Made by a program: the position numbers and the translations under genes. The notes under the pieces were generated by a model that saw only the letters and a program-made list of their open reading frames with translations, ran no database searches and was not told where the DNA came from. A stretch of 33,546 nucleotides of DNA from Flavobacteriaceae bacterium (GTDB lineage Bacteria; Bacteroidota; Bacteroidia; Flavobacteriales; Flavobacteriaceae): positions 1-33,546 of the forward strand of contig NZIP01000061.1 in assembly GCA_002691645.1 (NCBI GenBank), given 5' to 3'. Shown in pieces: positions 1 through 33,546 of the stretch. Each line of letters starts with the position of its first letter. The first letter of the stretch is position 1.

Positions 1-20
1 TATCAATAATTGAAGACATG

Positions 21-92
21 AGCCAATGAGCAGATTTGAACTGCCGACCTCTTCCTTACCAAGGAAACGCTCTACCCCTGAGCTACATCGGC
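21..92 (-). tRNA. tRNA-Thr (anticodon GGT)
   Basis: On the minus strand the sequence folds into a 72-nt cloverleaf. The acceptor stem is GCCGATG/CATTGGC with one G-T pair, the D arm starts TAGCTCAG, the anticodon loop is TTGGTAA and the T loop is TTCAAAT. Anticodon GGT reads threonine ACC/ACU codons. The discriminator base is T and the CCA end is not encoded. It is the last of four tandem tRNAs. In Bacteroidota this cluster usually precedes tuf, which would lie off the left edge. Confidence 0.96.
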
Positions 93-108
93 ATTTTAGG
101 AGTTAAAG

Positions 109-181
109 AGCGGGAGACCGGGTTCGAACCGGCGACATTCAGCTTGGAAGGCTGACGCTCTACCAACTGAGCTACTCCCGC
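109..181 (-). tRNA. tRNA-Gly (anticodon TCC)
   Basis: A 73-nt cloverleaf on the minus strand with acceptor stem GCGGGAG/CTCCCGC, D arm TAGCTCAGTTGG, anticodon loop TTCCAAG and T arm GGTTCGAACC. Anticodon TCC reads GGA/GGG. CCA is not encoded: the acceptor is followed by T and then CTT. It lies 16 bp from the Thr(GGT) gene and 21 bp from the Tyr gene in the same orientation, so the four tRNAs are probably cut from one transcript. Confidence 0.97.
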
Positions 182-202
182 ATTATTACCTTAAAATACA
201 TG

Positions 203-285
203 TGGGGAGAGCAGGATTCGAACCTGCGAAGGTAAAAACCAACAGATTTACAGTCTGTCCTCGTTGGCCGCTTGAGTATCTCCCC
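203..285 (-). tRNA. tRNA-Tyr (anticodon GTA)
   Basis: An 83-nt class II tRNA on the minus strand with the long variable arm expected of bacterial tRNA-Tyr. The acceptor stem is GGGGAGA/TCTCCCC with discriminator A, the anticodon loop is CTGTAAA with GTA, and the T loop is TTCGAAT. CCA is not encoded. It is second in the Thr-Tyr-Gly-Thr cluster. Confidence 0.97.
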
Positions 286-321
286 TCAAAACGTTTTTTT
301 GCCTAGACTTCCTCCACATAT

Positions 322-398
322 TGGAGCCGGTGGAGGGACTCGAACCCACGACCTGCTGATTACAAATCAGCTGCTCTAGCCAGCTGAGCTACACCGGC
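322..398 (-). tRNA. tRNA-Thr (anticodon TGT)
   Basis: A cloverleaf on the minus strand with acceptor stem GCCGGTG/CACCGGC, anticodon stem GCTGA/TCAGC, anticodon loop TTTGTAA and T arm GGGTTCGAGTCCC. Anticodon TGT reads ACA/ACG. Unlike the other three, it carries a genomic CCA (322-324) after discriminator T. It is the promoter-proximal tRNA of the cluster. Confidence 0.97.
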
Positions 399-418
399 AA
401 AATCTCGACTTCTTTCAC

Positions 419-446
419 AAAAAAAGTCCGTTATTTCTAACGGACT
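419..446 (-). terminator. Intrinsic terminator after hpf
   Basis: A perfect 9-bp inverted repeat (425-433 with 438-446, stem AGTCCGTTA, 4-nt loop) is followed on the minus strand by seven T residues (425-419). It lies about 50 bp past the hpf stop codon and just before the tRNA cluster, so it should separate the two. A promoter-like box abuts its 5' arm. Confidence 0.8.
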
Positions 447-447
447 G

Positions 448-478
448 CAAATGTAGAGAAAAGTTTTTTAAATAAAAC
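448..478 (-). promoter_or_regulatory. Probable promoter of the tRNA(-tuf) transcript
   Basis: The minus strand shows TACATTTG (455-448), a full match to the Bacteroidota -7 box TAnnTTTG. Nineteen bases upstream is a TTT (477-475) in place of the TTG -33 box. Initiation a few bases past the box would fall near 441-443, inside the 5' arm of the hpf terminator. The box is seen directly; its use as a promoter is inferred. Confidence 0.55.
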
Positions 479-495
479 ATTTTTATGAGAAAAAA

Positions 496-798
496 TCACA
501 CCATGGATTTGGCCTTCTCTTTATGCTTTATCAGTAGTCTTTCAACTGCATCAGACGCGTTATCAATAGCCTCTTCGAATGATTTGCATTGTTTTTTAAC
601 GACGATTTGTTCTCCTGGAATTCTCACATCGATTTCAGCAAATTTATTCTGCTTCTCAGAACTATTTTCAATTTTCATTATAAGTTCAACTTTTACAATT
701 CTGTCATGGAACTTTAGGAGCTTCTTTAAACGCTTGTGGCTAAAATCCATAAGATCTCCTTTGGGATTGAAATTTCTAGTTTGAATGTTGATATTCAT
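496..798 (-). CDS. hpf: Ribosome hibernation promoting factor, short form
   Basis: A 100-residue HPF/RaiA-family protein. Proteins of this family bind the 30S decoding centre in slow growth, block tRNA and mRNA binding, and keep ribosomes inactive but intact. The chain has the family beta-alpha-beta-beta-beta-alpha pattern, a basic first helix (HKRLKKLLKFHD, residues 21-32) and a long C-terminal helix (FEEAIDNASDAVERLL). There is no C-terminal dimerisation domain, so it is the short form. It lies 36 bp downstream of the recombinase gene in the same direction, and those bases form a hairpin. It ends about 50 bp before an intrinsic terminator. The start is ATG at 798; another start would shorten the first strand. 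Confidence 0.92.
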   Translation of the reverse strand: MNINIQTRNFNPKGDLMDFSHKRLKKLLKFHDRIVKVELIMKIENSSEKQNKFAEIDVRIPGEQIVVKKQCKSFEEAIDNASDAVERLLIKHKEKAKSMV

Positions 799-799
799 A

Positions 800-834
800 G
801 GCTGTAGTATTTAAGGTTAAACCTACTATCAGCC
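800..834 (-). promoter_or_regulatory. Hairpin filling the xerC-hpf gap
   Basis: On the minus strand GGCTG-A-TAGTA (834-824) can pair with TACTACAGCC (809-800), giving a ten-pair stem with one bulged A and a 14-nt loop. The hairpin starts right after the recombinase stop codon and ends one base before the hpf ATG. There is no T-run, so it is not a terminator. It may be an RNA-processing or translational-control element for hpf; that role is inferred. Confidence 0.4.
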
Positions 835-1758
835 TTAATCATTTTCACCCCTTGGATGCGCATTTTTGTGAACTTCCTTGAGGAGCTCGATATCCGCATG
901 TGTATAAATCTGCGTTGCGGCCAATGAACTGTGACCTAGTAACTCTTTGACAGAATTTATATCTGCTCCGTTTTGTAAAAGATGTGTCGCAAAAGTGTGC
1001 CTCAAAACATGAGGGCTTTTTTTGATCTTAACTGATACTCTTTTAAGATACGCATTTACGATGCGATTTACAAGATTAGGATACATTTTTTGCCCCTTGG
1101 CAGTAAGGAAAAGATAAGAGGATGAGAAACCTTCGAAAAGATTGTTTCTCACATTTAAATATTTGGATAATCGATCAGAGGTGTGCTGTATAAGCGGTAT
1201 GTATCGTTCTTTATTTCGTTTACCGAGTACTTTGATTGTTCTAGTAGTTAACTCGACATCTACAAGCTTTAAGTGAATCAATTCTGATTTACGAAGACCT
1301 GTACTATAGAACAACTCTAAGATTGTCATATCCCTCAGCTGCTCAAAGTTCTCATCATCAATTTCGAGATTGAATAGCGCATTGATCTCTTCTTTTGAAA
1401 ACGGAAGCATTGTCTTTTTTTCAAACTTTAAAGACTTGTGATTTTCCATGGGATTTTGTGAAACCCACCCTTTATTTAAGGCAAATTTAAAATACGAATT
1501 TAGGGCTGCGGATTTACGATTGATACTACTATGACTCAATTGCTCTTGCATTAAATGAATTAACCAAACTCTCAATTGATTATAGCTTAACGTATTGATA
1601 TTTTCAAATGATATTCCTTCGCATTCAAGGATATGCAAACAGTTCATCAAATCACTTTGATAAGCCTTGATTGTATGAATCGATAAATTCTTTTGTACGT
1701 TTAAAAATTCAAAATATTCAGTGAGAAAAGCTTGATTTCTAGTTTCCAATAGTTTCAA
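835..1758 (-). CDS. xerC: Tyrosine recombinase, XerC type
   Basis: A 307-residue tyrosine site-specific recombinase. The N-terminal SAM-like core-binding domain spans about residues 8-95 and the catalytic domain about 115-300. The catalytic set is complete: Arg156 (TGLRKSE), a Lys near 180 (LGKRNKER), His250 and Arg253 (HVLRH), His276 (LGHSS) and nucleophile Tyr285 (QIYTH). XerC/XerD enzymes resolve chromosome dimers at dif. Length and position fit a housekeeping Xer rather than a phage or transposon integrase: the gene sits between rpsU and hpf, its usual place in Bacteroidota, with no att sites or mobile genes nearby. Whether it is the XerC or XerD equivalent cannot be decided here. Confidence 0.88.
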   Translation of the reverse strand: MKLLETRNQAFLTEYFEFLNVQKNLSIHTIKAYQSDLMNCLHILECEGISFENINTLSYNQLRVWLIHLMQEQLSHSSINRKSAALNSYFKFALNKGWVSQNPMENHKSLKFEKKTMLPFSKEEINALFNLEIDDENFEQLRDMTILELFYSTGLRKSELIHLKLVDVELTTRTIKVLGKRNKERYIPLIQHTSDRLSKYLNVRNNLFEGFSSSYLFLTAKGQKMYPNLVNRIVNAYLKRVSVKIKKSPHVLRHTFATHLLQNGADINSVKELLGHSSLAATQIYTHADIELLKEVHKNAHPRGEND

Positions 1759-1776
1759 TTGTTGAGGTACTAAAAT

Positions 1777-1810
1777 AAAAAAATCCCAGGCTTTTTGAGC
1801 TTGGGATTTT
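1777..1810 (-). terminator. Terminator after rpsU
   Basis: An inverted repeat, 1781-1792 with 1798-1809 (core CCCA/TGGG), gives a 12-position stem with one C-A mismatch on the minus transcript and a 5-nt loop. Seven T residues follow on that strand (1783-1777). It lies 22 bp past the rpsU stop codon, so it should end most rpsU transcripts and leave xerC-hpf to read-through or a weaker promoter. Confidence 0.75.
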
Positions 1811-1831
1811 ATATATCGTTCAAAGACAAGT

Positions 1832-2026
1832 TTAAATTTGTTCTTGATCTCTTAATGTTTGAATATACTGCGCTTTTTGAATTTCTGCTCTTCTACGCAC
1901 CGAAGGCTTGGTAAACTGCTGTCTACCTCTTAATTGACGCATAGTGCCTGTTCTATCGAACTTGCGCTTGTATCTCTTAAGAGCTCTATCTATATTTTCA
2001 CCATCTTTTACTGGAATTATTAACAT
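1832..2026 (-). CDS. rpsU: 30S ribosomal protein bS21
   Basis: A 64-residue, highly basic protein with the bS21 features: an N-terminal strand (LIIPVKDGENIDRALKRYKR), the arginine-rich RTGTMRQLRGRQQF stretch, and a PSVRRRAE helix. In Bacteroidota bS21 lies on the 30S platform and, with bS6 and bS18, covers the anti-Shine-Dalgarno end of 16S rRNA, which is why most genes in this phylum lack SD sequences. This gene is the exception: a perfect extended SD lies 5 bases before its ATG. A terminator follows it. The start is fixed by that SD and by the conserved N-terminus. Confidence 0.97.
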   Translation of the reverse strand: MLIIPVKDGENIDRALKRYKRKFDRTGTMRQLRGRQQFTKPSVRRRAEIQKAQYIQTLRDQEQI

Positions 2027-2031
2027 TAAAG

Positions 2032-2043
2032 CACCTCCTTTCT
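2032..2043 (-). promoter_or_regulatory. Extended Shine-Dalgarno sequence of rpsU
   Basis: On the minus strand AGAAAGGAGGTG is complementary over 12 bases to the usual Bacteroidota 16S rRNA 3' tail (CACCUCCUUUCU). It ends 5 bases before the ATG, with the GGAGG core 7 bases away. bS21 hides the rRNA tail, so such a site should favour ribosomes lacking bS21. That makes it a plausible self-limiting control of bS21 synthesis. Confidence 0.85.
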
Positions 2044-2057
2044 TTATTATTAGGCTG

Positions 2058-2065
2058 TAAATATA
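2058..2065 (-). promoter_or_regulatory. Possible -7 box of rpsU
   Basis: TATATTTA on the minus strand matches TAnnTTTG except at the last base. Twenty bases upstream is CTG (2088-2086) where TTG is expected. It would give a 5' leader of about 25 nt that carries the SD. Support is weak. Confidence 0.3.
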
Positions 2066-2088
2066 AAACTAAATTATACTTATACCAG

Positions 2089-3228
2089 CTATTTTAGAAT
2101 ATTTTTTGAAATCACAACTTTTTGGATTTCTGAGGTCCCTTCACCTATGGTACAGAGTTTAGCATCTCTATAGAACTTTTCTACAGGAAAGTCTTTGAGA
2201 TAGCCATAACCACCATGAATTTGTATAGCATCATTTGCTATTTTGACACAACTATCCGAAGCGTATAATTTACAAATGGCTGAATTCAAAGTCATCTTTC
2301 GCTTTTCATTTTTCAAAAAAGCAGCCTTGTGCAATAACAATTCTGCAGCCTCTATTTCTACACACATATCGGCAAGTTTAAAAGAAACCCCTTGAAACTC
2401 GGAAATGGGTTTGCCAAATTGCGTTCTTTCCTTGGCATATTTAAGTGAGGCTTCGTAAGCACCTTTAGATATTCCAAGCGCTAATGCTCCGATTGAAATT
2501 CTTCCTCCATCTAGAATTTTCATAGACTGAATGAACCCATCACCTATTTCTCCTAAAATATTTTCATGAGGTATTCTGCAGTTTTCAAAAATCATTTCGG
2601 CCGTTTCTGAAGCTCTCATACCTAGTTTGTCTTCTTTTTTACCGTGAGTAAAACCAGGAGTTCCTCGTTCTACAACGAAAGCCGACATTCCGTGGGAATC
2701 ACCCTTTTCTCCGGTTCTTGCAATTACTACAGCTATTTCTCCGCTTTTACCATGAGTGATGAAATTTTTTGCTCCGTTGAGAACCCAATAGTCACCGTCT
2801 CTTACAGCTGTCGTGGCCATTCCTCCTGCATCACTACCAGTATTGTGCTCGGTAATTCCCCAAGCGCCAATCCATTCACCAGTAGCCAATTTAGGTAACC
2901 ATCTCTGTCTTTGCTCTTCATTTCCGAATTCATAAATATGATTGGTACAAAGTGAATTATGAGCAGCAATTGATAGACCTATTGACGGATCTATTTTTGT
3001 TATTTCTTCTATGATGGAGATATACTCGTGATAAGATAAACCGGCACCGCCATACATTTCAGGTATTATGATTCCCATAAAGCCATACTCACCTGCCTTA
3101 TGCAACACCTCTTTTGGGAAAAATTGTGTCTCGTCCCAATCTCTAACATTTGGTGCTAAATATTGCTGCGCAAATTGTTTTGCCGATTCAGCTACTAGGC
3201 GTTGAGTTTCAGAATAATCAAAATTCAT
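2089..3228 (-). CDS. Acyl-CoA dehydrogenase (FAD)
   Basis: An acyl-CoA dehydrogenase of about 379 residues. The enzyme introduces a trans-2 double bond into acyl-CoA in fatty-acid or branched-chain amino-acid breakdown and passes electrons to ETF. Family marks seen: GAWGITEHNTGSDAGGM in the middle domain, RTQFGKPISEFQG and IHGGYGYLKDFPVEKFYRDA in the C-terminal helical domain, and GEGTSEIQ with the catalytic Glu near residue 363. I chose MNFDYSETQ (ATG 3228) because the family starts that way; an in-frame ATG at 3252 adds eight residues, and an AAGGAG lies before the 3228 ATG. A TATATTTG box lies upstream. Substrate chain length cannot be told. The gene stands alone, with no beta-oxidation neighbours. 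Confidence 0.9.
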   Translation of the reverse strand: MNFDYSETQRLVAESAKQFAQQYLAPNVRDWDETQFFPKEVLHKAGEYGFMGIIIPEMYGGAGLSYHEYISIIEEITKIDPSIGLSIAAHNSLCTNHIYEFGNEEQRQRWLPKLATGEWIGAWGITEHNTGSDAGGMATTAVRDGDYWVLNGAKNFITHGKSGEIAVVIARTGEKGDSHGMSAFVVERGTPGFTHGKKEDKLGMRASETAEMIFENCRIPHENILGEIGDGFIQSMKILDGGRISIGALALGISKGAYEASLKYAKERTQFGKPISEFQGVSFKLADMCVEIEAAELLLHKAAFLKNEKRKMTLNSAICKLYASDSCVKIANDAIQIHGGYGYLKDFPVEKFYRDAKLCTIGEGTSEIQKVVISKNILK

Positions 3229-3266
3229 AACTCCTTTTAAATCTGTAATCATAACTCTGGCTTTGT

Positions 3267-3770
3267 TTACAAATATAGAAGATAAAAATCATATTTGTTT
3301 AATCTTTTTTTAAAAAAGTTAGTCAAACTATCTGCTGACTCTATACTTCTTTTTGTTCGAAATTCAAGGTATTCATCAATTATCTTTTCACTCAAAAATG
3401 GATATCGTCTCAATTCATACGAATTTGCATCTTCAAGACTAATCTTTTTAACCTTTGATAAATCTAAAATAAAATACTTCTTTATACTATCCACCATATT
3501 TTCGTTTAAACCATAAACTGCGGCTATTTGCTCGAAATCTACAAATCCTCCAAGTCTTCTTCTGAATTTTACAATTCTGTTTGAATAAACAGAACCAATT
3601 CCCTGAATACGTTTTAATTGTGAAGTATCTGCACTATTAATTTCACCTAAAAGTTTGTGAGGATGATTTTTGTTGTCTAGACCAATGGTTTGTCTTGTCT
3701 GTTGAACTGCTGTGGGAAAATTTGACGTTTTTTGGTTCTTTGAATTTGATTTTGGGTTTGAATCAAGCAC
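3267..3770 (-). CDS. Helix-hairpin-helix protein, C-terminal part of an interrupted gene
   Basis: A 167-residue reading frame from a GTG start, basic and probably DNA-binding. ComEA-type helix-hairpin-helix units are visible: INSADTSQLKRIQGIGSVYS followed by NRIVKFRRRLGGF at about residues 43-76, then a second, weaker unit (LEDANSYELRRYPFLSEKII, about 115-134) that runs to the C-terminus. Flavobacterial proteins of this type are usually longer and start with a membrane anchor. Here that anchor is encoded just upstream in the same frame (3831-3920) and is cut off by a TAG at 3828-3830. The frame between the TAG and the GTG is open but holds no ATG, so the GTG start is only the best available. 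The function of the family is not established; DNA uptake is suggested by the ComEA likeness. It may be a decaying gene. Confidence 0.65.
   Translation of the reverse strand: MLDSNPKSNSKNQKTSNFPTAVQQTRQTIGLDNKNHPHKLLGEINSADTSQLKRIQGIGSVYSNRIVKFRRRLGGFVDFEQIAAVYGLNENMVDSIKKYFILDLSKVKKISLEDANSYELRRYPFLSEKIIDEYLEFRTKRSIESADSLTNFFKKRLNKYDFYLLYL
3270..3277 (-). promoter_or_regulatory. -7 box of the acyl-CoA dehydrogenase gene
   Basis: TATATTTG on the minus strand matches the TAnnTTTG box fully and lies 17-41 bases before the two possible start codons (3252, 3228). It overlaps the last codons of the helix-hairpin-helix gene. No clear TTG is found at the -33 position. Confidence 0.45.
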
Positions 3771-3827
3771 AAGGACCTGAATCGTATAATGAGGTTTAGC
3801 AAGTTCTGTTATTGTAACTATTTCTCG

Positions 3828-3920
3828 CTATAGATGAAATAAAAAGAATAAAACCAGCAGTACTAAAAAAATTCCCCTTCGTTCATTAGAATTGAAACGA
3901 AAGGGAATTTTATATTTCAT
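3828..3920 (-). pseudogene. N-terminal membrane-anchor fragment of the HhH protein, ended by in-frame TAG
   Basis: From ATG 3920 the minus strand encodes 30 residues: a short basic head (MKYKIPFRFNSNERRGIF) and then an unbroken hydrophobic run of about 13 (LVLLVLFFLFHL), followed by TAG at 3828-3830. The frame is the same as that of the downstream helix-hairpin-helix reading frame. The head-plus-anchor layout (aromatic/basic residues, then an RxGIF-like turn into a transmembrane helix) is what I expect at the start of flavobacterial HhH proteins. Joined, the product would be about 217 codons. The start lies 14 bp past the symporter stop codon, and the coding region overlaps that gene's terminator. 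Sequencing error, recent nonsense mutation and natural read-through cannot be told apart here. Confidence 0.6.
3865..3910 (-). terminator. Terminator of the AGCS symporter gene
   Basis: A 15-bp inverted repeat (3869-3883 with 3896-3910, 12-nt loop) is followed on the minus strand by T7 (3871-3865). The single irregular position is a G-U wobble in minus-strand RNA but a C-A mismatch in plus-strand RNA, which supports function on the minus transcript. It begins about 25 bases after the symporter stop and lies inside the first codons of the HhH fragment. Confidence 0.75.
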
Positions 3921-3934
3921 TCAAAGTCTAAGTG

Positions 3935-5518
3935 CTAACCTTTAATCGCTTTAAGATAAGTTCTCAGCAGTTGTTTTACTTCTGGGAATAAAAAGTAAAG
4001 TCCAATCATATTCGGAAAGACCATAGCAAAAATCATAGCATCCGAAAACGCCCAGATACTATCCATACTTGCCGCAGCACCAATCACGATAAATACAAGA
4101 AATAAAACCTTATATGTAAGGTCTGTGCGTTTTCCTCTACCAAATAAAAATTTCCAAGATTGTAACCCGTAATAAGACCATGAAATCATTGTAGATACAG
4201 CAAATAAAACCACCGCGACAGTCAAGAATATGCTAGAGTAAGGAATGTAATTCGCAAAAGCTTGACTTGTTATTCCAGCACCTTCATATGGTAATCCATC
4301 AATCATAACAACTCCATTGACTCCACCGTACTCAAAATATCCACCCATGTTGAAAATGACAATGACTAAAGCAGTCATTGAGCAGATTAAGACAGTATCG
4401 ATAAAGGGCTCTAATAGGGCAACAAGACCTTCAGAGGCAGAGTGTTTTGTTTTAACTGCGGAATGCGCAATGGACGCCGATCCCGCTCCAGCTTCATTAG
4501 AAAAAGCTGCTCTTCTGAAACCTATGAGTAGTACACCAATAACTCCTCCAACTCCAGCAGCTCTTGGGTTAAATGCCTCTCTAAAAATGGTGCCAATAGC
4601 GTCATCGATTAAGGTGAAATTGCTCAAAATAATGTACAAACAAGCTACGATATATAAAACCGCCATAAAAGGAACGATTTTTTCAGTCACAGATGCAATT
4701 CGTTTAATTCCACCGATTATAATTATACCTACTAAAACGGCCAAAACCAAACCTATCATTGTACCTGCAATAGTGCTTTCTAATCCTAGTAGTTCTTTCA
4801 ATACGATTGTAGCCTGATTTGATTGGGCAGCGTTACCTCCTCCAAAAGATCCACCAATACAAAAAATAGCAAACAATGCTGCAGCCACTTTACCTAATTG
4901 AACAAAGCCTTTATTGGCTAACCCTTTCTTTATGTAATACATAGGTCCTCCAAAAACCACACCGTTTTCATCTACATCTCTGTATTGCACACCTAGGGTA
5001 CATTCTACAAATTTTGTAGACATTCCTAAAAGCCCGCAAATGATCATCCAAAACGTTGCACCTGGACCTCCTAATGCGATAGCTAGAGCAACCCCGGCAA
5101 TATTTCCATTACCTACAGTTCCCGAAACAGCAGTGGCCAGAGCCTGAAAATGGCTGACCTCACCCTCTTCGCTTTCATCCTTTATAGTATCTGGAAGATC
5201 ACCGTCAACCTCATTCACTTCTGACTTGTGAACTCCACCTTGACCTTCAAGGTCATCGTATTTTCCGCGAACTACGTTGATAGCGGCTCCAAAATGTCTA
5301 ATATTTGGGAAGCCGAAATAGATCGTAAAAAATAAGGCACTTCCCACGAGAAGAATTAGCACGAAGGGTGTACCAAAGACTGGAAAAAAGATTACGGTAT
5401 TGAAAAAGTCAGATACAGGTTTAAACGCTTGGTCTATTTTTTGATCTAAGCCTGCTTCTTGTGCAACTGCACTAAAACTCATACTGATAAAGAACAAGAA
5501 GCTCAATAATTTTTTCAT
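3935..5518 (-). CDS. AGCS-family sodium:alanine/glycine symporter
   Basis: A 527-residue inner-membrane transporter importing alanine or glycine with Na+ (or H+). The family signature region is clear: HFQALATAVSGTVGNGNIAG (residues about 123-142), GGPGATFWMI, MSTKFVECTLG and GGPMYYIKKGL, with about 11 hydrophobic helices. I start at MKKLLSFLF (ATG 5518); a longer frame from 5548 adds ten unlikely residues. The N-terminus looks like a cleavable signal peptide ending in AVAQ near residue 20, followed by an amphipathic stretch before the first core helix. An acidic, lysine-poor insert lies at about residues 90-118, in the first cytoplasmic loop before the signature. A strong terminator follows. 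The exact amino acid carried is not determined. Confidence 0.9.
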   Translation of the reverse strand: MKKLLSFLFFISMSFSAVAQEAGLDQKIDQAFKPVSDFFNTVIFFPVFGTPFVLILLVGSALFFTIYFGFPNIRHFGAAINVVRGKYDDLEGQGGVHKSEVNEVDGDLPDTIKDESEEGEVSHFQALATAVSGTVGNGNIAGVALAIALGGPGATFWMIICGLLGMSTKFVECTLGVQYRDVDENGVVFGGPMYYIKKGLANKGFVQLGKVAAALFAIFCIGGSFGGGNAAQSNQATIVLKELLGLESTIAGTMIGLVLAVLVGIIIIGGIKRIASVTEKIVPFMAVLYIVACLYIILSNFTLIDDAIGTIFREAFNPRAAGVGGVIGVLLIGFRRAAFSNEAGAGSASIAHSAVKTKHSASEGLVALLEPFIDTVLICSMTALVIVIFNMGGYFEYGGVNGVVMIDGLPYEGAGITSQAFANYIPYSSIFLTVAVVLFAVSTMISWSYYGLQSWKFLFGRGKRTDLTYKVLFLVFIVIGAAASMDSIWAFSDAMIFAMVFPNMIGLYFLFPEVKQLLRTYLKAIKG

Positions 5519-5645
5519 AATTAGGTGTTTTATATAACAGGAGCCCAATGTAACAAATTATTGCTAGAGGCACATGCTTATCTCATTACTTTTTTGGGAA
5601 ATTAAAACACTTCTAATGCTAAAAACAAGCAGTTCAAATTTCAAA

Positions 5646-5882
5646 TTATAAATCGAACACAGAATTTCTTTTGGTGTAAACCATGTCTTTGATTTTTATC
5701 CAAAAAGCAAAGAAAAGATACAAGGCAAAACCGAAGCCCAGTGTAACAAAAGTCAAATAGATAAAACTGAGTCGAACCACCCGCGCTCGAATACCCCATC
5801 TCTCTGCAATTCTTTGACAAACTTCAAAACCTCTTCTTTGGGCAAAATGTATTAGGTGATATAATTTAGAATTGACATTCAT
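5646..5882 (-). CDS. PspC-domain small membrane protein
   Basis: A 78-residue protein with a PspC-like domain. A basic N-terminal half (FAQRRGFEVCQRIAERWGIRARVVRL) is followed by one long hydrophobic helix (about residues 38-60) and a charged tail ending KRNSVFDL. PspC proteins are named from the phage-shock response, but many Bacteroidota carry this short form and its role there is not known. The start MNVNSKLYH (ATG 5882) shares an ATGA overlap with the rhodanese stop codon, which points to translational coupling; a longer frame to 5906 would run inside the rhodanese gene. It is last of a tlpA-like / rhodanese / PspC trio. Confidence 0.75.
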   Translation of the reverse strand: MNVNSKLYHLIHFAQRRGFEVCQRIAERWGIRARVVRLSFIYLTFVTLGFGFALYLFFAFWIKIKDMVYTKRNSVFDL

Positions 5883-6193
5883 GAATGCACTAATTCTCCA
5901 TTCCACTCTAACATTCCACCGGCCAAATTGTAGGTGTTTCCAATTCCATTGTGATTAAAAAGAGCACAAGCCTGACCTGAGCGCTTTCCAGAACGACAAT
6001 AGATATAATAATTTTTTGACTTATCAAAACCTTCTAGAGATTTCATAAAATCTTGTGGTTCATAAATATCCATGTGAATAGAATGCTCAACAAAACCCTC
6101 AGCCCGTTCTTCGGCGGTTCTCACATCTACAATAACTGCATTGTCATCTTTTGACAATTGACTTACCCATTTCTCTTGACTTAAATCTGACAT
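5879..6193 (-). CDS. Rhodanese-like domain protein
   Basis: A 104-residue single rhodanese domain, cytoplasmic because no signal peptide is seen. The active-site loop is CRSGKRSGQ with Cys66, preceded by VIVDVRTAEERAEGFVEHS (the conserved DVR and the GHI-like turn) and followed by NLAGGMLEW near the end. These proteins carry a persulfide on the Cys and move sulfane sulfur; the acceptor here is unknown. It lies 18 bp after the thioredoxin-like lipoprotein gene and overlaps the PspC gene by ATGA. The context suggests a redox or sulfur role at the envelope. Confidence 0.9.
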   Translation of the reverse strand: MSDLSQEKWVSQLSKDDNAVIVDVRTAEERAEGFVEHSIHMDIYEPQDFMKSLEGFDKSKNYYIYCRSGKRSGQACALFNHNGIGNTYNLAGGMLEWNGELVHS

Positions 6194-6211
6194 TTCATCT
6201 TTTTTTCAAAA

Positions 6212-6709
6212 TTAATAGTCCTCAATGAATTCTTCATTGAATTTATTGGTTATTTCTAACAAATCTTTTTCCGCTAAAACACCTTGATAAAACACTGTTT
6301 TGTCTTGACCTGTAAAAAGAGTTACAGGTAATCCTGCTTGCCAATTTTCGTCGATTGCTTGATACCAATTATTACGTTTAGGTTTATCCAATAAATAGAC
6401 TTGAGATTGAAGGTTTAATTTTTTAAGCATCCTTGGTACTCTGGTCTCCCATAAATTTTTACGATCGACATTTACAAATTTCAACTCGAGCTTATGTTTT
6501 AGAGCAAATTCTTCAATTACAGGCATTTCAGCAATACAGGGTGCACACCAGGTAGCCCAAAAATTATAAACTGTTAGACCTTCGTTTTGACGGGTTTTAT
6601 TCAATGTACTTGAAAATTCCTCTAGAGTTATGACTTGAACATCCTTTGATTTAGAATTACACGAAATTAAAGTGAATACTACCAGTACTAAGATTATTAT
6701 TCTGCGCAT
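6212..6709 (-). CDS. TlpA-like thioredoxin-fold lipoprotein
   Basis: A protein of about 165 residues with a lipoprotein signal: MRRIIILVLVVFTLISC, with lipidated Cys17. A thioredoxin fold follows: TVYNFWATWCAPCIAEMP carries the CxxC pair (Cys55, Cys58), and GLPVTLF carries the cis-proline. It should sit on the outer face of a membrane and reduce disulfides, as in cytochrome c or other envelope protein maturation. I start at ATG 6709, where the signal peptide begins; a TTG at 6715 adds two residues but probably lies upstream of or at the transcript start. It is first of a three-gene minus-strand group and diverges from the nitroreductase gene. Confidence 0.88.
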   Translation of the reverse strand: MRRIIILVLVVFTLISCNSKSKDVQVITLEEFSSTLNKTRQNEGLTVYNFWATWCAPCIAEMPVIEEFALKHKLELKFVNVDRKNLWETRVPRMLKKLNLQSQVYLLDKPKRNNWYQAIDENWQAGLPVTLFTGQDKTVFYQGVLAEKDLLEITNKFNEEFIEDY

Positions 6710-6712
6710 ATT

Positions 6713-6720
6713 CAAAAATA
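6713..6720 (-). promoter_or_regulatory. -7 box of the tlpA-like gene
   Basis: TATTTTTG on the minus strand matches TAnnTTTG fully and ends only 4 bases before the ATG at 6709. Initiation at the usual distance would give a leaderless or nearly leaderless mRNA. No good TTG lies at -33, so the call is tentative. Confidence 0.4.
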
Positions 6721-6741
6721 CAATGCACTTTCAATATGTAC

Positions 6742-6749
6742 TATCTTTG
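6742..6749 (+). promoter_or_regulatory. -7 box of the nitroreductase gene
   Basis: TATCTTTG matches TAnnTTTG fully and lies 13 bases before the chosen ATG at 6763. It supports that start over the upstream ATG at 6736, which precedes the box. The -33 element is not clear. Confidence 0.5.
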
Positions 6750-6762
6750 TCAAAAAAAGACT

Positions 6763-7401
6763 ATGAAAAGTGAAATTCTCGTCTCTCGAGAGTGGAGGTA
6801 CGCGGTCAAAAAGTACGACAAATCGAAAAATATAGAAGTCGAAGAATTAGAGCTCATTTTAAAGGCAATCAACCTGGCTCCAACATCATACGGACTCCAA
6901 CCTTTTAAAGTTATTCATGTTAAGGGAGAGAAGGTAAGAGCTGAGCTGAAAACAGCAGCCTACAATCAAGGCCAAATAACGGATGCTTCAGATTTGTTGG
7001 TTTTCGCACATGCTACTGCTGTTCATCCCTTTATTATTGACCGCTATTTCAATAATCTCATGAGTACAAGGAAGCCAAATATAAAAGAGGTAGAAACGTA
7101 TAAAAACCACGTAACTCAGGCCTTGACAAACTGGCCTGAAGCTCAACAAGCCTCATGGTGTGACAAACAAATGTATATAGGCTTGTCTTACGGTTTACAA
7201 GCTGCCTCAGATTTACGCATTGACAGCTCAGCGATAGAAGGGTTTGATCAAAAACGATTTGCTGAAATTCTAAAAATCAACACCAGCTTGTGGATACCAA
7301 CAGTATCTCTTGCACTAGGGTACAGGAGTAAAAATGACAGTTCTCAACATTTAGCGAAAGTTCGACTAAGTGAGGATGAATTGATTCAAATTTTTGAGTA
7401 A
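6763..7401 (+). CDS. NAD(P)H-dependent nitroreductase family protein (FMN)
   Basis: A protein of about 212 residues of the FMN nitroreductase superfamily, NfsB-like. The N-terminal REWRYAVKKYD and then LAPTSYGLQPFKVIHV are the usual FMN-phosphate and flavin contacts. WCDKQMYIGLSYGLQAASDL in the second half and the late GYRSKND are also family-like. Such enzymes reduce nitroaromatics, quinones or dihydropteridine-type substrates; the natural substrate cannot be told. ATG 6763 is chosen because the TATCTTTG box lies just before it. The gene is divergent from the tlpA-like gene and stands upstream of the trp promoter, whose -33 box lies about 17 bases past the stop codon. No terminator is seen between. 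Confidence 0.85.
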   Translation: MKSEILVSREWRYAVKKYDKSKNIEVEELELILKAINLAPTSYGLQPFKVIHVKGEKVRAELKTAAYNQGQITDASDLLVFAHATAVHPFIIDRYFNNLMSTRKPNIKEVETYKNHVTQALTNWPEAQQASWCDKQMYIGLSYGLQAASDLRIDSSAIEGFDQKRFAEILKINTSLWIPTVSLALGYRSKNDSSQHLAKVRLSEDELIQIFE

Positions 7402-7418
7402 AGGATTGCAGAAAAGTA

Positions 7419-7449
7419 TTTGTAGTTAATCAAGATGTTTCTATATTAG
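7419..7449 (+). promoter_or_regulatory. trp operon promoter
   Basis: TTTG (7419-7422), exactly 19 bases, then TATATTAG (7442-7449) fits the Bacteroidota pattern TTTG-N19-TAnnTTTG with two mismatches in the -7 box. Initiation is expected near 7453-7457, at or between the two possible ATGs of the leader peptide. The leader peptide and attenuator directly downstream make this the likely trp promoter. Confidence 0.65.
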
Positions 7450-7451
7450 CA

Positions 7452-7502
7452 ATGAATATGAAAAATTTTAAAAATACTTGGTGGTGGATCGATGCACAAT
7501 AG
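7452..7502 (+). CDS. trpL: trp operon leader peptide
   Basis: A 16-codon reading frame, MNMKNFKNTWWWIDAQ, with three consecutive TGG codons at 7479-7487 and TAG at 7500-7502. Trp is rare, so three in a row in a tiny frame between a promoter and trpE is the hallmark of an attenuation leader. The stop codon sits 1 base before the antiterminator arm (7504-7511), so the position of the ribosome decides which hairpin forms. Translation could also begin at the second ATG (7458). No SD is seen, as usual in this phylum. Confidence 0.88.
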   Translation: MNMKNFKNTWWWIDAQ

Positions 7503-7563
7503 TGTCGTGATCACGTCTTACCATGTATTCAAAAAAGGCTTGTCATCACGACAAGCCTTTTTT
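7503..7563 (+). promoter_or_regulatory. trp transcription attenuator (antiterminator and terminator)
   Basis: GTCGTGAT (7504-7511) is the exact reverse complement of ATCACGAC (7545-7552). The latter forms the loop and the start of the 3' arm of the terminator hairpin, so the two structures exclude each other. If the ribosome stalls on the Trp codons, 7504-7511 stays free and pairs with 7545-7552, which breaks the terminator. If it reaches the stop codon it covers 7504-7511 and the terminator forms. The pairing is seen; the mechanism is inferred from known ribosome-mediated attenuation. Confidence 0.85.
7531..7563 (+). terminator. trp leader terminator hairpin
   Basis: Arms 7531-7544 and 7550-7563 pair without mismatch (core GGCTTGTC/GACAAGCC, with A6 facing T6) around the loop ATCAC. 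The T6 run (7558-7563) completes an intrinsic terminator 19 bases before the trpE ATG. Confidence 0.92.
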
Positions 7564-7582
7564 AGTTCTTAAAATAGCGTAT

Positions 7583-8971
7583 ATGTACAAATTAAAGACC
7601 AACTATAAGAAAATCATATCAGACACTCTTACCCCTGTTAGTATTTATTTAAGGCTAAGAGATAAGTTTCACAATGCCATACTTTTAGAAAGTAGTGATT
7701 ACCATGCCAATGACAATAGTTTTTCATACATCTGCTTTGATCCAATTGCACAATTCAGTGTAATCAACGAAGAAATTAAAATCAACTATCCTGAGGGTGA
7801 AGTAATATCTAAACCTATATTAAATCGAAGCGATGTGCTGATAAGTTTAGATGAGTTTAAAGCACAGTTTGTATCAGAAGATTTAGACTTTAAATTTATT
7901 TATAACGGTCTATTTGGATACATGAATTACGACGCGGTTCGATATTTTGAAGACATTGACATCGATGTGAAGCATTCAGAGATACCGGATGTGTACTACG
8001 CAGCCTACAGGTATATTATCGCAATTGATCACTTCAAAAACGAAGCCTACCTTTTTTCTCATCATCTAAAAGAGGAAGATCGGTTGGATGAGATTGAACA
8101 GATCATAAATTCAGGTATTCAAGGCCAATATAAGTATCACAATGTTGGTCATAACTCAACTACCACTTCAGATGAAGAATTTAAATTACTCGTTGATAAA
8201 GCCAAAGAACACTGCAAAAGAGGAGATGTTTTTCAATTGGTTCTATCGCGAAGATTTTCACAACAATTTAGAGGTGATGAATTCAATGTATACAGGGCAC
8301 TGAGATCAATAAACCCCTCCCCATACTTGTTTTATTTTGACTATGGCAATTTTAAAATTTTTGGTTCTTCGCCAGAAGCTCAGATAATAATAAAGGACGA
8401 TCAAGCTGAAATTCATCCAATAGCAGGCACCTATAAAAGAACCGGTAATGATGAGAAAGATGCCGTATTAGCTAAAGAATTGGCTGAAGATGAAAAAGAA
8501 AACGCTGAGCATGTGATGCTTGTTGATTTGGCTAGAAATGATTTAAGTCGAAATGGACATGCGGTAGAAGTTAAAACCTATAGAGAAGTCCAGTATTTTT
8601 CACATGTCATTCATTTGGTTTCAAAAGTAATAGGCAAAATTAAATCAGGGACATCGAGTTTAAAGATAGTTGCAGATACTTTTCCAGCAGGAACGCTTAG
8701 CGGCGCTCCAAAGCACATGGCTATGAAATTGATTAACAAATATGAATCTATCCCCCGAGGTTATTACGGTGGCGCAATTGGATTTATGGATTTCAAAGGT
8801 AATTTTAACCACGCCATCATGATTCGTACTTTTTTGAGTTATCAACAAAAATTGCATTACCAAGCTGGAGCAGGAATCGTGGCTGCCTCAGATTCCTCCT
8901 CAGAACTTCAAGAAACATATAACAAATTAGGGGCCCTGAACAAGGCTTTAGAAATCGCAGAAAATTTATAA
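7583..8971 (+). CDS. trpE: Anthranilate synthase component I
   Basis: A 462-residue anthranilate synthase large subunit. It makes anthranilate from chorismate with ammonia delivered by TrpG, the committed step to tryptophan. The N-terminal part carries LLESS (residues 34-38), the motif that binds Trp in feedback inhibition, so the enzyme is probably inhibited by Trp. The chorismate-binding domain shows FQLVLSRRFS, GSSPEAQ, PIAGTYKRTG, ELAEDEKENAEHVMLVDLAR and FPAGTLSGAPK. ATG 7583 is chosen: the longer frame from 7523 would start inside the attenuator. It is followed by trpG after 7 bp. The PIAGT and LSGAPK motifs favour anthranilate synthase over aminodeoxychorismate synthase, as does the operon. 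Confidence 0.97.
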   Translation: MYKLKTNYKKIISDTLTPVSIYLRLRDKFHNAILLESSDYHANDNSFSYICFDPIAQFSVINEEIKINYPEGEVISKPILNRSDVLISLDEFKAQFVSEDLDFKFIYNGLFGYMNYDAVRYFEDIDIDVKHSEIPDVYYAAYRYIIAIDHFKNEAYLFSHHLKEEDRLDEIEQIINSGIQGQYKYHNVGHNSTTTSDEEFKLLVDKAKEHCKRGDVFQLVLSRRFSQQFRGDEFNVYRALRSINPSPYLFYFDYGNFKIFGSSPEAQIIIKDDQAEIHPIAGTYKRTGNDEKDAVLAKELAEDEKENAEHVMLVDLARNDLSRNGHAVEVKTYREVQYFSHVIHLVSKVIGKIKSGTSSLKIVADTFPAGTLSGAPKHMAMKLINKYESIPRGYYGGAIGFMDFKGNFNHAIMIRTFLSYQQKLHYQAGAGIVAASDSSSELQETYNKLGALNKALEIAENL

Positions 8972-8978
8972 GCAGGGC

Positions 8979-9545
8979 ATGAAGACCAAAGTAGTTCTTA
9001 TTGACAATTACGATAGTTTCGCTTACAACTTAGTCCATTATCTCAACGAGTTGAACTGTGAGGTTACTGTTTTTAGAAACGACAAATTTAAAATTGAAGA
9101 TCTGGAAGAGTTTGACAAAATTTTACTTTCTCCTGGACCTGGTATACCTGAAGAGGCAGGCTTACTTAAAGAAGTCATTACCCATTACAAAACATCAAAA
9201 TCCATTATGGGTGTTTGTTTGGGTCATCAAGCCATTGCAGAGGTTTTTGGAGGTCAACTAATCAATTTAACTCAAGTGTATCACGGCATTGCATCATCCA
9301 TCTCAATAAAACAAAAGGAAGGTATTTTTCAGGGTCTAGAAGATCGCATTCAAGTGGGAAGATATCACTCTTGGGTGGTAGATCCCGATTCTATTCCTGA
9401 ATTAGAAATCACGGCGGTTGATGACTTAAATTTCGTAATGGCCTTTCGTCATCAAAGCTTAAATATTGTCGGGGTACAATTTCATCCGGAATCTGTTCTC
9501 ACTCCGAGGGGTAAACAAATGTTATCTAACTGGTTATCAATATGA
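8979..9545 (+). CDS. trpG: Anthranilate synthase component II (glutamine amidotransferase)
   Basis: A 188-residue class I glutamine amidotransferase that releases ammonia from glutamine for TrpE. The nucleophile is Cys80 in GVCLGHQAI, with His169 and Glu171 in VQFHPESVLTPRG completing the triad. The oxyanion motif SPGPGIP is at 51-57. It is a stand-alone subunit, not fused to TrpE or TrpD. Its stop codon overlaps the trpD start as ATGA. PabA-type use in folate synthesis is possible in addition, since some bacteria share this subunit. Confidence 0.96.
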   Translation: MKTKVVLIDNYDSFAYNLVHYLNELNCEVTVFRNDKFKIEDLEEFDKILLSPGPGIPEEAGLLKEVITHYKTSKSIMGVCLGHQAIAEVFGGQLINLTQVYHGIASSISIKQKEGIFQGLEDRIQVGRYHSWVVDPDSIPELEITAVDDLNFVMAFRHQSLNIVGVQFHPESVLTPRGKQMLSNWLSI

Positions 9546-10540
9546 AAGAAATATTAAATCAACTAATTAATCACGAATCCTTGACTAAGGAACAAGCCAG
9601 ATCGATATTGATTAATATTGCTTCTGGTACTTATAACTCTCACCAAGTTGCTGCCTTTATGACTGTATATATGATGCGTAGTATTGATGTGCAAGAGCTT
9701 GAAGGATTTAGAGATGCACTACTAGAACTATGTGTTACTGTCCCCTTGGAAGATTACAACCTTATTGATCTCTGTGGTACTGGAGGAGACGGAAAAGACA
9801 CCTTTAATATTTCAACTTTGGCCTCTTTTGTTACAGCAGGAGCTGGAGTTCAAGTAAGTAAACACGGTAATTATGGAGTAAGTTCTAAATGCGGAAGCAG
9901 CAATGTACTTGAATCTTTAGGTGTCACATTTAGCAACGACGGTGACTTTTTAAAAAAATGTGTTGATGAGGCTGGAATCTGTGTTTTACATGCTCCATTA
10001 TTTCATCCTGCAATGAAAAATGTGGCTCCAATACGAAAAGACCTCGGTGTCAAAACTTTTTTTAATATGCTTGGACCAATGGTAAATCCGGCTTTTCCCA
10101 AAAATCAAATGGTTGGGGTTTTCAATTTAGAACTGGCTCGAAAATATGGGTACCTCTATCAAAACACTGATAAATCTTACGCTATTGTGCACGCTTTGGA
10201 CGGTTATGACGAAATTTCATTGACAGGAGGCTCGAAAATCATTACGCCTCAAAATGAATCCATCATCTACCCATCAACATTTGGATTAGATACCGTTGAA
10301 GCCACTGCCATTGTAGGAGGTGAAACCGTAGAAGATTCTGCTGAGATTTTCAGGGCTATTCTCAACGGAAATGGAAGTCAGGCTCAAAATCGAGTTGTTT
10401 GCGCCAATGCAGCAGTCGCAATAGCCACAGCAGAACATTGTAGCCTAAATACAGCATATGAAAAAGCAGAAGAATCCCTATTGGAAAAAAAGGCCCTCAA
10501 TACATTAAAAAAATTACAAGCGCTCAGTGCTGAATTATGA
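9542..10540 (+). CDS. trpD: Anthranilate phosphoribosyltransferase
   Basis: A 332-residue enzyme that joins anthranilate to PRPP to give phosphoribosyl-anthranilate. The class III phosphoribosyltransferase marks are present: GTGGDG at residues 79-84 (PRPP/Mg binding), KHGNYGVSSKCGSSNVLE, and HPAMKNVAPIRKDLGVKTFFN in the middle. Helices at the N-terminus (about 1-65) form the family dimer interface. It overlaps both neighbours by ATGA (trpG before, trpC after), pointing to coupled translation. Confidence 0.97.
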   Translation: MKEILNQLINHESLTKEQARSILINIASGTYNSHQVAAFMTVYMMRSIDVQELEGFRDALLELCVTVPLEDYNLIDLCGTGGDGKDTFNISTLASFVTAGAGVQVSKHGNYGVSSKCGSSNVLESLGVTFSNDGDFLKKCVDEAGICVLHAPLFHPAMKNVAPIRKDLGVKTFFNMLGPMVNPAFPKNQMVGVFNLELARKYGYLYQNTDKSYAIVHALDGYDEISLTGGSKIITPQNESIIYPSTFGLDTVEATAIVGGETVEDSAEIFRAILNGNGSQAQNRVVCANAAVAIATAEHCSLNTAYEKAEESLLEKKALNTLKKLQALSAEL

Positions 10541-11316
10541 ATATTTTAGAACGAATAACGCAGACGAAGAAAGCAGAGGTCCAAGCGAAAAAAAGCTTGG
10601 TGAGTAGCTCGATTTTAGAGCAATCGCCACTGTATAATAGATCGACTCTTAGTGTTGCTAAGGCGCTTAAAAACTCCTCCTCTGGGATAATTGCCGAGCA
10701 CAAAAGAAGGTCGCCGTCTAAAGCTGTGATCAATCAATCTCATCAACTGTTAAATGTGATAAATGCCTACCAAGAAAATGGAGCTACGGCGATTTCAGTT
10801 TTAACCGATACCAATTATTTCGGAGGCTCCTTAGAGGATTTATTTTTAACCAGAAGTGCTGCCTCAATTCCCCTACTGCGCAAAGACTTTGTAATTGACT
10901 CTTATCAAATAACCGAAGCTAAGGCGTTTGGTGCAGACTTCATTCTGCTTATCGCTAGTATTTTAGAAAAAGCCCAAATTCAAGAATTCACTGCTTTCGC
11001 CCATGAATTAAATTTAGAGGTACTTCTTGAAGTACACAGTTTAGAAGAACTAGAAGCTTCTTATACAGAGGATATTGATGTAGTCGGGGTAAACAACAGA
11101 AATTTGAAGACCTTTGAAGTTGACCTCAACACTTCATTTGATATCGCGACAGCCTTAGATTCTGAAAAAGTGAAAATTTCGGAGAGTGGACTCAGTGATA
11201 CGCAATCGATTAAAAACTTGAAAAAGGCAGGCTACAATGGTTTTTTAATTGGAGAAACACTCATGAAAAACGATAAGCCTGGTGAAGTCCTAAAACAACT
11301 TATTGAACAAAGCTAA
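10537..11316 (+). CDS. trpC: Indole-3-glycerol phosphate synthase
   Basis: A 259-residue TIM-barrel enzyme that closes the indole ring on CdRP, losing CO2 and water. Seen: AEHKRRSPSKA (catalytic Lys and phosphate contact, about residues 53-63), LLRKDFVIDSYQI, VLLEVHSLEEL, VVGVNNRNLKTFEVD and ISESGLSDTQ, all strand-end motifs of the family in order. It is monofunctional, unlike the TrpC-TrpF fusion of enteric bacteria; trpF follows at once, its ATG sharing one base with the trpC TAA. Confidence 0.97.
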   Translation: MNILERITQTKKAEVQAKKSLVSSSILEQSPLYNRSTLSVAKALKNSSSGIIAEHKRRSPSKAVINQSHQLLNVINAYQENGATAISVLTDTNYFGGSLEDLFLTRSAASIPLLRKDFVIDSYQITEAKAFGADFILLIASILEKAQIQEFTAFAHELNLEVLLEVHSLEELEASYTEDIDVVGVNNRNLKTFEVDLNTSFDIATALDSEKVKISESGLSDTQSIKNLKKAGYNGFLIGETLMKNDKPGEVLKQLIEQS

Positions 11317-11951
11317 TGAGACAAGTCGAGCTTAAAATATGTGGTATGAAAAATAATGTGCAGCAAGTGGCTGCCCTTGAACCCGACTACTTAGGCTTTA
11401 TATTTTGGGAGTCTTCTAGCAGATTTTACGATTTACCACTTATTGAAAACCTGAATCAAAACATAAAAAAAGTGGGGGTATTCGTAGATGCTGATCACGA
11501 TTTTATTTATCAAACCGCAATGAACTATCAGTTGGATTACCTTCAATTACACGGTAACGAATCAACCGACTACCTCAATGAGCTTCAGGCTAAAATCCCT
11601 GAAAATCTAAGACTTATAAAGGCCTTTGCGGTAGACAACGATTTTGATTTTGGTCGTCTAAAACCCTACGAACCGCTTTGTGACTATTTCTTGTTCGACA
11701 CCAAGGGAAAACTCCCTGGCGGTAATGGAACACAATTTGACTGGAGTATTTTGAAATCTTATACTTCCAAACACCCCTTTTTTCTAAGTGGTGGAATTGG
11801 ATTATCCTCTCTAAATGCGATAGAGGAATTTTTAAATTCAGTACAATCAACCTACTGCTGCGCCATAGATGTCAACAGTAAATTCGAAAAAGAAAAAGGG
11901 ACAAAAAACACAACACAATTGAAACAATTTAAAGAACAGTTAATCACTTAA
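11316..11951 (+). CDS. trpF: Phosphoribosylanthranilate isomerase
   Basis: A 211-residue TIM-barrel isomerase turning PRA into CdRP, the step before TrpC. LKICGMKN at the N-terminus carries the catalytic Cys; FVDADHDFI, LQLHGNES, LFDTKGKLPGGNGTQFDW with the general acid Asp, and FFLSGGIGLSSLNA follow, ending with IDVNSKFEKEKGTKN. The start follows the trpC stop directly. Four bases separate it from trpB. Confidence 0.96.
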   Translation: MRQVELKICGMKNNVQQVAALEPDYLGFIFWESSSRFYDLPLIENLNQNIKKVGVFVDADHDFIYQTAMNYQLDYLQLHGNESTDYLNELQAKIPENLRLIKAFAVDNDFDFGRLKPYEPLCDYFLFDTKGKLPGGNGTQFDWSILKSYTSKHPFFLSGGIGLSSLNAIEEFLNSVQSTYCCAIDVNSKFEKEKGTKNTTQLKQFKEQLIT

Positions 11952-11955
11952 TATT

Positions 11956-13140
11956 ATGTCGAAATACCTCGCAGATGAAAATGGATACTACGGAGCATTT
12001 GGTGGAGCATTTATTCCGGAGATGCTTTATCCAAACACCGAAGAATTAAGAGTTAATTATCTCGAAATAATGGAGCGCGATTCTTTTCAAAAAGAATTCA
12101 AGTACTTGCTGAAAGACTACGTTGGAAGGCCTACTCCTTTGTATTACGCTCAAAGATTATCCGATACCTATGGCACTAAAATATATTTAAAACGAGAAGA
12201 TTTATGTCACACTGGAGCGCATAAGGTCAATAATACCATTGGACAAATCTTAATGGCAAAAGCTCTCGGCAAGAAAAGAATCATTGCTGAAACAGGTGCA
12301 GGTCAACACGGAGTAGCTACTGCCACTGTATGTGCCCTTATGGGAATTGAATGCGTGATTTATATGGGTGAAATTGATATTTCAAGACAGGCACCTAATG
12401 TCGCACGCATGAAACTTTTAGGAGCAACCGTAAGAGATGCAACATCGGGTAGTAAAACGTTGAAAGACGCTACAAACGAAGCCATACGTGATTGGATTAA
12501 CAATCCGGTTGACACGCATTACATTATCGGGTCTGTGGTTGGACCTCACCCCTATCCTGATATGGTTGCGCGATTTCAATCGGTCATCTCAGAAGAGACT
12601 AAGAAACAACTCCTTGAAAAAGAAGGAACCGAGAATCCTACTCATGTAATCGCCTGTGTAGGCGGAGGAAGTAATGCAGCAGGGCAATTTTACCATTACC
12701 TCGATCGAGAAGAGGTGAATATAATAGCAGTAGAAGCTGCTGGTAAAGGTGTACACAGCGGCGAGAGTGCAGCCACCTCAGCTTTAGGAAAAGTTGGAAT
12801 TATTCACGGTAGTAAAACACTTTTAATGCAAACCGTTGATGGACAAATAACAGAACCATACTCCATCTCTGCTGGATTAGATTATCCAGGAATCGGACCA
12901 ATGCACGCCCATCTTTACAGCAGTAAACGCGCTCAATTTGTTTCTATTACAGATGCCGAGGCGATGGCCGCAGGTAAGCGACTCTCTGAATTGGAGGGAA
13001 TCATTCCAGCTATAGAAACCGCACATGCATTTGCCGTTCTTGAACATCAAAAATTCCAAAGCGATGACATTATCGTCTTTAACTGTTCGGGACGAGGAGA
13101 TAAAGATTTACAAACCTATATAGACTACTTCGAATTATGA
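11956..13140 (+). CDS. trpB: Tryptophan synthase beta chain
   Basis: A 394-residue PLP enzyme that condenses indole and serine to tryptophan. The PLP lysine is Lys90 in CHTGAHKVNN. AETGAGQHGVATATV follows with the catalytic Glu112 and the substrate-carboxylate loop. GGGSNAAGQF binds the PLP phosphate, and the C-terminal FNCSGRGDKD is usual. Length and N-terminus (YGAFGGAFIPE) are those of the TrpB1 type that works with TrpA, which is encoded directly after with an ATGA overlap. Confidence 0.98.
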   Translation: MSKYLADENGYYGAFGGAFIPEMLYPNTEELRVNYLEIMERDSFQKEFKYLLKDYVGRPTPLYYAQRLSDTYGTKIYLKREDLCHTGAHKVNNTIGQILMAKALGKKRIIAETGAGQHGVATATVCALMGIECVIYMGEIDISRQAPNVARMKLLGATVRDATSGSKTLKDATNEAIRDWINNPVDTHYIIGSVVGPHPYPDMVARFQSVISEETKKQLLEKEGTENPTHVIACVGGGSNAAGQFYHYLDREEVNIIAVEAAGKGVHSGESAATSALGKVGIIHGSKTLLMQTVDGQITEPYSISAGLDYPGIGPMHAHLYSSKRAQFVSITDAEAMAAGKRLSELEGIIPAIETAHAFAVLEHQKFQSDDIIVFNCSGRGDKDLQTYIDYFEL

Positions 13141-13907
13141 GCAAAAGAATCAGTGAACTGTTCGATACAGATAAAAAATTAGTATCCATTTATTTCACAG
13201 CAGGGTTTCCAAAATTAAACGACACGGTTAAAATCATCGAAAAGCTAGAAAAATCTGGAGTAGACCTTGTAGAAATTGGACTTCCATTTTCTGATCCTTT
13301 GGCCGATGGACCAACGATTCAAGAGAGCTCAACTAAGGCACTTCATAATGGTATTACAACAGAACTATTATTTGAACAGTTGTTTAACATTAGACAAAAG
13401 GTTAAAATCCCCCTCATTATTATGGGTTATTTCAATCCTGTCATGCAATTCGGAGTTGAAGCTTTTTGTCAACAATGCGAGGATATAGGAATTGATGCGC
13501 TTATTCTTCCAGACTTGCCCCTTCGTGAATATCAACTGCATTACAAAGAAATCTTCAATCGCCACGGATTGGATCTCATTTATTTAATCACACCTCAGAC
13601 CCCAGAAGAACGCATCCGAGCAATTGACCAAATGAGTAACTCCTTTATTTATATGGTTAGCTCATCATCAACTACTGGAGCAAAGGCAGGTTTTAGTGAA
13701 GAAAATCAAGAATATTTCAAGCGAGTTGAAGAAATGAAACTCAAAAATCCTACACTGGTAGGTTTTGGGATTAGTGACAAAAACAGTTTTGATCAGGCTA
13801 CATCCCATAGCCAAGGGGCTATTATTGGATCTGCCTTTATCAAGCATATTGAAAATAAAGGGATTGACCAAATTCCATCCTTTGTTCTAAATTTAAGGCA
13901 TGAATAA
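13137..13907 (+). CDS. trpA: Tryptophan synthase alpha chain
   Basis: A 256-residue TIM-barrel subunit that cleaves indole-3-glycerol phosphate and channels indole to TrpB. Both catalytic acids are in place: Glu46 (LVEIGLPFSDP) and Asp57 (LADGPTIQ). The flexible loop is seen as VSSSSTTGAK, and the phosphate site as GFGISDK and IIGSAFIKHIE. It overlaps trpB by ATGA and overlaps the next small gene by 8 bases, so the transcript very likely continues past the trp genes. Confidence 0.97.
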   Translation: MSKRISELFDTDKKLVSIYFTAGFPKLNDTVKIIEKLEKSGVDLVEIGLPFSDPLADGPTIQESSTKALHNGITTELLFEQLFNIRQKVKIPLIIMGYFNPVMQFGVEAFCQQCEDIGIDALILPDLPLREYQLHYKEIFNRHGLDLIYLITPQTPEERIRAIDQMSNSFIYMVSSSSTTGAKAGFSEENQEYFKRVEEMKLKNPTLVGFGISDKNSFDQATSHSQGAIIGSAFIKHIENKGIDQIPSFVLNLRHE

Positions 13908-14118
13908 ACAACGACTTCGACTGATAATCATACTCGTTTTAACCTTAGGACTTGCCCCATATAGTCCTGAACCACATCTGTTTGGGAAAATAAGATGGGT
14001 AAAAGGCGGTGCAATAGGAATGCAGCCTATGGACTGGTTCGATTTGGTACTGCACGGATTTCCTTTTGTTTTGTTATTAGTGTATCTTGTTTTGACTGTT
14101 CGTAAAAAAGAATCATGA
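13900..14118 (+). CDS. Small two-helix membrane protein of unknown function
   Basis: A 72-residue protein with two hydrophobic segments (about residues 7-20 and 52-66) separated by a loop rich in conserved-looking Gly, Trp and Pro (APYSPEPHLFGKIRWVKGG, MQPMDWFDLVLHG). I recall similar short proteins in Flavobacteriia, sometimes labelled as transporter fragments, but no function is known to me. It overlaps trpA by 8 bases and the peptidase gene by 4 (ATGA), so it is embedded in the trp transcript. The ordered loop motif and the overlaps argue that it is real. Confidence 0.7.
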   Translation: MNKQRLRLIIILVLTLGLAPYSPEPHLFGKIRWVKGGAIGMQPMDWFDLVLHGFPFVLLLVYLVLTVRKKES

Positions 14119-15632
14119 TGATCAAAAAATACTCCTTCTACTTTTTACTGTTTTTTGGCTTACAACTGAGTGCTCAAGATTTAGCTCAGAGTCAGTTGCA
14201 CACCAAGGTTAGAAATGCAATTATAGAATTAAAATCTTTTGTCGCACTTCCGAACGATGCGCAGTTCAAAGATGATATTGACGACAATCTATTTTGGCTT
14301 CGAAAAGCTTTTGAACGAAGAGGATTTAATACTGCTCAATTACCAAGTGAAAATCTTGATTTGTTTTTTGCAGCGACTCCATTTATAGAAAATCAACCAA
14401 CGCTACTATTCTATATGCACCTAGATGGGCAGTCGGTGGAACCTTCGAAATGGGATCAAGCCGACCCCTATCAAATGGTAATCAAAAAACCAGTTGACCA
14501 GCAATTTCAACCCACCACCATGGAAGATTTAGATGCACAGGATCAACTACCTATGGATTGGAGACTATTCGGACGATCGACATCGGACGACAAGGGACCT
14601 ATTGTGATGTTTCTACAAGCTATTGATTTAATTCGTGAAAATCAGCTCAGTATTCCCTTCAATATAAAGGTCATTCTTGATGGTGAAGAAGAAAAAGGTA
14701 GCAAACCTCTTAAAGGTGTAGTTATTCAAAACAAAGAATTACTGGAAGCTGATTATCTAATTATTGCAGATGGACCAGCCCACAGATCGGGCCTACCAAC
14801 AATAGTTTATGGCTGTCGAGGCATAACGACACTCAGTTTGACTACATACGGACCTATAGTACCTCAACACAGTGGTCATTACGGTAATTACGCACCAAAC
14901 CCCGCATTAGATTTAAGTCAACTTTTAGCGGGTATGAAAGACAGAGAAGGAAGGGTATTAATTGACGGATATTATGAGGGCATCACAATAGACGAAGAAA
15001 CTGAAGCCATCTTAAGAGAAGTTCCCGATGACGATCAGCAAATTAAAAATCAATTACAGATTGGACGAACAGACTTAGTAGGAGCGTTTTATCAAGCCTC
15101 TTTGCAGTATCCATCACTCAATATTAGAGGCTTGCAATCGGGCTGGGTAGGTAGTAATGCGAGAACCATCGTACCCAATACAGCCACAGCTGAAATAGAC
15201 CTTAGATTAGTGCCAGAGTCAGATGGCAATCGACTCAAAGGTTTGGTGAAAGATTACATCGTTAATCAGGGCTACACCGTCATAGAAGAAGAGGCTACTC
15301 AAGAGCAGCGACTTCAAAATAATCGATTGATCAAAATTGGTGAACGCGGGGTAACTGAAGCCTTTAGAACAGATTTAAATCACCCCTTTGGACTCCATAT
15401 TAAATCAATGCTCGAATCTCAGTTTGAACAAGATGTGGTACGCATTCGTATCATGGGAGGAACTGTTCCAATAGCGGCCTTTATCAATACCTTGGATATT
15501 CCTGCTTTTATTTTACCAATGGTAAATCACGATAACAATCAGCACAGTCCAAATGAGAATCTGAAAATCGGGCAACTGGCCTATGGTATTAGCACCTATT
15601 ATCGACTCTTAACTGAGCCCTTTGCCGAATAA
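14115..15632 (+). CDS. Secreted M20-family metallopeptidase
   Basis: A 505-residue M20/M28-type zinc peptidase with an N-terminal signal peptide ending near LSAQ (residue 21), so probably periplasmic. Di-zinc ligands and catalytic residues are in place: His102 and Asp104 (MHLDG), Asp158 (STSDDKGP), Glu192-Glu193 (DGEEEKGS), Asp219 (IADGPA), and a late His in NQHSPNENL. A lid/dimerisation domain occupies the middle. Substrate is unknown; dipeptides or N-acyl amino acids are typical. It overlaps the small membrane gene before it and ends 11 bp from the convergent pyruvate carboxylase gene, with no room for a terminator outside coding sequence. Confidence 0.88.
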   Translation: MMIKKYSFYFLLFFGLQLSAQDLAQSQLHTKVRNAIIELKSFVALPNDAQFKDDIDDNLFWLRKAFERRGFNTAQLPSENLDLFFAATPFIENQPTLLFYMHLDGQSVEPSKWDQADPYQMVIKKPVDQQFQPTTMEDLDAQDQLPMDWRLFGRSTSDDKGPIVMFLQAIDLIRENQLSIPFNIKVILDGEEEKGSKPLKGVVIQNKELLEADYLIIADGPAHRSGLPTIVYGCRGITTLSLTTYGPIVPQHSGHYGNYAPNPALDLSQLLAGMKDREGRVLIDGYYEGITIDEETEAILREVPDDDQQIKNQLQIGRTDLVGAFYQASLQYPSLNIRGLQSGWVGSNARTIVPNTATAEIDLRLVPESDGNRLKGLVKDYIVNQGYTVIEEEATQEQRLQNNRLIKIGERGVTEAFRTDLNHPFGLHIKSMLESQFEQDVVRIRIMGGTVPIAAFINTLDIPAFILPMVNHDNNQHSPNENLKIGQLAYGISTYYRLLTEPFAE

Positions 15633-15643
15633 GTTTGTAGCGT

Positions 15644-18600
15644 TTAGTCTTCTAAAATGATAATTAGATCGTCGGATTCAACCAAGGTACCCGATTTTAA
15701 GACAATTTCTTTTACCGTTCCCTCTTTTGGAGCGGTTACTGTGGTTTCCATTTTCATGGCTTCGAGTACAAACAATGGTGTATTAGCTTTGATAGTTTGA
15801 CCTTTTTTCACCAAAATGTTCGAGAGTAATCCTTGAAGCGGAGAACCTACATGCTGATCATTGTCTGCATCTGCTTTTCGATTTTGTACACTTTCGGTAA
15901 CTATCGACTGGTCTTTAACTCTAATATGGGAGAGCTGTCCATTGATTTTAAAAAATAAATCAACCATTCCGTTTTCATCTGGTTTTCCGACCAGCTGTAA
16001 CTGAACTAATACATTTTTTCCTTTTTCGATGGTCACTAAAATTTCCTCACCTATTTTCATTCCATAGAAGAAATTTTTGGTTGGAATGACCACGACATTT
16101 CCAAATTTTAAATGATGTTGGTAGGCGTCTTCAAAGACTTTTGGGTAGAGTTGGTACGATAAGAAATCTGTTATTTCCAAATCCCTTCCCATACCCGCTG
16201 AGAATTTTCTTTTAAACTTTTTAAACTCTTTCTCGATATCCAAGGCAGCAATGTGTGCATTTGGACGGTCAGTATAAGGCTTTTCCTCCTTCAAAATCAC
16301 CTTTTGTAAGTCGGTGTTGAACCCACCCAAAGGTTGACCTAAATCCCCTCTAAAGAAACTTTTTACAGAATCTGGAAAGGCGATGTTTTGTCCCTTGGTC
16401 AAGACTTCGTCTGCGGTAATTCCGTTACTGATTAGGTATTGTGCCATATCACCAACTACCTTTGAACTCGGCGTTACTTTTATAATATCACCAAAGAGTT
16501 TATTGACCTCAGCATACATTTTAGTGACCTCAGGAAACTTATCCTCTAGTCCTAAGGCTATGGCCTGACCCTTTAAATTCGAATATTGACCTCCTGGAAT
16601 TTCATGCGTATAAACTTCTCCTGTTCCCGATTTAAGTCCAGATTCAAAGGGGAAATAATAAGATCTCATCGTTTCCCAGTACCTTGAGTGTTCTGCTAAA
16701 GATTCAGCGTTCATTTGACGCTCGCGCTGATGATGCCTCATCATTTCTACCACTGAATTAAAATTCGGCTGTGAAGTCAATCCTGAAAGACCTCCAAGGG
16801 CTACATCGACCACATCTACTCCTGCCTCAATCGCCTTTAAATAGGTGGCAGTTTGAATTGAAGAGGTATCATGTGTGTGTAAGTGAACAGGTAAGGCCAC
16901 CGTATCTCTAAGAGCCTGAATAAGTTCATAAGCCGCATCCGGCTTTAAGAGGCCTGCCATATCTTTTAATCCAATGATATGGGCACCTGCATTCTCGAGA
17001 TCCTTAGCCATTTGCAAGTAGTAGTCTAAGGTGTATTTCTTTTGGTCTGTATTTCTAAAATCACCGGTGTAGCAAATTGTTCCTTCAGCAATACCACCGG
17101 TGTATTTGCGCACATGTCCTATACAGGGTGCAATAGATTCCATCCAATTGAGGGAGTCAAAAATTCTAAAGACATCAAGACCTGTTTCAAAGGATTGCTC
17201 GACAAATTTGGCAATAATATTGTCCGCGTAAGCCTTATATCCTACAGCATTTGAACCTCTCAGTAGCATCTGTGTCAATACGTTTGGCATGGCCTTTCTA
17301 AGTAAGGCTAAACGCTCCCAAGGGTTTTCTTTTAAAAATCTCAAACAAACGTCAAAGGTTGCTCCTCCCCAAATTTCCATTGAGAAAATTTCAGGGTTTT
17401 GTTTGGCGTAAGATTCAGCCACAGCCATCATATCGAATGTTCGCATTCGGGTTGCCAAAAGACTTTGATGGGCATCTCTCATGGTTGTATCCGTATAATG
17501 AACTTTGTCATCGGCTCTTAACCATTTAGAGAATTCATCAGGCCCTAACTCGTTGAGTAGATCTTTCGTCCCGTGTGGATAGGCCATTTTTGGCGTATCT
17601 GGCAGGGTAATTTTGGGTAATTCTACATTTTTTGGAATGCTCTTATTAGCTAAATCTGGATTGCCATTTACGATGGTTTCTGCCAAAAATCGCACCAACT
17701 TATTTCCCCTATCTGCAGATTCTTCCAAATCGAATAAAGAAGGGTTTTGTTCTATAAAGTTTACGGTGATGCTACCTTCTCTAAAGGTATCGTGCTTCAA
17801 TAAATTTTGTAAGAAAGGAATGTTGGTTTTAATGCCTCGAATTCTAAACTCCTGCAAAGCTCTTAACATTCTTTTGCTGGCATCTTCAAGTGTTCTTGCC
17901 TGTGCTGAGACTTTAACCAACATGGAATCAAAGAAAGGTGAGATACGTACTCCTTGATAAATACTACCTGCATCGAGACGTATTCCGAATCCTGAGGCAG
18001 ATCTATAGGTAGTGACTACGCCGTAATCTGGTTTAAAGTTATTGGCAGGATCCTCACTGGTAATTCTACACTGAAGGGCATAACCGTAACAACCTATTTC
18101 TTCTTGAGATCCAATATTTATTTGTGGATCGGAGAGCTTGTATCCACTTGCAATAAAGAGCTGTGTTTTTACCAGATCAATATGGGTGATCATCTCCGTA
18201 ACTGTATGCTCTACTTGTATTCTAGGATTTACCTCAATAAAATAAATGCTTTCATCATGGTCGACAAGAAATTCTACTGTTCCGATATTGTTGTAATCAA
18301 CCGCTTTACAAATTTTTTGAGCGTAGTTGTAAAGTGCTTCTTTGGTCTCTTCTTTGAGATAGATAGAGGGTGCAAATTCAATGACCTTTTGATAACGCCT
18401 TTGCACTGAACAATCGCGTTCGTATAAATGTACCATGTTGCCATGAGCATCGGCAACAATTTGTATTTCAATATGTTTTGGATTTTCTATGAATTTTTCA
18501 AGAAAAACGGTAGGGTCTCCAAATGCATTTTGAGCCTCTCGCCTTGCTTCCATATAGGCCTTTTCCAACTCCTGTTCTGAACGAGTCACGCGCATTCCTC

Positions 18601-19099
18601 TACCTCCACCTCCAGAAGCCGCTTTTAACATAATGGGATAGCCTATTGCCGCTGCTTCTTTGAGGGCGATTTCAACACTACTTAATTCGCTCTTGCTCGA
18701 TTTAATGATTGGCACTTGCTCTTGGAGAGCTACTTCTTTTGCTGTGATTTTATCGCCCAGGGCACGAAGAACAGACACCTTAGGACCGACAAAAATAATA
18801 CCGGCTTTTTCACAGGCCTCTGCAAACTCTGCATTTTCAGATAAAAATCCATATCCAGGGTGAATAGCGTCAGCTTTAGATTCAAGCGCAACGCTTATGA
18901 TTTCATCTATGTCGAGATAAGGTTTTAAGGGGTCCTCGTCTTTACCGATTTGATAGCTCTCGTCAGCTTTGTATCTGTGAAGGGAATACCGGTCTTCAGA
19001 AGTGTAAATACCTACTGTTTTAATACCTACTTCTACGCATGCTCTAAAAATACGTATAGCGATTTCTCCTCTATTCGCGACGAGTACTTTTTTAATCAT
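15644..19099 (-). CDS. pyc: Pyruvate carboxylase
   Basis: A 1151-residue single-chain enzyme that makes oxaloacetate from pyruvate, bicarbonate and ATP to refill the TCA cycle. Domains in order: biotin carboxylase with ATP-grasp (about 1-455, GGGGRGMR loop near 163-170), carboxyltransferase (about 530-800, DTTMRDAHQSLLATRMRTF, metal and pyruvate site), the pyruvate-carboxylase-specific tetramer/allosteric part (about 860-1040), and the biotinyl domain, whose biotin sits on Lys1116 in LEAMKMET. The length and all domains are intact. birA, 7 kb to the right, could attach the biotin. The start is ATG 19099 (MIKKVLVANRGEIA), matching the family; a TTTCTTTG box lies about 25 bp upstream, after yaaA. 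Confidence 0.97.
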   Translation of the reverse strand: MIKKVLVANRGEIAIRIFRACVEVGIKTVGIYTSEDRYSLHRYKADESYQIGKDEDPLKPYLDIDEIISVALESKADAIHPGYGFLSENAEFAEACEKAGIIFVGPKVSVLRALGDKITAKEVALQEQVPIIKSSKSELSSVEIALKEAAAIGYPIMLKAASGGGGRGMRVTRSEQELEKAYMEARREAQNAFGDPTVFLEKFIENPKHIEIQIVADAHGNMVHLYERDCSVQRRYQKVIEFAPSIYLKEETKEALYNYAQKICKAVDYNNIGTVEFLVDHDESIYFIEVNPRIQVEHTVTEMITHIDLVKTQLFIASGYKLSDPQINIGSQEEIGCYGYALQCRITSEDPANNFKPDYGVVTTYRSASGFGIRLDAGSIYQGVRISPFFDSMLVKVSAQARTLEDASKRMLRALQEFRIRGIKTNIPFLQNLLKHDTFREGSITVNFIEQNPSLFDLEESADRGNKLVRFLAETIVNGNPDLANKSIPKNVELPKITLPDTPKMAYPHGTKDLLNELGPDEFSKWLRADDKVHYTDTTMRDAHQSLLATRMRTFDMMAVAESYAKQNPEIFSMEIWGGATFDVCLRFLKENPWERLALLRKAMPNVLTQMLLRGSNAVGYKAYADNIIAKFVEQSFETGLDVFRIFDSLNWMESIAPCIGHVRKYTGGIAEGTICYTGDFRNTDQKKYTLDYYLQMAKDLENAGAHIIGLKDMAGLLKPDAAYELIQALRDTVALPVHLHTHDTSSIQTATYLKAIEAGVDVVDVALGGLSGLTSQPNFNSVVEMMRHHQRERQMNAESLAEHSRYWETMRSYYFPFESGLKSGTGEVYTHEIPGGQYSNLKGQAIALGLEDKFPEVTKMYAEVNKLFGDIIKVTPSSKVVGDMAQYLISNGITADEVLTKGQNIAFPDSVKSFFRGDLGQPLGGFNTDLQKVILKEEKPYTDRPNAHIAALDIEKEFKKFKRKFSAGMGRDLEITDFLSYQLYPKVFEDAYQHHLKFGNVVVIPTKNFFYGMKIGEEILVTIEKGKNVLVQLQLVGKPDENGMVDLFFKINGQLSHIRVKDQSIVTESVQNRKADADNDQHVGSPLQGLLSNILVKKGQTIKANTPLFVLEAMKMETTVTAPKEGTVKEIVLKSGTLVESDDLIIILED

Positions 19100-19140
19100 T
19101 AGATGATGGAAAAATTAATTTGGGTGCAAAGAAACAAACA

Positions 19141-19902
19141 TCAACGCACAAAGACCGGATGCAGCTCATCTTTTGAATATTCCTCAGAATAAGCATATCC
19201 TTCTTTTGAAAATCCTAAAATATCCTCCATATTTTTAGCATTATTCTCAATGAGATATCGAGACATCATTCCTCTAGCCTTTTTGGCAAAAAAGCTGATG
19301 GTCTTTAAACTGCCATTCTTGAAATCTTTAAATTCGGGATGTACAATCTTATTTTCAATTGCTTTAAAATCAATTGCGGCGCTGTACTCCTTACTAGCTA
19401 AATTCACTAGCGTTTCACCGTTTTCTAGTAATTCGTTGAGCTTAGTAGTCAAAACAGGCTTCCAATAAGCTACCAAACTCGTAGCCTTTGCTAATTTCAT
19501 GCTGGTTCCCATTTCAAGGCGGTAAGCCTGAATTAAATCCAAAGGTTTGAGCATACCGTATAAGCCTGATAAAATTAAAAGCATTTCTTGCATATTGGCT
19601 ATTTCTTCTTCTTTAAGTGAATACGCATCTAATCCCTTGTACACATCTCCGTTAAATGCAAAGACCGCTTGTCTAGATTCTCCTTCTGTCATCGGCCATG
19701 TGAATTGCTGATTTCGCTCCCAGTTGAGCGCAGCAATTTTGTCTGAAATTTTCATTTTGCTCTTGAGCTCTGAGGCTTTAAAAGATTTTAAGTGCTGTTG
19801 CACTTCTTTTACAGCCGACTCAAACATAAGGTCAGAGTGATTTGTCACCGGAATTGGTGTTTCTAAATCTAGAGATTTGGCGGGTGAGATAAGGATTTTC
19901 AT
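19141..19902 (-). CDS. yaaA: Peroxide-stress protein YaaA (UPF0246)
   Basis: A 253-residue YaaA/DUF328 protein. In E. coli the family member lowers intracellular iron damage during H2O2 stress and binds DNA; the biochemical activity is not settled. The family start MKILISPAKSLD and the middle LSGLYGMLKPLDLIQAYRLEMG are unmistakable, as is the late FFAKKARGMMSRYLI. It overlaps the pseudouridine-synthase gene by ATGA and lies 41 bp before pyc, so PASTA-rluD-yaaA form an operon that may extend into pyc. Confidence 0.93.
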   Translation of the reverse strand: MKILISPAKSLDLETPIPVTNHSDLMFESAVKEVQQHLKSFKASELKSKMKISDKIAALNWERNQQFTWPMTEGESRQAVFAFNGDVYKGLDAYSLKEEEIANMQEMLLILSGLYGMLKPLDLIQAYRLEMGTSMKLAKATSLVAYWKPVLTTKLNELLENGETLVNLASKEYSAAIDFKAIENKIVHPEFKDFKNGSLKTISFFAKKARGMMSRYLIENNAKNMEDILGFSKEGYAYSEEYSKDELHPVFVR

Positions 19903-20927
19903 AAGGGTCTATTTTGTATGTATTCTCTCCATTTGGTTAAACAGGCACTGAAATCTTCGGGAAGTTCTGCCGTAAAATACATTTTTTCACCAGAATGAGG
20001 ATGAATAAAACCTAGGGATTCAGCGTGAAGTGCCTGACGGCTTAAAAGTTTAAAGGTATTCTCTACAAACTGTTTGTACTTGGTAAAGGAGGTGCCTTTT
20101 AAAATGCGATTTCCTCCATAGCGTTCATCGTTGAAAAGCGGATGTCCAATGTGCTTCATATGGGCTCTTATTTGATGAGTCCTACCGGTTTCTAATCGAC
20201 AGGAAATCAAACTTACATAACCTAGAGACTCGATTTTGGTAAAGTGTGTAATCGCGTGTTTACCCATACTTCCATCTTCAAAAACATCCATCTGAAGTCG
20301 ATTCTTGAGGCTTCTTCCGATATGACCTTCTACGGTGCCGGATTCCTCTTGTACATCTCCCCAAACAAGGGCAATATACTTACGTTCTATTGACTTGTCC
20401 AAAAACTGTTTAGCCAAATGAGTCATGGCCAATTCTGTTTTGGCTACAACCAAAAGCCCAGAAGTATCTTTGTCAATTCGATGCACTAAACCTGGTCGAT
20501 CAGAAGAATTCATGGGCAATTCTTCTTTGACGTGGTGTAAAATAGCATTAACTAAGGTACCTGAATAATTTCCATGACCCGGGTGAACCACCATTCCAGC
20601 TTTTTTATTGACTACCATGAGATGCTGATCTTCGAAAACAATATCTAGAGGAATTTCTTCTGCTACAAGCATAAATTCATGTGGAGGGTGCTCGAAAAGC
20701 ACTTGAACTTTTTGACCTGACTTGACTTTGAAATTGGATTTTACAGGATGTCCATCAACCCAAATATTTCCATTTTTTGCCGCCTGTTGTATCTTATTTC
20801 GGGTGGCATTTTCAATAAAATTCATCAGAAATTTATCCACTCTTAAGGGCTCTTGACCTTTAGCAGCTTCGAATAGGTAATGCTCGTGTAATTCGTTAAG
20901 TTCCGGATTAACTTCAATTCCACTCAT
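19899..20927 (-). CDS. rluD: RluA/RluD-family 23S rRNA pseudouridine synthase
   Basis: A 342-residue pseudouridine synthase. An S4 RNA-binding domain (about residues 28-80, LRVDKFLMNFI to KSGQKVQVLFE) precedes the catalytic domain with GLVHRIDKDTSGLLVVAK; Asp152 in HRID is the catalytic aspartate. ALVWGDVQEESGTVEGHIGRS and CRLETGRTHQIRAHMKHIGHP are further family motifs. The S4 domain and length match RluD, which modifies helix 69 of 23S rRNA, but the family has several paralogues and the exact sites are not certain. It follows the PASTA gene after 10 bp and overlaps yaaA by ATGA. Confidence 0.9.
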   Translation of the reverse strand: MSGIEVNPELNELHEHYLFEAAKGQEPLRVDKFLMNFIENATRNKIQQAAKNGNIWVDGHPVKSNFKVKSGQKVQVLFEHPPHEFMLVAEEIPLDIVFEDQHLMVVNKKAGMVVHPGHGNYSGTLVNAILHHVKEELPMNSSDRPGLVHRIDKDTSGLLVVAKTELAMTHLAKQFLDKSIERKYIALVWGDVQEESGTVEGHIGRSLKNRLQMDVFEDGSMGKHAITHFTKIESLGYVSLISCRLETGRTHQIRAHMKHIGHPLFNDERYGGNRILKGTSFTKYKQFVENTFKLLSRQALHAESLGFIHPHSGEKMYFTAELPEDFSACLTKWREYIQNRPL

Positions 20928-20937
20928 GAATTATTTC

Positions 20938-21492
20938 TTAACGCTGACCGTTTCCACAAACAAGAACGACATCAGAGGCTTTTTGGATTAAAGTTCCAGG
21001 AGGAATTCTGCGTCCATTTTGTTTGACGTGATATACCATTTCTTTTCCAATTTCTGGAATGTATTCTACATCAACCACATTTAATCCTACCGAAGATAGT
21101 TTAGCTATCGCTGACCTTCTAGTAATTTGAATGACGTTGGGCAAACTCACTTTTGCATATCCAGAAGGATTAAGGGTAACATAGATTTTACGATTTTCTT
21201 TAACCTGTTTTCCCGGTTTGGGATTTTGATCTACCACTGCTCTTTTGGGAAAATTGGGGTTGTAGGCTGCAGAATCCATTACTTCGAACCGCAACTTTAA
21301 ATCTTCGGTTTTTTGAGTGAGTTCTTCAACAGACATTTTCTCAAAATTTGGCACTCGTATACTGTCTCCATGATTCGTATATAACTTGAGCCAACCCAAA
21401 GTAATCCAAATGACAAGGAATACGAAAAAGAATCCCAACCCTACTTGGATTAAAAACATTCGACTTTTGAGAAATGACAACAAGGACTTCAT
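20938..21492 (-). CDS. PASTA-domain membrane protein
   Basis: A 184-residue single-pass protein: a short cytoplasmic head, one transmembrane helix (about residues 13-35), then two PASTA domains outside (about 42-112, IRVPNFEKMSVEEL to VTLNPSG, and 115-181, VSLPNVIQITRRSAIAKL to VVLVCGNG). PASTA domains bind peptidoglycan fragments in kinases and PBPs of Gram-positives; here there is no kinase or transpeptidase domain. Its place before rluD and divergent from ddl (D-Ala-D-Ala ligase) hints at a cell-wall link; this is inference. A perfect TATCTTTG box lies 17 bp upstream of the ATG. Confidence 0.9.
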   Translation of the reverse strand: MKSLLSFLKSRMFLIQVGLGFFFVFLVIWITLGWLKLYTNHGDSIRVPNFEKMSVEELTQKTEDLKLRFEVMDSAAYNPNFPKRAVVDQNPKPGKQVKENRKIYVTLNPSGYAKVSLPNVIQITRRSAIAKLSSVGLNVVDVEYIPEIGKEMVYHVKQNGRRIPPGTLIQKASDVVLVCGNGQR

Positions 21493-21509
21493 AAGCTTTT
21501 TTAAGTACT

Positions 21510-21517
21510 CAAAGATA
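21510..21517 (-). promoter_or_regulatory. -7 box of the PASTA-rluD-yaaA operon
   Basis: TATCTTTG on the minus strand is a full match to TAnnTTTG, 17 bases before the PASTA start codon. No TTG is found 19 bases upstream. It lies in the 69-bp gap shared with the divergent ddl gene, where TTATTTTG (21538-21545, plus strand, one mismatch) may serve ddl. Confidence 0.5.
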
Positions 21518-21561
21518 AGAAAACCCTTTATTTTTAGTTATTTTGATGAAAATTTGAGCGG

Positions 21562-22539
21562 ATGAAAAAAAACATTGCGGTGGTAATGGGCGGATACTCA
21601 GGAGAACGAGAAATTTCCTTGGCAAGTGGCAGCGTTGTCAGTCATCATCTCAACAAAGAAAAGTTCAATGTATATCCGGTCATTGTAGATACCGATTCTT
21701 GGTACTATAAAGACAAGCAGGAGCAAATCCACCTCATTGATAAATCTAATTTTAGCCTTTCTTTAAACGGAAAAAGCATACAATTTGATGTGGTTTTTAA
21801 CGCCATTCACGGCACTCCAGGTGAAGATGGTTTGCTACAAGCTTACTTCGATTTAATAGGAGTCAAACACACCAGTTGTGATTTTTATCAAGCCGCCTTA
21901 ACTTTTAACAAAAGAGATTTATTAGCTGTACTTGCTCCGCTATCCATTGATATCGCCCCTAGTTATATTCTTAATAAAGGAGATGATATTGACACTGCGG
22001 CTATTATTGCAAAAGTAGGACTACCTTGTTTTGTCAAAGCAAATAGGGCCGGGTCGAGCTTGGGCGTTTCAAAGGTGAAAGAATCGGCACAAATCGAAGC
22101 GGCTATCGCAAATGCCTTAGATTACGACGATGAAATTTTAATAGAATCCTTTATTGAAGGTCGAGAGTTTTCGGTAGGGGTATGCCCCTTAAATGACGAA
22201 ATTGTTGCCTTACCCATAACTGAGATTGTAACCGAAAATGAGTTTTTTGATTACGAAGCCAAATACCATGGTAAAGCTCAAGAAATTACTCCTGCAGTTA
22301 TTGAAGAACCACTGCGTAAAAAGTTAGCAGAACTCAGTGTTTTTATCTACAAAAAACTAAAATTGAAAGGATTTTGCAGAAGTGAATACATTGTGAGAGG
22401 CGATCGTGCATTTCTTTTGGAAATCAATACAACCCCTGGACTAACTGCTGAAAGCATTATACCTCAACAGGCCATAGCACACGGATTGAGTTTAGCGGAA
22501 TTTTTTGAGTGTGCCATAGATCAAGCACTTAAGCCCTAA
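21562..22539 (+). CDS. ddl: D-alanine--D-alanine ligase
   Basis: A 325-residue ATP-grasp ligase that makes the D-Ala-D-Ala end of peptidoglycan stem peptides in the cytoplasm. Seen in order: VVMGGYSGEREISLASG (N-terminal substrate site), FNAIHGTPGEDGLLQAYFDL, LPCFVKANRAGSSLGVSKV (ATP binding), ILIESFIEGREFSVGV, and FCRSEYIVRGDRAFLLEINTTPGLT, whose Glu and Asn bind magnesium. Full length. coaD follows after 20 bp in the same direction. Confidence 0.97.
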   Translation: MKKNIAVVMGGYSGEREISLASGSVVSHHLNKEKFNVYPVIVDTDSWYYKDKQEQIHLIDKSNFSLSLNGKSIQFDVVFNAIHGTPGEDGLLQAYFDLIGVKHTSCDFYQAALTFNKRDLLAVLAPLSIDIAPSYILNKGDDIDTAAIIAKVGLPCFVKANRAGSSLGVSKVKESAQIEAAIANALDYDDEILIESFIEGREFSVGVCPLNDEIVALPITEIVTENEFFDYEAKYHGKAQEITPAVIEEPLRKKLAELSVFIYKKLKLKGFCRSEYIVRGDRAFLLEINTTPGLTAESIIPQQAIAHGLSLAEFFECAIDQALKP

Positions 22540-22559
22540 ATTTTTACTACTTTCAACAT

Positions 22560-23030
22560 ATGAAAAAAGGTATTTTTCCAGGATCATTTGATCCCTTGAC
22601 CTCTGGACATTTGGATATCATTGAGCGAGGGTCGGCACTTTTTGACAAACTTTATATTGCTGTTGGGGTCAACTCCAATAAAAACTATCATTTTTCACTC
22701 GAACAGCGAATCGATATGTTATCTGCTGTTTTTGAAGGCAATCCCAGTATTGAAATCGTTCATTACAGTGGACTAACCGTTGACTTCTGTAAAGAATTAG
22801 GTACGGATTACATTTTGAGAGGACTTCGAAATCCTGCAGATTTTGAATTTGAAAAATCCATAGCGCACACCAATAAAACCATAGCGAATATCGAAACTGT
22901 ATTTCTTCTCACAAGTGCGGATAAATCTTATATCAGTTCATCCATAGTACGAGATATTCTTCGAAATAACGGAGATGTAAGCGCTCTTGTACCAAAAAAA
23001 GTCAATGAAAAAATTAAATCATGGAACTAA
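22560..23030 (+). CDS. coaD: Phosphopantetheine adenylyltransferase
   Basis: A 156-residue nucleotidyltransferase, the fourth step of coenzyme A synthesis (4'-phosphopantetheine plus ATP to dephospho-CoA). GSFDPLTSGHLDII carries the TxGH nucleotide motif, ILRGLRNPADFEFE the substrate loop, and YISSSIVRDI the second HIGH-superfamily motif. Length is typical. The last 10 bases overlap the start of the M14 peptidase gene. Confidence 0.97.
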   Translation: MKKGIFPGSFDPLTSGHLDIIERGSALFDKLYIAVGVNSNKNYHFSLEQRIDMLSAVFEGNPSIEIVHYSGLTVDFCKELGTDYILRGLRNPADFEFEKSIAHTNKTIANIETVFLLTSADKSYISSSIVRDILRNNGDVSALVPKKVNEKIKSWN

Positions 23031-24760
23031 GATCATTCAGATTATGCTTCTTGATGGGTATTGTCATTTTGAGTTGTACCAAACAAATTGAAGAGCCAAA
23101 AGAAGAATTGCTCACCCCTTATGAACTGGGGAATCAGAATCAAACTTCGACCTACGAAGAATGCATTGCATTTTACAAAGAACTTGCCAGCAGTAGCTCT
23201 AAGCTCAATATTCTAAACATAGGAACCACAGACAGTGGCTTGCCTTTGCATTTGGTCACTTTTAATCCAGACTCTGAATTCAACTTCAAAAAATTACATT
23301 CGACCAAATCTATTGTTTTAATCAACAACGGAATTCACCCTGGAGAACCTGATGGTATTGATGCGAGTATGATGCTGATGCGAGATTTGGTCTTCTCAAA
23401 AATCGAATTGCCTAAAAATACTGTTTTAGCACTTATACCTATTTACAATATTGGAGGTTCCTTAAACCGAAACACCAGTAGTAGAGTCAACCAAAACGGT
23501 CCTGAAGCCTATGGTTTTCGTGGTAATTCCCTGAATTACGATCTCAACAGAGATTTTATTAAAAACGATACTGAAAATGCCAAGAGCTTTCAGCAATTAT
23601 TTCACATGGTCAAGCCTGACTTTTTTGTGGATACCCATGTAAGTAATGGTGCGGATTATCAGTATACCCTCACCCATCTTTACACACAAGAAGATAAATT
23701 AGGAAAGCCCCTTGGAGTACTTCAAAACCAGTTTAAAAAAGACATCAGCACGCTATTAAAAGAGCAAGGTCTTGAAAGCACGCCCTATGTGAATGTCTTT
23801 AACCGAAATCCTAAAGAAGGTTTTTCGCAGTTCTATGATTCTTCTCGATACTCTACGGGATATACCGCTCTTTTTCACACTCCCGGTTTAATGATAGAAA
23901 CACATATGTTAAAACCCTATGAGCAGCGGGTCTCGCAAACATACAGCTTTCTTAAAACGATTCTTGACTACGTCGATCAGAACAGTAATCGTTTGAAATC
24001 AACACGTTTAGTGCATGAGGATTATTGGAAAAACAAAAGCTACTATCCGCTTACACATCGCATAGATAGCAGTAAATCAAAACAGTTTTTATTTAAAGGA
24101 TACGCCTCTGAATTTCAAGAGAGTAAGCTAGGTGAATATCCAAGATTAAAATACCTACAAGATCGTCCTGAAAACACAGTGATTGATTATTACAATCGAT
24201 TTGAAGTGCAAGATAGCGTTCGTATACCTAAAGCCTTTGTGATTCGAAGTAAATATGCCAAGATTATCGATCATTTAAGAAGAAACCAGGTCATTCTCGA
24301 AACAATCGAAAAGGACACTGTCTTTAAAGTTGAAGTAGACTATATCAAAGACTACAAAACTTCTAGAAGCCCCTACGAAGGCCATTATTATCATTATCAA
24401 ACGCAAACGAGCTCAAGTACTGAAGAACTCAGTTTTCAGAAGGGAGACTTCATTGCGTATACCCAACAAAATGCACTTAGATATTTAATGGAAAGCTTAG
24501 AAGCCCGAGCTCCAAATTCTTTTTTTAATTGGAATTATTTCGATGCAATACTCCAACGAAAAGAAGGTTTTTCTCCCTATGTTTTTGAAGATCTCGCTTT
24601 TGATTTATTACAAGAAGATGTCGCACTTAAAGCTAAGGTTGACAGTCTCAAAGCCCTAAACCCTAATTTTAAAGGTTATCCTTTGCTAAACTTCATATTC
24701 AAAAATTCAAAATATCTCGAAAAGGATTTTATGAGATATCCTATTTATAAAATCCCTTAA
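23021..24760 (+). CDS. M14-family metallocarboxypeptidase, lipoprotein
   Basis: A 579-residue zinc carboxypeptidase-like protein with a lipoprotein signal (FLMGIVILSC, Cys19). The zinc set is seen: His106 and Glu109 in NGIHPGEPDG, a His in VDTHVSNGADY, and a Glu in LMIETHMLKP as the likely catalytic base. RNTSSRVNQNGPEAYGFRGN with NYDLNRDF supplies the usual Asn-Arg substrate site. After the catalytic domain (to about residue 320) comes a beta-rich C-terminal part of unknown role. It probably degrades peptides at the cell envelope. The start overlaps coaD by 10 bases; its 3' end overlaps the convergent NUDIX gene by 4. Confidence 0.85.
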   Translation: MELRSFRLCFLMGIVILSCTKQIEEPKEELLTPYELGNQNQTSTYEECIAFYKELASSSSKLNILNIGTTDSGLPLHLVTFNPDSEFNFKKLHSTKSIVLINNGIHPGEPDGIDASMMLMRDLVFSKIELPKNTVLALIPIYNIGGSLNRNTSSRVNQNGPEAYGFRGNSLNYDLNRDFIKNDTENAKSFQQLFHMVKPDFFVDTHVSNGADYQYTLTHLYTQEDKLGKPLGVLQNQFKKDISTLLKEQGLESTPYVNVFNRNPKEGFSQFYDSSRYSTGYTALFHTPGLMIETHMLKPYEQRVSQTYSFLKTILDYVDQNSNRLKSTRLVHEDYWKNKSYYPLTHRIDSSKSKQFLFKGYASEFQESKLGEYPRLKYLQDRPENTVIDYYNRFEVQDSVRIPKAFVIRSKYAKIIDHLRRNQVILETIEKDTVFKVEVDYIKDYKTSRSPYEGHYYHYQTQTSSSTEELSFQKGDFIAYTQQNALRYLMESLEARAPNSFFNWNYFDAILQRKEGFSPYVFEDLAFDLLQEDVALKAKVDSLKALNPNFKGYPLLNFIFKNSKYLEKDFMRYPIYKIP

Positions 24761-25362
24761 TCATTGGGTTCTCTTATTACATTAAATAACTTTGAAATGT
24801 TTTTATAGGTATTGCGCAAGGCTATTTTGGTCTGATTAGTATTCAACCATCGCACAAAATCAATACCTTCTTCTACTTGCCCCTTTAATTTTCCATTAAA
24901 AAGCGTAGTCATTTCATACCAATAAGTGACCTTGAAGTGGTACTTTGATTTGACTTTGTACATATGATAAGTTGTATTCAATAGTTTTCCGCAATGGACT
25001 TGTGGCAACCCTGTCTCTTCTTGAACTTCACGAACAGCTGCAAAACGAGGTCCTTCGTTTTTTTCTAATTTGCCCTTTGGCAGATCCCATTTTCCATTTC
25101 GAAAAATAAAAAGAAGCTCATCGAGTTCATTGCTCACAACACCTCCTGCTGCCTGAACAATTTTGAAGTACTCTCCCATTTTTATCAAGGGTTCCTCATC
25201 GTGGTCAAAGAGAATTACTCCCTCGCTTAGAACACCTAAGTTCAAATCTTCAATCAGTTTTAAAACGGTCATCTTTTTAGAAAAGTGAACCTGTCTTTCA
25301 GAAGTATTCACTTTTTTTTTACTCAGCAGAAGGAGTCTTTCATTGACGAAAACTTTGTACAT
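24757..25362 (-). CDS. NUDIX hydrolase
   Basis: A 201-residue protein whose Nudix box is complete: GKLEKNEGPRFAAVREVQEE with TGL after it (about residues 104-126), preceded by WDLPK. The roughly 80 N-terminal residues are not part of the box and may set the substrate. Such enzymes hydrolyse nucleoside diphosphates linked to another moiety; the substrate is not known. I start at MYKVFVNERLLLLSKK (ATG 25362). A longer frame to 25476 would run antisense through the start of pyrE and is unlikely. It is divergent from pyrE with only 7 bp between the start codons. Confidence 0.88.
   Translation of the reverse strand: MYKVFVNERLLLLSKKKVNTSERQVHFSKKMTVLKLIEDLNLGVLSEGVILFDHDEEPLIKMGEYFKIVQAAGGVVSNELDELLFIFRNGKWDLPKGKLEKNEGPRFAAVREVQEETGLPQVHCGKLLNTTYHMYKVKSKYHFKVTYWYEMTTLFNGKLKGQVEEGIDFVRWLNTNQTKIALRNTYKNISKLFNVIREPND
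25350..25357 (+). promoter_or_regulatory. Probable -7 box of pyrE
   Basis: AAACTTTG matches TAnnTTTG in five of the six fixed positions and lies 12 bases before the pyrE ATG. It falls within the first codons of the divergent NUDIX gene. No TTG is found at the right distance. Confidence 0.35.
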
Positions 25363-25369
25363 TCGCACC

Positions 25370-26011
25370 ATGGTTTTAGATAAAGAAACAGCACAAGAAA
25401 CTGCTGAATTCTTGTTGCAAATTAAAGCAATTAAGTTAAATGTTGAAGACCCTTTTACATGGGCATCTGGCATCAAATCTCCGATTTATTGCGATAATAG
25501 AATTGCACTTTCTTATCCTCACGTTAGGAATCACTTGAGAGACGCTATGCGCAAAAAAATTGAACAGCAATTTTCAAGACCAGACGCCATAGCAGGAGTG
25601 GCTACCGGTGCAATAGGCCTTGGAATCTTAGTTGCAGAAGCCATGGGACTGCCCTTTGTGTATATCAGACCTAAAGCAAAGGAGCATGGTCGAAAAAACC
25701 AAATAGAAGGTTATATCGAACCTGGGCAAAGTGTCATCGTCATTGAAGACCTCATATCCACTGGAAAAAGTAGTTTTCAAGCCATTAGCGCGCTTAAAGA
25801 TTACGGCGTTCAAGTAAAGGGAATGGTGGCTATATTCACTTACAACTTCGATATCGCTTCTTCGCTCTTTGAAAAAGAAAACATTGAAGTTCACACCTTG
25901 AGTGATTACAACAACCTGATTGATATGGCTTCAAAATCCAATTACATCGCAGAAAATACCTTAGATTCTCTGCTAAGTTGGAGATCTGACCCGATCCACT
26001 GGAAACCCTAA
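25370..26011 (+). CDS. pyrE: Orotate phosphoribosyltransferase
   Basis: A 213-residue type I phosphoribosyltransferase joining orotate and PRPP to OMP in pyrimidine synthesis. FTWASGIKSPIYCDNR is the orotate-side motif, VYIRPKAKEHGRKNQIEG the flexible catalytic loop with Lys and His, and VIVIEDLISTGKSS the PRPP loop (commonly DLISTGGS; the Lys here is a mild variant). ATG 25370 (MVLDKETAQ) fits the family; the ATG at 25343 would overlap the NUDIX start. The SRPBCC gene follows after 15 bp. Confidence 0.96.
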   Translation: MVLDKETAQETAEFLLQIKAIKLNVEDPFTWASGIKSPIYCDNRIALSYPHVRNHLRDAMRKKIEQQFSRPDAIAGVATGAIGLGILVAEAMGLPFVYIRPKAKEHGRKNQIEGYIEPGQSVIVIEDLISTGKSSFQAISALKDYGVQVKGMVAIFTYNFDIASSLFEKENIEVHTLSDYNNLIDMASKSNYIAENTLDSLLSWRSDPIHWKP

Positions 26012-26026
26012 TTAATATTTATCCCT

Positions 26027-26425
26027 ATGAAAATTGAAGGAGAACTTATTCATCTAGCAAAACCTAATCTCGAAGTTCATCAGTTCTTAAGCACCCTTGA
26101 AAACTATAGTGCAATCATGCCAGAATCTAATAAGGTATTTGAAATTCTTGATGACAGACGTTTTAAATTTGGTCTTAAGGGCATGCCAGAAATCGTCTTA
26201 AAGTTAGTCGAGAGTGCTGATACTAATGTTGTGGTCTTGAGTTCAGACAACGATAAATTTCCGTTTACGCTATCTGGTCTACTCCATTCCGTTTCAGAAC
26301 AAGAAACTCAGGTACAATTGGTTTTTGAAGGTGATTTCAATCCGATGATGGAGATGATGATAAAGAACCCTTTAAGCGCCTTTGTCAATGACCTAAGCAA
26401 GGGTATTCAACTTCAATTATCTTAA
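26027..26425 (+). CDS. SRPBCC-fold protein of unknown function
   Basis: A 132-residue protein with the START/SRPBCC pattern: a strand, two short helices (LEVHQFLSTLENYSAIMPE), a run of strands (FKFGLKGMPEIVLKLVE and onward), and a long C-terminal helix (PLSAFVNDLSKGIQ). The fold usually encloses a hydrophobic ligand; which one is unknown. It has no signal peptide. It lies right after pyrE, an arrangement I associate with Flavobacteriia, and overlaps the convergent birA by 9 bases. Confidence 0.75.
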   Translation: MKIEGELIHLAKPNLEVHQFLSTLENYSAIMPESNKVFEILDDRRFKFGLKGMPEIVLKLVESADTNVVVLSSDNDKFPFTLSGLLHSVSEQETQVQLVFEGDFNPMMEMMIKNPLSAFVNDLSKGIQLQLS

Positions 26426-27169
26426 GAGATTGTAGTTCCATTTGAGTTCTTCATAGGAGGCGTGGATAATCCCTAGTTCCTCTTCTCTTACAACCAAGCG
26501 ACCAGATTCATCCACACCTTGCACTTCTACTTCTAATTGCTTATTCTTGTAAGTCACCTGAATTCGCTGATTTCGTTTAAATAAACGTTGCTGATATTCC
26601 TCAAAAATCCCATTCCAGTCGTCAAGCATAGGTATAGTGCGCATTTTTTTTTCAATACGTTCGATTAGGGTCTTAAAACTGTTTTCAATGGAATAGTGTT
26701 CACCACTAATTTGCTTCAAAGAGACTGCATGCACTAACTGATTTGGAAAATCAGTGTTATTTAAATTCACACCTATACCTATGATCATTTCATTGACTGT
26801 TCGTTCACTGCTTATAGTTTCTATGAGAATACCCGCACACTTTTTGTTTTCTGCCATAATGTCATTAGGCCATTTGACATGAAAATTTATTTCTTGTCTG
26901 GTTATTTCAGTTAAAAAATCAAGCAGAGCAATGCTTACACAGACATGAATTTGAAAAATTTGTGCAAAAGGAATTTCAACACCTTTAAACAACATGCTGA
27001 ACGTCAAACTTTTATCTTCTTCTGCGTGCCAAAAACGACCGCGTTGACCCTTACCATTTTTTTGGCAAAAAGCTAATAGGGCTACCGTCTCTTCTGAGTG
27101 ATTTTCTAAAGCGTATTCACGCAGATCATCATTAGTACTTGACGTGGTATGACATTTGATTATCTTCAT
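26417..27169 (-). CDS. birA: Biotin--[acetyl-CoA-carboxylase] ligase
   Basis: A 250-residue biotin protein ligase that activates biotin with ATP and puts it on a lysine of carboxylase biotinyl domains. Seen: TTSSTNDDLRE (substrate entry), GKGQRGRFWHAEEDKSLTFS (the GRGRxGR adenylate loop, slightly varied), HVKWPNDIM with the key Lys, and GIGVNLNNT. There is no N-terminal winged-helix domain, so it is monofunctional and not the repressor type. Its targets should include pyruvate carboxylase encoded in this window. It diverges from rsfS. Confidence 0.93.
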   Translation of the reverse strand: MKIIKCHTTSSTNDDLREYALENHSEETVALLAFCQKNGKGQRGRFWHAEEDKSLTFSMLFKGVEIPFAQIFQIHVCVSIALLDFLTEITRQEINFHVKWPNDIMAENKKCAGILIETISSERTVNEMIIGIGVNLNNTDFPNQLVHAVSLKQISGEHYSIENSFKTLIERIEKKMRTIPMLDDWNGIFEEYQQRLFKRNQRIQVTYKNKQLEVEVQGVDESGRLVVREEELGIIHASYEELKWNYNLLR

Positions 27170-27182
27170 TTGAAATAAGAAT

Positions 27183-27190
27183 TAAAGATA
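27183..27190 (-). promoter_or_regulatory. Probable -7 box of birA
   Basis: TATCTTTA on the minus strand differs from TAnnTTTG only in the last base and lies 13 bases before the birA ATG. A TTG (27214-27212) is 21 bases upstream, near the expected spacing. Confidence 0.4.
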
Positions 27191-27225
27191 AATTGGAACT
27201 TGAGTAAGGCTCAACAAAAAAACTC

Positions 27226-27233
27226 TAAATTTG
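27226..27233 (+). promoter_or_regulatory. -7 box of the rsfS-ftsH operon
   Basis: TAAATTTG is a full match to TAnnTTTG, 21 bases before the rsfS ATG. The nearest TTG upstream (27200-27202) is 23 bases away, longer than the usual 19. It is the only good box in the 85-bp gap on this strand and may serve the whole rsfS-to-psd run. Confidence 0.5.
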
Positions 27234-27254
27234 TGTTGAATATAAATTGTTTGA

Positions 27255-27635
27255 ATGCAAGAAAAAAATAATAATTCAGAGACTACACTGTCTTTGATTA
27301 TTGAAAGTATTGAAGATGTAAAAGGTTTAGAATTAAACCTATTAGATTTAAGAGCTATTGAAAATACAGTTTTTGATTTTTTTGTGATTTGCACGGGTAC
27401 TTCTAACACGCATGTAAACGCTATCGTTTCCTCAATTCAAAAAGGAGTCAGTAAGAAACTTAGTGTAAAACCATTGCAGGTTGAAGGAACTCAAAACGCC
27501 GAATGGGTACTAATGGATTACGCAGACATTGTAGTTCATGTTTTTCAAAAACAAATACGAGAAAAATATGATATCGAAGGTTTGTGGGGTGATGCAGAAC
27601 TTACCGTGATTCCTTCAAGTGTAACCAATTTATAA
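27255..27635 (+). CDS. rsfS: Ribosomal silencing factor RsfS
   Basis: A 126-residue RsfS/Iojap protein. It binds uL14 on the 50S subunit and blocks joining to 30S when nutrients are short. IIESIEDVKGLELNLLDLR, VFDFFVICTGTSNTHVNAI, WVLMDYADIVVHVFQ and the C-terminal YDIEGLWGDAE are family marks. It is the first gene of a plus-strand run with ftsH; 22 bp separate them. Confidence 0.95.
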   Translation: MQEKNNNSETTLSLIIESIEDVKGLELNLLDLRAIENTVFDFFVICTGTSNTHVNAIVSSIQKGVSKKLSVKPLQVEGTQNAEWVLMDYADIVVHVFQKQIREKYDIEGLWGDAELTVIPSSVTNL

Positions 27636-27657
27636 AAGCTAAGTTTTATTTCTCATT

Positions 27658-29637
27658 ATGACTGAAAAACCTAAAAAACAAAATCGATACGGGTGGCTAT
27701 TTTACGCTGTGATTATCCTTTTTATTGGATTTAATTTTATCGGAGGCTCTTCATTGCAATCGTCTAAAAAAACCACGATCTCTGAGCTTCAAGAGTTTTT
27801 ACGAAATGGTGATATTTCTAAAATATTAATCATCACCAACACAAGACAAGCAAAAGTATTTTTAACACCTGAGGCTCAAGAAAAGGGAATACACAGTGAA
27901 ACGACTCAAAAACCTGTTCTTCCCACACCTGGAGAAAATCCTCAGTACGTGCTGGATTACGGAGATCTTCAAAATTTTGAAAATAGCATCAACACCATAA
28001 AAAGTGAATACAATCTCGAAACAGTTGTCGACTACGACAAAGAGAACAACTATTTCATGGATTTCATTTTATCACTACTCCCGTTTATACTGATTATAGG
28101 GATTTGGATTTACCTAATGCGTCGCATGTCTGGCGGAGGAGGTCCCGGCGGAGGAGGTCAGATATTTAATATCGGTAAATCAAAAGCCAAACTCTTTGAT
28201 GAAAATACTGATACAAGAACTTCTTTTAAAGATGTAGCTGGACTAGAAGGTGCAAAAGAAGAAGTACAAGAAATTGTTGAGTTCTTAAAAAATCCAGATA
28301 AATACACTTCTCTCGGAGGAAAAATTCCAAAGGGTGCTTTACTAGTAGGTCCTCCAGGAACTGGAAAGACCCTTTTAGCAAAGGCAGTTGCAGGTGAGGC
28401 TAAGGTTCCTTTTTTCTCGCTTTCAGGATCAGATTTCGTTGAGATGTTTGTAGGGGTTGGTGCTTCTAGAGTCCGAGATCTCTTTAAACAGGCAAAAGAT
28501 AAATCGCCTGCAATTATTTTTATAGATGAAATTGATGCCATTGGTAGAGCGAGAGGGAAAAACAATATCACAGGTTCAAATGACGAACGTGAAAACACCC
28601 TGAATCAGTTATTAACTGAAATGGATGGCTTTGGAACAAACACTAACGTCATTGTTCTCGCGGCAACGAACCGAGCTGATGTTCTTGACAAAGCTTTAAT
28701 GCGAGCTGGTCGATTCGACCGTCAAATTTATGTGGATTTACCTGATCTCAATGAACGTAAAGCAATTTTCGAGGTGCATTTAAAGCCTCTTAAGACAGAT
28801 GAAGAATTAGACACCGATTTTCTAGCCAAACAAACCCCAGGATTTTCAGGAGCAGATATTGCTAATGTCTGCAATGAGGCTGCTCTTATTGCCGCTCGCA
28901 ACGACAAAAAAGCGGTTACTAAACAAGATTTTTTAGATGCTGTAGATCGTATTGTAGGTGGTTTAGAAAAAAAGAACAAAATCATAACTCCAGAAGAGAA
29001 AAATACTATTGCCTTTCACGAGGCTGGACATGCCACTGTGAGTTGGATGCTTCAATATGCAGCACCTTTAGTCAAAGTTACTATTGTACCAAGAGGTCAA
29101 TCTTTAGGAGCTGCGTGGTATCTTCCTGAAGAACGACTTATTGTTAGACCAGAACAAATGCTAGATGAGATGTGTGCCACTATGGGTGGTAGAGCAGCTG
29201 AACGTGTCATGTTCGACAACATCTCAACTGGAGCGCTAAGTGATTTAGAAAAAGTTACCAAGCAAGCCCGAGCCATGGTGACTATATACGGTTTGAATTC
29301 TAAAATTGGTAATGTTACTTATTTTGACAGCTCGGGTCAAACTGATTTTAATTTCTCTAAACCTTATAGTGAAGAAACTGCACAGGTTATCGATGCCGAA
29401 ATTTCAAAAATCATAGAAGGCCAATACAAAAGAGCCATTGAAATTTTACAAGAGCACAAAGACAAATTAATTCTACTTGCTAACAGATTGTTAGAAAAAG
29501 AAGTTATTTTTAAGGATGACTTAGAAAAGATTTTTGGTAAAAGACCTTTTGAGAGTGAAACTAATGAAGAGGTAAACATTGAAAATTCTGAGCAAAACGA
29601 TAAGACAGAAAACACTGTAGAAAAACCCACGGATTGA
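27658..29637 (+). CDS. ftsH: ATP-dependent zinc metalloprotease FtsH
   Basis: A 659-residue membrane-bound AAA+ protease for quality control of membrane and some soluble proteins. Two transmembrane helices (about residues 12-30 and 134-153) flank an extracytoplasmic domain. A glycine-rich linker (GGGGPGGGG) follows. The AAA domain has GPPGTGKT (231-238), IIFIDEIDA (Walker B), the pore loop [12 protein letters not shown] and the [13 protein letters not shown]. The zinc site is HEAGH (454-458), with the Asp of [11 protein letters not shown] as third ligand. The tail beyond about residue 635 is acidic and low in complexity. It is complete and 4 bp from the LUD gene. Confidence 0.98.
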
Positions 29638-29641
29638 TGCC

Positions 29642-30244
29642 ATGAGTTTAATGGATAAACTTTTTAGCGGAGGTAAAGAGATACCCAAGTCTACTCGTGA
29701 GACTAAAGGAGAACACAACCCTTCACTTGACTTACCTATCGACGAGAAGTTTATTATTGAATTCAAAAAAAGTGGAGGAAAATTTGTCTACTGTGAAAAT
29801 CTAAAAGAAGTTAATATCAGTCTAGCCCATATTCTCATGGAGAATCAATGGCAACATCAACAACTGCTATGTGTTGATCCTTCACTAAAAGTCCAATTTG
29901 AAAGTTTGTTGTTTTTTACCGAACACGCTCAAGACAGTGAAATACTTTTTACGCAGTGCGAGAATCTCATTGCTGAGAATGGAACAATTTTAGTCTGTTC
30001 ACATCAACTCCATCAACTTCAACCTTCTCGATTTCCGGAGAATTTTATTGTATTTGCAAGAACAAGTCAAATTCTAAAATCACTTAATGAAGCTCTAAAA
30101 TATATACGGCAAAAGTATAATACATTGCCCGCGAATATTACTTCTCTTAAAAACAATACTGTTACAAAAGATAACGAGCAGGATTTTATGAACTACGGTT
30201 CAAAAACCAAAAATTTATACTTGTTACTTTTAGAAGATTTTTAG
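29642..30244 (+). CDS. LUD-domain protein (LutC-like)
   Basis: A 200-residue protein with a LUD-like domain, as in LutC of the lactate-utilisation complex. DEKFIIEFKKSGGKFVYCEN early in the chain, the middle FTQCENLIAENGTILVCS, and the end MNYGSKTKNLYLLLLEDF with an oxyanion-like tail are what I expect for the Flavobacteriia form. No lutA or lutB lies nearby. Its steady place between ftsH and cdsA in related bacteria (recalled, not checked) suggests another, unknown role. An ATG at 29651 is an alternative start. Confidence 0.7.
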   Translation: MSLMDKLFSGGKEIPKSTRETKGEHNPSLDLPIDEKFIIEFKKSGGKFVYCENLKEVNISLAHILMENQWQHQQLLCVDPSLKVQFESLLFFTEHAQDSEILFTQCENLIAENGTILVCSHQLHQLQPSRFPENFIVFARTSQILKSLNEALKYIRQKYNTLPANITSLKNNTVTKDNEQDFMNYGSKTKNLYLLLLEDF

Positions 30245-30246
30245 GT

Positions 30247-31047
30247 TTGAATAAAGTTTTTCCCCAGAGAATTGGAACCGGATTGATTTATGCAATTAGC
30301 CTTTTTGTAAGTCTTTTTTTTATACCTAATCTGTTTATATTCATCGCTTTTATACTTGCTTTAGCTGCAGTTTTGGAACTGCATCACATGAGCGAGAGCA
30401 ATCCTATTTTCATGATTTTGTGCTTGAGTTTATTCTTTGGCAGTTGTTTTTTCTTTAGAAACAATGAAAACTTTGCCCTAAGCCTCATTGTGATATTTTT
30501 TTTCTTTTTCATTTTCCTTGTGTTCATACTGTTTTTCAGCAATCAACAAACACTTGAATTCAATGCGCCCCTTGTAACCTCAATATCTCTTTTCTACATC
30601 AGTATTGGGATGAGTTTTTTAATTTTTATCGCTGAAAACCAAAACTATGAGGGGGCTATTATCTTAGGTTTTATTTTTCTTATTCAGTGGTCCAACGACA
30701 GTTTTTCTTATTTAATTGGTAAATGGTTAGGAAAAAGAATTCTGTTTCCGAGTATTTCACCAAAGAAAACACTTGAAGGATATGTAGGAGGTTTAATATG
30801 CACTCTTTTATTTGCACTATTCATAGGTAATTTGGTCAATCTAGATCACCTTCAAGTGATGACTCTCGCTTTTCTTATTTGTCTATGCGGTAATGCTGGA
30901 GATTTAATGGAAAGTAAAATCAAAAGGCTTTTAGGTAAAAAAGACAGTAGCCAATTATTACCTGGACATGGAGGATTTTTTGATAGAATAGACAGTATTA
31001 TTCTCTCTGTACCTATTTCCTATTTATTTTTGCACCTGATTTATTAA
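30247..31047 (+). CDS. cdsA: Phosphatidate cytidylyltransferase
   Basis: A 266-residue multi-pass inner-membrane enzyme that makes CDP-diacylglycerol from phosphatidate and CTP, the branch point of phospholipid synthesis. About seven hydrophobic helices are followed by the family signature near the C-terminus: ESKIKRLLGKKDSSQLLPG, then HGGFFDRIDS with the metal-binding Asp. The start codon is TTG, two bases after the LUD stop; no ATG lies in frame until about residue 50, well inside the membrane part. psd follows after 10 bp, so two steps towards phosphatidylethanolamine are linked. Confidence 0.93.
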   Translation: MNKVFPQRIGTGLIYAISLFVSLFFIPNLFIFIAFILALAAVLELHHMSESNPIFMILCLSLFFGSCFFFRNNENFALSLIVIFFFFFIFLVFILFFSNQQTLEFNAPLVTSISLFYISIGMSFLIFIAENQNYEGAIILGFIFLIQWSNDSFSYLIGKWLGKRILFPSISPKKTLEGYVGGLICTLLFALFIGNLVNLDHLQVMTLAFLICLCGNAGDLMESKIKRLLGKKDSSQLLPGHGGFFDRIDSIILSVPISYLFLHLIY

Positions 31048-31057
31048 AATTTGAATT

Positions 31058-31711
31058 ATGTTTCACAGAGAAGGAAAAAGCATTATACTATTTTCAACTA
31101 TTATATTCTTATGTGTATTTTTTTATTCTCAATACAATATTGAGAATGAGTTGATACAAAGAGGAATTCAAATTGTTATTGCTGTTTTTTTGTTTCTCAT
31201 TTTACAGTTCTTTAGAAATCCTAAAAGAAATACTCCACTTTCATTAGACAGCATTATAAGTCCCTGTGATGGAAAAGTGGTTGTTGTTGAAGAAGTCTAT
31301 GAAAATGAATTCTTTGAAGAGCAAATGACTCAGGTTTCCATCTTTATGTCACCTATTAATGTGCATGTCACTAGATATCCTGTAAGTGGATCTGTTTTGT
31401 ATTCAAAATACCATCCTGGAAAGTACTTGGTCGCATGGCATCCTAAATCTAGCACCTTAAATGAACGAACTACTGTAGCCATTAAAACCCCTAAGTTTGG
31501 AAGAATTGGTTATAGACAAATCGCAGGTGCCTTGGCCAGAAGAATTGTAAATTATGCGATAAAAGGCGATAAGGTCGCACAAGGAACTGATGCTGGATTC
31601 ATCAAATTTGGATCACGAATAGATTTACTCCTACCTACCTCTGCCGTAATTAATGTGAAAATTGGTCAACGGGTTGTAGGAGGCGAAACGGTAATTGCCA
31701 CAAGTTTATAA
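31058..31711 (+). CDS. psd: Phosphatidylserine decarboxylase, short form
   Basis: A 217-residue proenzyme that decarboxylates phosphatidylserine to phosphatidylethanolamine. Two N-terminal helices (about residues 8-24 and 36-52) anchor it. SPCDGKVVVVEEV, MSPINVHVTRYPVSG and HPKSSTLNERT are family motifs. Self-cleavage between Gly185 and Ser186 in KFGSRIDL makes the pyruvoyl group. This short form without the long N-terminal extension is common in Bacteroidota and alpha-proteobacteria. The stop codon is followed after one base by the acyl-CoA-binding-like gene. Confidence 0.94.
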   Translation: MFHREGKSIILFSTIIFLCVFFYSQYNIENELIQRGIQIVIAVFLFLILQFFRNPKRNTPLSLDSIISPCDGKVVVVEEVYENEFFEEQMTQVSIFMSPINVHVTRYPVSGSVLYSKYHPGKYLVAWHPKSSTLNERTTVAIKTPKFGRIGYRQIAGALARRIVNYAIKGDKVAQGTDAGFIKFGSRIDLLLPTSAVINVKIGQRVVGGETVIATSL

Positions 31712-31712
31712 A

Positions 31713-31952
31713 ATGTACATTACAGATGTTGATTTAAATCGGGACTTTAATAGTGCTGTTCACTATATAAACAGTTACCAAGAGCCTATTCAACCAGATA
31801 TACTACTGCGTTTATACGCGTATTACCGAATGGCCCATCAAAACACTAGTCATTCCAAAAAAAGTGAAGAGCCCATTATAAAAGCCTTCAAATTCAATGC
31901 AATTCTTCAAGTTTTACATTTGGATTCTGCCGAAGCCAAAAAAATTATGTAG
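31713..31952 (+). CDS. Acyl-CoA-binding-protein-like small protein
   Basis: A 79-residue protein with the ACBP four-helix pattern: DLNRDFNSAVHYINSY, then QPDILLRLYAYYRMAHQN (compare the family's KLYxLYKQAT) and a C-terminal helix ending LDSAEAKKIM. The family's KxxWDAW acyl-CoA contact is here KFNAILQV, so both tryptophans are gone and ligand binding may differ. The start (ATG 31713) lies one base after the psd stop; a longer frame from 31695 overlaps psd. The 3' end overlaps the convergent desaturase gene by 8 bases. Confidence 0.7.
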   Translation: MYITDVDLNRDFNSAVHYINSYQEPIQPDILLRLYAYYRMAHQNTSHSKKSEEPIIKAFKFNAILQVLHLDSAEAKKIM

Positions 31953-33210
31953 AACTCGTCAGAGAAGAATTTGACTTCAATATGTCTTGAAAGTTGTAGA
32001 AGGTAAGAACCCAACTCATCATTATATAGATTAACCAAATCATAGCCACTGAATTCATAAATACCGGCCAGATTAAACCATCTATAAAGAAAAGTGAAAC
32101 GCCTAAAATTAATCGTAAGCTTTCAAAGATTAAAGCCAACGGATTTTTATCCATTAAACTAGAGTAGCTGCCTATTCCAAGAAATAATAAAACCCCAATA
32201 ATAAATTGTGCACTTGAATTAAAAGAGGTCCAGTTTGCTAAGAGCAGAAATAAAAGAACAGTGTTGACAGCAAATTGACCAATTACCAGATATTTAACTT
32301 GGTTTGAAACTTCAGTCTTGTATTTTCTATACTTGTAAACATCTGAGATAATTTCTCTCGGATATTTACCAATTACATCAGCAGGACGCCATCCTGTAGG
32401 CATAAACCATATTTTAAACTTATCCCAAATCGATTTAGTTCGCCAAGCGTCAGTTAATAAGCCCCAAAAATGCTGAAAATTGATTAGAATCGGATTCCAT
32501 GTTTTGGCTGGTTTAAGTACTCCATATCGGGGTGGAACTTCATCTAATTCTTCTTGGAATGTACCGAACATGCGATCCCAAACACAAAAAATTTGACCTA
32601 GGTTTTTGTCGATGTATTCTTTATTAATGGCATGATGCACTCTGTGTTGAGAAGGTGTAACAAAAATGTATTCTAACCATCCTAATTTACCGATGTGTTG
32701 TGTGTGATACCAAAACTGCCCAAACAAATGTAATGGACCTAATACGTTGATTACGCTTTGAGGTACGCCTAACATTGCCGCAGGAATTAAGAGGACTGCT
32801 CCATATCCAATGACATTAGATATCGACTGCCTGAGCGCACAAGCCAAATTGAATTCTTCCGAAGAATGATGTATTACGTGCTGATTCCAAAATATATTTA
32901 CATGGTGGGAAAGTCTGTGGTTCCAATATCCCGCAAAATCGATTATGACGAATGCCACTATCCAAAGCAAAGGCCCGGATTCCAATTCTACAAGCATGAT
33001 TTGTTCTTTAACAAATGGGTAACTGACTAGCACAAATGCCAATCCCAAAGAATCTTTAATCACATTGGTCATACCAGATGACAAACTACTTAAGGTATCA
33101 AACAAATTGTAATTCATCTTTTTGACCCTGTAGCCGTAGATTAGTTCTATTGCCACTAAAACAAAGAATGCTGGTATAGCAATTAAAAGTGCCTGAGCAT
33201 AGTATTCCAT
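31945..33210 (-). CDS. Sterol desaturase / fatty acid hydroxylase family membrane protein
   Basis: A 421-residue membrane di-iron oxygenase-type protein. Three histidine clusters on the cytoplasmic side form the iron site: HRLSHH (His98, 102, 103), HVIHH (His111, 114, 115) and QHRVHH (His189, 192, 193), with extra His near 167-172. Transmembrane helices lie before, between and after them; the last 120 residues hold about four more helices not needed for the core domain. Substrate is unknown: a lipid hydroxylation or desaturation step is likely, and sterols are not expected in these bacteria. It lies 9 bp after valS on the same strand. Confidence 0.88.
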   Translation of the reverse strand: MEYYAQALLIAIPAFFVLVAIELIYGYRVKKMNYNLFDTLSSLSSGMTNVIKDSLGLAFVLVSYPFVKEQIMLVELESGPLLWIVAFVIIDFAGYWNHRLSHHVNIFWNQHVIHHSSEEFNLACALRQSISNVIGYGAVLLIPAAMLGVPQSVINVLGPLHLFGQFWYHTQHIGKLGWLEYIFVTPSQHRVHHAINKEYIDKNLGQIFCVWDRMFGTFQEELDEVPPRYGVLKPAKTWNPILINFQHFWGLLTDAWRTKSIWDKFKIWFMPTGWRPADVIGKYPREIISDVYKYRKYKTEVSNQVKYLVIGQFAVNTVLLFLLLANWTSFNSSAQFIIGVLLFLGIGSYSSLMDKNPLALIFESLRLILGVSLFFIDGLIWPVFMNSVAMIWLIYIMMSWVLTFYNFQDILKSNSSLTSST

Positions 33211-33219
33211 AGCATAAAA

Positions 33220-33546
33220 TTAAGAAATATTTTCTCTTAGGCTTTTGAGACTGCTTTTCAAAGAATCTATTTTGAGTTTTGCATCCTCCTCCTTTTTCTT
33301 TTCTATCAGTACCACTTTCTCTGGAGCATTACTTACAAAGCGTTCATTGGATAATTTTTTTTGAACTGAAATCAAAAATCCTTCAGTGTAGGTGAGCTCT
33401 TCTTTGAGTTTAGAAATTTCATCTTCTACATTAATTGCTCCGAGGATAGGAATAGAAAATTCATTACTTTTTACTCTAAAACTTATCGCTCCCTCAGGGG
33501 TTTCATCCACTTTTGATATCGCACTTATATTACCTAATTTTTTGAT
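33220..33546 (-). CDS. valS: Valine--tRNA ligase, C-terminal part (cut by window edge)
   Basis: The last 108 codons of a gene running off the right edge. The sequence matches the C-terminal tRNA-binding arm of ValRS: KLGNISAISKVDETPEGAIS, then SFRVKSNEFSIPILGAINVE, then a long basic/acidic coiled coil (DEISKLKEELTYTEGFLIS, NERFVSNAPEKVV, KKKEEDAKLKIDSLKSSL). ValRS charges tRNA-Val and is usually about 870 residues. The frame stays open to the window end, so the GTG at 33510 is not the start. Identification rests on this arm alone. Confidence 0.85.
   Translation of the reverse strand: MKKLGNISAISKVDETPEGAISFRVKSNEFSIPILGAINVEDEISKLKEELTYTEGFLISVQKKLSNERFVSNAPEKVVLIEKKKEEDAKLKIDSLKSSLKSLRENIS

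Follow-up and report, generated by a model that had tools for sequence, protein, structure and literature searches.

How is the trp operon in this stretch of Flavobacteriaceae DNA controlled, and which alternative RNA structures are involved? The window, i.e. the whole stretch of 33,546 nucleotides that was analysed, contains a complete trpEGDCFBA operon, and directly upstream of it, on the same strand, a short frame with adjacent Trp codons precedes a hairpin. A first-pass annotation had interpreted this arrangement as a ribosome-mediated trp attenuator with a minimal two-state RNA switch, and the elements it relied on (the TGG TGG TGG leader, an arm at 7504-7511, its complement at 7545-7552 and a perfect hairpin at 7531-7563) are correct in all letters and coordinates. 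We computed the sequence parts of the element, their conservation, the family membership, the covariation of arm and loop, and the predicted folds of three states. The element is very probably a classical ribosome-mediated trp transcription attenuator that belongs to the Rfam family RF01692 and controls trpEGDCFBA. Its features are as follows.

7438-7544, + strand: hit of the Rfam model RF01692 (Bacteroid-trp), scoring 49.7 bits at a gathering score of 49
7442-7449, + strand: presumed Bacteroidota -7 promoter box TATATTAG (consensus TAnnTTTG), from sequence and relatives
7458-7502, + strand: most likely leader peptide gene, 14 codons, MKNFKNTWWWIDAQ and stop; start from the sister-genome ATG and the presumed +1
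7479-7487, + strand: three TGG Trp codons, the sensing codons, from sequence and relatives
7473-7529, + strand: 1:2 hairpin (protector/pause-type), predicted to bury the Trp codons and the antiterminator arm without a ribosome; MFE -18.2 kcal/mol, z -2.3, RF01692 consensus
7503-7511, + strand: antiterminator 5' arm TGTCGTGAT, immediately 3' of the leader stop; sequence, covariation with its partner
7545-7553, + strand: antiterminator 3' partner ATCACGACA, comprising the terminator loop (7545-7549) and the first four nucleotides of the 3' arm; sequence, covariation, swap test
7503-7553, + strand: complete 2:3 antiterminator hairpin, with the terminator 5' arm inside; -15.0 kcal/mol, z -3.45, predicted with a ribosome stalled on the Trp codons
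7531-7563, + strand: intrinsic terminator hairpin (3:4), 14 bp, loop ATCAC; -18.3 kcal/mol, z -7.5
7583-8971, + strand: trpE (anthranilate synthase component I), the first regulated gene; TIGR00564 is the best NCBIfam match, below its curated cut-off
8979-13907, + strand: trpG, trpD, trpC, trpF, trpB and trpA, the rest of the operon

Leader peptide and family membership

The ATG at 7452 opens the frame MNMKNFKNTWWWIDAQ, which is closed by the TAG at 7500-7502, and the first-pass annotation had counted a leader of 16 codons from there. Frame and stop hold, but the start probably lies at 7458, resulting in 14 codons. We prefer this start because the single leader ATG of two sister genomes (L053 and L054) aligns with 7458, and because the presumed promoter box sets the transcription start. 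The flavobacterial -7 box occupies -12 to -5 (PMC9723704), so that a box at 7442-7449 would place +1 near 7454, with the ATG at 7452 at or before it. TAnnTTTG or TAnnTTAG is found just 5' of the leader ATG in most relatives, and the distance from the end of the box to the ATG has a sharp mode of 5 nt (35 of 120 relatives) besides another one at 17-18 nt. If transcription starts about 5 nt past the presumed box, the trp leaders of many relatives would be leaderless or nearly so.

The run of Trp codons recurs in the relatives, as the first-pass annotation had expected: those listed carry two or three adjacent Trp codons, and each of the 79 named trpE loci for which upstream sequence exists (L115-L193) has a Trp-rich leader. 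At one locus (L220, genome G090) the leader is very short, with only eight residues (MNFWWNTY), followed by a terminator and trpE.

Among regulatory RNA families, RF01692 alone exceeds its cut-off in the window, and the match is the only one in the genome. The score exceeds the cut-off only just, the leader measuring 107 nt against 131 model positions. All features of the family are present, namely the score, a Bacteroidota host, a position upstream of trp genes, a frame with UGG repeats and the 1:2 hairpin, in which the alignment to the model marks two non-standard positions. This match and the trp operon downstream bear out the assignment of a ribosome-mediated trp attenuator to a member of the Bacteroidota (Flavobacteriaceae). 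The element is, however, not new to the phylum, in which the first-pass annotation had called attenuation less studied than in Proteobacteria: Bacteroid-trp RNA was described in 2010 by Weinberg et al. (PMC2864571), and the main text of a later paper notes it before the trp operon of F. psychrophilum (PMC6414381). In addition, the main text of the F. psychrophilum transcriptome study (PMC9723704) gives strong indications of attenuation by leader peptides ahead of amino-acid operons.

The last letters of the RF01692 model, AAAAAAGGCUUGUC, end at position 7544 of the window, in the 5' arm of the terminator, and the model therefore holds neither the full terminator nor the pairing of arm and loop. 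It matches in 63 of 148 relatives, 80 of 396 genomes of the order and 27 of 395 of the class, these samples overlapping. A Trp-rich leader and a terminator are also present in all 19 inspected trpE loci without an Rfam match (L208-L226), the closest of which belong to the same genus and the most distant to other families within the order. The antiterminator half would allow a better search model, since the current one misses these loci.

Predicted folds of the three states

The arms of the terminator (7531-7544 and 7550-7563) form 14 perfect pairs, with a GC-containing core at 7537-7544/7550-7557 and a run of six U at 7558-7563. A consensus terminator scan gave no match because the U run pairs with an A run. 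The sequence GTCGTGAT at 7504-7511 is the exact complement of ATCACGAC at 7545-7552, and the pairing extends to 9 bp (7503-7511/7545-7553). Both sequences at a spacing of 28 to 40 nt occur at one site in the whole 2.48-Mb genome, the reverse match being the same site. None of 200 shuffles was as stable as the terminator (z -7.5) or, in a separate set of 200, as the antiterminator segment 7503-7553 (z -3.5). We also considered an H-type pseudoknot of the antiterminator and the lower terminator stem and rejected it by reasoning only, the linker at 7553/7554 having 0 nt and that between 7541 and 7545 just 3 nt.

Folding with and without ribosome constraints, which the first-pass annotation had proposed as a check, gave three distinct predictions. 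Without a ribosome the RNA forms the 1:2 hairpin and the terminator, with the Trp codons in the 5' strand of the 1:2 hairpin and the arm 7503-7511 towards the top of the same hairpin. When the nucleotides up to 7495 were blocked, mimicking a ribosome on the Trp codons, and the RNA ended at 7553, the antiterminator 7503-7553 was obtained (-15.2 kcal/mol), taking up the terminator 5' arm via an inner helix. When the nucleotides up to 7514 were blocked, corresponding to a ribosome at the stop codon, the terminator was the sole structure. The antiterminator and the intrinsic terminator are thus mutually exclusive, as they share nucleotides and replace each other in the constrained folds, and both helices covary.

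For the complete RNA the fold in the starved state favours the terminator, which has an advantage of about 5 kcal/mol over the antiterminator. Antitermination must therefore win kinetically, as it must in E. coli according to the same calculation, and equilibrium folding by itself is no demonstration of antitermination. Since the antiterminator requires position 7553 and the U run ends just 10 nt later, little time is left for its formation.

The same states were predicted in the relatives. The antiterminator formed in the stalled state in 83 of 97, the terminator formed in the rich state in 96 of 97, and in the state without a ribosome most of the arm was paired with other leader nucleotides, again in 96 of 97. 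When the middle segments were shuffled as a control, nucleotides of the loop or 3' arm were engaged from upstream in only 101 of 970 cases.

Covariation of the arm and the terminator loop

We aligned 98 sequences with MAFFT without using structure. RNAalifold identified only the terminator in this alignment and no other helix, probably because the gapped middle hides the others, and the helices were therefore tested singly. The terminator is paired in 99.3% of the cells, with changes on both sides in eight of its nine pairs. A 7-bp helix of arm and loop is paired in 88% of the cells, as compared to at most 52% for slid versions, and 17 cells are changed on both sides versus 3.9 in shuffles (0/500), where cells are sequences rather than events and related rows inflate the counts. 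Because the terminator stem also occupies columns of three of the seven pairs, the four pairs involving only the loop were tested apart. These are paired in 93% of the cells, with 11 cells changed on both sides versus 1.6 in shuffles (0/500); the double changes mainly replace G-C by A-U, at the pair where either TGA or TAA serves as the leader stop.

A swap test, which is less exposed to inflation by related rows than the cell counts, was carried out with 42 divergent leaders. The duplex of the segment following the Trp codons with the loop region of the same leader had a mean energy of -9.1 kcal/mol, as compared to -6.5 kcal/mol after swapping (z -8.6, 0/20,000 permutations), and for the 32 leaders whose loops lack TCAC the result was similar (z -7.4, 0/20,000). 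Covariation between 7504-7511 and 7545-7552, which the first-pass annotation had named as a check, is thus present both in the 98-sequence alignment and among the 42 leaders. Examples of arm and loop pairs are GTCGCAAT/ATTGCGAC (L043), GAGAAGC/GCTTCTC (L221, L223) and GCGATGA/TCATCGC (L209, L214), and at four loci of the same genus (L208, L210-L212) the register of the pairing is shifted towards the 5' arm and the loop. Overall, 158 of 176 family elements have a helix of at least 6 bp between the segment after the Trp codons and the terminator loop or 3' arm that includes at least three loop nucleotides.

Two further arrangements were observed among the relatives. In the leader MINNVVNNNWWWCYTTKSWW of L226 (G111) the segment complementary to the loop consists of the final two Trp codons together with the stop codon (AGTTGGTGG with GCACCAGC). 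Two members of the same genus carry two tandem trp leaders and two terminator hairpins before trpE, with the leaders MQKINTIWWWQSKL and MLNNKINNWWWPVLTQYAGQSCYNII in L062 (102-358, G089) and MITINKIWWWQSKL and MINSKLNNWWWPVLTQYVGQSRYKNI in L222 (G104). The second tandem leaders of L062 and L222 differ in a compensatory manner in arm and loop, TGCGG/CCGCA versus TGTGGG/CCCACA.

Mechanism and comparison with known systems

Where the ribosome stands, how the element responds to Trp and when transcription terminates in the cell is inferred as follows. In the presence of charged tRNA-Trp the ribosome would pass the three Trp codons and reach the stop codon at 7500-7502, where its footprint would cover 7503-7511, so that the terminator 7531-7563 could fold and RNA polymerase would stop before trpE. 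If charged tRNA-Trp is scarce, the ribosome would stall on 7479-7487 and open the 1:2 hairpin at 7473-7529. The arm 7503-7511, now free, would pair with the terminator loop and the top of the 3' arm (7545-7553), the inner helix would take in the terminator 5' arm, and transcription would go on into trpE. Without translation the arm would be hidden by the 1:2 hairpin, making termination the default.

Three other explanations were weighed against this classical attenuation. The hairpin might simply terminate the gene upstream (6736-7401), the Trp-rich frame and the complementarity having arisen by chance; this gene lies on the same strand and ends 50 nt 5' of position 7452, and the hairpin is strong (-18.3 kcal/mol). 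Leader, arm, loop and terminator are, however, kept jointly upstream of trpE in the Flavobacteriaceae and beyond, and arm and loop covary, so that conservation and covariation already refute this exceedingly improbable reading. In other phyla trp operons are regulated by T-boxes or TRAP, which would allow for another Trp-sensing RNA mechanism here, i.e. a T-box, TRAP binding or translational control of trpE. Yet no T-box or other regulatory family except RF01692 reaches its cut-off within the window, the conserved parts are accounted for by a Trp-codon leader and a terminator, and this terminator lies about 20 nt 5' of the trpE start and ends in a U run, which renders such a mechanism very unlikely.

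The two-state switch of the first-pass annotation, in which there is no separate pause hairpin and the terminating ribosome alone masks the antiterminator arm, fares only slightly better, and we consider it improbable. The arm at 7504-7511 begins 1 nt past the stop codon, within reach of a ribosome located there, and in 57 of 97 relatives the leader stop codon is even part of the motif TCGTGA itself. The 1:2 hairpin 7473-7529 is, however, predicted as the ground state and forms the core of what RF01692 models, and the arm is protected without a ribosome in 96 of 97 relatives. The position of the arm next to the stop codon had been regarded as a departure from the enteric design, but the antiterminator arm of E. 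coli trpL, ACGGGC, also starts 2-3 nt after the leader stop, so that a stop-adjacent arm is not special.

The classical mechanism is further supported by the likeness to E. coli trpL (L194), which has Trp codons, 1:2, 2:3 and 3:4 helices and the same three states in an identical calculation. The energies are nearly equal, with -15.6 kcal/mol for the antiterminator of E. coli and -15.2 kcal/mol for that of the window, and -20.3 versus -21.0 kcal/mol for the full starved fold. Differences are the number of Trp codons (three in the window, two in E. coli) and the point at which the antiterminator is completed: in E. coli, where the partner is the terminator 5' arm, 20 nt still separate this point from the end of the U run, whereas in the window it lies at 7553, with only 10 nt to go, because the outer helix reaches into the loop and the 3' arm. 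Bacteroid-trp RF01692 resembles the element in phylum, location before trp genes, Trp-codon leader and 1:2 hairpin, and differs in that its model lacks the complete terminator and the antiterminator pairing of arm and loop. The leader-peptide attenuators of F. psychrophilum (PMC9723704, PMC6414381) come from the same bacterial family and are the same class of element before amino-acid operons; the main texts of these papers report presence and expression, but not the antiterminator pairing.

The comparison confirms classical ribosome-mediated attenuation as the normal control of the trp operon in Flavobacteriaceae, and the analysis supplies the antiterminator half that is absent from the public family model. 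As an object the element is a member of a known family, to which we add a covariation-backed antiterminator, the loop-seeking geometry and a corrected leader start. A description of the arm/loop pairing was not found in openly accessible papers, the subscription literature and the 2010 supplement lying outside this search. What may be new is modest, namely an outer antiterminator helix that targets the terminator loop and the adjoining stem and is completed about 10 nt later than in E. coli. As targeting the loop entails late completion, the balance of read-through and termination becomes a kinetic question. Tentatively, a loop-seeking design, with a stop-adjacent arm that complements the terminator loop and the adjoining stem, might be common to trp attenuators in the Flavobacteriales and in some other Bacteroidia. 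Antitermination would then be settled within the final ~10 nt ahead of the release site, and arm and loop would be free to evolve together in sequence, register and stop codon, beyond the Rfam model; we regard this generalization as a serious possibility, while stopping a little short of favouring it.

The surroundings of the element vary among the relatives. The TrpE proteins nearest to that of the window (92-97% identity) come from metagenome assemblies (MAGs) of Flavobacteriaceae or Flavobacteriales. In five Flagellimonas/Allomuricauda/Muricauda loci (L116, L118, L129, L137, L147) the leader is located about 0.5 kb upstream of trpE with an inserted frame in between, so that the switch would control the inserted gene, too. 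This frame (about 2503-3000, ~96 aa) resembles GIY-YIG proteins, and in L116 (2669-2959) a part of 57 aa matches Pfam PF01541 with an E-value of 0.006, below the cut-off. Finally, four clustered tRNA genes are located on the minus strand at positions 21-398 of the window.
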